Made by a program: the position numbers and the translations under genes. From NCBI GenBank assembly GCA_016191285.1, contig JACPPA010000012.1:186001-250000 (forward strand): DNA of 64,000 bases. Reading direction: 5' to 3'. The notes beneath the pieces were generated by a model. It made no database searches and had not been told where the DNA came from. It worked only from the letters and a program-made list of their open reading frames with translations. This document shows positions 1 through 64,000 of the stretch, piece by piece. Positions within the stretch are counted from its first letter, which is position 1. Every line of letters starts with the position of its first letter. Origin of the DNA: Gammaproteobacteria bacterium. GTDB lineage: Bacteria > Pseudomonadota > Gammaproteobacteria > Ga0077536.

Positions 1-548
1 AAGGCGCGCGGCGCGCCATTGATAAAATATGGCTTCGCGGGGTCGACGGTCATCGTGCTCCAGATTTCCGTGCCACTCTTCGCATCAACCGCATTCAGTC
101 GACCATCCCCGGTGGCGACATAGACCTTGCCCTTCCAATATGCGACGCCGCGGTTCGAATCCCAAATCACGCGTCCGCGATCGCCCGCTGCCTCGATGAC
201 CTGGGGGTCATAGGTCCATAGCACCTTTTGGGTTTTGAGATCGAGCGCAATGACGATACTGTAGCTGCCAGTGAAATACATGACACCGTCAACGACAAGC
301 GGAGTGGCGAGCAGTGATTTGTGGGCGGGGAGATCGAGAAACCAATCGAGCGCGAGCTTGCTGACATTATCTGCCGTGACCTGACGCAATGGACTGTAGC
401 GCTGCTCGCTATAGGTTCGGCCATAGGACAACCAATTGGCGCCTTGCGTGTCATCGGCCAGGGCCTTGCCATCCACCACGGTCACCGCGTGTGTGATCGC
501 GCTGAACGCGATACCGCAGAGCAAGCTACTAATGATCCGTAATCGCAT
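1..548 (-). CDS. PQQ-dependent alcohol dehydrogenase (quinoprotein), N-terminal part, truncated by window edge
   Basis: Manual translation from ATG at 548 (minus): MRLRIISSLLCGIAFSAITHAVTVVDGKALADDTQGANWLSYGRTYSEQRYSPLRQVTADNVSKLALDWFLDL...VIWDSNRGVAYWKGKVYVATGDGRLNAVDAKSG; typical PQQ-ADH beta-propeller blades and signal peptide. Not in ORF track because it is open at the edge. Confidence 0.92.
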   Translation of the reverse strand, partial: MRLRIISSLLCGIAFSAITHAVTVVDGKALADDTQGANWLSYGRTYSEQRYSPLRQVTADNVSKLALDWFLDLPAHKSLLATPLVVDGVMYFTGSYSIVIALDLKTQKVLWTYDPQVIEAAGDRGRVIWDSNRGVAYWKGKVYVATGDGRLNAVDAKSGTEIWSTMTVDPAKPYFINGAPRA

Positions 549-665
549 ATTCAACGCTCCCCTCGATTTATTGTTCTGGGCAAATCATTCGGATCTAATT
601 CGCTTATGTAAAGCACCTCGGATTGACCGTCGGTTCAGACCAACCTGACGCGCGTCAAACACCCC

Positions 666-998
666 GTGGATATCACATTTCTCGCCACTCATCCCCCTCT
701 TGGCCCGCGCCTCGCAACCCTCCATGTTGCCGAATGGCAGCATCTGTATGCTGGCTGGAACGCCGTCATCGCGCTAGCCGAATTCGAAGCCCAATATAGC
801 GATGGTCGGCTGCCAACAACACTGGTCGCGCTCGAAGGCGGATTGTTGCTGGGTTCGGTGAGCCCGATTTACGACGATCTCCCGGGTTGGGAGCACTTCA
901 ATCCCTGGCTCGCGAGCCTCCTGGTGCTGCCCGAATTCCGCGGCGCGGGTACATGCCACTCGCGAGATCATGAAATTAGGGTACTGACTCGCGACTAA
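666..998 (+). pseudogene. Truncated GNAT-family N-acetyltransferase
   Basis: N-terminal GNAT-like sequence ending ...PWLASLLVLPEFRGAG, then non-homologous CHSRDHEIRVLTRD and a stop; the acetyl-CoA loop and C-terminal half are missing. Confidence 0.55.
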
Positions 999-1030
999 CC
1001 CACTTCGTTCGTCTACTACTGGAGCGTTTT

Positions 1031-1090
1031 GTGGGAGCCGCTTTAGCGGCGAATCCCTATTGACGCCCATTCGCCGCTAAAGCGGCTCCC
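1031..1090. repeat. REP-like imperfect palindrome (GTGGGAGCCGCTTTAGCGGCGAAT ... ATTCGCCGCTAAAGCGGCTCCCA)
   Basis: Direct reading; same family recurs many times in intergenic regions. Confidence 0.85.
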
Positions 1091-1133
1091 AGAATTTCCA
1101 CGCACTCAACAATTGACCCAGACAATGCATCAA

Positions 1134-1913
1134 CTAAAACGGACTGCAGCCGCGATCGCTGTACTCAGTCCCGCCAAACAAAGCGGTCATAAGCCCATTC
1201 CGCCATTGGCGTACCTGGCCACCGAAGCGACAGAGATCGAGCATCTCCAGCCGTAACTCCATCATGCGCGTCAAAGGTAGTTTCACCTCCAACGGCGCGC
1301 GTGTGGCGCCGCTTAACAAGGTCATCACACAGAAGTCTTCGTTGCGCTGATCGTCATGCTCCACACGTTCGCAGAATTTGGGATCTTTGATCGCCGCACC
1401 GCCCAGCCATACTTCGTGATTACCACGGCCGAGCGACCAGCGCGCGAAAAGCTCAGCCCACGGCGGCGCCCAGTGGGACTTCAACAGTTGGACGGCCTGT
1501 TTCGAATCGCTCGCAAAGGGACTGCCCCATTCGCGGACCCGAAACGATTCAGGAAACGCCACGGGCGGATACGGAAACTCCGCGATCAGCGGCGGGTAAT
1601 TCGAATACCGTTGCATATCGATCGAGTCGATGCGTAACCGGACGCGCGCGGGCCGATCAAAGCGCAAGAGATCGCCCACTTGCGATAACGACCAATGCAC
1701 CGGATCTGGTCCACACTTCTGCACCAAATTGCTATTAGCGGGATCTTTCGCCGGGTCTTGCTCCATGCCGCGCATTACATAGAACAGCGCACAATCGTCG
1801 CTCGCGAAGTCAGCGCTGTGAATTGGCTGCCAGCCCCAGAAGATGCTGAGCTGGCGCGCGCCAACGACGAGCCCGATGAGGATCAAGAACCCGAGGATAA
1901 GGCGGCGAACCAT
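1134..1913 (-). CDS. Hypothetical protein with N-terminal membrane anchor
   Basis: 259-aa ORF with N-terminal hydrophobic segment LILGFLILIGLVVGA; no family recognised. Confidence 0.6.
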   Translation of the reverse strand: MVRRLILGFLILIGLVVGARQLSIFWGWQPIHSADFASDDCALFYVMRGMEQDPAKDPANSNLVQKCGPDPVHWSLSQVGDLLRFDRPARVRLRIDSIDMQRYSNYPPLIAEFPYPPVAFPESFRVREWGSPFASDSKQAVQLLKSHWAPPWAELFARWSLGRGNHEVWLGGAAIKDPKFCERVEHDDQRNEDFCVMTLLSGATRAPLEVKLPLTRMMELRLEMLDLCRFGGQVRQWRNGLMTALFGGTEYSDRGCSPF

Positions 1914-1984
1914 CGCGTCAGGGTGCCACAGCGATGTCGATTAAACTAGCGTGCCGATCTGGCGCAGTCGATGGTTGCTTTAGT

Positions 1985-2196
1985 GTGGGAGCAACTTTAG
2001 TCGCGAAGGGAGATCCCTCAGAAGATTCGCTGCTAAAGCGGCTCCCACGAAGCGGCATGTGGGAGCGGCTTTAGCCGCGAAGGGAGACGCTCGGAAGATT
2101 CGCCGCTAAAGCGGCTCCCACGAAGTGGCAGTGTGGGAGCGACTTTAGTCGCGAAGGGAGATCCCTCAGAAGATTCGCCGCTAAAGCGGCTCCCAC
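1985..2196. repeat. Three head-to-tail REP/BIME-like palindromes
   Basis: GTGGGAGCRRCTTTAGYCGCGAAGGGAGA...GATTCGCYGCTAAAGCGGCTCCCAC at 1985, 2059 and 2133. Confidence 0.85.
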
Positions 2197-2219
2197 GAAG
2201 CGGTTCCACCGCGCACCGC

Positions 2220-2606
2220 TCAATCGTACTTCAGGTACTTGAAGCGCGGATCTTCGGGCGTGCCTTCCAGCGCTCCATGCTCGTCGAGCGCTGGTTGCCA
2301 CATGAGGACCGCCTCGATTTTAGCGGCGAGTTCAAAGTCTTTATCGGTGATGCCTTTCGCCGCATGATTCTGTAATTTCACGGTAACGAAGGCGTACGAG
2401 ACATTGAGATCCGGATGATGCCACGCGGCTTCGGCCAGATGTCCGATGGTGTTAACAGCCATCAAGGTGCCCTTCCACCCCGAGGTCTTGTAGGTACGCC
2501 GGATCCAGCCTTCCTTTAACGTCCACTTCGGCAGAATTTCGCGTAACTTGGTTTCGGTTTCGGCCTCGCTATAGACCTTTTCTGATTTACGTTCTCGCCA
2601 ACCCAT
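2220..2606 (-). CDS. 4a-hydroxytetrahydrobiopterin dehydratase (pterin-4a-carbinolamine dehydratase)
   Basis: MGWRERKSEKVYSEAETETKLREILPKWTLKEGWIRRTYKTSGWKGTLMAVNTIGHLAEAAWHHPDLNVSYAFVTVKLQNHAAKGITDKDFELAAKIE; AGGAGGTT upstream of the refined start. Confidence 0.88.
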   Translation of the reverse strand: MGWRERKSEKVYSEAETETKLREILPKWTLKEGWIRRTYKTSGWKGTLMAVNTIGHLAEAAWHHPDLNVSYAFVTVKLQNHAAKGITDKDFELAAKIEAVLMWQPALDEHGALEGTPEDPRFKYLKYD

Positions 2607-2676
2607 TTGAACCTCCTGGTAACTTGATGTGACCATTCGCGGATAAATCCGCTCCCACATAAAATAAAATTGCAGT

Positions 2677-3390
2677 CTAGTTAACCGCTGGTGTCGGTAA
2701 ACGAGCAGTTGCGTGACCCGAGATTAGCTGCCGAAGGTGCCGGATCGCCGCGCGATCAAGAGTCCCTTCGCGCCGCCCGCCCACGCATAACGCGCCACGA
2801 AAGCCAAGATAATCGCTGTCGTGAATAAGTAACTCCGGCACATCACCGACACGCAAGCTACCCGCAAGTCCCGTCATCAAGCCGAGCTTAAGGGCCGAGG
2901 TCACGAACTCGGCAATCGCAGTCGAGGACATGCGCTCGGTAAGGGAACCCTGCGTCTTCTCGGCGGTGTCGAGCATCACGCCTTTGAATCCGATCTTGGC
3001 GAGATGCGCGAGGTCGCCTGCGGTGGGTGGCGCTTCAGCGAAACACACCGCGATTGCCTTCGGCATGACGGCCACCGCGTCAACGAGCGCCGCGTTCAAT
3101 TCCGCCGATCGCCGGCGCGCGTACATTCCAATCTTGACGTAATCGACACCGGTGTGCACCAGGCCTGAAACACGCGGGCAGATAAGCGCCGGCGTGTCCC
3201 AACAATCACCGATGGTGGCGCTGATTGGCAGTCGTCCCGAATAGCGCGCAACCACTGCGCGAATCACGTCTTCGTCAACAGCCCCCAGCGCCCCCGCTCG
3301 CGGCTCTTTTAAGTCCAGCCAATCACACCCAGCGCTAACCGCCACTGCCGCCTCTGCCACATCCCGTACGCTGGCGAGCAAAGCAGTCAT
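2677..3390 (-). CDS. mfnB: (5-formylfuran-3-yl)methyl phosphate synthase-like protein (MfnB / DUF556 family)
   Basis: MTALLASVRDVAEAAVAVSAGCDWLDLKEPRAGALGAV ... CFAEAPPTAGDLAHLAKIGFKGVMLDTAEK ... GLAGSLRVGDVPEL; TIM-barrel pattern of the family. ATGA overlap with the upstream gene. Confidence 0.78.
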   Translation of the reverse strand: MTALLASVRDVAEAAVAVSAGCDWLDLKEPRAGALGAVDEDVIRAVVARYSGRLPISATIGDCWDTPALICPRVSGLVHTGVDYVKIGMYARRRSAELNAALVDAVAVMPKAIAVCFAEAPPTAGDLAHLAKIGFKGVMLDTAEKTQGSLTERMSSTAIAEFVTSALKLGLMTGLAGSLRVGDVPELLIHDSDYLGFRGALCVGGRREGTLDRAAIRHLRQLISGHATARLPTPAVN

Positions 3391-3968
3391 GTGCCGGTGA
3401 CGCTCGCCACAATGGCGTGTCGCGGATGGGTCCGCACCGCCGCGACCAGCCACGCCCACGCTTCGCGTTCGTCGTCACCGGCCGTCTTGTCCACCGCGGT
3501 TTGTAAGTAGGCCAGGTCGGACGCCACTTTACTCGGCACGAGCCAGTCGAGACGCGACACGAGAATCGCGAGTTCGACCACCGCGGCTTGCGCGCGATTG
3601 AAGCCCAGGAACGGTCGGTGCATGGCTTCTTCCGCCACGCGACAGTGGAACTCGGGTCGTTCGCAGTGCTCACGTACTTCCGACACTTCGAGTTCCCAGT
3701 GCGCGAGTGCGGCGCGGAGGCGCGGCACCCCGGCCTTGGTCGATGCCTCGATTGGCCACGTTCGTCGACCGGTAAGACAGCCGGCAATAACCCGCACGTC
3801 ATCGACAAAATTGAGCACCGCACGGGGCGTTAGCCGTAGATTCTCCAGCGTCCGCGACGGCACAAACGGCGCCAGCACGACCAAGCCGTCGCGCACACGA
3901 TACCCGAGCGGCGTGATATGCACCTCGCCTGCGGACGAGACTGTGGTGATGACGGCTTCGCGGATCAC
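3387..3968 (-). CDS. DUF447 family protein
   Basis: MIREAVITTVSSAGEVHITPLGYRVRDGLVVLAPFVPSRTLENLRLTPRAVLNFVDDVRVIAGCLTGR; flavin-reductase-like DUF447 pattern; overlaps mfnB start by 4 nt. Confidence 0.72.
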   Translation of the reverse strand: MIREAVITTVSSAGEVHITPLGYRVRDGLVVLAPFVPSRTLENLRLTPRAVLNFVDDVRVIAGCLTGRRTWPIEASTKAGVPRLRAALAHWELEVSEVREHCERPEFHCRVAEEAMHRPFLGFNRAQAAVVELAILVSRLDWLVPSKVASDLAYLQTAVDKTAGDDEREAWAWLVAAVRTHPRHAIVASVTGT

Positions 3969-4261
3969 CGGGCTCTCACGTGAGTCAGCGTTGTCATAGG
4001 TTCATATCAACCAAAGTGATGCGTGCTGTGGACCACTTACTAAGCGACTCGTGCCCACCACTCGAGTGCGTGAATGTCAGGGGCGCACCAGACCGGCCGA
4101 TTTGTTGCTCTTTAAGTGTCGCGCTGCCAGCACGCTAGTACGTGGCATGGATGGTGCACGTAATCGGTGAACGCAGCGCCGTGCATTCGTCGTCCTGAAT
4201 TGTGGCAGCGTGGGCAACACGCCTCAAGCGTGTTTTCACTACTTAACTTGGGAGACTCATA

Positions 4262-4336
4262 ATGGCTTGGCAAACTCCGTCGTTCTCCGACGTGCGCTTT
4301 GGCTTCGAAGTCACGATGTACATCAACAACCGTTGA
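4262..4336 (+). CDS. pqqA: PQQ precursor peptide PqqA (24 aa)
   Basis: Read manually: MAWQTPSFSDVRFGFEVTMYINNR, with E16 and Y20 in the EVTMY motif; GGGAG-type RBS upstream; directly upstream of pqqC. Missing from ORF track (too short). Confidence 0.96.
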   Translation: MAWQTPSFSDVRFGFEVTMYINNR

Positions 4337-4356
4337 TTGTCATCCGATAGATGCCG

Positions 4357-4381
4357 CCCTGAGAGCGTATCGCTCTCAGGG
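4357..4381 (+). terminator. Perfect hairpin between pqqA and pqqC (possible attenuator/RNA stabiliser)
   Basis: CCCTGAGAGCG TAT CGCTCTCAGGG, 11-bp perfect stem, 3-nt loop, no T-tract. Confidence 0.75.
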
Positions 4382-4444
4382 TTCAACGAGAGACACTCAG
4401 CCCTCGATCCTTCCCCGTCCTACGCACAATCAACTAAAAAAATC

Positions 4445-5209
4445 GTGGTCCAACTCGCCGTTCCCCGTCCGCGCGTTACCGCGACCGAAGCCTGGTCGCG
4501 CGCCGAATTTGAACGCCGCCTGCGCGACAAGGAACGGTTCTACCACATCCATCATCCCTTTCACGTCGCGATGAACAGCACAGGAGTTGCCCGCGAAGCG
4601 GTCCGCGGGTGGGTGGCCAATCGCTTCTATTACCAAACCGCGATCCCGATCAAGGACGCCGCAGTCATGGCCAATTGCCGCGACCGCAACGCACGGCGCC
4701 TGTGGATTACGCGCATTCTCGATCACGATGGCGCCGACGGCGACGAAGGCGGGATCGAAGCCTGGTTGCAACTGGCGAGCGCCGTGGGTTTAAGCCGGAC
4801 GGAAGTCGAGAACGAAGAACATGTGTTGCCGGGCGTGCGTTTCGCCGTGGATGCCTATGTGAATTTCGCGCGCAATGCCACGTTTGAAGAAGCCGCTTGC
4901 TCGTCGTTAACTGAGTTGTTCGCTCCTACCATCCACCAAAAGCGCCTGGATAACTGGCCCGAAATTTATCCGTGGATCGAGGCCGACGGCTATCGCTACT
5001 TTCGTAAACGTTTAAGCGAAGCGCGGCGCGATGTCGAACATGGACTGACCGTGACGCTGGATCACTTTAAGACTCGCGCCGAACAAGAATACGCGCTCAA
5101 TATTCTGCAATTTAAATTAAATGTGCTATGGACCATGCTCGACGCGATGTGGATGGCCTACATCGAAATGAAACCGCCGTTCTTTTCATGCGCCAAAGCG
5201 AATGACTGA
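4445..5209 (+). CDS. pqqC: Pyrroloquinoline-quinone synthase PqqC (start uncertain; ORF opens at 4337)
   Basis: [31 protein letters not shown]...[37 protein letters not shown]. Confidence 0.95.
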
Positions 5210-5489
5210 CGCATTGTCCCCAACCCTAATCCCGCGGATCGCGCCCCTGTATCGATTGCAATGGGAAGAGGCGCAAGCCTGTCATGTGCTGCTGTACCCG
5301 GAAGGCATGGTTAAATTGGGCGGCAGCGCCGGCGAAATCATGAAGCGCATCGATGGTAAAACTTCGGTGGCCGCGCTGATCGAGGACTTAAAAAGTGCCT
5401 TTCCCGGAGTCCCGCTCGACGACGATGTAAAAACGTTTATCGAGACCGCCTATACCCAGGGCTGGTTGCGCAATGTCGAACCCAAGTAA
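5202..5489 (+). CDS. pqqD: PQQ biosynthesis peptide chaperone PqqD
   Basis: [53 protein letters not shown]; overlaps pqqC and pqqE. Confidence 0.94.
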
Positions 5490-6609
5490 CCCGCCACTGG
5501 GCAAACCGCTGTGGTTGCTGGCCGAGCTGACCTATCGCTGTCCGTTGCAGTGTCCGTATTGTTCCAACCCGCTCGATTTCGCGCGCTACAAAGATGAGCT
5601 TGATACCGACGGGTGGCTGCGTGTGCTACGCGAGGCGCGCAAGATGGGCGCGGCGCAATTAGGCTTCTCCGGCGGCGAACCCTTGGTCCGACAAGATTTG
5701 GAGATCCTGATCGCGGAAAGCCGCAAGCTCGGCTACTACAGTAATCTCATTACTTCTGGCGTCGGCATGGACGAATCGAGGATTGCGACCTTCAAGGACG
5801 CGGGCCTCGATCATATTCAAGTGAGTTTCCAAGCCAGTAACGAAGAACTCAACAATTACCTCGGCGGCACGGATTCGTTCCAGCACAAAGTTGAGATGGC
5901 GCGGCTAGTCAAAAAATATGACTACCCAATGGTGCTCAACATCGTCATTCATCGCCAAAACATCGATCAGATCGAAGACATCATCAAGATGACGATTGAT
6001 CTGAACGCGGATTATGTCGAGCTCGCGAGCACCCAGTATTACGGTTGGTCCAAACTCAACGAGGCGCATTTATTACCGACTCGCGAACAACTCGCGCGCG
6101 CCGAGGCGATTGCGCACGACTATCAAGTGCGCATGAAGGGTCGCATGAAGATCCTCTACGTGGTGCCTGACTACTACGAGACCCGACCCAAAGCCTGCAT
6201 GAACGGCTGGGGATCCGTGTTCTTAACCATTGCGCCGGATGGCTCTGCCCTGCCCTGCCATGCCGCACGTCAATTGCCGGGCTTAAGTTTTCCGAATGTG
6301 CGTGACCACAGCATCGAGTGGATATGGAACGAATCGCCGACGTTTAATCATTTCCGCGGCGATGCCTGGATGAAGGAGCCATGTCGTTCGTGCCCTGAGA
6401 AAACCAAGGACTTCGGCGGCTGTCGTTGCCAGGCCTATATGCTGACCGGTGACGCGGCCAATGCGGATCCGGTTTGCGACAAATCGCCACATCACGCCGA
6501 ACTCGTCGCGATGGTGGATCGCCTGACGTCCACGCCGCTAGCGACGGCGATTGCCGATCGCCCACTCGTCTTTCGTAATACCCGGAATTCGAAGGAGCAC
6601 GTGACCTAA
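5473..6609 (+). CDS. pqqE: Radical SAM PqqA peptide cyclase PqqE
   Basis: [15 protein letters not shown] radical-SAM CxxxCxxC motif, [14 protein letters not shown]-terminal SPASM-like cysteines. Confidence 0.96.
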
Positions 6610-6618
6610 ACCGCTGTC
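6460..6618 (+). repeat. 159-bp direct repeat, copy 1 (3' end of pqqE)
   Basis: Aligns without indels to 7830-7988. Confidence 0.9.
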
Positions 6619-7037
6619 CTCGCCCCATTCGCAAAAATAAATCCGTTACCTTTTCTTTTTTCTTCAAAAGAACGTATTTACGTGTGCCGGTCCTCCGACT
6701 TCGTAAACGTTTAATGCAATCCCGACACCGCCATCAAAATTGTTCACTCCGCGAGCGGTGCGCACGAGGTTAGAACACGCGGCACGCGCGGCGCCAAGAC
6801 AAGCTATTCCAACATTTCCAAAAAGCGTTCCATTGTAAGCGTGCAAACTTAGCCCGGACGCCCTGCTGACGTCATTCGTATAATGCTCCACGGGAAAGGG
6901 GAGCCACCAGAGTCGGCAAGGGAAGCAGATCCACTCGCGAAAAAATACCCAAACACCCCAGTGACGGCCCCATTTGCGAACACTGAGTTGAGCAAGATAT
7001 GGCACCCTCAAACTCGCACCGGTACTGGGGGGCGCGT

Positions 7038-7619
7038 TTAGCCGTCGGGTGGCGGCAGATCATCTACTTCCGCGAAGAGCTGATCGAACGGGATCGGCAA
7101 ATCCACGCTGACAAGCGTCACTGCTTCGTTTGGCGCGAATGGATGCAACACCCACAGCCCGACTTCGTTCTTGCGGTAGACATCGGTGCAACGTGTGTCG
7201 AGATCGACAAGAACGTACTCGCTCAGACTTGCGAGCATGCGATAGCTGGCGAACTTGTCGCCCCGATCGTGTGCGGCGGTGCTGGGCGACAGCACCTCGA
7301 CGATCAGCAATGGCTCGCTTTTGACCAGCGGACTTAGGCGATCGGCTTCGCTGCAGGTGACCATGACGTCGGGGTAGAAAACACTGTCGGCTGCGGCGAC
7401 GCGAACCTTTACGTCGCTCAGAAAGGTTCGGCACCTCGAACCGGCGAGATGCCCACGCAGTGCAATAGCGATGTTGATGGCGACGGTGTTGTGCCGATCT
7501 TCGGCACCGGCCATCGCAAACACCTCTCCGCGCACGAGTTCACTCCGCACTTGTTGCGTCGCGTCCAAAGCGAGGAAGGCGTCGATGCCCATCAGGTTTT
7601 GGCGCAGCGCCTTACCCAT
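7038..7619 (-). CDS. Uma2 family (DUF820) putative endonuclease
   Basis: FLALDATQQVRSELVRGEVFAMAGAEDRHNTVAINIAIALRGHLAGSRCRTFLSDVKVRV...YPDVMVTC...PLLIVEVLSPSTAAHDRGDKFASYRMLASLSEYVLVD. Confidence 0.9.
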   Translation of the reverse strand: MGKALRQNLMGIDAFLALDATQQVRSELVRGEVFAMAGAEDRHNTVAINIAIALRGHLAGSRCRTFLSDVKVRVAAADSVFYPDVMVTCSEADRLSPLVKSEPLLIVEVLSPSTAAHDRGDKFASYRMLASLSEYVLVDLDTRCTDVYRKNEVGLWVLHPFAPNEAVTLVSVDLPIPFDQLFAEVDDLPPPDG

Positions 7620-7745
7620 TGCCGGAACCGTCTTGTGGTGTATCTGGAGGATAACCGCGCGATTGAGCGAAATCGAGCCCCGCTGTCGTTAACGTCGAAA
7701 CTCGTCAACCAGAGTGATCGCGGTGCAACCAGAAGCGAATCCGCG

Positions 7746-7822
7746 AATCCGGGACACCCACGAAAAATCCATCGTAAATCAACCGATAAATCAACTGCGA
7801 AACGATGGATGTCCCCGATTGC
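7746..7822. mobile_element. Possible small MITE-like element with imperfect inverted termini
   Basis: Left AATCCGGGACACCCAC; right end reverse complement AATCGGGGACATCCATC; about 77 bp. Confidence 0.4.
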
Positions 7823-7829
7823 CACTTAC

Positions 7830-7988
7830 AATGCGGATCCGGTTTGCGACAAATCAGCACATCACGCCGCACTTGTCGCGACGGTGGATCGCGTGACGTC
7901 CACGCCGCTAGCGACGGCGGCCGCTGATCGCCCGCTTATTTTCCGCAATCCCCGGAATTCGAAAGCGCACGTGACCTAAACCGCTGTC
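7830..7988 (+). pseudogene. Duplicated 3' fragment of pqqE (159-bp repeat copy 2)
   Basis: [49 protein letters not shown] versus PqqE C-terminus [49 protein letters not shown] (41/49 aa identical). Confidence 0.9.
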
Positions 7989-8052
7989 TCGGCGCCTTGC
8001 TCCTTATTCGCGTTGATAGTTACCCGATTCACCAACGCTAATCGAGTAGCGG

Positions 8053-11000
8053 CTAAGTCGCGCGACGCCGCCGTGTTCCCCACAGGCCCAGGAGCCCCGA
8101 ACCCAACAGCCACACCGCCGCCGGCAACGGCACGGTGGACGGCGAGACCGCGCCCTTGAACGTCACAGTGAACGATCCGAGCCCGCCATGGAAACCACTC
8201 GCGTTGTCACCGAACAGATTAATTTGCACCACCTGTTCAAAGGTCCCAACCACCAGCGGATCAAAGCTCGCCGACAAACTATGTGCGGCGCCCGCATTGA
8301 GGCCCGTGAAATTATCAAAGCCCGTCAAGCTGAGCGGTCCGCTGCCCACACTGAAGGTCGCGCCCAAGACATCGGCCGGGCCACTGATGAGGTTGGTCAG
8401 GTTCAAGCTACCCAGCACCCCGGCGCCGCCCTGTACTAACGTTCCAAAGTCATAAGTGAAGGTGGTCCCATTCGGGGTGAACGTGCCTGCCCCGCTGAGT
8501 TTGGTTAACACGGGATTGGCAAAGCGGTTCACCTGCGCGGCCACCGCCACACTTTGATTCGCCAGACTCAAGTCCGTGAGGTCCGCGTCATGACTCGCGA
8601 AGGCGAGCGTGGCGGTGCCGGTGAAGACGCCGGCATTCGTGGTATCGAGACCCACCTTGAGTGCCGTACTCGTGGCGCCGGCGGCGAGTCCAGTCGCGCC
8701 CAAGCTGCCAGCGCCTGTGAAGCCGCTCGGTACCGCCGAGACACTGCCGAGCAAGTTATCGGTCAACGCTCCCGTCGTATTGTTCTTGACGGTGAGAGCC
8801 TTGGCCGTGACCGTCTCGCCGATATGCACGATGCCGAAGTCGACACTCGGCGTCTGCACCTCGGCGACGGCTTTCGCATACACCTTGCCTTGGAGGTTAA
8901 CGCTTTGCTGCGTCAGCGCGGTTTGGCCCAGGTTGCTGGTGCCGGTGCCGTCGGAGACCAAGTTGACTTTGGCGGTGCCCACTTTGGCGCCCGCAATCGT
9001 GGTCTCGAGCCCGACTTTAATGCCGCCGGTATTCGTCGCCTGCGCACCCACGAGCGTGAAGGCACCGGTCGCACTGAAGCCGGCATCGGCCGGTCCGGCA
9101 CTGCCAGTTAACTTCTCGGAGAAGCCATCGTTGGCAGCAGTGTTCTTAATCGCGAGGTCAACCGCAGTCATCACATCGCCCACGCGGAACGCGCCGAAGT
9201 CTATCGGCTGCACGTTCTGAATGCCCGCACTCGCCAGGCGGAACACGGCACCACTCAGGCTCAACACTTGATCCGCCACGTTGTCGAAGTTGTTGACTAC
9301 CGCGACTTTCTGGTTGGTTAAGGCGCCGGCACTGTTGCCCGTGAAGGTCACGTCTAAGTTGCCTGAGTTCGTGCTGGTGCCAAGCGGTCCAAAGTTCGCC
9401 GCCGTGACGCCGCTGCCCGACAGCCGCCCATCCGTAACATTGCCGCCATTGACACTGGTCTGCAGTGCCCCGCGCAGACTCGGCCCGGTCGTCCCGGTGT
9501 TCGCCACTTGGTACTGCTGGGTGACCACATCGTTGAGGTGAATATTGCCGAAGGCCAGACTTGGGGTTGCCGTCGTGCCATTCGTCACCGCGCCGGTTAA
9601 CGCCTGCGCCACATTACCGCTCGCGACAATCTGCCCCGTCCCCGTGACATTCGCACGCGCATTGAAGCCATTGCCCACGCCGAAGTTCGCGTTGGTGTAA
9701 TCCTTCACCACGGTCACGTTGAAGATACCGAGATTGAGGTTGCCATTGTTGACCAGGAAGTCGCCGTCGCTGGTGGCCCCCAGCACCAAGGTGCCCCCCG
9801 CATCCGATTGGATCGTGCCGCTCTGGCCGTCGATGCCGCCACTCACCGTTAACGTACCGCCCGCCGCGCGCACCAAGCCCGAGTTCAACACCGTCGGCGT
9901 GACCGTGCCGAAGCCGAAGAGCTCACCGGTGCCCGTGTTGCTTAAGCTCGGCGCGCCGAACGTACCACCAGCCAATTGCAGCACGCCGCTGTTGATGAAG
10001 GCACCACCGGCCGTGAAGTTACGATTGCCGAGTAGGCGGAAGGCACCTTGGTTAGTAGTGAGGGTGTTGATGCGCGCGAAGCTCGCGGCGGCGCCGTCTA
10101 ACGTTACGTCGCCTTGGTTGGTGACGATATCGACGGCGCCGGGTTCGTTAAGATCGATCACGCCGGTACCGCTCACTTTCCATTTGCCGCCAGTCAGGAC
10201 GTTGGCGGCGTGTTGGGTGACGTCACCATTGAATGTCAGGACGCCCTTTTGCACATCGACCGTGCCGCTGTTGTTGAACTGCGTAGTGATGGATGAGGCC
10301 GCCGCGTCGCCCGACTTGCGGAAGGTCCCCGCATTGTTTACCACCGCCGACGCACCGGTGTCCGTGCCACCCTGATTCGACGCCACGATCTGCAAGAAAC
10401 TCGTGGTCTGATCGTCAAACACCGCCCCGCTGGCAATCGCCAACGTCCCCGCACCGCCGGCACTGATCCCCGTGTTCGGATCAGAACCGTTCAAATTCAT
10501 CTGCACGAACGAGCCACTCGCCGTGCTATTCCCCTTCAACTGCAAGGTCCGGCCGCCGTCCAAGGCAAACGATGAGTTGGTCAAAGTCGCCCCACCCTGC
10601 GCAATCGTCGTCCCCGTTCCCGACTGCGTACCACCGCTTAACGTCGAGAGTCCCGTGGCGGTCAACGTGCCGGTGCCGGTCAATAAACCGCCGACGTGGG
10701 TTAGTGTGCTCATACTGGACACACCGTTCAGGAGCAGCGTGCCGCCAGAGAGAGTAGTCAGCGCGGTATTCGAGAACGCGTTATTGATGGTCAGCGCGCC
10801 GCCGGTGACGGCGAGATCTTCGTTACTCGTCAGGCTGTTTATCACGTCGGTGCCAGTTTGATGAGTGATGGTGCGGACCGTCGCGCCACCGACATCGATC
10901 GTCACATCGTCGGCTGTGCCTGGGAGAGCTGGGTTAGAACTCCAATTAGTCGCGACATCCCAGAAGCCATCCGCATTCGGCACCCAGTTCACTGGGGCCG

Positions 11001-11134
11001 CGGACGCCGTACCGAAGACTAGCGCTGCGCTAAGGGCGAGAGGCGAGAGGCGAGAGGCGAGAGGCGAGAGGCGAGAGGCGAGAGGCGAGAGGCGAGAAAG
11101 AATACAGCCGAAGCTTGGTGGAAACGAATGCCAT
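8053..11134 (-). CDS. Large secreted repeat-rich protein with VPLPA/PEP-CTERM-type sorting tail; likely phase-variable (best start out of frame in this sequence)
   Basis: C-terminus VPLPAAVWLLGSGLLGLWGTRRRRAT; repetitive beta-rich choice-of-anchor-like body; ORF track frame starts at 11247 without RBS, whereas ATG at 11134 has GGAGG upstream. Confidence 0.8.
11034..11096. repeat. Heptanucleotide microsatellite (AGGCGAG)8 at 11041-11096 plus one imperfect unit
   Basis: Direct count; encodes RLSPLAS repeats on the minus strand. Confidence 0.97.
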
Positions 11135-11538
11135 GACGATAGCCCTCCGCGCAGGATCGATTTTTGTTGACTCTTGTTCCTAGGTCGCGATCCGCTCGTG
11201 CGGCATCGCTGGCAAGTGTGTTGTATCACACAGAATTGGAGGTTCATACCCGGCAGTTATGCCAACTATTACCGGTTCTTGAGTTTGGCGGCCGGCGCAG
11301 GGGCGGTTTGAGGAATCGTCCGACGTAATTCATGGCTGCGGGCCGGCCGCCCGCGCCAAGCGGCTTAGCGACCGCGGGGGAAGACGGCAAGGGCGGGGCA
11401 AGCGAGTAGGAAAGCACAAACTTCTGGTCGGCCATGGACTTTCTCATAGTGCGCAGCGGTCAACTGCCGTTTCCAAATACAAGAACATAAATACCGACCA
11501 GGTCGCGGCGATGGGCCGCGTCATGAAGATCGCACGGC

Positions 11539-11900
11539 CGTCGTCCCGGCGAACGCCGGGACCCAGTCGCATAAGCGCTTTCTGGATTTCGGCCTGCCAG
11601 GCCGTATAAAAACTCGATAGGAGTTGTCGTCGTAACGTCCGACCCTGCACACGTCATTCCGGCGAATGCCGGAATCCTAAAGAGCCTGAGTGCACTCCCC
11701 ACCGTCATTCCGGCGCACGCCGGAATCCAGTGAAGAAATGAGGTCCGCGCCGTGCACGGACACCTGATCTGACTGGATCCCGGAGTTTCGCTACGCGAAT
11801 TCCGGGATGACGGCGTGAGAACCGCGCCGCGCCCGGCACCCCCAACACCAGCTCGACAACTCCATCGAGTTGTTACACGGCCTGACAAGCCGGAATGACG
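11539..11900. repeat. Cluster of GTCATTCCGGCGAAYGCCGGAATCC-type palindromic repeats
   Basis: CGTCCCGGCGAACGCCGGGACC (about 11540), GTCATTCCGGCGAATGCCGGAATCC (about 11652), GTCATTCCGGCGCACGCCGGAATCCAG (about 11703), CTGGATCCCGGAGTTTCGCTACGCGAATTCCGGGATGACGG (about 11774), half-site near 11888. Confidence 0.8.
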
Positions 11901-12158
11901 GAGTTAAGCCCAGCACCTGCGGGGTGGCCGGTATTTCCGCTTCGCTATCTAGGATCGTAATAGTCTCGTGGTAGCGCGTGAGGGTGGCCTGCGCGACAGA
12001 CACTGGCGCCGCTAGGCGGGTCGGGCGACAGGCTGATTCAAATCAATCGTCAACGCGACTCAAGTCGGCATCTACGTTCTTCGCCGCGCGGCATCTGATC
12101 GATACTGCGCTCCGCGGAACGGAAACGTGGTTTTCTCTTCGCAGCTTGTCCGGTTTGG

Positions 12159-12548
12159 CTATGGCACTACTGCCGCACCATCCAGCTTGGCAAGTTTTCG
12201 ATCGAAGGTATGCAGGATGCATTGCATGTGGCGTGCATCGGCCAGTGCCACTGCGTCGGCAAAATCCACGTTGCTGGCGGCGAATGTGGCGAGCGCCGCG
12301 CTCAGGCGATCCTGATTCTCAATCTGGTAACGTGGATGCGCCAGTAGTTCGCGGGCAATGCGTACCACCTCTTTGCGGGGGGCATGATAGCGTTTGTGTA
12401 GCACCCAGAGCGTCTCCATGCACACAATGCCTGCGACGCGCACTTTGCCAGCGCCGGCAATCAGCGTCTGCGCGGCTGCGCATTGGTTTGGCGCCTCTTG
12501 GTCGTCGACCAGGGCGCGTAGTAGTACGTTGGTATCGACAGCGATCAC
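12159..12548 (-). CDS. PIN-domain toxin (VapC-like)
   Basis: MIAVDTNVLLRALVDDQEAPNQCAAAQTLIAG...SNVDFADAVALADARHMQCILHTFDRKLAKLDGA; PIN acidic residues. Confidence 0.88.
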   Translation of the reverse strand: MIAVDTNVLLRALVDDQEAPNQCAAAQTLIAGAGKVRVAGIVCMETLWVLHKRYHAPRKEVVRIARELLAHPRYQIENQDRLSAALATFAASNVDFADAVALADARHMQCILHTFDRKLAKLDGAAVVP

Positions 12549-12814
12549 TTACCCCGTTTCCTGGGTGCCGGAGCGGCAGTGCGCTGTTTGCGCAGATCTT
12601 CGAGTGCGGCATCGATATCGCGGATACCGCGTCCTTTCGTTGCCTTGAAGATGCTGAACAACGACTCTGCGGCGGGTTCTATCATGGCTTCCAGTGTAAG
12701 TTTCTTGCCGTGTCGGATGAAACGCACTTTCCCGCCCGATCTCAAACCCAAGGCTTTGCGCATTTCGGCCGGAATAGTGACCTGCCCTTTCTGCGTGATA
12801 TTCGACGTATTCAC
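12545..12814 (-). CDS. AbrB/MazE-type antitoxin (VapB-like)
   Basis: MNTSNITQKGQVTIPAEMRKALGLRSGGKVRFIRHGKKLTLE, SpoVT-AbrB fold; 4-nt overlap with PIN gene. Confidence 0.88.
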   Translation of the reverse strand: MNTSNITQKGQVTIPAEMRKALGLRSGGKVRFIRHGKKLTLEAMIEPAAESLFSIFKATKGRGIRDIDAALEDLRKQRTAAPAPRKRGK

Positions 12815-13038
12815 CGACGTAATACTCCAAAACAGGTACTACATGGAGTTTATCCTTACGCCCCTGGACCGCCAAGTGCCGCCGAACACTGATCATCGTC
12901 CGCCAATGCAAAATCTTGGGCTTAAGGTGCTGGAGATTTGAGTGTTTGATTACGCTCGGCTGCCGCGTCCAATAAAAGAGAACAGCGGTTTTCGCGAACA
13001 TAAGAATCTGCGCAGAGTTCGCTCTTGTTTCCCTTGTA

Positions 13039-13243
13039 GTGCGGGCTTTGGACAATGGCTTGTCGCGTGCCGAGCTGCGACAACGGATCAAGCGTCACCG
13101 GCTTGGCGAGATCTTCTATTCGCCCGTCGACGTTATTTTAGGACAAGGCGACGCACGCGAAGTGGTTCAGCCGGATTTGATGTTCATCGCCGCGAATCGT
13201 CGCGAAATCGTTAAGTTACACGGCATCGAAGGGCCACCCGATA
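13039..13243 (+). pseudogene. Uma2 family gene, 5' fragment (interrupted)
   Basis: RQRIKRHRLGEIFYSPVDVILGQGDAREVVQPDLMFIAANRREIVKLHGIEGPPD, continued by the fragment at 14152. Confidence 0.75.
13225..13243. repeat. 19-bp direct repeat, left copy (ATCGAAGGGCCACCCGATA)
   Basis: Identical to 14152-14170. Confidence 0.95.
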
Positions 13244-13330
13244 TTGATCGGAAATCCAGGACACCCGCAGGCGTCTTACCTCAGATCGTTGGAGTAATTG
13301 ACAACATTATCTCGCGTTGGCATCATGTCC

Positions 13331-13630
13331 AACATGAAGGCGACTCTGATTGCCCGAACACGGATCGTCTATTCAGCTCACTCGTTCGCCGAGTTGGTCC
13401 TTTGGCGAGTACCGACGCCCGTGTTGGGCTCCGCCCACGAATTCAAGTATCGGTTGGCTTACGTTGTCGACTTGGAATGCGTGGTGCGCTACGACAACGA
13501 AGTGAGAAAGGGTGACCACCGCCATTTCGGTGTAACCGCGAACGCCTACAAGTTCAGTACTCCTGAGCGACTGATAGTCGATTTTCAGAAAGACATAGCG
13601 AGGTGGAACAATGAAAACCGTCGTACTTGA
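13331..13630 (+). CDS. TumE-like toxin (DUF6516 family); start approximate
   Basis: MKATLIARTRIVYSAHSFAELVLWRVPTPVLGSAHEFKYRLAYVVDLECVVRYDNEVRKGDHRHFG...STPERLIVDFQKDIARW. Confidence 0.75.
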   Translation, partial: NMKATLIARTRIVYSAHSFAELVLWRVPTPVLGSAHEFKYRLAYVVDLECVVRYDNEVRKGDHRHFGVTANAYKFSTPERLIVDFQKDIARWNNENRRT

Positions 13631-13958
13631 GGTTCGCTCGCCTGAGAAAACGATGGCGAACTTTGTCCAGTCCTGGAAGACCGGCAAGCCGGAGCGGTCA
13701 GCACGAATCAGCTTCGCAACGCCCGAACTACTTTGGCAAGTACTGTCGGCGAAGCGCTGGGAACTGCTGAAAGTTCTTTGCGGCGCCGGGCCGATCGCCA
13801 TCCGCGAAGCCGCGCGTCGCGTTGATCGCGATGTAAAAGCCGTTCATTCAGACATCACGGCCCTACTCAATGCAGGCGTTCTTGAGCGTGCCGAAAGTGG
13901 CGGTATCGTATTCCCATTCGAAGCGGTCAAAGTTGAGTTCTTGCTCGAAGCAGCGTAG
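13611..13958 (+). CDS. TumA/HVO_A0114-like winged-helix antitoxin
   Basis: RWELLKVLCGAGPIAIREAARRVDRDVKAVHSDITALLNAGVLERAESGGIVFPFEAVKVEF; overlaps toxin gene by 20 nt. Confidence 0.78.
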   Translation: MKTVVLEVRSPEKTMANFVQSWKTGKPERSARISFATPELLWQVLSAKRWELLKVLCGAGPIAIREAARRVDRDVKAVHSDITALLNAGVLERAESGGIVFPFEAVKVEFLLEAA

Positions 13959-14151
13959 CAACAATTTTGGCCCATCCACTCTTTTGAGAGTGATTTCAAA
14001 GATAATTTTCGTCAATGTTCTGCGGCCTTCCTAATTCTTCAGACTCATTGAAAGGCAATGCTGACCTGCAGGAGTTCTTTAGTTTCGACGAATATCAGTT
14101 CCATTGCCGTTTCTAAGATTAAAGCGGTCTGCGCCCGATTACTTGACTACA

Positions 14152-14170
14152 ATCGAAGGGCCACCCGATA
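14152..14170. repeat. 19-bp direct repeat, right copy (ATCGAAGGGCCACCCGATA)
   Basis: Identical to 13225-13243. Confidence 0.95.
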
Positions 14171-14433
14171 GGGTGGTTAAGATCCTGTCGCCCGGCACGG
14201 AAGAGCGTGACCGCGGCTACAAGCTAAAGATGTACGCGCGCTACCGGGTGCCGGAATATTGGATAGTAGACGCCGAGCGGCGAATGATCGAGATCTACCC
14301 GCTAGGGCAAATGGAATACCTCACCCCCACGCGTTATGCGGAGACCGCTGTAATAACCTGCGCGCAACTTCAAAACCTCGACATCGCGCTTAGCGACGTT
14401 TTGCCGATTAGCTCGAAAGGACTATTCAGTTAA
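14152..14433 (+). pseudogene. Uma2 family gene, 3' fragment (interrupted)
   Basis: IEGPPDRVVKILSPGTEERDRGYKLKMYARYRVPEYWIVDAERRMIEIYPLG. Confidence 0.8.
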
Positions 14434-14538
14434 GGACACGCGGCAGCGGACCTACACCCGTCGGAATTGAGCTCGGCGTGCTGACGGAGCACGGGCCGTC
14501 AAACAGCGTGACTTTGACAGTGAGCCGTGCCGCCGGCA

Positions 14539-15327
14539 TCACGCCGCAAACGCATAAGCATCCATGCGTATGCTTCCATAAGTCACACTGCGGTGAAGCT
14601 GGGTGCCGCGCCAGTTTTCACCGGCCGCGCCCATCGCGACGAACAGCGGCATCAGATGTTCGTCGGTTGGATGATTCTCGCGCGCATGCGGCGCCAGCGC
14701 GCGGTAATCAAGTAGCGTTGCTTCGTCACCCGCCACGATCCGATCAGCCGTCCAGTCCGCGAATTTCGAGGCCCACGCCGGGACGTCGGTGTTCGCCGCG
14801 GGAGGTGAGATCTCACGCAAGTTATGCGTGACCGCGCCGGACCCCATGATCAAAATGTGCTGCTCGGACAATCCTTGCAGCGCGCGGCCGAGTTGTAAGT
14901 GATAAGTCGGACTGGCGCTTAAATGGATGCTCAATGCGACAACCGGAATGTCCGCTTCGGGATACATCAACATCAGCGGCACCCACGTGCCATGGTCAAA
15001 GCCCCACGCCGGATCGGCGCACGCGTTCAAGTCATGTCGATTCAATAACGCGATAATTTCAGCGGCGAGTTCCGGCGCACCTGGCGCCCGGTAATGCATT
15101 TGATACAGGCGCGGATCGAAACCGCCGAAATCGTGAATGGTGCGCGGTTCGGCGGCCACGGTGACGTGTGGCGATGGACCCTCGTCGTAATGCGCGGAAG
15201 CGACGACGATCGCGCGTGGACGGGTGAACTGCGTGCCTAAGGTGGATAGAAATTCGCGCGCGGGCACGGCGCTTAGAATCAAATCCGGCGAGCCATGCGA
15301 GATAAAGAGCGTAGGAAGCTTGGACAT
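14539..15327 (-). CDS. Extradiol ring-cleavage dioxygenase, class III (DODA/LigB-type)
   Basis: MSKLPTLFISHGSPDLILSAVPAREFLSTLG...IVVASAHYDEG...WGFDHGTWVPLMLMYPEADIPVVALSIH. Confidence 0.9.
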   Translation of the reverse strand: MSKLPTLFISHGSPDLILSAVPAREFLSTLGTQFTRPRAIVVASAHYDEGPSPHVTVAAEPRTIHDFGGFDPRLYQMHYRAPGAPELAAEIIALLNRHDLNACADPAWGFDHGTWVPLMLMYPEADIPVVALSIHLSASPTYHLQLGRALQGLSEQHILIMGSGAVTHNLREISPPAANTDVPAWASKFADWTADRIVAGDEATLLDYRALAPHARENHPTDEHLMPLFVAMGAAGENWRGTQLHRSVTYGSIRMDAYAFAA

Positions 15328-15434
15328 ACTGTGATCCGGTTGAGTGAATAAGCGCGGGTCTGGGTCCGTTCGCGGCCACAGTCGCTTACACTAGCGCCCG
15401 GCCTAAACCCACCCCGCAATAAATTGGAGCACGC

Positions 15435-16853
15435 ATGAAGATCTACGACAAGCTATACCTCAATGGCGAATGGGTAAAACCCCACGGTACGGGCATGATC
15501 GATGCCACTTGCGCTTCGACTGAAGAAGTCGCGACGCGCATCCCAGAAGGCGATAAGACCGACGCCGATGCAGCGGTCGCTGCCGCGCGCGCGGCGTTCG
15601 ACAGCTGGTCGCGCACGCCGGTGGCGGCCCGTGTCGCGTTTCTCGAAAAAATCGCCGCTGGCATGGAAGCGCGGAAAAACGACGTCGCGCTTGCCATCGC
15701 GACCGAAGTCGGCATGCCGCTCAAAATGGCCTCGGCGATCCAAGCCTCGCTGCCCATCGGCGCGGCCAAGACCTATGCCGAACTTCTTAAGCATTACCAG
15801 TTTGAAGAAACCGTTGGCACTTCGCTGGTGGTGCGCGAAGCCATTGGCGTCGTGGCTGCCATCACGCCATGGAATTTCCCGATCAACCAGATCATGTTGA
15901 AAGTCGCGCCCGCGTTGGCGGCCGGCTGTACGGTGGTGTTGAAGCCGAGCGAAGTGGCCCCGAGTACCGCGTTCATCCTGGCCGAAGTCCTGCACGAGGT
16001 GGGTCTGCCGAAGGGGGTGTTTAATCTGGTCACCGGATTTGGCCCAGTTGTCGGCGAAGCGCTGGCCGCGCATCCCGAAGTCGACATGGTGTCATTCACC
16101 GGCTCCACCCGCGCCGGTCGCCGTGTGGCGGAAGTCGCGGCGCAAACCATCAAACGGGTCGCGTTGGAACTCGGCGGTAAATCGCCGCATGTCATTCTTG
16201 AAGACGCGGACATCGAGAAGGCCGTTAAAGCCGGGGTCAACGAGTGTTATCTGAATTCCGGTCAGGCCTGTATCGCGCCGTCGCGCATGCTGGCCCCTAA
16301 GTCGAAGTACGAAGAAGTCGTCCAACTCGCAAAAAAAATTGCCGAAACCTTCACGGTGGGCGACCCGCTTGGGGGCGACGTCAAACTCGGGCCGGTCATC
16401 TCCGCCGTGCAGCGCGACCGGATCCGCGGCTTTATCAAGAAGGGCATCGAAGAAGGAGCGCGACTGGTGACTGGCGGGGCTGAGGCGCCAGCCGGTCTCG
16501 ACAAAGGCTTTTATGTGAAACCCACCGTGTTCGCCGATGTGAACAATGACATGACCATTGCCCGGGAAGAGATCTTCGGGCCGGTGCTCACCATCATTCC
16601 GTTCGACGACGAAGAGGATGCCATCCGCATCGCGAACGATACGATTTATGGCCTGGGCGGCAATGTCTGGGCCGGCACCAAGGAACACGGGATCGAGGTC
16701 GCGAAGCGTATTCGCACGGGTCAAATTTCGATCAACGGCGGCCGCTATAACCCGTTGGCGCCGTTTGGCGGCTACAAACAATCGGGACTCGGCCGTGAGG
16801 CCGGGAAATTTGGCCTCGAAGAATTCTTAGAGGTGAAATCCTTGCAGCTCTGA
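15435..16853 (+). CDS. Aldehyde dehydrogenase family protein
   Basis: [73 protein letters not shown]. Confidence 0.95.
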
Positions 16854-16890
16854 ACGATTGCGAACCGCTGCGAGGCGGGCTACAAGGCCA

Positions 16891-16919
16891 TTGGTGACCG
16901 GCAAGAGATCGGTCACCAA
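16891..16919 (+). terminator. Hairpin downstream of ALDH, followed by a second hairpin (about 16928-16955)
   Basis: TTGGTGACCG GCAAGAGAT CGGTCACCAA perfect 10-bp stem; CCGACGT GCCCGGA ACGTCGG follows. Confidence 0.55.
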
Positions 16920-17008
16920 GCCCGGCCACGCCGACGTGCCCGGAACGTCGGCCAATCGATCAAGACGCGTTCCAAAATATCGATCGGTCAACGCTCAAGA
17001 TGCACGAC

Positions 17009-18175
17009 TCACGCGGGGAACAGCCTGACGAGGTTCTTCGCGATCAGAATGCGCTGAATCTCATTGGTCCCTTCGCCGATACACATCAGCGGCGCATCGC
17101 GGTAGTAGCGTTCGATATCGAACTCCGCGGAATAGCCATAGCCACCGTGGATCCGCATCGCTTCCTGTGCGCAATACATCGCGGCTTCGGAAGCAAAGAG
17201 CTTGGCCATGCCGGCTTCCATGTCACAACGCTCACCGCGCTCGTATTTCTCGGCCGCTTGATTCGTTAGCAACCGTGCCGCTTCAACGCGCGTCGCCATC
17301 TCCCCTAACTTAAGTTGAATCGCCTGGTGCTCGCAGATGGGTTTGCCGAAGGTTCGACGCTGCTGCGAATAGCGAATGGAATCCTTCAATGCCGCATTCG
17401 CAATCCCAACGCCGCGCGCCGCGACGTTGATGCGACCGAGCTCCAGCCCGCCGACCGCATGGTGAAAGCCATGGCCTTCTTCGCCACCGAGAATGCGTTC
17501 TGCCGGAATGCGGAAATCGCTGAAGCTCAACCCCACACTTTCGACCGCGCGATAACCAAGCTTTTTTAATTTGCGATCGACGGTGAAACCCGGCCCCTTT
17601 TCGGCGAGGAACATCGTCATGCCCTTATGCGCCGGCTTGGCCGCGGGATCGGTTTTCGTCAGCACCGCATAGAGACTTCCATAGAGACCGTTGGTGATCC
17701 ACATTTTCGAGCCGTTCAGCACATAGTCGCTGCCGTCGCGCTTGGCCACGGTTTTGATCCCTTGGAGATCGGTTCCTGCATCCGGTTCGGTCAAGCAAAG
17801 CGCACCGCGTAATTCGCCGGTCGCGAGCCGCGGTAAGAATTGCTCGCGTTGGGCTTGCGTGCCAAAGCGATAAATCAAAGTCCCTAGCATCAAATGCGAA
17901 TTGATGATGCCGCCAATGCTCATGAACACTTCGGCGATGGCGGTGACGATTTTCGCGTAGGTCGTCGGCGGTAACCCTAACCCGCCGTAGTCCTGCGAAA
18001 TCGTCAATCCAAACAATCCGAGCTCTTTCATCTGCTCGACCAGATCAAACGGATATTCATCCGCCTGTTCATATTTTTTGGTGACCGGTCGAACTTCTTT
18101 CTCGAGCCAATTCGTAATGGTGTCGAGAATTTGGACTTCGTCTTCGCGACTAAACATGTCGGGCGCTGTGGCCAT
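17009..18175 (-). CDS. Acyl-CoA dehydrogenase
   Basis: LCLTEPDAGTDLQGIKTVAKRDGSDYVLNGSKMWITNG, IHGGYGYSAEFDIERYYRDAPLMCIGEGTNEIQRILIA. Confidence 0.95.
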   Translation of the reverse strand: MATAPDMFSREDEVQILDTITNWLEKEVRPVTKKYEQADEYPFDLVEQMKELGLFGLTISQDYGGLGLPPTTYAKIVTAIAEVFMSIGGIINSHLMLGTLIYRFGTQAQREQFLPRLATGELRGALCLTEPDAGTDLQGIKTVAKRDGSDYVLNGSKMWITNGLYGSLYAVLTKTDPAAKPAHKGMTMFLAEKGPGFTVDRKLKKLGYRAVESVGLSFSDFRIPAERILGGEEGHGFHHAVGGLELGRINVAARGVGIANAALKDSIRYSQQRRTFGKPICEHQAIQLKLGEMATRVEAARLLTNQAAEKYERGERCDMEAGMAKLFASEAAMYCAQEAMRIHGGYGYSAEFDIERYYRDAPLMCIGEGTNEIQRILIAKNLVRLFPA

Positions 18176-18228
18176 TACCGTCTCCTGACTATTGTTTCGA
18201 TCATTTCCGCCGTTCCAAACTCATCAAG

Positions 18229-18362
18229 GCTGGTGGTCGCAGGATTCGTCAGCGCGCCTCACGCGCAAGCGAGCCAGGGATGGTTTAGCGCAGCGCGTGC
18301 GGTAGCGGAGCGATTCAGGAAGAATCGCGAAGCGGTAGCTGACGAATCCTGCGACCACCAGC
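18229..18362. repeat. Arm-variable stem-loop element, copy A
   Basis: Perfect 25-bp inverted arms GCTGGTGGTCGCAGGATTCGTCAGC / GCTGACGAATCCTGCGACCACCAGC around a core shared with 25182-25269. Confidence 0.9.
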
Positions 18363-18399
18363 CCGCGGCACTGCGTCAAACAGCCAAACCTACACGCTG

Positions 18400-19164
18400 T
18401 TAAATCGCGGTTAACCCACCATCGACCGGAATCACCGCACCGGTCATATACGAGGCTTCATCCGAGGCCAGAAACAGCGCGACATTCACGATCTCGATGG
18501 GTTCGGCCAACCGATTCATCAAATGCATGGCGGCCATTTGTTTAAACGCGCCGGCCTTGTCCTCGACATCTTTCAAATAACGCCGCGGCATATCGGTGTC
18601 GACGACACCTGGACAAATCGCATTCACACGCACGCCCTGCGCCGCCAAATCCGTCGCCATCGAGCGCGCGAGCTGCGCCAAACCCCCTTTGGACGCGCCG
18701 TACGCCGCCATCGTCGGAAATCCCACAATACCGCCGACCGAGGAATTATGAATGATCGAACCACCGCCACGCTTGACCATTTCGCGCGCCACGAGCTGGC
18801 TCAAGAGAAACGGCGCACGCAAATTCACCGCCAATAACTCGTCGAGTTCCTCCGCGGTGGTTTCTAAAAACGGTTTGCCGACCATCAGGCCGTGATTGTT
18901 GAACAGCACATCGACTCCACCGAAGACCCTGACCGCGGCTTTTACGATTTTCTCGAGGACCTTGCCGTCCCTGACATCACCGCCAACATAGGCAACATCC
19001 GCTGGGCGTTTGGCGATAAGTTTAGCAACTTCGCCGTGCGGCTTCTTGGCGAGATCGCTCGCCAACACGCGTGCCCCTTCGGCCACAAAGCGCGCGACGG
19101 CGACTTGCCCCTGACCGCCTAAGGCGCCGGTAATGATGGCTACTTTCTGGTTTAATCGGCCCAT
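18400..19164 (-). CDS. SDR family oxidoreductase
   Basis: KVAIITGALGGQGQVAVARF, NNHGLMVG, YGASKGGLAQLARSMATDLAAQGVRVNAICPG. Confidence 0.93.
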   Translation of the reverse strand: MGRLNQKVAIITGALGGQGQVAVARFVAEGARVLASDLAKKPHGEVAKLIAKRPADVAYVGGDVRDGKVLEKIVKAAVRVFGGVDVLFNNHGLMVGKPFLETTAEELDELLAVNLRAPFLLSQLVAREMVKRGGGSIIHNSSVGGIVGFPTMAAYGASKGGLAQLARSMATDLAAQGVRVNAICPGVVDTDMPRRYLKDVEDKAGAFKQMAAMHLMNRLAEPIEIVNVALFLASDEASYMTGAVIPVDGGLTAI

Positions 19165-19249
19165 GATCTATCCCTTACACTTTGAAACGGTTCCTATGAA
19201 GATTCGCGGATAAATCCGCTCCCACAATCGCGACCCCTTAACATTCGTG

Positions 19250-20386
19250 TCACACGCGTAGGCCGGCTTGCTTCATCAATGGCAACACGCGCTCGCCGAA
19301 ATACTTAAGCTCCTCGTAATAGTCGAGCCACGACAAAATAAAACCTTCAATGCCGAGATCGGCCAGTTCCTGCATCATGTCCACTACTTGTTCCGGCGTT
19401 CCGACCAGCGGGAACCCACCCCAACCCGCGATGAACCGCTCACCGTATTGTTTAATCTGTTCGTTAAACGAACTGCTCTCGATGCCGAGTAGATTCATAA
19501 TATTGTGCGTCGCTTCCCAATCCCCCTCATCGACGATGCGGCGATACAACGCTTGCGCTTCCGCTTCGGTATCGCGACAACACACCAGTCCATAACTCAT
19601 GACGCCGAGTTCGCGACCGTGAGCGGCGGCGCGTTTATGGATGTCGACGACCAGATCGCGGGCCTGCTCCTTGGTCGCGATGGTGATGAAGTTGAAATCG
19701 ACATGACGGGCTGAAAATTCTCGTCCTTCCTCCGAATTGCCGGCGTTAATCAGCACCGGGTGCGGTTGTTGTACCGGTTTCGGCAGGAGAAATCCGCCTT
19801 TAATTCGAAAGTATTCGCCGACGTGATCGAAATCCTGTTCAGTCCACGCGCGTTTGATACAGGTAATCCAATCGGCCGCCATGTTGTAGCGAACTTCGTG
19901 CGGCAGTTGTGTGATACCGAACATTTCAATTTCGGGCCGAAACCAACCACAGACGATGTTGAGACCAAATCGCCCGTGCGAGATCCGATCGATGGTTGCG
20001 CCCTGCTTCGCCGCCAGCAGCGGATGCACGGTAGGCACATGTGAGGTCGCGAAGACCATGATTTGTTTGGTGTTGCACGCGAGCGCGGTCGCCCAGGTAT
20101 AAACTTCCATGTTATTGGCATTGAATTGGGTCGTGCCGCCAAAATGTTTCCAGCGCCCGACCGGTACTAATAGTTCAAAACCCAGTTCGTCTGCCAACTG
20201 CGCGATCTTGACGTTGTGTTCGTAGGTGGGTTCGAAAGTAGTCGCCGCATGCGTAATCGTGCAGCCATTACTACAATTCATCCCGAAGATGCCGAGCTTG
20301 AGCCGATTCTGGTTATAGACCGGGACGTGTTGCCTGCGCCAAGCACGAAGATCGTCGGGATGGGTGAGCGCGGGGTCGGAATGCAT
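19250..20386 (-). CDS. LLM class flavin-dependent monooxygenase (RutA/DszC-like group)
   Basis: LKLGIFGMNCSNGCTITHAATTFEPTYEHNVKIAQLADELGFELLVPVGRWKHFGGTTQFN...DRISHGRFGLNIVCGW. Confidence 0.88.
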   Translation of the reverse strand: MHSDPALTHPDDLRAWRRQHVPVYNQNRLKLGIFGMNCSNGCTITHAATTFEPTYEHNVKIAQLADELGFELLVPVGRWKHFGGTTQFNANNMEVYTWATALACNTKQIMVFATSHVPTVHPLLAAKQGATIDRISHGRFGLNIVCGWFRPEIEMFGITQLPHEVRYNMAADWITCIKRAWTEQDFDHVGEYFRIKGGFLLPKPVQQPHPVLINAGNSEEGREFSARHVDFNFITIATKEQARDLVVDIHKRAAAHGRELGVMSYGLVCCRDTEAEAQALYRRIVDEGDWEATHNIMNLLGIESSSFNEQIKQYGERFIAGWGGFPLVGTPEQVVDMMQELADLGIEGFILSWLDYYEELKYFGERVLPLMKQAGLRV

Positions 20387-20431
20387 GAATCGATTTCCTA
20401 AGCGGCGAACGTTTAATGGTGGTCACGGATC

Positions 20432-20914
20432 ATGACGGTTTACCGCTATTTTGCCTACGGTTCAAACGTCCTAGCCGCGCGGCTCGCGGCGCGCGTGGCG
20501 ATTGACGATGACCTCGGGACCGCCGTGCTAACCGGCTGGTCGCTCAGATTTCATAAGCGCGGCCGTGATGGCTCGGCGAAGTGCGATATCGTATCGACCG
20601 GCAACCCGGACGATCGCGTTTATGGCGCAGTTTACGAACTTAACGCCAACGCGAAAGTATCTTTGGACGGGATCGAGGGCGCCGAGCGCGGCTACACCAC
20701 GCTTACCCTCGCGTTGCCGCCGTTTGGGCCGGTGTATTTCTATCGCGCGGACCCGCGTTACACCGACGCGTCACTTCTACCCTTTCAGTGGTATCTAGAC
20801 CTGGTGATCGAAGGCGGCCGGCAGCGCAAATTTCCCGCCGATTACCTACAACCGCTTGCCGCTCAACCCACCTTGCCGAATCCGCCGCGAATGTACGATT
20901 ATCGATCGCATTAG
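20432..20914 (+). CDS. Gamma-glutamylcyclotransferase-like protein
   Basis: MTVYRYFAYGSNVLAARLAARV...VYGAVYELNANAKVSLDGIEGAERGYTTLTL. Confidence 0.85.
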   Translation: MTVYRYFAYGSNVLAARLAARVAIDDDLGTAVLTGWSLRFHKRGRDGSAKCDIVSTGNPDDRVYGAVYELNANAKVSLDGIEGAERGYTTLTLALPPFGPVYFYRADPRYTDASLLPFQWYLDLVIEGGRQRKFPADYLQPLAAQPTLPNPPRMYDYRSH

Positions 20915-21008
20915 AGATTCCAATTCGATAATGTCGCGCGCACAACCCGAGGCGTTGTGGGAGCGGCTCCCGCCAGGCGCTGCCCGTCTTGTTTTCACGG
21001 AAATTCTG

Positions 21009-22073
21009 TTATTTCACTCGCGCCATGATTTCTTTCGCGAATATTTCGACCGTCTTCTTATTATCAATAATCGGTTGAATCGCGACCTGGTGGATGCCGG
21101 CCTTCTGCATATTGTGGATGGACTCGACGATCTCGTCGGCGGTGCCCGTCAACGTGGTCGCACGAATGATCTTCTCGGTAACGATTGCCTCGTGTTCCTT
21201 TTTGAACCCGAGGAGATAGTCCGAATACAGCTTCAAATGCCGCGTCTCAATGGGACCTTCGAGCACCTTATAAATGTCCCGAAAGCGCATGACATCGGTG
21301 CGCAGATCAACCGGCAAGGTCGACGAGTCGGGATTCGACAGCGCGAAGATATTGGTCGACGACGACACGAACGGACCGACGGCCTGACGGACCGCTGAAG
21401 TTTCGAGCGATTCGCCTTTTTTCGTCAAATGAAACGCCGTCATGCATAACGCATAAATATTCTTAGGATTGCGCCCCGCGCGTTCCGCACCCGCACGGAC
21501 GTGCTCCATCACGAAATTGATCAGCGAGGGACTGACTGCGCCGAACAGAATGACGCCGTCGGCAATCTCGCCCGCCATTTCGAGGCTTTTGGGTCCGCTC
21601 GCCGCAATGTAAATAGGGATCTTGGTTTTAATGTTGTACCAATCGCTATCCGGATTTAGAAAGCGGATTTTGCGGTGCCGATCGCCTTCGGTGTAATCCG
21701 TGGTCTTGCCTTCCAGCAGATCGCGGCAGATCCGAATATGCTCGCGCATGGATTCCAACTTGGCGGCCGGCATGCCGAGCGTCCGCCGCGCGGTATTGCC
21801 AGTGCCAATCCCCAAGATCGTTCGCCCTGGCGCTAGTTCGTTCACCGTCGCAATCGAGTTCGCGGTGACCGGCGCTATGCGCGATTCCGGATTAGTGACC
21901 CCGGTCCCCAGCGCAATTTTGGTGGTATTGACCGCGCACAACGACAAGCTGGCATACGGATCACTGAATAGCATTTGCGAGTCATATAACCATGCATGGG
22001 TAAAACCGTGCTGCTCCGCGTAGGCGACATCCTGGTGGATATGAATCGCAGCTGGAAAGACAAAGCCGTAGTC
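21009..22073 (-). CDS. LLM class flavin-dependent oxidoreductase (F420/FMN-dependent type); start at MDYGF
   Basis: MDYGFVFPAAIHIHQDVAYAEQHGFTHAWLYDSQMLFSDPYASLSLCAVNTTKIALGTGVTNP...RTILGIGTGNTA. Confidence 0.88.
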   Translation of the reverse strand, partial: DYGFVFPAAIHIHQDVAYAEQHGFTHAWLYDSQMLFSDPYASLSLCAVNTTKIALGTGVTNPESRIAPVTANSIATVNELAPGRTILGIGTGNTARRTLGMPAAKLESMREHIRICRDLLEGKTTDYTEGDRHRKIRFLNPDSDWYNIKTKIPIYIAASGPKSLEMAGEIADGVILFGAVSPSLINFVMEHVRAGAERAGRNPKNIYALCMTAFHLTKKGESLETSAVRQAVGPFVSSSTNIFALSNPDSSTLPVDLRTDVMRFRDIYKVLEGPIETRHLKLYSDYLLGFKKEHEAIVTEKIIRATTLTGTADEIVESIHNMQKAGIHQVAIQPIIDNKKTVEIFAKEIMARVK

Positions 22074-22150
22074 CATCTCAAGACTCCTCTCACTGTAGTG
22101 TTGCTGGCACGACGTGCCGTGCCCGCCGCGCAATCGAAAGCGAATTTTTG

Positions 22151-22960
22151 TTATAGCACTTTATGTTTGCGGCAAAACCTTATCACTATATTCGCGATTA
22201 ACTTTGGATCTTCGAACATGGGGTAGTGCCCAATGTTTTTCAAATGCAGTACTTCACCGTTTTTGAGCAATCGGCCTGTTTCTTCGACGAGTTCACGCGG
22301 CACCCAAAAATCGTCTTCGCCGCGGATAACCAGCATCGGGCACGCGACGCTCTTCAATTTAGCGCGCACGTCGTGTTGCGCCCAGGCTTCGAGATCGCCG
22401 ACCGCGCTGACCTGCGAATTGCGATGTTGCCAGCGCAGTTCTTCAATTTTTTCGGCGGAGCATTGCCGATTCAGCGACTCGATTGCCGCGCGTTCCATCT
22501 GATCCTGCCAACCCGGCGCCCACGCCGGGTGGACCAGTCCAGAGGGCAAGGGGAAAGTCGGCGACCGCGCGCATCCTTCCATCGGCACACCCGCCGCCAT
22601 ATCGCGCCAGTGATGCGCGGCGTAATCGAGCGTGATATCGCCACCAATAGAACAGCCAATGATCACTGGCTTCTTAAGGCCCAGCGTATTGACGAAGGCA
22701 TGCACGAATTCAGCGTGCTCGTGGATGGTTCGATGCTGCCGCCATTGCACGGGGTACGAACGCGAATGGCCGGGCAGGTCCAGCGCAAACGCATGGAGGC
22801 CCTCTGCCGCCAGCAGGGGCATCATATATTGATATTCCAACGAGCTCGCGCCCGCGGTGTGAATACAGACAATCGGCTGACCGGCGCCGATCTCGTCGTA
22901 GAAAGTACGTGTGCCGCCCACTTTTACGTAGTGCCCACGAATGTCTTCTGGTGTCGCCAT
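22151..22960 (-). CDS. Alpha/beta hydrolase
   Basis: IVCIHTAGASSLEYQYMMPLLAAEGLHAFALDLPGHSRS, GCSIGGD nucleophile elbow, C-terminal IGHYPMFEDP. Confidence 0.92.
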   Translation of the reverse strand: MATPEDIRGHYVKVGGTRTFYDEIGAGQPIVCIHTAGASSLEYQYMMPLLAAEGLHAFALDLPGHSRSYPVQWRQHRTIHEHAEFVHAFVNTLGLKKPVIIGCSIGGDITLDYAAHHWRDMAAGVPMEGCARSPTFPLPSGLVHPAWAPGWQDQMERAAIESLNRQCSAEKIEELRWQHRNSQVSAVGDLEAWAQHDVRAKLKSVACPMLVIRGEDDFWVPRELVEETGRLLKNGEVLHLKNIGHYPMFEDPKLIANIVIRFCRKHKVL

Positions 22961-22980
22961 GATTCGAGCCTCGCTTAAGT

Positions 22981-23415
22981 TTAGGCGGCGCGCGCGGCCG
23001 CGGTTTTTTGCAGGGTATAGGCTAGTTGAAACATGGCCTCGGTCAGGCGACCGGCTTCGAGCAGATTACCTTCGGTGGCAATCTCCACGCTTAGTTCGCC
23101 GACGCGTTTTAAGTCCGGATCGTCATCGAAGTAGCGCTTGCCCGGGAAGGTTAAATCGGCCCAGCGCCGCTTACCGCTCAGCAGTAGTTTCCACGCGGCC
23201 TCGGTGCCGACGAATTTAAACGTGTAACCAAATACCGGCACGGCGGTCTGGTGATCGATGACCTTTCCTTTGTAAACCTTAAGCCATAAACGGTCGGCGC
23301 CGACTTCGAGCAGCACCGAGCCATCGAAGCACAGCGCTTGTTCGACAAAACTAGGATTGCCGTTCAGTGCCTTGACGAAGCGCGCCTGAAAGGCGCTATT
23401 GGAAATAAAAGACAT
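22981..23415 (-). CDS. Small SCP2-like protein (tentative), paired with adjacent hydrolase
   Basis: 144 aa; FDGSVLLEVGADRLWLKVYKGKVIDHQTAVPVFGYTFKFVGTEAAWKLLLSG resembles the SCP2-like beta-sheet pattern. Confidence 0.55.
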   Translation of the reverse strand: MSFISNSAFQARFVKALNGNPSFVEQALCFDGSVLLEVGADRLWLKVYKGKVIDHQTAVPVFGYTFKFVGTEAAWKLLLSGKRRWADLTFPGKRYFDDDPDLKRVGELSVEIATEGNLLEAGRLTEAMFQLAYTLQKTAAARAA

Positions 23416-23747
23416 AGTAGCCTCGCACTGACCGTGGCCCGCGAATGGTTAGGTCACTCCCACTCTCGCGTGCGCTAACGGTCGTTAGTTCGGTGTGTGA
23501 TGATTGCCACGAGACGTCGGCGCGGCGTTATCGTCAACCAAAAATAATGGCCTGCTAACGGCGTCGGGCAAGCTATTTTTGCGCGGCGATTGCGTCTAAC
23601 GCAAGATGCGGTAGCACGTGGCTCGGCGAGGCACCGGATGATTCCGTTCACCGGCGAATCCTGCCCTGGTTTTGCCTTGACAGGGCGCGCGAGCGTGATG
23701 TCTACTTCCTTGCCCATGCATCAGACACTTCCTAGGGAGACATTCCA

Positions 23748-24125
23748 ATGTTCGATCAGTCCTGGATGAAACGCTGGCAGGACGCGGTGAATGCCAACGG
23801 CCCGATGAGCTGGATCGGGAAACATCTCACCACGGATATCCTGCTTGGCTTCGGTGATAAAAATTTCGTGGTCTCATTCCGCAACGGCAAAATCGCCACC
23901 TTTACGGATACTCTCGGCCCGGAAACCTGCTATTACTTGGCGCTTCGCGCGCCGGCCGATAGCTGGAAAAAATTCTGTCAAAAAGTGCCGCCGCCGATGT
24001 ACAACGACATTTGGGCCATGGCCCATCCGCTGCACGGCCGCTTACAAATGGAAGGCGACCAAAAAGTACTGTGGCAAAACATGCGCGCGATGTTCTGGGC
24101 TTTCGATCGCATGCGCGAAATCTGA
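23748..24125 (+). CDS. Small SCP2-like protein (tentative), paired with adjacent hydrolase
   Basis: 125 aa; LTTDILLGFGDKNFVVSFRNGKIATFTDTLGPETCYYLALRAPADSWKKFCQKVPP; same pattern as 22981-23415. Confidence 0.55.
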   Translation: MFDQSWMKRWQDAVNANGPMSWIGKHLTTDILLGFGDKNFVVSFRNGKIATFTDTLGPETCYYLALRAPADSWKKFCQKVPPPMYNDIWAMAHPLHGRLQMEGDQKVLWQNMRAMFWAFDRMREI

Positions 24126-24157
24126 ACGGCACGGCTCATCGTAACGGGAGAATTTCA

Positions 24158-25012
24158 GTGGCAAAAATAGAACCAATTGTTGGCAAATATATTTGGGTGC
24201 CGTTCGAGGGCACTGAATACCGCATGTACTTCGAGGAAGCCGGGAATCCCAAAGGCATCCCGATGATCTGCTTACACACCGCGGGCACTGACGGTCGCGA
24301 ATGGCGACATCAGCTATGCGACGAACGGATCGGCAAGCACTTCCGCGTCATCGCCATCGACCTGCCACGGCACGGCAAATCCATTCCGCCGTACGAGTGG
24401 TACAAAGAAAACGAAGAATACAAGCTCACCGCGAAATTTTATTCAGGGATCGTGATGGCCTTCAGCACGGCGCTCGGCCTCGACAAACCGGTCATCATGG
24501 GCAGCTCGATGGGCGGCAATATCTGCCTCCATTTGGCGGCGAACTACGAAAATGACGTGAAAGCGCTGATCGCGATCGAAGCCTGCGAATGGTCGCCGGG
24601 CTGGCATCTCGATTGGCTGCGCCATGCGCATATTCATGGCGGCGAAGTATGCGCGACGTCGGTGTTCGGCCTAATGGCGCCGCAAAGCCCGGACAAATAT
24701 CGCTGGGAAACCTGGTGGTATTACTCGCAGGGTGGCCCGGGAATTTTCAAGGGCGATCTCTACTTCTACAGTTTTGACCACGATTTCCGGGGCAAGACCG
24801 AGAAGCTCTCGGGCAAGGTGCCGACGTTCTACATGACCGGCGTTTATGACTTTGCGTGTACCCCCGAAATGACCGAGGAAGCGGCGAAAAAGCACAAGAA
24901 TTCGGAATGCATCATCATGGAAGAAATCGGTCACTTCCCGATGAGCGAAAACCCCGAGGTGTTCAACCGCTACCTGTATCCAGTCTTGGATAAAATCGTC
25001 GCGCTGAAGTAG
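24158..25012 (+). CDS. Alpha/beta hydrolase (GTG start)
   Basis: MICLHTAGTDGREWRHQLCDERIGKHFRVIAIDLPRHGKS, GSSMGGN nucleophile elbow, EIGHFPMSENP; RBS GGGAG before GTG. Confidence 0.92.
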   Translation: MAKIEPIVGKYIWVPFEGTEYRMYFEEAGNPKGIPMICLHTAGTDGREWRHQLCDERIGKHFRVIAIDLPRHGKSIPPYEWYKENEEYKLTAKFYSGIVMAFSTALGLDKPVIMGSSMGGNICLHLAANYENDVKALIAIEACEWSPGWHLDWLRHAHIHGGEVCATSVFGLMAPQSPDKYRWETWWYYSQGGPGIFKGDLYFYSFDHDFRGKTEKLSGKVPTFYMTGVYDFACTPEMTEEAAKKHKNSECIIMEEIGHFPMSENPEVFNRYLYPVLDKIVALK

Positions 25013-25033
25013 CAAGCGCGCCGTCTCTCGCGC

Positions 25034-25074
25034 AAGAGCCGTTCGTTCAACGAGTTGAACGAACGGCTCTTTTG
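25034..25074 (+). terminator. Strong rho-independent terminator
   Basis: AAGAGCCGTTCGTTCAAC ga GTTGAACGAACGGCTCTT then TTG, 18-bp perfect stem just after the hydrolase stop. Confidence 0.85.
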
Positions 25075-25156
25075 TTGAATCGATTGTTGGCGTGCAATAC
25101 ATCCAAACGATTCGTACTTCTGGCCGTTGCGGTTTAATCGCGACTCTAGTGCTGTA

Positions 25157-25294
25157 AGCCGATGGTTGGGGTATTCGGCGGCTACCGCTCCGCGATTCGT
25201 CCTTGAATCGCTCCGCTACCACGCGCGCTGCGCTATTCCAGTCCCTGGATCGCTTGCGCGCGAGGCGCGCCGCCGAATACCCCAACCATCGGCT
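25157..25294. repeat. Arm-variable stem-loop element, copy B (core reverse-complementary to copy A)
   Basis: 25-bp perfect arms AGCCGATGGTTGGGGTATTCGGCGG / CCGCCGAATACCCCAACCATCGGCT, unrelated to the arms of copy A. Confidence 0.9.
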
Positions 25295-25390
25295 CGAAGC
25301 GTTTGTGGCACCCGCCCCCGCGTAAATTGAAACTACGTAGAGGCGCTTCTTCGGATTCCGAATTGCGCCACGGACTTTCGAGGAGCGGCG

Positions 25391-25478
25391 GACCTACCTG
25401 TTGAAAACCGTCGGCCGCAGGGACGCGGCCGTCGAGCGTCCAAGGACGGATTCACAGCGTGTTTTCAACAGGTAGGTC
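25391..25478. repeat. Arm-variable stem-loop element, related type C
   Basis: 18-bp perfect arms GACCTACCTGTTGAAAAC / GTTTTCAACAGGTAGGTC; inner hairpin CGGCCGC AGGGAC GCGGCCG. Confidence 0.8.
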
Positions 25479-25669
25479 TGTCGCGCCCACACGCTTAAGT
25501 CACATCGCAATTCGGGGCCGGGTTGCGTCCTCCGTTGGATAGGAGCTCACGGCATTATTTGCTACGATTGGCTGACCTCGGCAGAGGTCTCGGCGCGACG
25601 CAAGGTTCGCGTCCCAGCAGAACGTTATCGAAATAACCGAACCGGGCGTAAGCCTGACCCTGGAGTCCT

Positions 25670-26830
25670 ATGACCGAGCATTCCGAGACGATTGCGCAGT
25701 TGCGCGACACCGTAAAGCGAGTATGCGATGACCATCCCGGTGAGTACTGGCGCGCCAAAGATCGCGACCGCGCGTACCCGAGCGAATTCGTCCAAGCGCT
25801 AACCGACCTAGGTCTGCTGGCCGCGCTGGTCCCGGAAGAATACGGCGGCAGCGGCTTGCCCTTGGCGCTAGGCGCTGAAATTCTTAAAGCCGTCCATGAA
25901 TTCGGCGGCAATGCCGGCGCCTGCCATGCCCAGATGTATACGATGGGCACGGTGCTTCGACACGGGAGCGAGGCGCAAAAAGACCAATACCTGCCGGGGA
26001 TCGCGACCGGTGCGCTGCGTCTACAAGCCTTTGGTGTGACTGAACCCACGGCTGGTACCGACACCACCAACATCTCAACCTTCGCCGAGCGCAAGGGCGA
26101 TCACTATGTCGTGAATGGTCAAAAAGTTTGGACGTCGCGCGCGGAACATTCGGATTTGATGCTACTGCTCGCACGCACCACGCCGAAGGATCAAGTGAAG
26201 AAGCGCAGCGAAGGGTTGTCGGTGTTCTTGATCGATATGCGCGAGGCCAAGGGTCATGGCATGACCATCAAACCCATTCGGACGATGATCAATCATTCGA
26301 CCACCGAAGTTTTTTTCGACAATCTCAAAATTCCGGCCAGCAGTTTGATTGGCGACGAAGGCCAAGGCCTGCGGTACATCCTCTCCGGCATGAACGCCGA
26401 GCGTATTCTGGTCGCTTCCGAGTGTATCGGGGACGCCCGCTGGTTCATCAAGAAAGCGCGCGACTACGCCTGTGAGCGCAAAGTGTTCGGACGCCCCATC
26501 GGCCAGAATCAGGGGATTCAATTTCCGATTGCGCGTGCTTATGCCGAAATGGAAGCAGCGAATCTCGTGACAGAACGCGCCGCCGAACTCTATGACCACT
26601 CCAAGCCCTGTGGCACGCAAGCCAATATCGCGAAGCTTCTGGCCTCGGAAGCCTCGTGGCATGCGGCAGATACCTGCATGCAGACCTTCGGCGGGTTCGC
26701 GGTGGCGGAAGAATACGACATCGAGCGTAAATTTCGCGAAACCCGGCTGTATCAAATCGCACCGATCTCGACCAATTTAATTTTGTCTTACGTCGGCGAA
26801 CACGAGCTCGGTATGCCGCGCTCGTATTAG
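25670..26830 (+). CDS. Acyl-CoA dehydrogenase
   Basis: LVPEEYGGSGLPLALGAEILKAVHEFGG, GVTEPTAGTDTTNISTFAERKGDHYVVNGQKVWTSRAEHSD, TFGGFAVAEEYDIERKFRETRLYQIAPISTNLILSYV. Confidence 0.94.
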   Translation: MTEHSETIAQLRDTVKRVCDDHPGEYWRAKDRDRAYPSEFVQALTDLGLLAALVPEEYGGSGLPLALGAEILKAVHEFGGNAGACHAQMYTMGTVLRHGSEAQKDQYLPGIATGALRLQAFGVTEPTAGTDTTNISTFAERKGDHYVVNGQKVWTSRAEHSDLMLLLARTTPKDQVKKRSEGLSVFLIDMREAKGHGMTIKPIRTMINHSTTEVFFDNLKIPASSLIGDEGQGLRYILSGMNAERILVASECIGDARWFIKKARDYACERKVFGRPIGQNQGIQFPIARAYAEMEAANLVTERAAELYDHSKPCGTQANIAKLLASEASWHAADTCMQTFGGFAVAEEYDIERKFRETRLYQIAPISTNLILSYVGEHELGMPRSY

Positions 26831-26844
26831 AGGTCTGACTTAGC

Positions 26845-28335
26845 ATGTCCGCACTACCGAAGTTCAATGCCTATATCAATGGTAAATCGGAGCCCCCGAG
26901 CTCTGGCGGCTATTTCGAAACCGTCAATCCGTATACGTCGAAAGTTTGGGGCCACGTCGCGCGCTGTAATGCAGAGGATGCGAATCGCGCCGTGCAAGCA
27001 GCCTACATCGCGTTTACCCGCGGCGATTGGCCAACACTAACGGCAACGCAACGCGGCGCGCTCGTTCATCGACTGGGCGATCTCATCCGCGATAACGCGC
27101 GTGAGCTCGCCGAATACGAAGTCCGCGACAACGGCAAGCTGATCAACGAAATGCTGGGCCAGTGTAACTACCTGCCGAACTGGTATTGGTATTACGGCGG
27201 GCTCGCCGACAAGATTGAAGGCGCGGTCATCCCGATCGATAAGGCCGACGTGTTCAATTACACACGGCATGAACCGTTGGGGGTGATTGTCTGCATCACG
27301 CCGTGGAATTCGCCGCTGCTGCTGTTGTCGTTCAAGCTTGCGGCAGCGCTGGCCGCGGGCAATACCGTGGTCATCAAGCCATCGGAATTCACGTCGACCT
27401 CGACACTGAAGCTGATGGAACTGGTCGAAAAGGCAGGCTTTCCGCCCGGCGTTATCAATGTCGTCACGGGCTTTGGCGCGGAAGTCGGTGCGGCGCTGGT
27501 CGAACACCCGAAAGCCGCGAAGATCTGCTTCACGGGCGGTAGCGACAGCGGCGCCCTGGTCTACCAAGCGGCAGCCAAAGGCCTCAAGGGCTGCACGTTG
27601 GAACTCGGCGGCAAATCGCCGAATATTATTTTTGACGATGCGGTAGTCGACGACGCGGTCAAAGGGGCCATCTCCGGCATCTTCGCCGCCACCGGCCAAA
27701 CCTGCATCGCCGGTTCGCGCCTGCTGGTACAAGACGCGATCTACGATCGCTTTGTCGATAAATTGGTCGCCTTCGCCAAAACCGCGCGGATGGGCGACCC
27801 CATGGATACCGCGACGCAAGTCGGCCCGGTCACCACCCCGCCGCAATATCGGAAAATTCTAAAATATATCGAGATCGCGAAAAGCGAAGGCGCGCAATGT
27901 CTGTTGGGTGGCGACCCCGGCAGCGGTCCGGAATGCGGCGACTCGCAGTGGTTTGTACAACCGACCATTTTCAGCAATGTGACGAACACGATGCGCATTG
28001 CGCAGGAAGAAGTGTTTGGGCCCGTGTTGTCGATCATTCGCTTTAAGACCGACGAGGAGGCGATCGAAATCGCGAACGACATCGCCTTTGGTCTGGCGGC
28101 GGGAGTGTGGACGCAATCGATCACGCGCGCGATCAAAGTCTCGAATGCGATTCGCGCCGGTACCGTCTGGGTTAATACCTATCGCGCGGTCAGCTTCATG
28201 TCGCCGTTCGGCGGTTACAAGAAGAGTGGGTTAGGTCGCGAAAACGGGCTCGAAGGCATGCGCGAATTTCTGCAGACCAAAAGTGTTTGGATCTCGACCG
28301 CTGCCGATGTTCCTAATCCTTTTGTCATGCGTTAA
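26845..28335 (+). CDS. Aldehyde dehydrogenase family protein
   Basis: [71 protein letters not shown]. Confidence 0.95.
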   Translation: MSALPKFNAYINGKSEPPSSGGYFETVNPYTSKVWGHVARCNAEDANRAVQAAYIAFTRGDWPTLTATQRGALVHRLGDLIRDNARELAEYEVRDNGKLINEMLGQCNYLPNWYWYYGGLADKIEGAVIPIDKADVFNYTRHEPLGVIVCITPWNSPLLLLSFKLAAALAAGNTVVIKPSEFTSTSTLKLMELVEKAGFPPGVINVVTGFGAEVGAALVEHPKAAKICFTGGSDSGALVYQAAAKGLKGCTLELGGKSPNIIFDDAVVDDAVKGAISGIFAATGQTCIAGSRLLVQDAIYDRFVDKLVAFAKTARMGDPMDTATQVGPVTTPPQYRKILKYIEIAKSEGAQCLLGGDPGSGPECGDSQWFVQPTIFSNVTNTMRIAQEEVFGPVLSIIRFKTDEEAIEIANDIAFGLAAGVWTQSITRAIKVSNAIRAGTVWVNTYRAVSFMSPFGGYKKSGLGRENGLEGMREFLQTKSVWISTAADVPNPFVMR

Positions 28336-28418
28336 GCGCGGGAATACGTCGTGTCAGATCGGACACCCAACCTGTTACGTCGACACAAAAAGCGGCACGC
28401 TTCGATAGTGATGTCGCT

Positions 28419-29525
28419 GTGAGCGCGCTCGCCGAAATCCTAGTCGTCGCGCTTGAACAAGCCGTGGCCGCGCCCTACGCGACGCGTCTGCTCGCCGAAG
28501 CCGGCGCGCGCGTCATAAAAATCGAACGCGACGAGGGCGACTTCGCGCGCGCCTACGACACGGTGGTCAATGGCGAATCCGCGTACTTTGTGTGGTTAAA
28601 CTCCGGCAAGGAATCGCTGACCTTGGACGTAAAAAATCCCAGCGACCAGCAATTACTCGAAGCGTTGTTAACGAAAGCGGATGTTTTCATCCAGAACTTG
28701 CGGCCGGGCGCCGTCGAGCGGCTGGGTATGAGCTACGAGCAAGTCGCGAAACTGAATCCACGTCTCGTCATGTGCAGTATTTCGGGCTATGGGAATTCGG
28801 GACCGCTGGCCGACATGAAGGCCTATGACTTTCTGGTGCAGGCGGAAAGTGGCCTGTGTTCCGTTTCTGGTACACCCGACGCGCCGACGCGTTGCGGGGT
28901 GTCGGTGTGCGATATTTCGACTGGGCTCGCCGCCTACGGCGAAATTCTGCGCGCCTTGTTCGAACGCGCGAGCACCGGACATGGCCGGCATCTCGATATT
29001 TCGCTGTTCGACGTCATCAGCGAATGGATGAGTGTGCCGCTTGCGTACTACACCTACGGCGGTCGCGTTTTGACCGGCACTGGCTTGGACCACACGCAGA
29101 TCGCGCCGTACGGCGCCTATGACACCGCGGACGGACAGATCATTATCGCCGTTCAGAATCATCGCGAATGGGTGAGCTTGTGCGCCACCGTGGGACGGCC
29201 CGAACTCGCCGACGATCCGCGCTTTAAATCCAATCCGCTGCGCGTCGAACACCGCGCAGCGCTGAAGATTGAGTTGGAATACTTTTTCAAACAGCACACG
29301 CGCGCCGCGTTGGGCGCAATCTTGGAGCACGGCAGCATCGCCTATGGTCGAATTAATTCGACCCAGGATCTGAGCTCGCACGCGGCGCTAAAAACCAAAG
29401 ATGTTATCTCCAACGGTAAACGCGCGACGCTGGTGCGCCGAGTCTGTGATGACGCCGAAACACCGCGTGCTGTCCCGGCTCTCGGTCAGCATAGCGCGGC
29501 GATTCGCCGCGAATTTCTCGGTTGA
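28419..29525 (+). CDS. CoA-transferase family III (CaiB/BaiF)
   Basis: VVALEQAVAAPYATRLLAEAGARVIKIERDEGDFARAYD...NSGKESLTLDVKNPSDQQLLEALLTKADVFIQNLRPGAVERLG. Confidence 0.93.
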   Translation: MSALAEILVVALEQAVAAPYATRLLAEAGARVIKIERDEGDFARAYDTVVNGESAYFVWLNSGKESLTLDVKNPSDQQLLEALLTKADVFIQNLRPGAVERLGMSYEQVAKLNPRLVMCSISGYGNSGPLADMKAYDFLVQAESGLCSVSGTPDAPTRCGVSVCDISTGLAAYGEILRALFERASTGHGRHLDISLFDVISEWMSVPLAYYTYGGRVLTGTGLDHTQIAPYGAYDTADGQIIIAVQNHREWVSLCATVGRPELADDPRFKSNPLRVEHRAALKIELEYFFKQHTRAALGAILEHGSIAYGRINSTQDLSSHAALKTKDVISNGKRATLVRRVCDDAETPRAVPALGQHSAAIRREFLG

Positions 29526-29583
29526 GGACGCGCGCGGCGCGACCAAGATCGGACTCAGATCTCTGCGATGATGATTCACATAC

Positions 29584-29740
29584 CCCTCACCCCGGCCCTC
29601 TCCCGCAAGGGGAGAGGGGGAAATGAGGTGTGCCCAATCTTTCCCCTCACCCCGGCCCTCCCGCAAGGGGAGAGGGGGGAAATTCGAGGTGCCCATCTTT
29701 CCCCTCTCCCCTTGCGGGAGAGGGTTAGGGTGAGGGGCAT
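29584..29740. repeat. CCCTCACCCCGGCCCTCTCCCGCAAGGGGAGAGGG-type intergenic repeats, three copies
   Basis: Two direct copies and one inverted (CCCCTCTCCCCTTGCGGGAGAGGGTTAGGGTGAGGG). Confidence 0.85.
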
Positions 29741-29891
29741 AAGTCCGAAATGAAGGGGGCGAACTTACGACCGCCGCCTCACCGACTCTATCGACCAAAC
29801 GGAACCCGGCGCCGGGCTCAATTTAGCTTCCGACAGCGCCCGAGGATCTTCTACGAGGCAACCCCGCTCTACCTTTGACGGAGAAATTACC

Positions 29892-30911
29892 ATGGCAACG
29901 CGTTTAATTGATGGCCCGTACTTCGAAGAATTTACCGTTGGCCAGATCTTCGTCGCCCCATCAATCACGATTACCGAAGGCCATGCCGCGGTCTACGCTG
30001 CCTTGTTTGGCGATCGTATGCGGCTACCGCTCGATCATCATCTCGCGCGCCGCGTGACCGGTCAGAGCCGCCCACTCGCCCATCCCTATCTCGCCGTGCA
30101 TCTGGCCGCCGGCCAGACGACCTATGCATCGCAGCACGTGAAGGGTAATTTGTTCTACCGTGGTATGTTGCTGCGGCGGCCGGTTTATCTCGGCGATTCG
30201 CTGTACACGACGACCAAGGTCGTGGGCCTACGTCAAAACAAGGCCAAAGCGGGCCGCGCGGCAACTGGCATGGTCGCGCTCGAAATGACCACCGTGAACC
30301 AGGACCACGAAGTGGTCCTGCATTTTTGGCGCTGCCCGATGATCGGGTGCAAGGATCCCGGAATCGAAACCGGGCACAATGACAATTTCGATTGGATCAA
30401 AAATTCTTTTGGCAACGACGAGTTGGTCGCGGCCCTGCCTCGCGGGTGGGATTTAGCACCGCTCGCCTGCGACATCACGGGACTTAAGGGTCCCAACGTC
30501 GCACCCGGCGATGAATTCGAGATCGCGCCGAAGGACACGGTGACTTGCGCGCCCGAACTGGTCCGGATGTCGCTCAACATCGCGTATACCCATACCGATG
30601 AAACCCGCAGCTATCTGGGTCAACGCCTGGTGTACGGCGGTCACACGATTTCTTTCGCGCTTGCGCAGGTAGTTCGTGCGCTGCCGAATCTTCTACACAT
30701 GGTGGCGTGGCGCCACTGCGATCACTTAGGACCCGTGTTGGAAGGCGATCTCATCAGCACGAAATTCAAGGTCGTTAATTGCACATCCACCGCGGCTGGC
30801 GGAACACTTTATGATTTAGGCGTGGAAGCATTTGCGCATCGCAAAGACAACAGTGGCGTGATGCAAGGCGAGAAGGTGTTGGATTGGGGCCTGGTGGTGT
30901 GGGGCGCGTAA
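29892..30911 (+). CDS. MaoC-like double-hotdog hydratase
   Basis: GPYFEEFTVGQIFVAPSITITEGHAAVYAALFGDRMRLPLDHHLA...; C-terminal VYGGHTISFALAQVVRALPNLLHMVAWRHCDHLGPVLEGDLI. Confidence 0.85.
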   Translation: MATRLIDGPYFEEFTVGQIFVAPSITITEGHAAVYAALFGDRMRLPLDHHLARRVTGQSRPLAHPYLAVHLAAGQTTYASQHVKGNLFYRGMLLRRPVYLGDSLYTTTKVVGLRQNKAKAGRAATGMVALEMTTVNQDHEVVLHFWRCPMIGCKDPGIETGHNDNFDWIKNSFGNDELVAALPRGWDLAPLACDITGLKGPNVAPGDEFEIAPKDTVTCAPELVRMSLNIAYTHTDETRSYLGQRLVYGGHTISFALAQVVRALPNLLHMVAWRHCDHLGPVLEGDLISTKFKVVNCTSTAAGGTLYDLGVEAFAHRKDNSGVMQGEKVLDWGLVVWGA

Positions 30912-30922
30912 AACATCGCATT

Positions 30923-31072
30923 GTGGGAGCCGCTTTAGCGGCGAATCCTTATTGACGCCCATTCGCGACTAAAGTCGCTCCCACACAAACAACGCGGCGT
31001 CTTGGTTTTCTGTGGGGGCCGCCTTAGCGGCGAATCTTTATTGACGCCATTCGCGACTAAAGTCGCTCCCAC
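30923..31072. repeat. Two REP-like palindromes in tandem
   Basis: GTGGGAGCCGCTTTAGCGGCGAATCCTTATTGACGCCCATTCGCGACTAAAGTCGCTCCCAC and a close second copy. Confidence 0.85.
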
Positions 31073-31138
31073 ATAAATTCTAAGCGCTTATTTTTTCAAG
31101 CGTCATTATCAGCCAGCACCCCAGGTAATCTTCACATC

Positions 31139-31918
31139 TTAAAGACTCGCGGTGTGCCCACCATCCACCGTGATCAAATTACCGTTCATATAACGCGACG
31201 AATCAGACGCCAGAAAGATCAACGCGCCGTCGAGTTCTGACGGATCGCCAAAGCGTTTGGCCGGAATGCGATTGCGCAATCGATCGCCGGCCGGCGTTTT
31301 CAACCACTCGTCGTTCATCTCGGTGATGAAGTAGCCGGGCGCCAGCGCATTCACGCGGATGCCGCTGGTCGCCAAATCAACGCATAAATCGCGGCCAAGA
31401 TTGATAAGTCCGGCTTTCGCCGCCGAATAAGGCGCTAAATGGCCGATCGCCCGGATCCCGAGCACCGAGGCAATATTGACGATGCTGGCGCCGCGCTCAT
31501 CGGCCAATCGACGTTTGATTACTTCCTGCGCAAGCACCCAGGGGCCACGCAAGTTAGTTTCGTATACCTGATCCCACGCCTCGTCCGTTAATTTGTCCGG
31601 CGCTTTCGGGATAGCGATCCCGGCGTTATTGACCAGTACATCGATGAGCTGCGTTTTTTCAGCGGCCTCGACACAGGCACGAATATTGGCGCGATCGCGA
31701 ACGTCTAGCGCATAAACCTCGCAGCGTCCGCCCGCGGCGCGAAGTTCGTCCGCGAGAGCTTCCATTTTCTCGACCCCGCGTGCGCACAGCGCGACGCGTG
31801 CGCCGGCGCGCGTTAACGTATGTGCGAAATGCCGGCCCAGTCCGCTCGAGGCGCCGGTGAGTAAAATATGTTTATTCGAGAGATCGAAAACCGAATTGAT
31901 AAATGATTGTGAATCCAT
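31139..31918 (-). CDS. SDR family oxidoreductase
   Basis: HILLTGASSGLGRHFAHTL, NNAGIAIP, YSAAKAGLINLGRDLCVDLATSGIRVNALAPGYF. Confidence 0.93.
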   Translation of the reverse strand: MDSQSFINSVFDLSNKHILLTGASSGLGRHFAHTLTRAGARVALCARGVEKMEALADELRAAGGRCEVYALDVRDRANIRACVEAAEKTQLIDVLVNNAGIAIPKAPDKLTDEAWDQVYETNLRGPWVLAQEVIKRRLADERGASIVNIASVLGIRAIGHLAPYSAAKAGLINLGRDLCVDLATSGIRVNALAPGYFITEMNDEWLKTPAGDRLRNRIPAKRFGDPSELDGALIFLASDSSRYMNGNLITVDGGHTASL

Positions 31919-31995
31919 GGTGGCGCCAAGTCAGGTAATTTTTGAGAACAACTTAAATCGTCGCTGCTAAATCGGTGGTAATCCTCCCCAATTCT

Positions 31996-33300
31996 TTACC
32001 GCGCACCAACATTCAGTGAACTCGGTTCGAAGTCACTCTGCTTAACGTCAGTTGGATTAGTAACCGACAGCATCTGCAATGTCGTGCAATGTTTGTTCTG
32101 CAAATCAATCACTGCCGACGAATCGAGTAGCGGTACGCCGCTACCGCGATTTTCCGCCAAATGATAATCAGGATGGGCGACGCCGGCGATGAGTATTTTC
32201 CAGATCGCTCCCGCACGGTCATAGACCTTGCCGAGAATGGGCATGCTGGTTTGCGCGTCGACATAAAAAAAACGCTTCGACAACGGATGGTCGTCGCGCC
32301 GCGGCTTGCCTTCGAGCACGTAGGCTTTGCGTAATTGCCAGGTGACTTTCGGGAAACAACCCGAATGACCGGTAAAATCGACAAAGTGATAGTCGTAATT
32401 GCGCGCCTTACGCGTTGAATGCTCCAGGAGATCATGCCGGTACATGGGCAACAACACATAGGTTGCGCCGTGGAACGACCACTCCATGTCCTTGAGGCGT
32501 CCGGTGTAACCGAGGAAGTCCTCGATCATGATGTCGCTACCGAGGAAGGAATCCGTACGCGCGGTGGTCGCGACGCGCCTTACACGGCGTAGGTTTGGCA
32601 CATACATCCAGCCCTGTTCTTCGGCGTTATCGTCGCTGTTGTAGTAAATCAGGAGTTTCGTCCCGTCAACATCCGCGGGATCCTGCGCGGTCAACGTAAT
32701 CGCGCTATACACCGCGTAGGGATTTTTCTCTAAGTTCGGCATCGGCTCTTTGACATGCCGAAACATGAATCGCATGCCCGCCGCTTCAAAAGTCAGCGTG
32801 CGCTCCACTGACTGGCTGCGCATGTCGCGATAATCCCAATACATTTCCGGAATGCGCGCACTGTCGCCACCATAGGCATAGCGCATGTTCCACGCGAGCT
32901 TTTCACCGGCACGTGGGTCGTCGGTCGTGAGCTCGCCGGGGAAGGGCCGACCATCCACATAGTTTAGAAGCTCGCTCGGATTCGGTCCTAATTGCGTCTT
33001 ATCGCCGTGCTGTTGAGTTGCCGCGATGAAATTTGCGTGGGGTGCGAACGACAGCGGTTCACCCACCGTAATGGTGTACCAGCCTTGCGCGATCAGGTCG
33101 GCGAGATCCGGGTCGAGAACTTGCCGGTATTTATCGAGACCTTCCCCGGAAATTACTGAACCCGGCGGCGGTGACAGTTCCTGAATCTGCGCGAGATCGA
33201 TATCAAAATCTCCAGCGCTAACGGCGGCAGCGCAGGATCCCAGCACGACTGTGACCCAGGCTCGCCACGACGCTATTAATTTCAGGTGTCTTAAACCCAT
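31996..33300 (-). CDS. DUF1329 family outer-membrane lipoprotein-sorting-like protein
   Basis: Signal peptide; GWMYVPNLRRVRRVATTARTDSFLGSDIMIEDFLGYTGRLKDMEWSFHGATYVLLPMYRHD typical of DUF1329. Confidence 0.88.
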   Translation of the reverse strand: MGLRHLKLIASWRAWVTVVLGSCAAAVSAGDFDIDLAQIQELSPPPGSVISGEGLDKYRQVLDPDLADLIAQGWYTITVGEPLSFAPHANFIAATQQHGDKTQLGPNPSELLNYVDGRPFPGELTTDDPRAGEKLAWNMRYAYGGDSARIPEMYWDYRDMRSQSVERTLTFEAAGMRFMFRHVKEPMPNLEKNPYAVYSAITLTAQDPADVDGTKLLIYYNSDDNAEEQGWMYVPNLRRVRRVATTARTDSFLGSDIMIEDFLGYTGRLKDMEWSFHGATYVLLPMYRHDLLEHSTRKARNYDYHFVDFTGHSGCFPKVTWQLRKAYVLEGKPRRDDHPLSKRFFYVDAQTSMPILGKVYDRAGAIWKILIAGVAHPDYHLAENRGSGVPLLDSSAVIDLQNKHCTTLQMLSVTNPTDVKQSDFEPSSLNVGAR

Positions 33301-33340
33301 TCCAAATTCCTCGTGTGAATGGTCTATTGCAAAATTATTA

Positions 33341-33432
33341 GTGGGAGCCGCTTGGGGGGAGCGGCGTTATCGGCGAATCGTTAATATATACGCCGAGTCG
33401 CGGCGAAAGCCGCTCCCACCAAGCCGCTCCCA
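33341..33432. repeat. REP-like palindrome, divergent
   Basis: GTGGGAGCCGCTTGGGGGGAGCGGCG...GGCGAAAGCCGCTCCCACCAAGCCGCTCCCACC. Confidence 0.7.
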
Positions 33433-33483
33433 CCATAAACACCTGTCGATTTGCAGAGATCCCCTAGTTGCAAAGGGTGTTCG

Positions 33484-34089
33484 TCATAACGCGAGCGACG
33501 AGATCGAATAGAATTTTTTGATCGCCGGCAAGGCCAGCGTCAGTGACGCCATCATCAGCGAATGCATCGGTCGTCCTTGCTCTATGCACAACAGAAAATC
33601 CTGGACATCGACCAGCTCGACTTCCAAGTCTTCGTAAGTATCGAGCTTGGGTTCCTGCACTTTGCGGCAGCCGGTGCCTAGATAAACATGCATGCGATTA
33701 TCTTGCAGGCCGGGATTCGGATAATGCAATCCAAGATAGGCGCACCGGCTGGCTTCGTAACCGGTTTCCTCAAGCAGCTCGCGACGCGCCGCGGTCTCCG
33801 GCGTCTCGTCCTTGTTATCGGGCTCGACGGTGCCGCCGGGGAATTCATAGAAACGCCGCCTGGCGGCATGGCGGTATTGATTGACCAACACGATTTTGCC
33901 GTCGTCGGTCAGCGGGATCACATTCACCCAATCGACGAACTCCATCACGTAATAGGCCGGCATGATGCGTTCGTCCGGCAGCGCGCAGCGATCTTTCCGC
34001 ATGCGGAAATACGGGTGGCTGAAGAGCTCGTCCGAGCTTAAGACTTCCCAACCGGCCCTACGGCGTCTCGGATCGTCGGTATCTGACAT
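33484..34089 (-). CDS. NUDIX hydrolase (ADP-ribose pyrophosphatase-like)
   Basis: FYEFPGGTVEPDNKDETPETAARRELLEETGYEA Nudix box. Confidence 0.92.
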   Translation of the reverse strand: MSDTDDPRRRRAGWEVLSSDELFSHPYFRMRKDRCALPDERIMPAYYVMEFVDWVNVIPLTDDGKIVLVNQYRHAARRRFYEFPGGTVEPDNKDETPETAARRELLEETGYEASRCAYLGLHYPNPGLQDNRMHVYLGTGCRKVQEPKLDTYEDLEVELVDVQDFLLCIEQGRPMHSLMMASLTLALPAIKKFYSISSLAL

Positions 34090-34127
34090 GGCGAGCTAGG
34101 CTTTATTTGTCGATGGCTGGGGTCGGT

Positions 34128-35306
34128 TTACGTCTCAACGCCGCCGACATAGCCGTCGCCTGCGGTATGAATGATGGCCCACGCCGCCATCGTACGCAGC
34201 GCGGGGTTTTCGTCGTTGAGGTAGGGTGCAATTTTAGCGAGCCAGGCGTTGTCCTTGCGATGCCCGACCAGCCACAAGGTCTGCAAACGCACTTCCATAT
34301 CCGTATTCTGCAAACCCCAGGTGTAGACAAAGGCAGGGTCGCTTGCGACCCAACCCCAGGATTCCAGCAGGCGGGTCGCGATATCGGTTTTTAAGTGGCA
34401 GCACGAGATCAGGGTTTTGGTGACATCGCGCGCGATTTCGGGCGGCAGCCGACGCACCGCACCCGCCATGATCGTGGCTTCTAGCGGTTTGCCGTAGGCC
34501 ACGGTCTTGACGAACTGCGCCAGGGCATCGTCGTTGCGCAATCCGGCGCTGCTCGCTATCGCGGCAATCTTGACGCGACCGTCGTCAGCCTTGGAGAGTT
34601 CGGTTAACGCCTTTTGCGATTCCTTGGTATTGATGCGGCCGAGGGCTACTGCCGCCACTTCCCGTTCATCGCTGGTCTCACCGGATTTGGCGAGTTCTAG
34701 TATCCCTTTCATGACATCGCCGCCATGGCCAGTGGCGGCAAGGGCGTAATATCCATAGCCACGAACGGTCGGAATTTCCGCGGGGTTATCGATGACTTTG
34801 TGGACCGCCGCGGTCACCCGGGGGGTATCGGTATTCGAGAGGGCTTGCAGGGCGTTCTTGCGCATAGTGGCTTTGGTCGAATCCAAAGCGCCAATCAGTA
34901 AATCTTCCAGGTCGTCACGTGGATTCGCCGCCAGAGATTCGACCATCAAGTTCAACGCCATGGTGTCGTTCGCTGCCGACCGCATTAATAATTCGATCGT
35001 ACTCGGGTGCGTGCCGCTCAGTAGGGTATCGATGGCCGAACGTTTGAGCACCAAGTCACTCGCCCCGACGTATTTCTGGAGAAGTTCAAGCGCTGGCTTG
35101 TCGCCCGTCTCCGCCAGTGCGCCCGCTGCCAGGATCCGATCGTAGACATCTTCGGATTGAAGCATCGTGCGGGCGACCTTTACCGCATCGTGGACATATT
35201 GCGCGCCTTCTGGCGTGGCAATCGGCACTCCATTAGGCACCGCCGCCAGCGCGGGAACGGCGAGGGAGAAGGCAAGGCACGCAACGGTGAGGATTTTGGT
35301 ATTCAT
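34128..35306 (-). CDS. Secreted HEAT-repeat protein
   Basis: MNTKILTVACLAFSLAVPALAAVP signal peptide; repeated alpha-helical HEAT-like units; AAGGCTCCTT RBS. Confidence 0.8.
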   Translation of the reverse strand: MNTKILTVACLAFSLAVPALAAVPNGVPIATPEGAQYVHDAVKVARTMLQSEDVYDRILAAGALAETGDKPALELLQKYVGASDLVLKRSAIDTLLSGTHPSTIELLMRSAANDTMALNLMVESLAANPRDDLEDLLIGALDSTKATMRKNALQALSNTDTPRVTAAVHKVIDNPAEIPTVRGYGYYALAATGHGGDVMKGILELAKSGETSDEREVAAVALGRINTKESQKALTELSKADDGRVKIAAIASSAGLRNDDALAQFVKTVAYGKPLEATIMAGAVRRLPPEIARDVTKTLISCCHLKTDIATRLLESWGWVASDPAFVYTWGLQNTDMEVRLQTLWLVGHRKDNAWLAKIAPYLNDENPALRTMAAWAIIHTAGDGYVGGVET

Positions 35307-35376
35307 AAGGAGCCTTCCGTCCGCTTTCGGTGCTGCGCTCATCGCGTCACCCAGTTTCGCACATTCCGCCAAAGAA

Positions 35377-35401
35377 AACGGGCCGCGTAAAGCGGCCCGT
35401 T
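35377..35401 (-). terminator. Rho-independent terminator for the DUF1329 gene
   Basis: Minus strand AACGGGCCGC TTTAC GCGGCCCGTT followed by TTCTTT. Confidence 0.85.
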
Positions 35402-35432
35402 AATTACCGATCGCTATCTGGAGACTACGCGT

Positions 35433-36806
35433 TTAGCGGCCTTCCGTCAGGTAGTTCACGTCGAGAATCTTCTTCACCACGTTCAAGTCGGTGTTCGGAT
35501 TCCCGATGCCGCGGCACGGCACCAAGGTCCCACGACTGTTTTGGAGGTCAATCACGTTGATGCTTTGAAACGAACTTACCCTGAGGCCAGCCGGGGTTGG
35601 CTCGCCGTCAAAGTCAGTCGCCTGTGCTTTAAACTGCGGATCGTCGGTGAAAGCTTTGGTCAGCTGCCACACTTTCCACAGGTTATTAGCCTTGTCGAAG
35701 CTGTTCGCGTAATAGCATTCGCCGGAATCACGGTCGATATGCAGGAACTTTTGCGAATACGGATGATTCGCGCGCTTCGGGATCTGCTTGATCACATCCA
35801 TCTTGCGCAGCGCCCAATCGTCGAGTGGGATCCAGCCGTTCGGGCCGTAATACACGGTGTGGGTGTTACGCGAGCGGGCGACCGCCAGCATGTTCACCGT
35901 ACCGACGTATTCCCAATCGTGTTCCAGCGGACGGCCATTGAAACAATAAAAATCTTCCAATGTGTGGTCGGTGCCCAGCAACGAGTCCGATTTCACTTCG
36001 ACCGAGATGCGGCGGACACGACGGAGGCTTGGAATATACGCCCAAGAATCGTCGGTCTTACGCGGGTCGTCGTAACGCAAGATAAGGAACGCGGTACCTG
36101 CAATATCGAACGGCGCGGTAAAGCCGGTGTATTCGCGGAATTCCGTGCCCTTGGCAAAGCCTTCGCCGTTGTTCACTTTGTAATTCGTCGCCGCCAATTC
36201 GGAACGGTGCGAGAACATCACGCGTTGGTAGGGACCGGTGAGCACGCGCTCAAAACTGCCGCCCCCTTGGTAGAACTGTTTGTACTTACCGCCGGCGTCG
36301 CTCATGATTTCGTTATTGGTGTGGTCGCCGCCCTTGCGAACCCACACCCAATGCACTTCACCGACGCGAAGTCCGGCATTCTGCCAGCGGAAGTTCCAAT
36401 TCCACACCATCTTCCAGCCGTCTTCCTTGCTGCCCGGCTTAAAGGTGGCGGGGTCGAACGGCCGGCCGGCGGTGTAGTTTTCGAGTGCGCCGTCAGCGGC
36501 GATAGTCGCGGTACCTTTGAACTTCTCGGTCGCGGCTTTGTACGCATCGGACGGGGTGATATCGCCCGCGTCTTTGATCTTCACGTCCATCCCTTGAAAG
36601 ATGACTTCGTCGGCGAATTCGGCCGGAATAAACGGACGGATTAAGTTGCCCTTGTCGAAGGTAATGGTGTCGCCATCGACGAATTGGGGTTTGGCTTCCT
36701 GGTTGGCTTTGAACCACGCCAGGTAATCATCTGGCGTGAAAGCAGAGGCTGCTAGCGGCGTTGCTGCGAATGCCGCGAGTAGCGCGTAATACATCGGTTT
36801 TTTCAT
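35433..36806 (-). CDS. DUF1329 family outer-membrane lipoprotein-sorting-like protein
   Basis: Signal peptide; SWAYIPSLRRVRRISVEVKSDSLLGTDHTLEDFYCFNGRPLEHDWEYVG; paralogue of 31996-33300. Confidence 0.9.
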   Translation of the reverse strand: MKKPMYYALLAAFAATPLAASAFTPDDYLAWFKANQEAKPQFVDGDTITFDKGNLIRPFIPAEFADEVIFQGMDVKIKDAGDITPSDAYKAATEKFKGTATIAADGALENYTAGRPFDPATFKPGSKEDGWKMVWNWNFRWQNAGLRVGEVHWVWVRKGGDHTNNEIMSDAGGKYKQFYQGGGSFERVLTGPYQRVMFSHRSELAATNYKVNNGEGFAKGTEFREYTGFTAPFDIAGTAFLILRYDDPRKTDDSWAYIPSLRRVRRISVEVKSDSLLGTDHTLEDFYCFNGRPLEHDWEYVGTVNMLAVARSRNTHTVYYGPNGWIPLDDWALRKMDVIKQIPKRANHPYSQKFLHIDRDSGECYYANSFDKANNLWKVWQLTKAFTDDPQFKAQATDFDGEPTPAGLRVSSFQSINVIDLQNSRGTLVPCRGIGNPNTDLNVVKKILDVNYLTEGR

Positions 36807-36898
36807 AGTGCCTCCTGGTTCGATCGCTGTGCTAGCTTGAGTACCGCACCCGGCTGGTTTAGTTCAACCGGGCGCGTTTGGTCTTTAGGTTAGGTCGG

Positions 36899-39211
36899 TT
36901 AGAACTGATACTTCATTTGCAAGAAGACTTCGTCGTTGCCGCGGAGCGCGCCAATGCCTTCATGCGCTACGCCAAACACGGACTCCTGGAACGGATTGTT
37001 GCCGTTCGCGCCGGGGACCACGAAGGAACGGAACGGGCCGGAATCGTGACGGAAATTCTTCGTCCCGCCCCAAATGGTGTTAAAGCCACCCTTGATCGAC
37101 CAGTGATTGTCCATCTTCCATTCGGTGCTTAAACCTGCAACGTAGGAGCGGGACGCTTCTTCCCACACCACGAAGCCAATCGGCGTCAGCTGATCGCGCA
37201 TGTAGTTCGCGATAAAGAAGAACGTGGTGATGAAGTTGTGCTCGTCCACGTAGTAGCCGGTATGCGTTTCGGAGCCGGGTAAGGTGCCGCCTTCGTGGTT
37301 CAAATACCAGGTGTCGAACAACTGCATCGAGAGGAAGAACGTGCGGTCCTTGTTCAACCACTTGATCCAGGTCGGACGGTCGAGTCCGATCGACCACCGC
37401 ATGACATCGCTCTTGTCGACCCAGTTGGCTTTGCGCGTGTTGTTCACGAGCTCGCCCAACGACCAGGACGATTCCACCCGGAGCACCGTACCGGTATAAC
37501 CTTCAAAGTAATCGAAGGACAGGCCGGTGGTGTTGCGGCGCTTGTATTGAATATCGACTTGGCCGCCAAGTATGGCGCCGGTGTTATAAAACAAGCTTGC
37601 ATCGTTGGCGGCTAACGCCTGCTGGGCAGGGACGAATCCTGCTGCCGCCGCTGCTTTCAGACCTTCCCCAGGCTCGACAACTCGCACTGGAATCTGACCG
37701 GTACCGCCGAGGAGTGCAGCCGCGCCACGATTACATTGCGGTGAAGCGGGGTTCTTAACACAGACCAAATCGTAGATCAGGTTATCCTGCGTCCCGACAT
37801 TCGCCGCGCTCGCACCGAGCACCCCGTTTGGAATGTTGATGCTGTGGAAACGAAATACCGGGATATCGCCGTAGCCGCTGTAGTTCGATAGCGCGAAATG
37901 CACTTCGCCTAAGCGGAATTCCCAGCGCAGACCGCCTTGGGTGTGTTCGATTTTCCAGTCCGGCCGGTTTTCCGCGCTCAGGCCTACCGGTTGACCGAAG
38001 CCCGAGGGGCTACGCGGGTCATTCGGGCCCGCGCTACCACAGAAATCCGACGGCGCAAAATGCGTTGGATCAGACTGCAGCAGGTTCAGGTAGTTCGGTC
38101 CCAAACAAGGCTCAACCGAGAAAAACTGGTTGAACCCGGCAAAGGTCGATTTCTGCATGGCAAACGGATGCGCCCAACCCTGGCTGGGATTGCCGAGGCC
38201 GACGGGTTGGAAGCGATCGAAGTTCCATACAAATTGCAGTGCGTTGTCGGTGGTCGGCCCGATATCGCCAGCCTTGTATTGGATCGACGCTATCCATTGC
38301 GGAATACGGATGTCTTCGAACGAATCGAAGAAGAAATGCTGACCGAAGTCGACCGGGTTGACGATATCCTGCAAGCGGAAAAAGTCGGTCTTACCCCAGA
38401 CGATCTGCTGCTTACCCACCCGGAACCACCAGTCGCCCGCGGTCGCGTCCACATAGAGTTCGCGGAACGGATAGATATTGCTGTTGGAGTCGGTGTTGTT
38501 CATCGCGACATCGAGCGGATCGTTATCGAGATTCTGGCACCCACTGCAATTCAGCGGCATTTGACTGGTCACCGCGAAGAGCGGGAAACCGGATTCGGCT
38601 GCACCTTTGCCGGGCACAAAATCGAATTTATTCCCGCCGGGTGTGCGTGACAGAATCGATTGGAAGTTCTGGTCGATCCAGCTCGGTGCTTGCAATCCGT
38701 TGGTGACGATCTTGCCGACACCGCCGGTGCTAAACACCGCGCCAGCAGCGCCGCTGTTAAGCGTAGTTACGCCGGATTGCCCGACGAAGGCGCCAACAAA
38801 ATCGAAACCGCCGAAGCCGACCGGATCAGTTCGGCCGGAAAAGTCATAGCCCAAATAAGACGGCTTGTTACTGCCCCGTCCTCGGCTGCCAAACGTGTCC
38901 CCGTAGTAATAAGCCGCATCGAATTCCGGGCGAATCACGGCGTTAAAGGACAGCGTTTGAAACACGCCGACGTCCTTGTAATTAATATTCGGCTCGATCT
39001 GCAGCCGCTGAATCCATTGATTTAAATAAGCCTCTCCCGAACCCACCCGTGCCCGGGCCTCGCTCGACAGAAAGCCGTTGATTTCCACTTCACCACCGAG
39101 CGCATTTACCACAATACGCGCATCCGCCGGCGTGCTCACGAGCAGTGCCGAGGACAGCGCACAGGCGCCAAGTGACAGAGCGCGAATAGAGCGTTTCATC
39201 GCGTTATCTCC
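36899..39211 (-). CDS. DUF1302 family outer-membrane protein
   Basis: Signal peptide, LGGEVEINGFLSSEARARVGSG, ELYVDATAGDWWFRVGKQQIVWGKTDFFRLQDIVNPVDFG, C-terminal aromatic FLQMKYQF. Confidence 0.9.
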   Translation of the reverse strand, partial: GDNAMKRSIRALSLGACALSSALLVSTPADARIVVNALGGEVEINGFLSSEARARVGSGEAYLNQWIQRLQIEPNINYKDVGVFQTLSFNAVIRPEFDAAYYYGDTFGSRGRGSNKPSYLGYDFSGRTDPVGFGGFDFVGAFVGQSGVTTLNSGAAGAVFSTGGVGKIVTNGLQAPSWIDQNFQSILSRTPGGNKFDFVPGKGAAESGFPLFAVTSQMPLNCSGCQNLDNDPLDVAMNNTDSNSNIYPFRELYVDATAGDWWFRVGKQQIVWGKTDFFRLQDIVNPVDFGQHFFFDSFEDIRIPQWIASIQYKAGDIGPTTDNALQFVWNFDRFQPVGLGNPSQGWAHPFAMQKSTFAGFNQFFSVEPCLGPNYLNLLQSDPTHFAPSDFCGSAGPNDPRSPSGFGQPVGLSAENRPDWKIEHTQGGLRWEFRLGEVHFALSNYSGYGDIPVFRFHSINIPNGVLGASAANVGTQDNLIYDLVCVKNPASPQCNRGAAALLGGTGQIPVRVVEPGEGLKAAAAAGFVPAQQALAANDASLFYNTGAILGGQVDIQYKRRNTTGLSFDYFEGYTGTVLRVESSWSLGELVNNTRKANWVDKSDVMRWSIGLDRPTWIKWLNKDRTFFLSMQLFDTWYLNHEGGTLPGSETHTGYYVDEHNFITTFFFIANYMRDQLTPIGFVVWEEASRSYVAGLSTEWKMDNHWSIKGGFNTIWGGTKNFRHDSGPFRSFVVPGANGNNPFQESVFGVAHEGIGALRGNDEVFLQMKYQF

Positions 39212-39303
39212 CATAGTTTCCCCCTTCAACAACACAGCACCTAAAAATCAGCGCTGCAAATTTCAAACAATTAATCTTCGATGACAGCCGTGCGCGCCCA
39301 AGA

Positions 39304-41760
39304 CTAGTGCGCAGCTGCCGTCCCACCCGCAACCATCCAGCCACCCAACGCTTGATCGCGCTGGGTGTCCGAGTCATCCACATGCGATTCCATGACGAAC
39401 TTCGGCTTGAACACGCGCACCAACAGCGGAATCAACGTGATGGCGCCGACCATGTTGCTGGTCAGCAGCAGCGACAGCAGCAAGGCCATTTCGCTGTTGA
39501 AGCGCAGCGATGAGCCCGGAATCCAATAGATAATGCCGGCCAGCACGGTCAACGCGGTGAACAGAATGGCCGCACCGGTGGTACGCATGGCGGTGACGAT
39601 GCCATCCAGCAAACTTCGATGGCGCATTTCCTCTTTCAGCCGGTCGAGCATGTAAATCGCATAGTCAACGCCGACTCCGATACCGACCGAGGTTACCGGC
39701 AAGGTGTTCACGTTGAGTCCGATGTCGCGCATCGTCATAAACGCGCGGTTGGTCATCACGCACAGGATCAACAATACAAACACCATGGCGCCCGCGAAAA
39801 TCGAGCGATAGGCAATCATGATCGAGAGCGTGACCAGGGTGATAATCGACACCGTCATCTTTAGATCGGAAAGCTCGGTTTCTTCGTTCGCCGCCGCAGT
39901 GGTTCCGATAATGCCGCCTGCAAAGCGCGGCGTGACCCCTTCGAGTGGATGTTGCGCCAGGAATTTCTTCGCCGCTTCCATGGCACCGGCTACCGTCTTA
40001 CCGGTCGCATCTTTGTAGAAGACCACGAAATTAGCGGTGCGCCCTTCCAGGTCCATGTACTCCAGAATGACACCGGGCATCGAGGCGCCCGCTTCGTACA
40101 TAAAGAGCGTGTTGCCGATGTCCTTCTGGTCTTTCGGAATGATCGACCACCGCGGATCGTCGTAGTGGTACAGGCGATTGATTGAACGCACCAGATGCGG
40201 AATTTCGCGTGTACCCCCGTAATTGAAGGTGTCCGCCATGTAACGCCCGAACTCTTCCATGACCGCGACCACTTCCGGCTGCTTCATGCGGTGCGGTTTG
40301 TCGCCTTCGAAGTAAATGCTGAGTTGGTTGGCGCCGGCGAATTTGTCGGCGATAACCTTGGCCGCGATGTTGTATTCCGAATCCGGAAACAGAATCGGCG
40401 ACCCCGGTTTGCTTTCGCCAATTTGTACTTTCCACCCGAACGAGAATGACCACACGGCCAAGATCGCGGCGCCGCCCAGTACCACCGCGGTGGCCCTAGG
40501 TCCCACGAGGAACACCCCAAGGTTATGCATGATGCGCGATGGCAAGTGCTTGTGCTCTTCCTGGCGGGTGACGTGTGGCGTTGGCAGCAGCGACATGACG
40601 AGCGGGACGAGAATGGCCACCGTCACCAGGTTGCTGGTGCCCCAGAACGCGCAGTAGTAGCCGAGTTTTTGAATCATCGGCATTGACGACAAGGCCAAGA
40701 CCAACAGACCAAACGCATCGGCCAAAATGCCGAGCGAGGCCGGTAGAATGAGCTCGCCCATCGATACGCGTACCGCTGCTTCGCGTTGGCGGCCAAGTCG
40801 AATTTCGTCGTAGTAACGCTCCATGAGCTGCACACAGTGACTCGCGGTGCGCGCCGAGATCAAAATCGGCACCACCAAGATCAGCGGGTCCAGGTTGTAG
40901 CCCATCCAGCCCACAAACCCTAAGCCCCAGACCGCGGATAGCCCGGTGCCCAACGTTGGCACCACGACGCCGGTGATCGAACCAAAATGCAGCCACAGTA
41001 GTGCCACCATGACCGCGCCCGTGACGCCGAAGATGACTTTTAATTCTTTCGAGTGAAAGTAGATCCAACCCTTCAGCATCGGTTCGCCGGCGACATAGAG
41101 TTTGGTCTTGCCGTCGGCCTCGACTTCTTTTTTGAGTTCTTGGAGGCGCGTGTGGATTTGGGTGTAATTCAGACGCTCTTCATCGAACCCGGCGAGGATT
41201 AACGCCGCTTTGCCGTCGGCCGACACATAGGTGCCGTAGACAATATCGTTATTGAACGATTCTTCACGCAATCTTTTCAGGCCATCCGCGTCTTTCGGAA
41301 TGTCTTTGGGCAGTACCGGTTCGGACTTGATCAAACCGCCGGCAGTGGTTCGAATGCGGCGGATTTTCGGGTGCGCAATGCTCGCCACTTGGTAGTGGTT
41401 AACGCCCGTGATGAGGTCGACTTGTTCAGTGACCATTTTGATCTTGGCGAGCGTGTCGTAGGTGAAAATGTCGGCGTTTTTGTCGGTGACTTCGACGGCC
41501 ATGGTCACGACGTTGGCGCCGCCGAAGGTCTGCTTCATTCGATTGTAGTTTTGAATATATTCGTGTTTAGCGGGAAGCAAGTCCGCAAACCGTGAATAGA
41601 CTTCAATCTTCGGAATATGCAGCGCGAGCAGAATAGTCGGCACGCAAATAATAAAAAACGAGATCCACTTGCGATCCATCAGCCAATTGGCGATGGCTTG
41701 ACCGCGAGTAGCGCGCACGTCCGGTACGTGGCCGCTGTTCATTCGATAGCTCCTCCCCAC
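39304..41760 (-). CDS. RND/MMPL superfamily transporter
   Basis: Two halves with TM bundles; GAVMVALLWLHFGSITGVVVPTLGTGLSAVWGLGF; VTSVGIGVGVDYAIYMLDRLKEEMR. Confidence 0.93.
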   Translation of the reverse strand: MGRSYRMNSGHVPDVRATRGQAIANWLMDRKWISFFIICVPTILLALHIPKIEVYSRFADLLPAKHEYIQNYNRMKQTFGGANVVTMAVEVTDKNADIFTYDTLAKIKMVTEQVDLITGVNHYQVASIAHPKIRRIRTTAGGLIKSEPVLPKDIPKDADGLKRLREESFNNDIVYGTYVSADGKAALILAGFDEERLNYTQIHTRLQELKKEVEADGKTKLYVAGEPMLKGWIYFHSKELKVIFGVTGAVMVALLWLHFGSITGVVVPTLGTGLSAVWGLGFVGWMGYNLDPLILVVPILISARTASHCVQLMERYYDEIRLGRQREAAVRVSMGELILPASLGILADAFGLLVLALSSMPMIQKLGYYCAFWGTSNLVTVAILVPLVMSLLPTPHVTRQEEHKHLPSRIMHNLGVFLVGPRATAVVLGGAAILAVWSFSFGWKVQIGESKPGSPILFPDSEYNIAAKVIADKFAGANQLSIYFEGDKPHRMKQPEVVAVMEEFGRYMADTFNYGGTREIPHLVRSINRLYHYDDPRWSIIPKDQKDIGNTLFMYEAGASMPGVILEYMDLEGRTANFVVFYKDATGKTVAGAMEAAKKFLAQHPLEGVTPRFAGGIIGTTAAANEETELSDLKMTVSIITLVTLSIMIAYRSIFAGAMVFVLLILCVMTNRAFMTMRDIGLNVNTLPVTSVGIGVGVDYAIYMLDRLKEEMRHRSLLDGIVTAMRTTGAAILFTALTVLAGIIYWIPGSSLRFNSEMALLLSLLLTSNMVGAITLIPLLVRVFKPKFVMESHVDDSDTQRDQALGGWMVAGGTAAAH

Positions 41761-41988
41761 TGCGATTTATCGAATGGCGCGCCCTGCTTTGACGCACCAC
41801 TAAGCGCCAACGAGTCTGCCATAGTTGTTGTAAAGGGTAAACACTTTCTTTGTCTTAATAGGACGAATTCCGCCGTTTCTGTTGCGTACGTGCAACGTGA
41901 CGAGCTTCACTCGCCCCTGCTCACAACGTCGCAAATCTCCACTTTAGCCTGACGGCAACCGCAGCTCTTGAGCATCGATGCCCGAATT

Positions 41989-42074
41989 GTGGGAGCCGCT
42001 TTAGCGGCGAATCTTTCAAGGTTGGCAGCGGCATCTAAGCCGCCGAAGATTCGCGGATAAATCCGCTCCCACAG
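41989..42074. repeat. REP-like palindrome
   Basis: TGTGGGAGCCGCTTTAGCGGCGAATCTT...AAGATTCGCGGATAAATCCGCTCCCACA. Confidence 0.8.
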
Positions 42075-42181
42075 CTTCCGTGAATACGCCGGCTCGTCAT
42101 TGCGGCCCCAGCGCGCGGCTGACATCAGGCACGCCTTCGGGTATACATCGACACAGTCCTCAACCCGCCCCGCAGTTTCGC

Positions 42182-43570
42182 ATGATCGAAATCGGTGTCT
42201 TCCACAACGGTGCCTGTGATTTACCACCAGTACGTACCGCGGACGGAACGGTGTGTAACGACGGCTCACTGCGTGAGGTCCACGCCGCGGCCCAACGCAC
42301 CATCGTTAATCAGATTCGGCAAGGGATATTGGCCGATAAGTTAGGATTCGATTACTGGTTCCAAACCGAGCATCACTTCCAGCCGGAAGGCGCGGAAATG
42401 AGCCCGAATCCGCTGGCGAGTGAAATGGCGATCGCCGCCAATACGAAGCAAATCCGCCTCGGCCAAGCAGCTAACATCATTGTCTGGCATCACCCCGTGC
42501 GCCTGGCGGAAATGGCGGCGATGCTCGATGTGGTCAGCGGTGGACGCGTGGAAGTGGGGGTGGGCCGTGGTTATCAGCCACGCGAGAACGAAGTGCTCGG
42601 CAAGCCCTACGGCTCGACCATCCAAGATCAAGAACGTAATCGCGTCGCCTTCCAAGAAGCGCTCGATATTTTGATTAAGTGCTGGACCGAACCCTCGTTC
42701 TCGCATCGCGACGAATTTTTCTCGATTCCACCGCGTTACACCAAGTGGAACCACAAGCAAACGATGGCCTACTTCGGCATGCCAAAAGTCGAACGCTCGG
42801 TCGAGGACATCTTAAGCATCGGCCCGCCCGATATGTATTCCGCCGGCAGTCCGGTCCTTGCTTCCACCACCACGCTGAAAGAAATCAGCGTTTTCCCCCA
42901 GCCGTTACAGAAACCGTATCCGCAGCTCTGGGAACCGTTGACGAGCCCGCGCTCGATCAGGTTTGCGGCTGAAAAGGGCGTCAACGGCTATTTCATTATC
43001 GAACCCACCTCGCGCTTGAAACACAACGTCGAGCTGTATTACGAAGCCGCCGAACGCGCCGGATGGCCGGATCGCCTAGGCCGCGGCCGCTTCAAGTATG
43101 GGTGGGATGCCGAAAAACGCCGCGGCATCGTGACCTGCCGCTATATTCACTTGGTATTACCCGGCGCCGATCGCGCGCGCGAACGTGAGCGCTTCAAGCT
43201 CGCGCTGGAAGTGCAGTGGGATTACTACGGGCCATTCGGGTTCGCCGCTCTGCTCGCCGAAGCGGCCGAAGACTTTCTCGATTTGCAGACCAAAATCAAT
43301 CCCGAATCGTTACTGCGGAAGGGAGTGGCACTGTTTGGCTCACCGGAAGAAGTCGTCGAAAAAATACTGCGCATCAAGGACGAGGTCGGTTACGAAGATT
43401 TTATGTTTCATGCCTGGTTCGAACTCGCGGGCTTTGCCGGGCCAGAAATCGAAGACCAGATGCGCTATTTCGCGGAGACCTGCATGCCCATGCTCCATCG
43501 CGCGTGCGGGGGTCGACCATCGCGGGTCCAAGAGTTTACAGTTCCATCGTTTGATGATGTCAGGGCCTAG
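42182..43570 (+). CDS. LLM class flavin-dependent monooxygenase
   Basis: MIEIGVFHNGACDLPPV...WFQTEHHFQPEGAEMSPNPLASEMAIAANTKQIRLGQAANIIVWHHPVRLAEMAAMLDVVSGGRVEVGVGRGYQPRE. Confidence 0.92.
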   Translation: MIEIGVFHNGACDLPPVRTADGTVCNDGSLREVHAAAQRTIVNQIRQGILADKLGFDYWFQTEHHFQPEGAEMSPNPLASEMAIAANTKQIRLGQAANIIVWHHPVRLAEMAAMLDVVSGGRVEVGVGRGYQPRENEVLGKPYGSTIQDQERNRVAFQEALDILIKCWTEPSFSHRDEFFSIPPRYTKWNHKQTMAYFGMPKVERSVEDILSIGPPDMYSAGSPVLASTTTLKEISVFPQPLQKPYPQLWEPLTSPRSIRFAAEKGVNGYFIIEPTSRLKHNVELYYEAAERAGWPDRLGRGRFKYGWDAEKRRGIVTCRYIHLVLPGADRARERERFKLALEVQWDYYGPFGFAALLAEAAEDFLDLQTKINPESLLRKGVALFGSPEEVVEKILRIKDEVGYEDFMFHAWFELAGFAGPEIEDQMRYFAETCMPMLHRACGGRPSRVQEFTVPSFDDVRA

Positions 43571-43773
43571 GTCCGGGTGGCGCCAGTGTGGTGGCTCGCA
43601 TTGAACTTTCATTTATCGACCGCGAATGGGCTTCAAGATTCGAAGCTCAAAGCGGCTCCCACAAATTGACGGTCAACTAAGGCGGCTCCCACAAACCGCC
43701 GCCAGCAGCACGTGAAATAGGCGCGTTCGACGCGGAATAGCTTCCAAATAATGACGATCCGAGGAATATTTCG

Positions 43774-44262
43774 ATGAGTGAATTAAGCCCTGAACTGTTT
43801 CGCAAAGCCTGCGGTTATTGGGCGACCGGCGTGTCGATCGTCACCACGGTGGACACCGACGGTAAACCGTACGGCCTGACGATGAACGCCGTGACATCCC
43901 TGTCCTTGGCACCGCCGCTTTTTATAATTTGCGTCGATAACAAATCGGATACCCTCGAACCGATGCGTCGCAGCGGCGTGTTCGGGATCAACGTGCTTGG
44001 CCTCGGACAACAGGATTTGTCGAACAGTTTCGCGAAGAAGAATCCGAATAAGTTCGACGGCGTGAGATTCGATCGCGGTCACACCGGCGCGCCGGTACTG
44101 CATGGCCACGTGCTCGCGATCGAATGCCGGGTCAGCGCGACCTACCCCGGTGGCGACCATCAAATCTTCGTCGGTGAAGTTCGCCACATCAGCCTGCCCG
44201 ATCCCGAGAATGCGCAACCGATTCTTTACTTTCGCGGACGCTATGCGGCGCTCGGGGCCTAG
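43774..44262 (+). CDS. Flavin reductase (FMN-binding split barrel)
   Basis: FRKACGYWATGVSIVTTVDTDGKPYGLTMNAVTSLSLAPPLFIICVDNKSDT...GVFGINVLG. Confidence 0.93.
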   Translation: MSELSPELFRKACGYWATGVSIVTTVDTDGKPYGLTMNAVTSLSLAPPLFIICVDNKSDTLEPMRRSGVFGINVLGLGQQDLSNSFAKKNPNKFDGVRFDRGHTGAPVLHGHVLAIECRVSATYPGGDHQIFVGEVRHISLPDPENAQPILYFRGRYAALGA

Positions 44263-44506
44263 GCTTTTGCCGGCAGGTGTGGCGCTACTTCGTCCGCTTG
44301 ACCGCTGCTTGCGGCATCGGTCGTGTGCCGTGCCGCTCTACTCGGATATTTCCTAGAACGGGGACGCTGCAACTTCGGCTTGTCGCCGCTCCATGCTTAT
44401 TGGTATGGTGCCGCGGCGTATTTCACCGGGAGGGGAACCGCGTGACGTCGAAAACCTCAGCGCGACCCTCCGTTTTGTTCTCACAACTTCCGCGGGGCAC
44501 TCACGC

Positions 44507-45748
44507 ATGACAACTGACCGTATCCGCCTGCCGCTTAGCGCGCTAACCCTTTCCGCCATTGTCGTTAGCGCGGTAACTACGGTTCAAGCCGGAGACGAAG
44601 AACTCGTCGACCGCCGTTCGCCGTTGGTCATCGATTTTCTGGATGGCGCGTACTTGCCTGGCGCGGGAGGCGTCGTGGTCAGCGGCGACCATGGTCTCTT
44701 GGGGTTGCTCAAGGTCACCGATAAAAGCGCCGAATTAACGCGCTATCCGGGTATTCCGAATGAAGATTTCACGGCGCTAGAAAAATGGTCCGACACCGAA
44801 GTGCTACTCGGCACCTCCTCTGGCAAGCTCTATCTATTCGACGGCAGTAAAGCGACCGAAGTAGCGAACCTCTCCGAACACAATGAGCCCGTGCTGGATA
44901 TCGCCGTGGCCAAGGGTAAAGGCTGGGCCGTGGGCGGTCGCGGAATGCTCGCCACTTCCAGCGATGGCAAAACCTGGACCAATGTCACGATCGCCGAAGT
45001 AACGCAGCCGCAGATGAGTTTCCCGGGAACCGCGGCTGGAGAATGGTATTTCGGTGCGAGCAATATAAATCTCGACACCGTGCAGTTCACTGGCACCGTC
45101 AACGGTCAACCCGCGGTCAAGGACACTGACTACACGCTATTCCCGGATGAGGGGTTTGTTCAGTTCGCCAACAAATTCGATGAAAGCCCCGCGCCGTCCA
45201 TCGGTTTTAAATTCGCGCCAGGACCGGCGTTTCGAGCCGGCGACGTGTCGTGGAATGTGGCCCTGTTTGATGGGACTAATCTCACTATCGCCGGTGAATT
45301 CGGCATGATCTTGCAAAGCAGCGACGGCGGCCAATCGTGGATCCGCCGCGATACCATGCTGACGCCTAAGGAACCGGAACCGCCGTACTGGATCGCGGGC
45401 ACACAAAAAGGCTCGACCATCTTTCTCACCGGCGCGGCGGGGATTGTCCGCACCAGCACCGACGGCGGTGCGACCTGGGCGGCGCTGCCGTCGCCAAGCA
45501 ATGAAGGCTTGTTTGGCGTGAAAGTGCTCGCCTCCGGGCAACCCGCGGTGGCCGGCGCGGTGGGCTTAATCGGCATTTTCGATAACAACGCGTGGTCGCT
45601 AGCCGACCGTACCGAACTACAACTCTTGTCGTGGTTACGTACGCCAGTCGAAATGCCTGACGGTAGCCTGCTGATGCTGGGTGGCCGCGCCACGGCAATC
45701 GTCTACCGCGACGGCAAGTGGAGCCGCATTCCGGTAACGATCAAATAA
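44507..45748 (+). CDS. YCF48-like (Ycf48/HCF136-type) beta-propeller secreted protein
   Basis: Signal peptide; GEFGMILQSSDGGQSWIRRDT, GAAGIVRTSTDGGATWAALPSPSNEGLFGVKV repeats. Confidence 0.85.
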   Translation: MTTDRIRLPLSALTLSAIVVSAVTTVQAGDEELVDRRSPLVIDFLDGAYLPGAGGVVVSGDHGLLGLLKVTDKSAELTRYPGIPNEDFTALEKWSDTEVLLGTSSGKLYLFDGSKATEVANLSEHNEPVLDIAVAKGKGWAVGGRGMLATSSDGKTWTNVTIAEVTQPQMSFPGTAAGEWYFGASNINLDTVQFTGTVNGQPAVKDTDYTLFPDEGFVQFANKFDESPAPSIGFKFAPGPAFRAGDVSWNVALFDGTNLTIAGEFGMILQSSDGGQSWIRRDTMLTPKEPEPPYWIAGTQKGSTIFLTGAAGIVRTSTDGGATWAALPSPSNEGLFGVKVLASGQPAVAGAVGLIGIFDNNAWSLADRTELQLLSWLRTPVEMPDGSLLMLGGRATAIVYRDGKWSRIPVTIK

Positions 45749-45799
45749 CACTAGCGTGCTGTCCCACAAGAACTTGCGTAAATCGACTCGGTATTATTG

Positions 45800-45862
45800 T
45801 AGGAGCGGCTTTAGCCGCGAATGGGCCTTGATAAGAATTCGAAGTTCAAGGCTGCTCCCGCC
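45800..45862. repeat. REP-like palindrome, divergent
   Basis: TAGGAGCGGCTTTAGCCGCGAATGGGCC...TTCGAAGTTCAAGGCTGCTCCCGCC. Confidence 0.65.
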
Positions 45863-45948
45863 AAACGCGGCAGAGGCGCGCGAATTATCAAGGTTCCTCG
45901 TGGGACCGCGCACTAGTTCAGCTCGGTATTTGAAGGCGCCGCCTTCGT

Positions 45949-46563
45949 TTAAGCGTGCTGCACCTCACGGTGCCGAAAGCAATCGACCAGATGATCGTTG
46001 ATCATCCCGGTTGCTTGCATGTGCGCATAGACGACGGTGGAACCTAAAAATTTAAACCCACGCTGTTTGAGATCCTTGGCCAACGCATCGGAGATCGATG
46101 AGGTTGCGGGTACGTCCTGCAAGGCGCGTGGCCGATTAATAATCGGCGTGCCGTCGACGAAACCCCAACAATAGGTATCGAAGCTGCCATAAGCTTCTTG
46201 GATGGCGATAAAGCAGCGTGCATTACCGATCGCGGCGTTGATCTTCGCGCGGTTGCGAATAATGCCGGCATTCGCCAGCAACTGCTCGACCTTGCGCTCA
46301 TTAAAGCGCGCGATCTTCTGCACATCGAACGCCGCAAACGCCGCACGATAGGCTTCGCGTTTGCGAAGCACCGTGTACCAGCTCAAGCCTGCTTGCGCTG
46401 CTTCTAAAGTTAGAAACTCAAACAACACCCGGTCATCATGCACAGGGACTCCCCACTCAGCGTCGTGGTAGGCGATCATCTCGGACTTATCGCCGACCCA
46501 CGTACACCGAGATCGCGTTCGCGGTGCGGCCGGTTTTGACACCGAAGAATTCGTGCTCATCTC
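45949..46563 (-). CDS. tag: DNA-3-methyladenine glycosylase I
   Basis: RCTWVGDKSEMIAYHDAEWGVPVHDDRVLFEFLTLEAAQAGLSWYTVLRKREAYRAAFAAFD; start approximate. Confidence 0.93.
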   Translation of the reverse strand, partial: EMSTNSSVSKPAAPRTRSRCTWVGDKSEMIAYHDAEWGVPVHDDRVLFEFLTLEAAQAGLSWYTVLRKREAYRAAFAAFDVQKIARFNERKVEQLLANAGIIRNRAKINAAIGNARCFIAIQEAYGSFDTYCWGFVDGTPIINRPRALQDVPATSSISDALAKDLKQRGFKFLGSTVVYAHMQATGMINDHLVDCFRHREVQHA

Positions 46564-46570
46564 ATCGGAC

Positions 46571-47341
46571 TTAGCGCGGTGGCAACCGACTCGCCGCATC
46601 GAGCCGGATGCACTCGCCATTCAGGTACGAATTCTCAATGATTTGAGTCGCCAATTTGGCGTATTCGCTCGGCAGGCCGAAGCGTTTGGGATATTCGAGT
46701 TGCGCCTCGATCCCCGCGCGAATTTTGTCGGAGAGGCCTTTGACCATCGGCGTTTCAAACAAGCCCGGCGCAATGGTCATGCATCGGATCCCGTCGCGCG
46801 CCAAATCACGTGCGATCGGCAATGCCATGCTGACCACGCCGCCCTTGCTCGCGGCGTACGCCGCCTGTCCCATCTGGCCGTCATAGGCCGCGATCGATGC
46901 GGTATTAATGATCACACCGCGTTCGCCGCTCGGCCCCTCGGGCGCGTTCTTGCCCATTTCGACCGCGGCTAGGCGCAATACATTAAACGAACCGATGAGA
47001 TTGATGTTGACGATTTTCGTGAATTGCTCGAGCGGGAAGGGCTCCCCGCGACTGACGGTTTTCACCGCACCCCCGACGCCAGCGCAATTGATGCAAATAT
47101 GGATCGCACCTAATTTCGCCATGACTTGACTAACGGCGGTCTTTACGTCGTCCTCGCTCGTTACATTGACTCGGCAATACAGCGCATTGGGCCCGAGTTT
47201 GGACGCCGTCTGCTGACCAAGCTCGTCATTCAAATCAAAGATGGCGACGACGGCGCCCGCTCCCGCCAAGGCTTCCGCGGTCGCTTGCCCGAGCCCGGAC
47301 GCGCCACCCGTCACCACCGCCACTTTGTTTGCTATTTGCAT
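46571..47341 (-). CDS. SDR, 3-hydroxyacyl-CoA dehydrogenase type 2-like
   Basis: VAVVTGGASGLGQATAEALAGAGAVVAIFDLND, NTASIAAYDGQMGQAAYAASKGGVVSMALPIARDLARDGIRCMTIAPGLFETPM. Confidence 0.92.
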   Translation of the reverse strand: MQIANKVAVVTGGASGLGQATAEALAGAGAVVAIFDLNDELGQQTASKLGPNALYCRVNVTSEDDVKTAVSQVMAKLGAIHICINCAGVGGAVKTVSRGEPFPLEQFTKIVNINLIGSFNVLRLAAVEMGKNAPEGPSGERGVIINTASIAAYDGQMGQAAYAASKGGVVSMALPIARDLARDGIRCMTIAPGLFETPMVKGLSDKIRAGIEAQLEYPKRFGLPSEYAKLATQIIENSYLNGECIRLDAASRLPPR

Positions 47342-47397
47342 CGCCGCTCACTCCTCTGGGACTACCCGCATTGCACTTGTTTAGATCAATTCACGAA

Positions 47398-47456
47398 GTG
47401 GGAGCCGCTTTGAGCTTCGAATCTTGAAGCCCATTCGCGGCTAAAGCCGCTCCCAC
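47398..47456. repeat. REP-like palindrome
   Basis: GTGGGAGCCGCTTTGAGCTTCGAATCTTGAAGCCCATTCGCGGCTAAAGCCGCTCCCAC. Confidence 0.75.
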
Positions 47457-47469
47457 AATAGCCAAGGAA

Positions 47470-47609
47470 GCTCTGCAAAAGGCAGAGCGTACTCTGACAA
47501 AATCGCCCGGAGCGATTTTGAACGCACCTCGTGTGCCCCGCTAGGGCGAGCCTCAGGCTGAGGCGGGTAACAGTCCAGAGCCTGTCCTGACGAAAGTCAG
47601 GAATGGACT
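47470..47609. other. Series of four intergenic stem-loops (possible structured RNA)
   Basis: GCTCTGC..GCAGAGC; CAAAATCGC..GCGATTTTG; GCCTC..GAGGC; AGTCC..TCCTGAC GAAA GTCAGGA..GGACT. Confidence 0.6.
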
Positions 47610-47627
47610 TATTCAGAGTTTCCCTAG

Positions 47628-48809
47628 CTAGACGAGCTCTACCGCGACTGCCGTTGCTTCACCGCCACCAATACATAGGCTTGCGATGCCGCGTCGTTTA
47701 CCGAGATCGCGCAGCGCGTGAATCAGGGTCACGATAATGCGCGCACCCGACGCACCGATGGGGTGTCCAAGCGCGCACGCGCCGCCTCGGATATTAACCT
47801 TGCCATGCGCCAGATCGAGTTCGCGCATGGCAGCCATCGCGACCACGGCAAACGCTTCGTTGATCTCGTAGAGGTCAACGTCCTTGTCGGTCCAACTTAA
47901 TTTCTGCATCAACTTTTTGATCGCATACACCGGCGCCGTGGTGAACCAACCCGGTTCTTGGGCGTGCGTGCTATGCGCCAAGATTTTCGCGATAGGAATG
48001 AGCTCTTGGTTCGCCGCCAGGGCGCCTGAGGTCAGCACCAACGCCGCCGCACCGTCAGAGATCGAACTCGAGTTGGCGGCCGTCACGGTACCGTCTTTGG
48101 CAAAGGCCGGCCGGAGTTGCGGGATTTTGTCCATCTTCGCCTTGCCGGGCTGTTCATCTGTGTCGACCAATTTGCGCTCTTTGCCGTTCACCACCTCAAC
48201 CGGTGTGATCTCCGCTTTAAACGCGCCGCTCACGATCGCTTGTTGCGCGCGAGTAAGCGACGCGATCGCGTAGGCATCCTGTTCCTCACGCGTGAATTGA
48301 TATTTCCGCGCGCAATCCTCGGCGAACGAGCCCATTAGGCGCCCCTTCTCATAGGCGTCCTCAAGGCCATCGAGAAACATGTGGTCAAGTATTTCGCCGT
48401 GCCCCAACCGCATTCCCGCACGCACTTTCGGCAGAAGGTAGGGCGAGTTGGTCATGCTCTCCATGCCGCCCGCGACCACGATAGTGGACGAACCGGCCAT
48501 GATCGCATCGTAGCCAAACATTACCGCGCGCATCCCCGAGCCACACATCTTATTGACGGTGGTGCACCCGACACTGCGCGGGATCCCCGCGCCAATCGAT
48601 GCCTGGCGCGCGGGTGCTTGTCCCAAGCCGGCGGGCAGCACACAGCCCATGATGGTTTCATCGACCTGTTGTGGATCGACTTTGGCGCGCGTGTAGGCCG
48701 CCCTGATCGCCGCGGCGCCGAGTTCGGGTGCGCTAGCGCCCGCGAGTTCGCCCTGCAATCCGCCCATCGGCGTGCGCGCCGCGCCCGCAATCATTACCGT
48801 GTTCTGCAT
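47628..48809 (-). CDS. Acetyl-CoA acetyltransferase / thiolase
   Basis: VNKMCGSGMRAVMFGYDAIMAG, GGMESMTNSPY, NEAFAVVAMAA, GGACALGHPIGASGARI, CIGGGEATAVAVE. Confidence 0.96.
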   Translation of the reverse strand: MQNTVMIAGAARTPMGGLQGELAGASAPELGAAAIRAAYTRAKVDPQQVDETIMGCVLPAGLGQAPARQASIGAGIPRSVGCTTVNKMCGSGMRAVMFGYDAIMAGSSTIVVAGGMESMTNSPYLLPKVRAGMRLGHGEILDHMFLDGLEDAYEKGRLMGSFAEDCARKYQFTREEQDAYAIASLTRAQQAIVSGAFKAEITPVEVVNGKERKLVDTDEQPGKAKMDKIPQLRPAFAKDGTVTAANSSSISDGAAALVLTSGALAANQELIPIAKILAHSTHAQEPGWFTTAPVYAIKKLMQKLSWTDKDVDLYEINEAFAVVAMAAMRELDLAHGKVNIRGGACALGHPIGASGARIIVTLIHALRDLGKRRGIASLCIGGGEATAVAVELV

Positions 48810-48901
48810 GACACTGTTCCCAAGAAGAAAGTCGGTAGAAGTTTACTCCAGGCGCACCCGGCATGGCACGCATTTGTCGCGCGCGAAACAGTGCGTTACA
48901 G

Positions 48902-50098
48902 CTATGTACCGGAAGCTTGCGCAACAATTTCGGCTGCAATGGGTAGCGCCGAAGTCGCCGCCGGCGACGGCGCATTGAGTACATAGGTGGCGCGCGCGGT
49001 TCGCCGCAAAATGAAATCGTGCAACAGCCCGCCATCGCGACCGACCGCTTGCGCACGCACGCCACTGGGATGCGGAAGCAAGTCGGATAATTCGATTCCG
49101 GAACAATATTTATGCACCAGGCGTAAGTAGAACCGACGGCTGATCGCCGCGGCCAACTCCTGCACACCAGCCGCGGGGAAGCGTGCCAATAAGCGCCAGA
49201 GCCCGGGAAATTTGATCATCTCGTAACTGTCGCGCGCATTGAAGCTGAGCTTGCCATAGCGTTCGCATGCGAACGCCAACATGGCGCTCGGACCGACTGA
49301 GATCCCGCCATCGATGAGCCGCGTCAGATGTACTCCTAAAAATGGCAAACGTGGATCCGGGACCGGATAAATGTGGTGATTCACCAATCCGCTCCGCGCG
49401 GCCGGCAGGCGGTAGTAGTCCCCACGAAAGGGGATCAACGCAAAATCAAATCTAAGGCCCGCACGACGCGCAAGCCGATCGCCTAACACACCGGCGCACA
49501 CAATCGCATAACGCGCCGTGCGCGCTTCGGCGTTGGTCGTAGCGACTACTTCGGAAGCACTTTCACGCAGCGCCAGGACTTCGGTATTCAGACGCAATTC
49601 AACACCGGCTTTTAGCAAGCACACCCGCAAGGCGTGGCAGACCGCGCCGTAGTCAACCATCCCCGATTCCGGAACAAGCAAGGCCGCCTCGCCGCGGATG
49701 GAAGGTTCACGTTCGGCCAACTCACCCGCTGCCAACCACTGACACGGTGCACCGTTCGCCGCCGCGCGTAATGCCAAGGCGCGGAGTCGCTCAGTTTCAT
49801 CGCCTGAGGTCGCGACAATGAGCTTGCCGCATTGCTGATAAGGAACGCTGTGCGCTTGGCAAAACTCGATCGTCTGCTTAAGCCCCGCGCGACACAGCCG
49901 CGCCTTGAGACTGCCGGGTTCGTAATAGACGCCAGCATGGATTACGCCGCTGTTGCGGCCAGACTGATGTAGGGCAATCTGCGGCTCCTTTTCCAACAAG
50001 GTGATTCGCGCGGCCGGCTGCCGCCGCACGAGCTGGTACGCAGTGGCCAGACCAACAATGCCCCCGCCAACGATAAGAAAATCCGATTGCGCGCTCAA
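48902..50098 (-). CDS. lhgO: L-2-hydroxyglutarate oxidase
   Basis: [67 protein letters not shown]. Confidence 0.92.
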
Positions 50099-50187
50099 AA
50101 CTCGCCTCGTCTAAAGCGGATATCGAGCCAATTATTGCTAGAATCCGCAGCCTAAATTTATTTTCTATGATGAGAGGCCGAAGCCCC

Positions 50188-50802
50188 ATGGCAAACAGCG
50201 GAGCGACCAATATTACCTGGCATGAACAAATGGTGGGGCGCCCCGCGCGCGAAGCCCTAAAAGGACATAAGGGCGCGGTGCTCTGGTTTACCGGCTTAAG
50301 CGGCGCAGGCAAAAGCACGATTGCCAACGCCGTTGATTACAAATTAAACCACCGCGGAATTCATACCTATTTACTCGATGGCGACAACGTCCGCCACGGC
50401 TTGAACAAGAATGTCGGGTTTTCGGCGGCAGATCGCGCCGAGAACATCCGCCGCATTGGCGAGGTCGCAAAATTGATGGCCGAAGCGGGTCTCGTCGTAT
50501 CGACCGCGTTTATTTCGCCGTACTCGGTCGACCGCGACAATGTCCGCGCCTTGCTGGCACCGGGTGAATTCATCGAAATCTACGTCAACGCCTCGCTCGC
50601 CACCTGCGAAGGCCGCGATCCCAAAGGGCTGTATAAAAAAGCGCGCGCGGGCGAGATCAAAGGCTTTACCGGCATCGACGATCCGTATGAAGCACCAGCG
50701 CACCCGGAACTGATGTTGGATTCGGACGGCAAAGGCATCGAAGCATTGGCGGATGAAGTCATTGCTTACCTGGCCACGCACGGCATCGTGGGTAACGTCT
50801 AG
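50188..50802 (+). CDS. cysC: Adenylyl-sulfate (APS) kinase
   Basis: [71 protein letters not shown]. Confidence 0.96.
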
Positions 50803-50857
50803 TGTGCTGTCCCGCGTCGAATCTCCCTTATTCGCGTGCTACTGGCGGCGCTTTGTT

Positions 50858-50922
50858 GGAGCCGCTTTGAGCTTCGCATCTTTACTGAAAAAGACCCCTT
50901 CGCGGCTAAAGCCGCTCCCACA
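50858..50922. repeat. REP-like palindrome
   Basis: TGGAGCCGCTTTGAGCTTCGCATCTT...TTCGCGGCTAAAGCCGCTCCCA. Confidence 0.7.
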
Positions 50923-51014
50923 ATAGAATCGCGTCGATTTATTAAAGTCTATCGTGGGACACCACAATAGCACCAAGCTAAATCAAGCGTTCGTAGGCAC
51001 CAACTTTGTGAGAC

Positions 51015-51062
51015 GGTAGTTGGGTGCGTACGTAGGAGGAGCAGCGTGCGTACCCGACTACC
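51015..51062. terminator. 18-bp hairpin between convergent genes
   Basis: GGTAGTTGGGTGCGTACG taggaggagcag CGTGCGTACCCGACTACC with three G.U-type pairs. Confidence 0.6.
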
Positions 51063-51091
51063 GGCTTCATGCCGATCCTAGTTACGAGCGC

Positions 51092-52505
51092 TTACAGCAC
51101 CTTGCCCGGATTCATGAGGCCTTTGGGATCCAAGGTCTGTTTAATTTGGCGCATCAGCATTAACGCGACAGGCGATTTGGTCGCGGCTAATAAATCGCGT
51201 TTCAATTGACCGACGCCGTGCTCGGCGCTAAAGCTGCCGTTAAGCTCAGCCGCCTGAGTGTGGACGAGCATGGATATCCGCTCGGCATTACGTGCCCTAA
51301 ATGCCAGCGCATCCACGGTAGCGGGTGCCAGGATATTAAAGTGCAAATTACCATCACCGAGGTGCCCGTATAGAGAGAAACGCACTGCGGGAAATTCGGC
51401 CAGCACTGCGCGCGACGCGCGATCGACAAGCTCGGCCACGCCGGCGATCGCTACGGAGACATCATGTTTTATGGAGCCACCGGCGGCGCGCTCGGCGGCT
51501 GGAATTTTCTCGCGCAAGCGCCACAGGTCAGCGCGCTGCGCTAGCGTCTCGGTGAGCACTGCGTCAAGGACTAGCTGCTCGCGCTCGGCGACTTCGAACA
51601 ACTTCAAAAGTCCCCTTCTAAGATCGCTAGACTCACCACTAACGCTGACTTCGAGCAGGACGTGGTGCGCATAAACCTGTGCAAACGGACATCGCGTCTC
51701 CGGCACTTGGGTTAAGACCAGTTCGAGTGCAGCCAGTGAGAGGTATTCGAAAGACGTGACGCAATCATTTAGCAAACGTCGCGCGAGACCGAGTAGCGCG
51801 CACGCAGCCGACAAATCAACGGCCGCTAACCACGCGGTTTCGCGCTGTGTCGACGCCGGGTAAAGTTTCAAAACAGCCGCGGTTATGACACCAAGCGTAC
51901 CCTCGGCGCCGAGGAATAATTGCTTTATGTCGTAGCCCGTATTGTCTTTGCGCAGCGCCGTCAGACCGTCCCAAATTTCGCCATTCGGCAACACCACCTC
52001 CAGACCAAGCACCAGATCGCGCGCCATGCCATACCGCAATACCGCCAAACCACCGGCGTTGGTCGAGAGATTGCCGCCGATTTGGCAACTCGCTTCCGAT
52101 CCCATGCTTAACGGGAACAGTAGTTGGTGCCGCGCTGCCGCTTGTTGAACGTCGGCAAGCGTTAGCCCAGCTTCGGCGGTGAGCGTGAACGACGACGGAT
52201 CGATCTCGCGGATCCGATTCAAGCGCGACAATGCAATTATCATTGCCACGCCAGAAGCGTCCGGCGTCGCCCCACCGCAATACCCCGTATTCCCGCCTTG
52301 CGGCACCATGGGGATCTCGCGCGTGTAGCAAAAGCGCATGAGTTCACTGACCGCGGCAGTCGTTTCGGGCAGCGCAACCGCCAACGCGCGGCCGTGAAAC
52401 AACGCGCGTTCATCGACGAGGTAGGGGGCGATTAGTTCGGGGGTAGTTAGAAAGGTCGTCGGCGGACAGCAGCGCCTAAGTTCGACAAGGATCTCCGCAC
52501 TCAAG
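51092..52505 (-). CDS. FAD-linked oxidase (D-2-hydroxyglutarate dehydrogenase / GlcD-like); start approximate
   Basis: IPMVPQGGNTGYCGGATPDASG, GGNLSTNAGGLAVLRYGMARDLVLGLEVVLPNGEI, GHLGDGNLHFNI, EHGVGQLKRDLL. Confidence 0.9.
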
Positions 52506-53438
52506 TCACGCGACTCGGATGACCTTATTGGCTGCCGCGTATTGATCGCAGCGTGAAACAAAATTATTCGCGGTCTTGGGCATCGGCACGCGGGCAAACG
52601 CCACCCATTCGATAATTTTTTTGCCTTCTTGGACCAGTTCCATGCCGCGTGCATTGCAGCGCGCGGTCTCCTCCGTGCCATCTTCAAGCGGCTCAAAATT
52701 GAAAAGCTCATCACCCGCCGCGACAAACTCCGGCCACACTTCGAAAATCGCCGGATCGGTTTTCATCGTTTCGCTCTCTAACTTGGCGGCCCGCGAATAA
52801 GCCAGCACTCGCGTACTTAGTCCCGTGAAACTTGGTAAACGCCCAAAGGTTTCGACCAGCCTGCCGGCGATTTGATCAATGGCGCTCATCGACAGTGCAA
52901 CTTTGATATAGCGCGACTCGTAGAAATCCGCGATTGGCATGTAGAACGCCTTGAGCGGTTCGCCCCACAATTCGTCCAGGCCTTCTTCTCCGCTGTAATG
53001 CAATACTTGTTTACCTAGTTCGAAGGCTTCTAAAAAACAGGCCTCGCATTCGCGCAAGAGCTCGTTGTCGTACGCAATGACGATGCCGCGTTGCTTGAGT
53101 TCGAAAATAATATTAAAAATGTCGGAACCGCGATTTAACAAAGCGCCGGCCAGCATGGCCGCGTTGACGCGTTTGCGCTTGGGATCGGTTTGGCGGTTGT
53201 AAGCGCTACGCGCTTCAGCGAGTCTGTAGCCTGGCGTATTGATTCCGGGCTCGGTGTGATGGAAAACGCGTTTGGTGAGTTGATCGATTAATTCGCGGCG
53301 GGCTGCCTCTTCGTTTGGCGGAACGTCGTAATGGCGGATCCAATAGCCATCATAGTGAACAACACGTTTGCCATCGACCTCACGCAGCGCACCGTTGGCG
53401 ACGACGACCTCGGGTTCGACATGGACTTCACTCGTCAT
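52506..53438 (-). CDS. Conserved hypothetical protein of unknown function
   Basis: Long well-formed ORF (about 310 aa) with coding-like composition; no family recognised. Confidence 0.7.
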   Translation of the reverse strand: MTSEVHVEPEVVVANGALREVDGKRVVHYDGYWIRHYDVPPNEEAARRELIDQLTKRVFHHTEPGINTPGYRLAEARSAYNRQTDPKRKRVNAAMLAGALLNRGSDIFNIIFELKQRGIVIAYDNELLRECEACFLEAFELGKQVLHYSGEEGLDELWGEPLKAFYMPIADFYESRYIKVALSMSAIDQIAGRLVETFGRLPSFTGLSTRVLAYSRAAKLESETMKTDPAIFEVWPEFVAAGDELFNFEPLEDGTEETARCNARGMELVQEGKKIIEWVAFARVPMPKTANNFVSRCDQYAAANKVIRVA

Positions 53439-53754
53439 CGCTGCACTCTCGATTCGGCTTACGGCCATCACCATGGGATATGACTCCAAACTGGTAAGAC
53501 AATGCACACCTCGCCCCGCACTCAGGGCGTGCGGGGCGCAGATCATACAAACATCGCGACGTATTCAACATCGAAATTTTGCGCGCTCAAAAATTGACAA
53601 CATTAGCGGCCATTCGCATCGAATCTTGTGCTATAAGCAGCGCGATCGTCGAAAGGGATCGGGTGCCGGTGTATCTGTTTGATAATTCTGAATTCCGGGA
53701 GTGATATCGGCATTTCTTTCGGTCAACCGCCAAACTATTTATCGAGGGTACAAC

Positions 53755-54912
53755 ATGGGTCCGTTGCAAGGCGTAAAAATTGTCGAATTTGCTGGCATTG
53801 GGCCCGGCCCACTCTGCGGCATGATGTTGGCGGATATGGGCGCGGAAGTTTTACGTATCGACCGCAAGGTGCCGATCCAACATTACGCCGGACAAAAATT
53901 TGATTCGTATAATCCAGGGCGCTACGGCGTTCTCAATCGCGGTAAGCGTTCAGTGACCGTGCAATTGAAATCACCCGACGGCATCGCCGCCGCCTTGCGC
54001 TTGGTGGCGCAAGCCGACGCTGTAATCGATCCGTTCCGGCCAGGGGTGATGGAAAAACTCGGACTTGGACCGGACGTTTGCCTGGCGCGCAATCCGAAAC
54101 TCGTGTTCGGGCGCATGACGGGTTTCGGTCAAACCGGGCCGTTGGCACAGGCGGCAGGGCACGATTTGAATTACATCGGCATCTCGGGCGCGCTGCATAT
54201 CATCGGTCGCCCAGGTGAAAAGCCGATACCACCGATTAATTACGTCGGCGACTACGGTGGTGGTGCATGCATGTTAGCGCTCGGCATCGCCTGCGGACTT
54301 TTTGAAGCCCGCGGCTCGGGTCGTGGTCAGGTGATTGATGCGGCGATGACCGAAGGGTCGGCAATTCTCGCGGCGATGATGTATGGCATGTACGCCCAAG
54401 GCGCGTGGCAACCGAAGGGCAAAAACCGAATCGACGGCGGCGCGCACTTCTACGACCTCTATGAATGCAGTGACGGGCAGTATCTAACGGTGGCCTGCGC
54501 CGAACCCCAATTCTACGAACTCTTGTTGGAGAAAATGGAGCTCATTGATCCCGAGTTCCGCACCGACCGCATGAACCCCGAGCGTTGGCCGATGCTCAAA
54601 GCGCGGCTTGAGGCGCACTTCAAAACCAAGACGCGCGCCGAATGGTGTGCGGTTTTGGAAGGCACGGATGCCTGCGTCACCCCCATGCTCGATTTCGCCG
54701 ACGCGCCACGTCATCCGCATAATGTCGCGCGCAATGCCTTCATTAATCTTGATGGCGTCGTCCAGCCGGCGCCCGCGCCGCGTTTTAGTCGAACCGTCCC
54801 GGAAGTCAGCCGACGTCCACCAGAGGCCGGCGAAAACAATCAGGACGCGCTCAGCGATTGGGGCTTCTCGGCGCTCGAAATTGACGCCTTACGCGCCGAA
54901 AATATTATTTGA
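53755..54912 (+). CDS. CoA-transferase family III (alpha-methylacyl-CoA racemase-like)
   Basis: MGPLQGVKIVEFAGIGPGPLCGMMLADMGAEVLRIDRK...NRGKRSVTVQLKSPDG...GQTGPLAQAAGHDLNYIGISGAL. Confidence 0.95.
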   Translation: MGPLQGVKIVEFAGIGPGPLCGMMLADMGAEVLRIDRKVPIQHYAGQKFDSYNPGRYGVLNRGKRSVTVQLKSPDGIAAALRLVAQADAVIDPFRPGVMEKLGLGPDVCLARNPKLVFGRMTGFGQTGPLAQAAGHDLNYIGISGALHIIGRPGEKPIPPINYVGDYGGGACMLALGIACGLFEARGSGRGQVIDAAMTEGSAILAAMMYGMYAQGAWQPKGKNRIDGGAHFYDLYECSDGQYLTVACAEPQFYELLLEKMELIDPEFRTDRMNPERWPMLKARLEAHFKTKTRAEWCAVLEGTDACVTPMLDFADAPRHPHNVARNAFINLDGVVQPAPAPRFSRTVPEVSRRPPEAGENNQDALSDWGFSALEIDALRAENII

Positions 54913-54989
54913 AACTGAAAGGTTAAGGAAATTATCGCTGCGAGGAGTGCAACGAAGAGGCAATCCATGACTGATTCATCAAGCGCTCA

Positions 54990-56636
54990 TCAGGTGACGT
55001 CATGGACCGTAGGAAATTGGTAATCAATAAACTGCTTACGCAATTCCAATTTACTTAATTTGCCGGTCGCTGTGTGCGGTAATGTCTCGACGAAGACGAC
55101 GTCATCCGGGATCCACCACTTCGCGACCTTGCCATCGAACCAGCTAAGCAACGCGTCCTTGGTGATCGCAGCCTCGCTGGTCCGCACCACCACCAACAGT
55201 GGCCGCTCCTGCCACTTGGGATGATGCACACCGATAACCGCGGCTTCCGCCACCGCCGGATGACCGACCGCGGTATTTTCAAGATCGATGGAACTAATCC
55301 ATTCGCCACCCGATTTAATAACATCCTTGGCGCGATCCGTAATTCGGATAAAACCGTTGGCGTCGATGCTCGCGACATCCCCGGTCGCGAACCACCCCTC
55401 GTCATCGCGAGCCCCGCCGCCGCCTTCTGGGCGATAGTAATCCTTACACACCCACAGGCCGCGTACTTTTAACGCGCCGGCGTTTTTCCCATCCCACGCT
55501 AATTCGCGATTCTCCTCGTCGGTGATTTTAAGTTCGACACCGGGGAGGGCCCGGCCTTGGCTGCACATTTGCTCGGCCAAGGCGGCGCCGGTTAAGCCCA
55601 CCGTCGCGGCCGTCTGGCTGTTAATGGTGCCGAGTGGACTCATTTCAGTCATGCCCCAGGCGTGGATCACGCGCACCTGGTGACGATCACGAAACTCCTC
55701 CATCATCGACAGCGGACATGCCGAGCCGCCGATCACCAGGCGATTGAGCGGCTGCAGCGAGCGCTGCGTCGCCAAGGTATGCGCCAGCAACGGTAGGCAC
55801 ACGGTGGGGACACCCGCGGAAATCGTCACGCCTTCTTCGGTGATCAAATCGGCGAGAGTCGCCGGATCACCGAGTTTAGGGCCGGGGAACACCAATTTGG
55901 CGCCCACCATTACACCGGCGAACGGCAGTCCCCAGGCATTGACATGAAACATTGGCACGATCGGCAAGATTCCATCGATGGCCGATAGCGCACACGCGTC
56001 GGGCAACGCGGCCGCATACGCCATAATGACGCTCGAGCGGTGACTGTAGAGCACGCCTTTCGGATTCCCTGTGGTTCCGGACGTGTAGCACAGGCCGCTC
56101 GCCGTGCGCTCGTCAAGGTCCGGCCACGCGTAGTCATCCGCCTCCGCCGCCAGCAGCGTTTCATAACAGTGCACGTTCTGCAGCGTCGTCACCGGCATGT
56201 GTTCGGCGTCGGTCATGACCACGTAGCCACGGACCTTCGAGCATCGTTCGCCGATTGGTTCGAGCGCGGCGACAAACTGCGGATCAACGAACACCCATTC
56301 GTCTTCTGCGTGATTGATGATGTAGGCGATTTGTTCCGCAAAGAGCCGCGGATTAACGGTGTGGCAAACCCGCCCGCTACACGAAATCGCGTAGTACAGC
56401 TCAAGATGGCGGTAATCATTCCAGGCCAGAGTTGCAATGCGGGCATCGGTAGTAGTGCCTAAGCGATCGAGGACACGCGCCAGGCGACGGACGCGGCGGA
56501 AGCAATCGGCATAGGTGTAGCGATGCCGCGCATTCGTACTCGTCACCGAAACGATTGTTTGGCGGGCATGACTGCGCTCGCCGTGGTGCATGATCCCGGT
56601 CAGGGACAGCGGCATCTCCATCATCAGGCCGAACAT
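54990..56636 (-). CDS. Long-chain acyl-CoA synthetase (AMP-binding)
   Basis: [67 protein letters not shown]; start set at [10 protein letters not shown]. Confidence 0.95.
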
Positions 56637-56727
56637 GGTCGGTTGTCTCCTTAGGTTTATAAATTCGAAGGTCATTCTACCGACCAATAGCCCCAAGTCA
56701 CCCGTCTCCGTGGTAGATTCGCGCCCC

Positions 56728-57786
56728 ATGTCGACTTCTACGTTGATAATCCGCCGACCCGACGATTGGCACGTGCACCTGCGCGATGACGCCCTACTCG
56801 GCGCAGTGTTGGATGCGACCGCCAGCGTGTTCGCCCGCGCCGTGGTGATGCCGAATTTGCGGCTACCCATTACGACCACTGGCGCGGCCTTGGCGTATCG
56901 CGCTCGCATTCAAGCCGCTCTTGTGCCGGGCAGGCGATTTACGCCGTTACTGGCTTGTTATTTAACAGAAGCCATCGATCTCTCCGACTTCCGCGCCGGA
57001 GTTCGCGATGGCGTGTTCAGCGCGGTGAAATATTATCCGGCTGGCGCGACGACTAACTCCGACGCGGGGGTGGCGGAATTCAAGCGCGTGTATCCGGCGC
57101 TTGAAGCGCTACAAACACTCGGTATCCCGCTTCTGGTGCACGGTGAAGTAGTCGATGATCACGTCGATATCTTCGATCGTGAAGCGGTTTTTATCGACCG
57201 CGTACTCGCCCCCCTACGCCGCGATTTTCCGGCCTTGAAACTCGTCCTCGAACACGTAACCACGGTCGAGGGTGTGGCGTTCGTCACTGACGCGAGCGGC
57301 CCGACGGCGGCCACGATCACGCCGCATCACTTAATGTTAAATCGCAATGCGATATTCGAGCGCGGCCTGCGACCTCATGCGTATTGCTTGCCGGTGGTTA
57401 AACGTGAGCGTCATCGCCTGGCATTGCGCGCCGCCGCGACCTCGGGGAATCCGCGATTCTTTCTGGGAACGGATTCCGCGCCGCATCTGCGGCGTTTAAA
57501 AGAACATGCGTGCGGCTGCGCGGGAATATTCAACGCACCAACCGCACTCGCCTGCTACACCCAGGTATTCGATGAAGAACAGAAACTGGACAAGTTAGAA
57601 GGGTTTGCCGCGTTGCATGGCGCGGCGTTCTATGGCTTGGCGGCGAATACGGAAGCGATCGAATTAGCGAAATCGAATGCATCGCATACCGCGCCGGATC
57701 TCGCGATCGGGCCGGATGCTATTCGTGTTTTCACGCCGCCCGGCGGCTTACGCTGGCAGGTATCGAAACTGCCCTGCGCGTCTTAG
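56728..57786 (+). CDS. pyrC: Dihydroorotase
   Basis: IRRPDDWHVHLRDDALLGAVLDATASVFARAVVMPNL, KYYPAGATTNSDAGV, TPHHLMLNRN, FLGTDSAPH. Confidence 0.97.
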   Translation: MSTSTLIIRRPDDWHVHLRDDALLGAVLDATASVFARAVVMPNLRLPITTTGAALAYRARIQAALVPGRRFTPLLACYLTEAIDLSDFRAGVRDGVFSAVKYYPAGATTNSDAGVAEFKRVYPALEALQTLGIPLLVHGEVVDDHVDIFDREAVFIDRVLAPLRRDFPALKLVLEHVTTVEGVAFVTDASGPTAATITPHHLMLNRNAIFERGLRPHAYCLPVVKRERHRLALRAAATSGNPRFFLGTDSAPHLRRLKEHACGCAGIFNAPTALACYTQVFDEEQKLDKLEGFAALHGAAFYGLAANTEAIELAKSNASHTAPDLAIGPDAIRVFTPPGGLRWQVSKLPCAS

Positions 57787-57791
57787 CGTCA

Positions 57792-59096
57792 ATGCACGAA
57801 CGCCGAAGTCCGGCTGAGTTACTTGCGCTCGACCGAGCTCACGTTTGGCACCCTTACAGTACGCTCGTTAATCCTCCGGAAGCCTTTCTCGTGCAGAGTG
57901 CACGCGGTGTCCGCCTGCGTTTGGCCGATGGTCGTGAACTAATCGATGGCATGTCGTCGTGGTGGTCGGCGATCCATGGTTACAGCGTGCCGGAATTAAA
58001 TTTAGCGCTGACGACACAACTCGATGACATGGCGCATGTCATGTTCGGCGGTCTCACGCACGAACCCGCGATAGAGCTCGCCACCAAACTGATCGCAATC
58101 ACCCCCCCCGATCTTGAACATGTTTTTTTCGCGGATAGCGGATCAGTCGCGGTCGAAGTCGCGATCAAGATGGCGATTCAATATTGGGCTGCGCGTGGGT
58201 TACCGAATAAGCAGCAATTGCTGACCGTGCGCGGGGGCTACCACGGCGATACTTTCGGCGCCATGTCGGTGTGTGACCCGATCACCGGCATGCACGGTCT
58301 GTTTCAACAGACGCTCGCTACGCAGCGTTTCGCGCCACGGCCCGAAAGTCGCTTCGACGGCGCGTGGAACGACACCGATATCAGCGAACTCAGTCGTGTG
58401 CTCGAGCGACATCGCGGCAACCTTGCCGCTGTCATCATCGAGCCAATCGTGCAGGGCGCGGGCGGGATGTGGTTTTATCATCCGGAGTATTTGCGACGGC
58501 TGCGCGAACTTTGCACCGCGTGCGACGTACTGTTGATCGCGGACGAAATTGCCACTGGCTTCGGTCGCACCGGTGAATTGTTTGCGTGCCAGCACAGCGA
58601 TGTCACACCGGATCTCCTGTGCGTCGGCAAGGCGTTGACCGGTGGTTATATGACGCTGGCCGCGACGCTGACGACGCCGGCGATCGCCGATACGATCGGA
58701 ACTGGCGTGCCTGGGGTGTTCATGCACGGACCGACGTTCATGGCGAATCCCCTCGCCTGCCGCGTCGCGCTCGCGAGTATTGAATTACTGCTCGCAAGCC
58801 CTTGGCAATCACGCGTACGGCAGATTGAACAAATCCTCAGGCGCAATCTTTCGCGTTGTGCGGCGTTCGCTCATGTATCCGATGTGCGTACGCTGGGCGC
58901 GATTGGGGTGGTTGAGATGCGCGAGCCCGTCGATATGCGGACCTTGCCGCGGCAATTCGTCGAGCGCGGGGTGTGGGTGCGGCCGTTTGGAAAATTAATT
59001 TATCTCATGCCGCCGTTCGTGATCGATCCTGCTGATCTCTTGCAACTGACCGACGCGGTCGTCGATGTCGTACGAACGCTCGGCGCTGGCGTTTAA
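57792..59096 (+). CDS. bioA: Adenosylmethionine-8-amino-7-oxononanoate aminotransferase
   Basis: LDRAHVWHPYSTLVNPPEAFLV, MSSWWSAIHGYSVPELN, RGGYHGDTFGAMSVCDP, LIADEIATGFGRTGE, CVGKALTGGYMTLAATL. Confidence 0.96.
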   Translation: MHERRSPAELLALDRAHVWHPYSTLVNPPEAFLVQSARGVRLRLADGRELIDGMSSWWSAIHGYSVPELNLALTTQLDDMAHVMFGGLTHEPAIELATKLIAITPPDLEHVFFADSGSVAVEVAIKMAIQYWAARGLPNKQQLLTVRGGYHGDTFGAMSVCDPITGMHGLFQQTLATQRFAPRPESRFDGAWNDTDISELSRVLERHRGNLAAVIIEPIVQGAGGMWFYHPEYLRRLRELCTACDVLLIADEIATGFGRTGELFACQHSDVTPDLLCVGKALTGGYMTLAATLTTPAIADTIGTGVPGVFMHGPTFMANPLACRVALASIELLLASPWQSRVRQIEQILRRNLSRCAAFAHVSDVRTLGAIGVVEMREPVDMRTLPRQFVERGVWVRPFGKLIYLMPPFVIDPADLLQLTDAVVDVVRTLGAGV

Positions 59097-59263
59097 ACCA
59101 CTGAGATCTTGCCGCGGAGCCGCTGTACATATTAGGCAATTCGTTCGAGGTCACTGCGGTTGTCGGGTGCAGGCTCCACAATGACGCTGCGCGCGCACCC
59201 AACAACCGCCCCATACAAGATCGGCTCGTTGCATGCGTCTATTTTTGGGTGACGGTCGTTACT

Positions 59264-60382
59264 TCACGCCGCACGCGCCAATTCAATCGGTGCGCACGCG
59301 ACGCCCGCCGCAGCCGCGACGCCGGCATGAGTAATTTTACGGTCGAAAACATTAAGCCCATTGCGCAAATGCGGATCGTCCGCCAGCGCCGCGTGGAAAC
59401 CTTCATCGGCAAGTTTGATGATGAAAGGCAAAGTCGCGTTATTTAGCGCCTGCGCTGAAGTTTTAGGCACTGCGCCTGGCATGTTCGCGACGCAGTAATG
59501 CACGATGTTATCGACGATGAACGTTGGCTCGGCGTGGGTCGTCGGTCGGCTCGTTTCGGCACAGCCACCTTGATCGATCGCGACATCTACAATCACCGCC
59601 CCAGGTTTCATGCGACTTAGCATGTCGCGGGTGATCATCTTCGGCGCTGCCGCACCGGGAACCAGCACGGCGCCAACGACGAGATCGGCGCGCTGGATGT
59701 AGTACTCCAAGGCGTCGCGGGTCGCGAAAATAGTATTGAGCTGCCCCGTAAACTGCGCTTCCAGGGCCCGCAGGCGCGTTAGGGACTTGTCGAGGACCGT
59801 CACTCGCGCTTGGAGTCCGAGCGCCATTTGAATTGCATTCGTCCCAACCACCCCGCCGCCAAGCACCAGGACTTCGGCGGCCGCCACGCCAGGAACCCCG
59901 CCGAGGAGCAATCCCATCCCGCCACAGGCACGCTCCAAACATCGCGCACCGGCTTGAATTGCGAGCCGTCCCGCGACTTCGCTCATCGGCGCCAACAACG
60001 GCAGCGACCCATCGGCCGCGGTCACCGTTTCGTACGCGATTGCGCTAACGCCGGTCGCGGCTAGCGCGCGCGCCATTGAAATGTCCGCCGCGAGATGGAG
60101 GTAGGTGAACAGAATCTGGCCGGGGCGAAGCATCGCAACTTCGGCGGGTTGCGGCTCTTTAACTTTGACGATCAAATCGGCCGCGCCAAAGACTTCCGCG
60201 GCAGAGTCGGCGATGCGGGCGCCGAGACTGCTATAGCTCTCGTCGCTGGCGCCTATGCCGGCGCCCGCGCCACGCTCGACAACGAGTTCGTGTCCGTGCG
60301 CCACCACTTCGCGCACGCTACCCGGCGTCATCCCGACCCGATACTCGTTGGCTTTGATCTCTTTCGGTACGCCAATACGCAT
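59264..60382 (-). CDS. ald: Alanine dehydrogenase
   Basis: MRIGVPKEIKANEYRVGMTPGSVREVVAHGHELVVERGAGAGIG, VLGGGVVGTNAIQMALGLQARVTVLDKS, VDVAIDQGGCAETSRPTTHAEPTF. Confidence 0.96.
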   Translation of the reverse strand: MRIGVPKEIKANEYRVGMTPGSVREVVAHGHELVVERGAGAGIGASDESYSSLGARIADSAAEVFGAADLIVKVKEPQPAEVAMLRPGQILFTYLHLAADISMARALAATGVSAIAYETVTAADGSLPLLAPMSEVAGRLAIQAGARCLERACGGMGLLLGGVPGVAAAEVLVLGGGVVGTNAIQMALGLQARVTVLDKSLTRLRALEAQFTGQLNTIFATRDALEYYIQRADLVVGAVLVPGAAAPKMITRDMLSRMKPGAVIVDVAIDQGGCAETSRPTTHAEPTFIVDNIVHYCVANMPGAVPKTSAQALNNATLPFIIKLADEGFHAALADDPHLRNGLNVFDRKITHAGVAAAAGVACAPIELARAA

Positions 60383-60545
60383 GATTTATCTCCTCGTTTA
60401 CCTTGCGCGGATAAAGATCCAGCGCCTACTACTAACGAAGACTAGGCGCTAATTCGAGAAATAAGCTTGCGTTCTTGCGGATTTAATTTATAAATTTAGA
60501 ATATTCTTCTATATTTTTATTCTATTTTAGAAACTACTGCCGTTT

Positions 60546-61028
60546 ATGAAATTTGATCGCATTGATCGGGCAATCCTGCATGCATTGCAGACTGACGGCC
60601 GCCTGAGCAATGTCAGCCTCGCGCAATCCGTCAATCTTTCTGAATCTGCGTGTTTGCGGCGCGTCCGGCAGCTCGAAGACGCGCGCGTAATCGCCGGCTA
60701 CGTGACGATAATTGACCAAGCCAAGGCGGGATATCCCAGCAATGTGTTCGTGCAAATCAGTTTGCAGCGTCAGCAAGGGGAAGATCTCGAGCGCTTCGAA
60801 CAAGCCGTGCGCAACGTGCCAGAAGTCATGGAGTGTTATCTGATGACGGGAGAGGCGGATTATTTGCTGCGGGTCGTCGCCTCCGATGCCGCTGATTTCG
60901 AGCGCCTGCATACCAAACACCTGACGCGGCTGCCGGGCGTGGCCCGCGTCCATTCGTCGTTCTCGCTGCGCAGCGTGGTCAAGAAAACCGAAATTCCGGT
61001 CCGCGCCGAGGTCGATAAACCCCAATGA
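60546..61028 (+). CDS. Lrp/AsnC family transcriptional regulator
   Basis: MKFDRIDRAILHALQTDGRLSNVSLAQSVNLSESACLRRVRQLEDARVIAGYVTIID; divergent from ald. Confidence 0.95.
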   Translation: MKFDRIDRAILHALQTDGRLSNVSLAQSVNLSESACLRRVRQLEDARVIAGYVTIIDQAKAGYPSNVFVQISLQRQQGEDLERFEQAVRNVPEVMECYLMTGEADYLLRVVASDAADFERLHTKHLTRLPGVARVHSSFSLRSVVKKTEIPVRAEVDKPQ

Positions 61029-61699
61029 CGAAGGATTTCCAGAGTGACCATCAGCAGGCGCGAATGACAACCGAATTCTCAGCCACATCCGACGCGTTTG
61101 ATCCGATGGTCACACGCGCGATGCGGAAGTGGCCAGAGGTTCCCGCCTGCTATGACTGGCTTTCATTGGACCCACGCGGCCGCTGGCGATTACAGGACCA
61201 GCCGGTTACGCACGCGCGAACAATCGGCTTCCTTAATCGACATTACACGAGGGATCGGCATGGCCAATGGTTCGTACAAAACGGCCCCCAACGTGTGTTC
61301 GTGTCGCTGCCCGGTGCGCCACACGTCCTGGCTTTTAGTGGGGCCTGCGAACTGCGCACCCATGCTGGCCGGATTGTTAGTGAAATTAGGGAATTAGTCG
61401 CTTCGAACGACGGTGCGCTGCGGTGTTTAACTGAAATTGGGCTCGGCTTATTCGACGATCGAGAGGTCAGTCGATTTTTAGCCGAACTTGAAGGTAGCGC
61501 CGAGGCGCGGACGACATTGGATGCCGTACTCGTCGCGCCGTTCGCGCCAGACATCCCAGTGGAAGTGTGGAACACGCCCTGGCGCTGGCGCGGGCAACCC
61601 CTTAGCGTCCGCGCCGTCGCCGTCGACGCCTTAGACTCCCGGTACCATTTCGTTAGCCACCCGCGCAGCCTCGGCAGGACCGAGGACACTGTAGAGTAA
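61025..61699 (+). CDS. Conserved hypothetical protein (DUF-type)
   Basis: MRKWPEVPACYDWLSLDPRGRWRLQDQPVTHARTIGFLNRHYTRDRHGQWFVQNGPQRVFVSLPGAPHVL; overlaps the lrp stop. Confidence 0.75.
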   Translation: MTKDFQSDHQQARMTTEFSATSDAFDPMVTRAMRKWPEVPACYDWLSLDPRGRWRLQDQPVTHARTIGFLNRHYTRDRHGQWFVQNGPQRVFVSLPGAPHVLAFSGACELRTHAGRIVSEIRELVASNDGALRCLTEIGLGLFDDREVSRFLAELEGSAEARTTLDAVLVAPFAPDIPVEVWNTPWRWRGQPLSVRAVAVDALDSRYHFVSHPRSLGRTEDTVE

Positions 61700-61748
61700 A
61701 TTCTGTAAACTCCGCTGTAACTACCTGAATTCAAGCCACGAGATCGCT

Positions 61749-63344
61749 ATGGAGTTGGAAGAGACGGACTTAGTTGATGTCCGCGGCAAATTGCTTGACC
61801 GCATGCTGCGGGTGAGTCGAACCGAAGTCATGCTGGGTTTGATTACCGTCGTCCTGGGCGTGGTAGCCGCCAATGGAGTCATCCCGGTGACTCACGTGCT
61901 GATCTGGGCAGGGCTCACCCTGCTGAGTTACGGCGCACGGTACTGGCTCTCGCAAGTACAACGACGCTCACCGGCGCGCGATGAAGAAATCACACAACGA
62001 ACGCAATTGTTCTTGATTACCGTGGTCGCCAGCGGCTTGTGCTGGGGCATCATCGCGGCCTATGCATTGAAAGTCGCCGGACTCGCGCCGAGCGTTCCTC
62101 TCTTACTACTCGCCGCGACAACCAGTGTCTTTGCGTTGGGCGCACACGCTGGTTACCTCCCTGCCGGATTGGCGACCGCCGCCGGGACCACTCTGCCACC
62201 CGCGCTAGCGATGTTTTCGGAATTCACACGACTCGGAGCGGCGACTACGGTCGGCCTCGTGGTGTTGGGCAGCACGGCTTACTACTGCGCCTATCTACTC
62301 AAACAGCAGGCGTGGGAAGCTCTTTCGCTACGTGAACGCAATGAGAAACTCGCGAGTTACCTTGACCAACGCCGCGAGCAGGTCGAAAAACTTAATGTCG
62401 AATTAAAAACCACCCACGGTAAGCGCGAACAAGCGGAAGTGGGGTTGCGGCGTACTGCGGCAGATCTTGGGTTAGTCCAAGGTAAGGCCAAAGCGCTGGC
62501 CGAGACGCTCGAACGCGTGTCGCCGCTGTGCCAGGTTACTGGGCTGGCCAATCGGCGGCACTTCGATCAGTTGCTGGACTCTGAGTGGCGCCGCGCCGCG
62601 CGCGAAACCAAAGTCATCGCCATGGTGTTGATCGACGTCGACGAGTATGACAATTACCTCGCGTCCTACGGGCGCCAGTCGACTGATGGACTGCTAAAAC
62701 GCGTCGCGACCCTGGTGCGGGGATATAACCGGCGGGCAGGCGATATAGGCGGCCGCTACGACGAGTCCAAAATCGCGTTGCTATTGCCGGGCTGCGACGC
62801 GCGTAATGCGGGCCGCATTGCCGACTCCTTGCGCAAGCGTATCGAAGCACAAGGGATCCCGCACGTGCGTGAGAAAAGCCGTGAAGTCGCGACAGTGCAC
62901 CTGGGAGTAGCCATGATCAAACCCACACGCGTCATGCGCCCGGACGAATTGCAAAAGCGCGTGGATGCCGCGCTCTATGAGGCACGTTTTCAAGGTGGCA
63001 ACCGCGTGGTCGTCTATCAGCCACTGAATAAGCTGCGCGTCGAACGCTGGGATCCGGCGCGCGATGGCTCGCTAAACGAACAGTCGTTACTGCAAAAGCT
63101 GCTGGTATGGGGCTACGACACCACTAAGCTTTTGATGCGCCCCGGAACACTCGTCGAACCTGAGCTAATCGCGGACGACCGCGTGCTAGCGATTGGCAGT
63201 GGCGAACTCAAGATCGAAGTCGAAGGGCATAAATTAAATGTAAAGCCTGGGGACTGCGTCTTCATCCCACAAGGCGTGGAACTGGGGCTAGAAGTTGTCG
63301 GCGAGCGCCCGGTACTAAAATTCACAGCCGCCAAAAATAAGTAA
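61749..63344 (+). CDS. Membrane GGDEF-like (degenerate) protein with C-terminal cupin domain
   Basis: N-terminal TM segments; VTGLANRRHFDQLLDSEWRRAARETKVIAMVLIDVDEYDNYLASYGRQSTDGLLKRVA then GGRYDESKIALLLPG in place of a GGDEF signature; KPGDCVFIPQGVELGLEVVGERP cupin motif. Confidence 0.85.
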   Translation: MELEETDLVDVRGKLLDRMLRVSRTEVMLGLITVVLGVVAANGVIPVTHVLIWAGLTLLSYGARYWLSQVQRRSPARDEEITQRTQLFLITVVASGLCWGIIAAYALKVAGLAPSVPLLLLAATTSVFALGAHAGYLPAGLATAAGTTLPPALAMFSEFTRLGAATTVGLVVLGSTAYYCAYLLKQQAWEALSLRERNEKLASYLDQRREQVEKLNVELKTTHGKREQAEVGLRRTAADLGLVQGKAKALAETLERVSPLCQVTGLANRRHFDQLLDSEWRRAARETKVIAMVLIDVDEYDNYLASYGRQSTDGLLKRVATLVRGYNRRAGDIGGRYDESKIALLLPGCDARNAGRIADSLRKRIEAQGIPHVREKSREVATVHLGVAMIKPTRVMRPDELQKRVDAALYEARFQGGNRVVVYQPLNKLRVERWDPARDGSLNEQSLLQKLLVWGYDTTKLLMRPGTLVEPELIADDRVLAIGSGELKIEVEGHKLNVKPGDCVFIPQGVELGLEVVGERPVLKFTAAKNK

Positions 63345-63405
63345 ACCGTAGCAGCATTGTTCCGGCTGCGCGACCCCGACATGCCCCGTAACTAAAGGAC
63401 CTCGA

Positions 63406-64000
63406 ATGCTTATGAAGAAGAGTGCGCTGCTGGGGATCTGCCTACTGTCATCGTCGCTGGCGGTTGCGGCGGAAAACCTCGGCACCAATCTGGAAACTGA
63501 CCAACGAAAAATCAGTTATGCGATCGGCCTCAGCACCGCGCAAAGCATTGTGCGCCAGGGTGTCGAGCTCGATCTGGAAGCGTACATGTTGGGTGTGCGC
63601 GATGCGCTCGACGGGTCGGCGCCGCGCCTGACCCAACAAGAATTTCAGAACGCACTCAGCCACGCCACCGATTCGGTAAACGATAAATTCAAAACGAAGG
63701 CCAAAGAAAACCTCAAGGCCGGTCAGGCCTTCATGGCCAAGAATAAACAACAAGACGGGGTGGTCGAACTGTCTAATGGAATTCAGTACAAGGAGCTTCG
63801 CAAGGGCTCCGGCGCCCACCCGAAAACTAGCGACAGCGTGACGGTCCATTATGAAGGTAGTTTGATCGATGGCACCGTGTTCGACAGTTCAAGGCAGCGC
63901 GGCGAAGCGGCCACGTTTCCGATCAATGGCGTCATTAAGGGCTGGCAGGAAGTACTGCCGCTGATGTCGGCAGGTTCGCGGTGGCAGGTCGTCATTCCGC
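63406..64000 (+). CDS. FKBP-type peptidyl-prolyl isomerase (Mip/FklB-like), truncated by window edge
   Basis: Manual translation: MLMKKSALLGICLLSSSLAVAAENLGTNLETDQRKISYAIGLSTAQSI...VTVHYEGSLIDGTVFDSSRQRGEAATFPINGVIKGWQEVLPLMSAGSRWQVVIP. Confidence 0.93.
   Translation, partial: MLMKKSALLGICLLSSSLAVAAENLGTNLETDQRKISYAIGLSTAQSIVRQGVELDLEAYMLGVRDALDGSAPRLTQQEFQNALSHATDSVNDKFKTKAKENLKAGQAFMAKNKQQDGVVELSNGIQYKELRKGSGAHPKTSDSVTVHYEGSLIDGTVFDSSRQRGEAATFPINGVIKGWQEVLPLMSAGSRWQVVIP

Follow-up and report, generated by a model that had tools for sequence, protein, structure and literature searches.

The 136 bp palindrome at positions 18228-18363 of the window (the whole 64,000-nucleotide stretch of DNA analyzed here), designated copy A, very probably belongs to a new family of mobile palindromes that is restricted to one genus and resembles the YPAL elements. 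On balance we favor a fuller proposal, in which this inserted, MITE-like palindrome has a folded GGA strand and its hairpin loops would serve as sites for proteins of the CsrA/RsmA family. The features of the window that bear on these points are as follows.

17009-18175, minus strand: acyl-CoA dehydrogenase-like open reading frame, left neighbor of copy A, named from its sequence; syntenic in the congeners G001, G002 and G004 without the element
18228-18253, plus strand: left arm of copy A, 26 nt, perfect complement of 18338-18363
18254-18337, plus strand (the GGA strand): type-A core of copy A, the 84 nt between the arms; seven genome copies including one decayed; 104.7 bits with model R2
18274-18283, plus strand: apical hairpin 1 of copy A, CCA-GGGA-TGG, with the CAGGGATG loop motif, from folds and copy comparison
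18310-18328, plus strand: hairpin 2 of copy A, GCGATTC-AGGAA-GAATCGC; its stem covaries in comparison with the congener G003
18338-18363, plus strand: right arm of copy A, 26 nt, complementary to the left arm
18400-19164, minus strand: SDR oxidoreductase-like open reading frame, right neighbor of copy A, named from its sequence; syntenic in G001, G002 and G004 without the element
25157-25294, minus strand (the GGA strand): copy B, a second type-A element, with arms at 25157-25182 and 25269-25294; 103.2 bits with R2
25382-25487, plus strand: type-2 (YPAL/RU-2-family) element, with 27-nt arms (89%) around CGTCGGCCGC-AGGGAC-GCGGCCGTCGAGC-GTCC-AAGGACGG-ATTCACAGCGT; 103.5 bits with model R1

The arms of copy A are 100% complementary, as the first-pass annotation had claimed, although they are 26 bp rather than 25 bp long; the arms of copy B are also 26 bp and perfectly paired. 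The z-scores of the RNA folds, relative to dinucleotide shuffles, were -11.9 for copy A and -10.4 for copy B. The folds of both copies and of the element at 25382 are very stable on either strand, and in all three the GGA strand gives a more stable fold than its complement. The usual loops are ATGGAT and AGGGAT within C...G, that is CANGGANG, which is the RsmE consensus. The AGGAA loop of hairpin 2 in copy A is atypical and has decayed from this consensus.

The type-A core is present in seven copies in this 5.1-Mb genome, of which six are intact and one (L007) is without the left arm. Among the congeners, about 15 copies were found in G003, one weak match in G002, and none in G001, G004 and G005; when a sample of 387 genomes of the class was searched with the type-A pattern, this genome alone matched. 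The acyl-CoA dehydrogenase-like and SDR-like genes flanking copy A are adjacent without the element in G001, G002 and G004, with an intergene of about 45 bp or less (estimated from alignment) compared to 224 bp here. Since three congeners keep the flanking gene pair without the element, copy A is an insertion. A target-site duplication of 3-26 bp was sought, and the orthologous intergenes are too diverged for the exact insertion borders to be placed. Copies A and B are non-coding, intergenic and repeated, as is expected of YPAL-like mobile palindromes, and the site of copy A is empty in relatives. One type-A copy of G003 (L038:1-147) is split by a palindromic insertion (ATTCAATGGGGTCGGAGTCC...) resembling another small mobile palindrome. 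Public MAG contigs CAMATU01 (L039-L043), labeled Klebsiella pneumoniae, have the elements of G003 at the same places, and the label looks wrong.

Across the six intact copies in this genome, 97.8% of the pairings at 54 pairs are formed. Changes on both sides were seen at 20 pairs and in 31 cells, compared to 6.4 and 7.6 in shuffles, and none of 500 shuffles was as high. The arms of copies A and B had been described as entirely different, which proved incorrect: in register they agree at 17 of 26 positions (hand count), and GGTnGTTGGG..ATTCG..GGC is common to the arms of all type-A copies in this genome. This shared pattern indicates that the arms are homologous and have diverged with compensated changes. 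The type-A arms of G003 are paired too, and by eye are unlike those of this genome. Covariation of the core hairpins, as reported earlier, is real overall, but the hairpin-2 stems of copies A and B are identical (GCGATTC/GAATCGC) and differ only from their covarying counterparts in G003 (GCAATTC/GAATTGC and GCATTTC/GAAATGC). Arms that are rewritten and still paired fit the suggestion of an element that may rebuild its arms.

The element at 25382-25487 fits the YPAL/RU-2 core, CGT-hairpin-CGAGC-hairpin-TT(C/T)AC.GCGT. Its R1 score compares to 69.5 bits for a copy on a Yersinia plasmid, which the type-2 model R1 matched with E = 1e-14, and the 168-nt RU-2/YPAL sequence published for Y. pestis holds CGTCCGCGCCAAGGATGGCGCGGCTCGAGCCTACATGGATGTATTTACGGCGT, which is the type-2 core. 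A search of the window with R1 produced no match at copy A or copy B, and by eye these two have only CGAGC and one CANGGANG hairpin in common with the type-2 core. If this element is what the first-pass annotation called copy C, its different core places it in a different family. The R1 match at 41989-42072 was rejected as a type-2 element because it consists of two REPs in inverted orientation; the REP GTGGGAGC..GCGAAT forms inverted pairs there and at 1029-1094, and 29580-29740 contains a CCCTCTCCCGCAAGGGGAGAGGG repeat that occurs in inverted pairs and is numerous in this genome.

Three type-2 copies in this genome have cores that are about 95% alike and arms that are about 61% identical yet paired. 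The pattern of the type-2 second hairpin was found in many genomes of the class, with up to 57 copies, and a reversed-pattern control gave near zero; the pattern matched 56 of 387 genomes of the class, a count that includes some single non-canonical matches. Outside the Gammaproteobacteria our sample contained single non-canonical matches only, and multi-copy families were confined to the Gammaproteobacteria. None were found in E. coli genomes, and phages had a weak partial match at most. One type-2 element (L236:577-676) is located on plasmid pDCA of the alphaproteobacterium Ancylobacter, with an ISAs1 transposase on one side and a haloalkane dehalogenase gene on the other. Six type-2 elements of G594 lie in a 227-bp tandem array (L317:2288-3652), each unit with a TTGTAGGAGCGGCTTCAGCCGCG REP, and their GGA strand is antisense to both flanking genes.

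Covariation within type 2 was measured on 26 gap-free elements picked for well-paired arms, with hairpin 2, but not hairpin 1, being part of the search pattern. Pairing was seen in 98.4% of 884 cells, and 357 cells were double-changed, compared to 103 in shuffles. All 24 arm pairs were changed on both sides somewhere among the 26 elements, and the C-G pairs closing the loops of both hairpins were invariant (26/26). The unpaired linkers (CGAGC and TTCAC.GCG) are conserved as strongly as the loops, which suggests that some further factor reads the core too.

Long-armed inverted repeats were scanned for over 1.63 Mb of the 5.1-Mb genome. At least one CANGGANG hairpin was present in 15 of 51 such repeats, compared to 62 of 4000 random segments (1.6%), and two were present in seven of the 51, compared to 0% of the 4,000 random segments. 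This enrichment persisted in loci that had not been picked for known copies (5/38, p = 4e-4). The rest of the 51 were mostly REP pairs, CCCTCTCCC and CGTCATTCCGG repeats, and isolated inverted repeats. Two additional types of element were recognized.

Type E, five copies: L258:2492-2620, L245:88-215, L250:14847-14972, L275:10274-10405 and L276:15296-15426
Type D, single element: L293:2772-2913 (the same as L003:1647-1788); its arms measure 26-31 bp, one hairpin is GCGAAC-CAGGGATG-GTTCGC, and a type-A copy lies 36 bp away

The hairpins of type E are GTGCGGCGC-AGG..-GCGCCGCAC and GCCGGCC-AGGGA-GGCCGGC, and its sites are chiefly between convergent genes. Types E and D share a plan of long arms and two GGA hairpins, with CGAGC preceding one of them. 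There are four element families in this genome, which differ in their cores and have the two-GGA-hairpin plan in common. At four places (window 25157-25487, L258, L276 and L293) elements from different GGA families are no more than about 100 bp apart; the combinations are copy B and the YPAL-type element, types A and E (two places), and types A and D, and the GGA strands are opposite in three of the four. Most copies of types A and D have a GCAC motif after the right arm (for example window 18366-18374, and about 1465 in L003), so that the element may reach a few bases past the arm.

Many copies with diverse yet paired arms, covarying stems and retained GGA loops were what the first-pass annotation had looked to a genome-wide search for, and this is what was found. 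The GGA of hairpin 1, a hairpin that was not part of the selection, is retained in 65 of 72 elements, and over 20 different stem sequences occur among them. All four bases are used at the N of CANGGANG among the 57 copies of one genome, which agrees with CsrA specificity. Isolated arm mismatches on the GGA strand comprised 33 G·U and 10 A·C (p = 6e-4, two-sided, with G·U scored neutrally). The excess of G·U points to the GGA strand as the one that folds, either as RNA or as single-stranded DNA, and we are confident that this strand does fold. The earlier idea of selection for a folded RNA is thereby upheld as to the fold and the covarying stems, but single-stranded DNA would also fit them.

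Two GGA motifs in hairpin loops and the CANGGANG consensus give the copies, at the sequence level, the character of CsrA/RsmA sites, and the loops fit the published consensus for CsrA, RUACARGGAUGU, as cited in PMC7937890. This genome contains csrA, and binding itself is plausible. The csrA gene was found in 20 of 23 element-rich and 21 of 22 other genomes, and since it is near-universal in the sample this co-occurrence is uninformative; G243, a 98%-complete assembly with type-2 elements, gave no csrA match. In P. putida, RsmA, RsmE and RsmI bind in vivo to a "long palindromic region downstream PP_3547" and to ISPpu8-flanking intergenic regions (PMC7937890). This Rsm-bound palindromic RNA, a region known here by description rather than by sequence, is by analogy a suggestive pointer to CsrA-family binding. 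We predict that CsrA-family proteins would probably bind GGA-strand RNA of copy A; that such binding is the function under selection is a more doubtful proposition.

The orientation of the elements was counted in tandem contexts, using codon-model gene calls. Over all families and genomes the GGA strand was sense in 21 cases and antisense in 38, and in this genome it was sense in four and antisense in four. In both copy A and copy B the GGA strand is antisense to both neighbors. This absence of a sense preference indicates that CsrA sites carried on mRNA are not selected for, and the overall counts argue against a decoy in neighboring transcripts, but not against CsrA binding to a separately made RNA.

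In the explanation that we prefer, copy A is a small, inserted, non-autonomous and geneless mobile element, MITE-like and of the YPAL type, whose GGA strand is under pressure to adopt a fold in which a long stem encloses two hairpins displaying CANGGANG loops. The arms may be generic self-complementary ends, free in sequence, whose match is maintained by selection for the fold and probably also through palindrome-templated copying between the two arms. The two loops would most likely be the recognized part, as CsrA/RsmA-family sites, and the GGA-strand RNA would bind a CsrA dimer. Binding would accompany transcription in the GGA direction, whether by readthrough in the minority of sense copies, at convergent gene ends, or in a separate transcript, and the proposal includes no standing decoy in neighboring mRNAs. 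More tentatively, YPAL, type A and the others may form a superfamily of mobile palindromes of the Gammaproteobacteria in which paired CsrA-binding hairpins are the conserved, selected part, and in which CsrA/Rsm proteins would interact with mobile DNA, the elements serving as a dispersed sponge for CsrA, or CsrA controlling their mobility or transcript.

It is unlikely that the hairpins are instead read as single-stranded DNA by a mobilizing enzyme (IS200/IS605- or RAYT-like) with an incidental likeness to CsrA sites. The mobility of the elements, seen in empty sites in congeners and in the insertion history of YPAL (PMC2229807), is consistent with such an enzyme, as is the conservation of the linkers, and a strand asymmetry without gene-orientation preference would suit a strand-specific DNA intermediate. 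However, the insertion strand is unbiased between replichores (57 copies, p = 0.55), and the CGTC-tagged repeats, among which related elements were filed, are without a known transposase according to Di Nocera 2013 (PMC3733652). Nor would reading as DNA predict loops fitting CANGGANG, with a free N, in several unrelated cores. Somewhat less probable is a plain hairpin element that acts in RNA at the ends of genes by modulating termination or the stability of mRNA, as has been proposed for YPAL and REPs, with a loop sequence that is inherited and not selected. Folds that are very stable on both strands, intergenic sites, and the proposal of such an action for YPAL (PMC2229807) are in line with it, but it does not explain why loops and closing pairs stay invariant amid rewritten neighboring pairs, or why these loops recur in different cores. 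The first-pass reading of an RNA decoy or UTR module titrating CsrA from neighboring mRNAs could draw on the paired CANGGANG hairpins, the presence of csrA and the Rsm-bound palindromic intergenic RNAs of P. putida, but it predicts the GGA strand in the neighboring mRNA and is very unlikely given the antisense placement of copies A and B, the overall orientation counts and the likewise antisense array of G594.

The preferred explanation would provide a candidate ligand, CsrA/Rsm, for YPAL and some "CGTC REP" dimers, bacterial repeats that are old and unexplained. The YPAL class is widened from Yersinia to many Gammaproteobacteria. Near-identical cores with rewritten, perfectly paired arms in one genome make the question of arm matching directly testable, and if CsrA binds, estimates of global CsrA titration and existing Rsm pull-down data must count these elements.

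Several known systems resemble these elements in part. Integron attC sites have conserved ends and a variable middle, and were rejected as an identity because here it is the core that is conserved. The Rfam search found no family at gathering score, and the permissive matches were to miRNA hairpin models and, weakly, to Ysr224 and RsmW. The TwoAYGGAY RNA, an Rfam entry reportedly going back to Weinberg 2010, is said to have two hairpins with GGA loops; the likeness is one of two GGA-loop hairpins, by name, and there was no Rfam match to it even at a permissive E-value. CsrA-sequestering sRNAs of the CsrB/RsmZ type likewise carry two or more hairpins per molecule whose loops are CANGGANG-like, but the elements described here are dispersed mobile copies with no sense preference and no dedicated sRNA locus. 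GTAG/CGTC-tagged REPs, which are palindromes of 20-40 bp with an end tag, were rejected for copy A, with its 136 bp and 26-bp arms; type-2 cores mostly begin with CGTC but have two hairpins inside arms, and copies A and B are without the CGTC layout of the Di Nocera repeats. Di Nocera 2013 (PMC3733652) describes CGTC-1 REP heterodimers "within 41 bp palindromic sequences" in Halothiobacillus neapolitanus. As described there, these are like type 2 in having a palindrome dimer enclosed by longer arms and "attcacg" preceding the right one; they are from one species and were viewed as REPs inserted in palindromes, and arm covariation and GGA loops are absent from the parts of the account consulted. 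A further comparison is with YPAL/RU-2, the Yersinia palindromic sequences of about 168 bp (De Gregorio 2006, Delihas 2007), for which the two accounts searched mention no CsrA link. Copies A and B are similarly small, non-coding, intergenic and mobile with long inverted arms, and they differ in having another core, unmatched by R1, and in being restricted to a genus.

Follow-up and report, generated by a model that had tools for sequence, protein, structure and literature searches.

The window, the whole stretch of 64,000 nucleotides that we analysed, carries between a hydrolase gene and an acyl-CoA dehydrogenase operon a long palindrome with a structured core, here called copy B. An inverted relative, copy A, lies elsewhere in the same window. 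The locus raises the question of whether such an element is a palindromic piece of mobile DNA or whether one of its strands serves as a folded RNA, and, in the latter case, what such an RNA might bind. We consider it somewhat probable (about 0.55) that copy B is a dispersed, mobile-DNA-borne structured RNA with a paired CsrA site, the copies of which titrate CsrA; transcription, binding and titration are the parts that we infer.

Anatomy of copy B and its relation to copy A

Copy B consists of a perfect 26-bp inverted repeat enclosing a core of 86 nt (Table 1). The first-pass annotation had recognised the palindrome correctly, but its length, given there as 25 bp, needed correction. The strong terminator that it had placed upstream was found again as a terminator-like hairpin. 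In the predicted fold of the minus strand of B, as of the plus strand of A, a long stem leads via a three-way junction into two hairpins with GGA loops. Folding of copy B was exceptionally favorable on both strands (z about -11, with 0 of 200 shuffles as good). Only the minus strand, which is antisense to the flanking operon, shows the GGA loops. Covariance model R1 scored copy B at 152 bits (E 1.6e-32), copy B being among the sequences from which the model was built.

Table 1. Coordinates of copies A and B, their parts and neighboring features in the window.
Feature	Position	Strand	Description	Basis
Copy A	18228-18363	+ (GGA strand)	Same family as B; between SDR gene (18400-19164, -) and acyl-CoA dehydrogenase gene (17009-18175, -)	
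Terminator-like hairpin	25034-25073	+	3' of hydrolase gene (24011-25012)	Sequence, scan
Whole copy B	25149-25298	-	Takes in 3' flank CAGCAC common to several copies	Match to covariance model R1
Copy B arm 1	25157-25182	-	26 nt; predicted 3' arm of long stem on GGA strand	Perfect inverted repeat, fold, 14-copy covariation
Copy B core hairpin 2	25192-25211	-	GCGAUUC-AAGGAC-GAAUCGC on minus strand, ANGGAN hexaloop	Fold; GGA in 14/14 copies
Copy B core hairpin 1	25222-25262	-	Apical stretch 25237-25249 = UCCAGGGACUGGA on minus strand, ANGGA in loop	Fold; GGA in 14/14 copies
Copy B arm 2	25269-25294	-	26 nt; predicted 5' arm of long stem on GGA strand	Perfect inverted repeat, fold, 14-copy covariation
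Third-type element	25386-25484	+	18-bp perfect arms 25391-25408 / 25461-25478; GGA hairpin CGGCCGCAGGGACGCGGCCG; TwoAYGGAY/Ysr224-like	Fold, z -7.7

The core of B is that of A in inverted orientation, as had been claimed, with identity at 79 of 89 aligned core positions. The arms of the two copies had been described as unrelated, which did not hold: in register they were identical at 14 of 22 and 14 of 21 positions (about 65%), indicating that they are diverged homologues carrying compensating changes.

Copies, paired arms and gene context

The family of copies A and B, here type I, has 6 full copies in the genome that holds the window (G000), at least 11 in a sister species (G003) and one in another genus of the family (G013). 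In this last copy both loops were kept (CCATGGATGG and GCCAGGGATGGC on the GGA strand), whereas the arms and the stem of the second hairpin differ. A tight exact-pattern scan of the genome collection gave matches only in the sister MAG and in one MAG labelled Acidobacteriaceae. We also note that a public MAG labelled Klebsiella pneumoniae (CAMATU01 records, L057-L065) is evidently the sister species, and that its label looks wrong. Among plasmids, phages and viral contigs we found no real match to the element, nothing beyond short stretches in plasmids of Burkholderia and Sphingomonas, and an origin from a plasmid or phage was therefore rejected. A second family, type II, is represented by about 15 copies in G000 and follows the same plan; a half copy is present at positions 59169-59212 of the window (G000:C49:245169-245212). 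Of other repeats in the window, 29583-29737 is a long inverted repeat (CCCCTCACCCCGGCCCTCTCCC...) of another dispersed family, of which G000 has many copies, and 11021-11104 is a tandem repeat of the heptamer GGCGAGA.

The type I element is accessory. At the site in G005 that is orthologous to that of copy B, the hydrolase and acyl-CoA dehydrogenase neighbors are the same and the intergenic region measures about 86 bp, compared with 657 bp. At the sites in G001, G002 and G004 that are orthologous to that of copy A, a few tens of bp are found in place of 224, with no palindrome remaining. These empty sites contained neither core nor palindrome nor arm sequence, indicating that the arms arrived together with the core. 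In the sister species, type I copies are enclosed by terminal repeats, CTAAATAGCGGAGCGGAAATACC, that belong to a repeat family found at 41 sites of G000; read by eye, these repeats may be IS630-type ends with a TA target duplication. Around the type I copies of G000, including A and B, no terminal repeats were recognisable, and the inner arms are still perfect, suggesting that the hairpin lasts longer than the ends that served for moving. The same MITE-like repeat also encloses varied palindromes in G000 (for example L142-L170; CGTCATTCCGGC type and others), and no autonomous partner was identified for it. One copy of the sister species (L052:1-215, contig C12 of G003) has its second GGA hairpin interrupted by another inverted repeat (GGGGTCGGAGTCC...GGACTCCGACCCC).

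Across 14 type I copies, 18 of 19 arm pairs showed changes on both sides and 98.8% of cells were paired; this pairing was better than in all shuffles and slides, none of which came close. The loci L002 and L006 illustrate the pattern, with cores identical at 89 of 90 positions and arms at only 11 of 22 and 10 of 21, pairing being kept. The earlier proposal of arms that are free in sequence but constrained to pair is strongly supported by these counts, which nevertheless overstate the independence of events since copies within one genome are related, and which come from MAFFT alignments and structures derived from their consensus, a procedure that favors structure somewhat.

The residual arm mismatches are not symmetric between the strands. 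Read on the GGA strand, they comprised 10 G.U and no A.C in type I, and 16 G.U and 2 A.C in type II, or 26:2 for both types combined. Counted by distinct columns, the ratio was 18:2 (p = 4e-4, uncorrected for relatedness). The control consisted of the outer terminal repeats around the G003 copies; these are expected to behave as double-stranded DNA and gave 2:5 (Fisher p = 0.001 against the arms). In independent sets from two other families of the class, G108 and G220, the ratios for the GGA strand were 29:9 and 21:2 (together 50:11). As the copies are in mixed orientation to genes, a simple strand bias of mutation is unlikely to be the cause. The G.U excess on the GGA strand, together with its absence from the terminal-repeat control, indicates that the selected form is the single GGA strand. 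This is most likely RNA, although G.T pairs occur in single-stranded DNA as well.

No sigma70-type promoter was seen around copy B (24950-25700). Flanking genes of the copies were assigned by a simple longest-ORF rule, and their orientation over all copies was mixed, with no consistent sense transcript. In view of this mixture and of the antisense position of the GGA strand, a role of copy B as a sense 5' leader of the acyl-CoA dehydrogenase operon, as had been suggested, is not supported. Copies of types I and II are mostly located just 3' of stop codons (15 convergent of about 28 sites, very few divergent), while three G108 sites were called divergent and G220 sites were mixed. An orientation bias towards sense 3' UTRs, strong-looking for type II, was dropped, since most sites are convergent and orientation is uninformative there. 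Restricting the count to codirectional sites gave 7 sense and 3 antisense for types I and II, and 14 and 9 when G108 and G220 were included.

GGA loops, the proposed CsrA link and related RNAs

GGA was kept in 28 of 28 type I loops and 22 of 24 type II loops. Over all loops counted, 70 of 72 contained GGA and 58 of 72 ANGGA, and the adjoining loop letters vary. The loops of copy B, AGGGAC and AAGGAC, conform to ANGGA but not strictly to AYGGAY. Published CsrA/RsmE sites include the ANGGAN hexaloop, the SELEX sequence RUACARGGAUGU and the CsrB repeat CAGGA(U/A/C)G, and the window bridged by a CsrA dimer is 10-63 nt (PMC7652899). The sequence criterion for a CsrA/RsmA-binding RNA is at least two apical hairpin loops with GGA (ANGGAN) at this distance; type I elements have two, 34-40 nt apart. 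The proposed link to CsrA thus consists in loops that agree in sequence, shape and spacing, and is supported by a prediction made earlier and independently for this architecture (see below). The hairpins selected by SELEX had short stems, and CsrA binding does not call for a long stem of high stability (PMC7652899), so that the long arms require another reason. G000 has one csrA gene. No relevant publication came up in literature searches on CsrA in combination with repeats or MITEs. When hairpin loops were counted in 841 kb, GGGA was the commonest within CA..TG closings, at 6 of 56 over both strands, where numbers are small and the complement TCCC represents the same sites. A different repeat (L081:19420-19642 and L089 at about 6162) contains a hairpin, GGCACAGGGATGTGCC, that exactly matches the CsrA SELEX core ACARGGAUGU; the L081 copy of this hairpin sits within 48-nt arms.

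A further element built on the plan of copy B, missed in the first-pass annotation, lies 97 bp downstream of it (25391-25478), with its GGA loops on the plus strand, opposite to B, and with the core that recurs across the class. This third type has additional copies in G000 in which the core is the same and the arms are different. At four of the six type I sites in G000 a second GGA element accompanies the type I copy, mostly facing the other way, and elements of the same plan adjoin type I copies at L094:15291-15434, L092:2484-2625 and L095:10984-11126. The arm-variable design recurs in the two other families, with 14 copies in G108 and 6 in G220, where the double-hairpin cores are constant and the long arms differ. 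As both sets were found via the second hairpin, only the loop of the first hairpin counts as independent evidence; in G220 it reads ANGGAN in 6 of 6 copies, with both N free. Both sets align with the third-type element of G000 (alignment A2), and 30 of 39 pairs in this alignment covary on both sides, with shuffles and slides far below. Judged from this alignment, the third-type element is homologous to the elements of the two other families. A model of the third type found some type I and II copies weakly on their GGA strand (L002, 30.8 bits, E 5e-5) and did not find copies A and B. Class-wide, the hairpin GCCA-KGGA-UGGC was present in 199 of 274 sampled genomes; the genome richest in it had 199 sites and none of the reversed control, which is itself not a hairpin. 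In two other families, GGA hairpins (GCCAGGGATGGC) directly adjoin tRNA-like sequences (L229, L234 and L246).

A scan of the window against Rfam at the gathering threshold gave no match. The closest known design is that of TwoAYGGAY RNA (Rfam RF01731, clan CL00106), listed by Weinberg et al. 2010 (PMC2864571) and later predicted to bind CsrA, its external stem being poorly conserved (PMC4333381). It shares with our elements a long, poorly conserved outer stem around two hairpins with GGA-type loops and the proposed binding of CsrA, and this architecture is predicted for copy B, with ANGGA loops in place of strict A-Y-GGA-Y loops. The TwoAYGGAY covariance model placed 4 of 6 G220 elements above its threshold (44.1-47.5 bits against 43) but, up to E 10, matched neither copy A nor copy B nor the other type I and II copies scanned. 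By the curated test copy B is hence not a member, though alike in design as far as sequence and predicted fold go. Types I and II depart from TwoAYGGAY in having a longer, interrupted hairpin 1 and another junction sequence (GCGCCUC..GGUAGCGGAGC). Moreover, the cited passages do not describe TwoAYGGAY as a dispersed mobile repeat.

Ysr224 (Rfam RF02770), a multicopy Yersinia sRNA, resembles type I elements in its multiplicity; in Yersinia ruckeri it is transcribed, and its expression differs between copies (PMC12112432). The reverse complement of its model resembles the core sequence of the neighbor at 25391-25478 (GCUCGA..CAUCCCUGG), but the match reached only 24.9 bits (threshold 70) and was on the UCC-loop strand; copy B itself gave no match. 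The CsrB/RsmX/Y/Z RNAs, which sequester CsrA, likewise have GGA-loop hairpins. They are, however, dedicated sRNA genes with many such hairpins, whereas here there are two per element, in dispersed copies, with no promoter or terminator of their own recognised. Correia/NEMIS-type and other bacterial MITEs are similar in being dispersed, palindromic and intergenic, with terminal repeats and the capacity to form RNA hairpins. They differ from the present elements, in which the arms are freely variable, two conserved GGA hairpins are located at the tip, and copies A and B have no recognisable terminal repeats. An integron attC site was rejected: it needs RYYYAAC 5' and GTTRRRY 3', and the arms read GTTGGG...CCCAAC, in reversed order.

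Competing explanations and significance

In our preferred reading, copy B represents a dispersed element that was once mobile and that would function as a single strand, namely the minus (GGA) strand, most likely as RNA. This strand is predicted to fold into a long stem, free in sequence but kept paired, a three-way junction and two hairpins, whose ANGGA loops fit the CsrA/RsmA site and have a spacing that would allow one CsrA dimer to clamp both. The element would become a CsrA-binding RNA wherever its GGA strand is transcribed, be it as its own transcript, in a 3' UTR or by antisense read-through, and the many copies would jointly titrate CsrA. Anatomy, number of copies, empty sites, covariation on both sides, the strand bias of the mismatches, the kept GGA loops and the single csrA gene are observations; the sponge role we infer.

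An alternative that we judge unlikely is a MITE-like palindrome that acts at the DNA level without RNA function, its arms kept complementary by template switching (quasipalindrome correction) at replication, with each change copied across. Template switching homogenises the arms of inverted repeats and makes multi-base compensatory changes (PMC8794818), the strongly diverged yet paired arms of L002 and L006 around nearly identical cores resemble block-wise rewriting, and the G003 copies lie within MITE-type terminal repeats. The process predicts no strand preference, however, whereas the arms, unlike the terminal repeats, show G.U excesses of 26:2 and, in two other families, 50:11; it also leaves unexplained why GGA persists in 70 of 72 loops amid varying neighbor letters. 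Template switching may still be the mutation mechanism on which RNA-level selection acts. The mobile core could also be thought always to land inside pre-existing palindromes, in keeping with arms that differ between copies with nearly identical cores. This case, named in the first-pass annotation as one that would overturn its view, is contradicted for A and B by the empty orthologous sites, which have no palindrome or arm sequence. With arms homologous in register between copies, and perfect palindromes of 26-30 bp otherwise too rare to be targets, we find it barely credible.

Strand asymmetry alone fits RNA and single-stranded DNA alike, and would also be explained by a single-stranded-DNA mobile element whose folded hairpins are recognised by a Y1/HUH enzyme of the REP/REPIN-RAYT or IS200/IS605 type. 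Y1-type genes gave 7 matches in G000 and 7 in G003, and are absent from the element-free G001. RAYT genes are usually flanked by their REPs, but no element copy was near any of nine Y1 loci inspected, and REP/REPIN with RAYT was rejected. Since, in addition, G002 and G004 have a Y1 match and no element, the G003 copies are inside terminal repeats of cut-and-paste type, and the loops match the site of an RNA-binding protein, we rate this explanation as quite improbable. Improbable, too, is a bidirectional 3'-end hairpin that stabilises or insulates neighboring transcripts in a REP/BIME-like manner, with GGA loops incidental. The location of types I and II just past stop codons, often between convergent genes, speaks for it, but it leaves both the GGA loops and the strand bias unaccounted for, and it sits poorly with the divergent G108 sites and the mixed G220 sites.

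CsrA exerts global control over metabolism and lifestyle, and in model species a small number of dedicated sRNAs keep it in check. Should widespread intergenic repeats prove to be RNAs that bind CsrA, the repeat content of many genomes would be a hidden layer of regulation, and both TwoAYGGAY and Ysr224 would find their explanation as members of a single dispersed family. More tentatively, and against the odds as we see them, genomes of Gammaproteobacteria may carry tens to hundreds of mobile-DNA-borne double-GGA-hairpin RNAs with ever-rewritten stems, a distributed and evolvable CsrA sponge in which copy number would set free CsrA. The elements also offer a natural experiment on selection versus template switching in keeping RNA stems paired.
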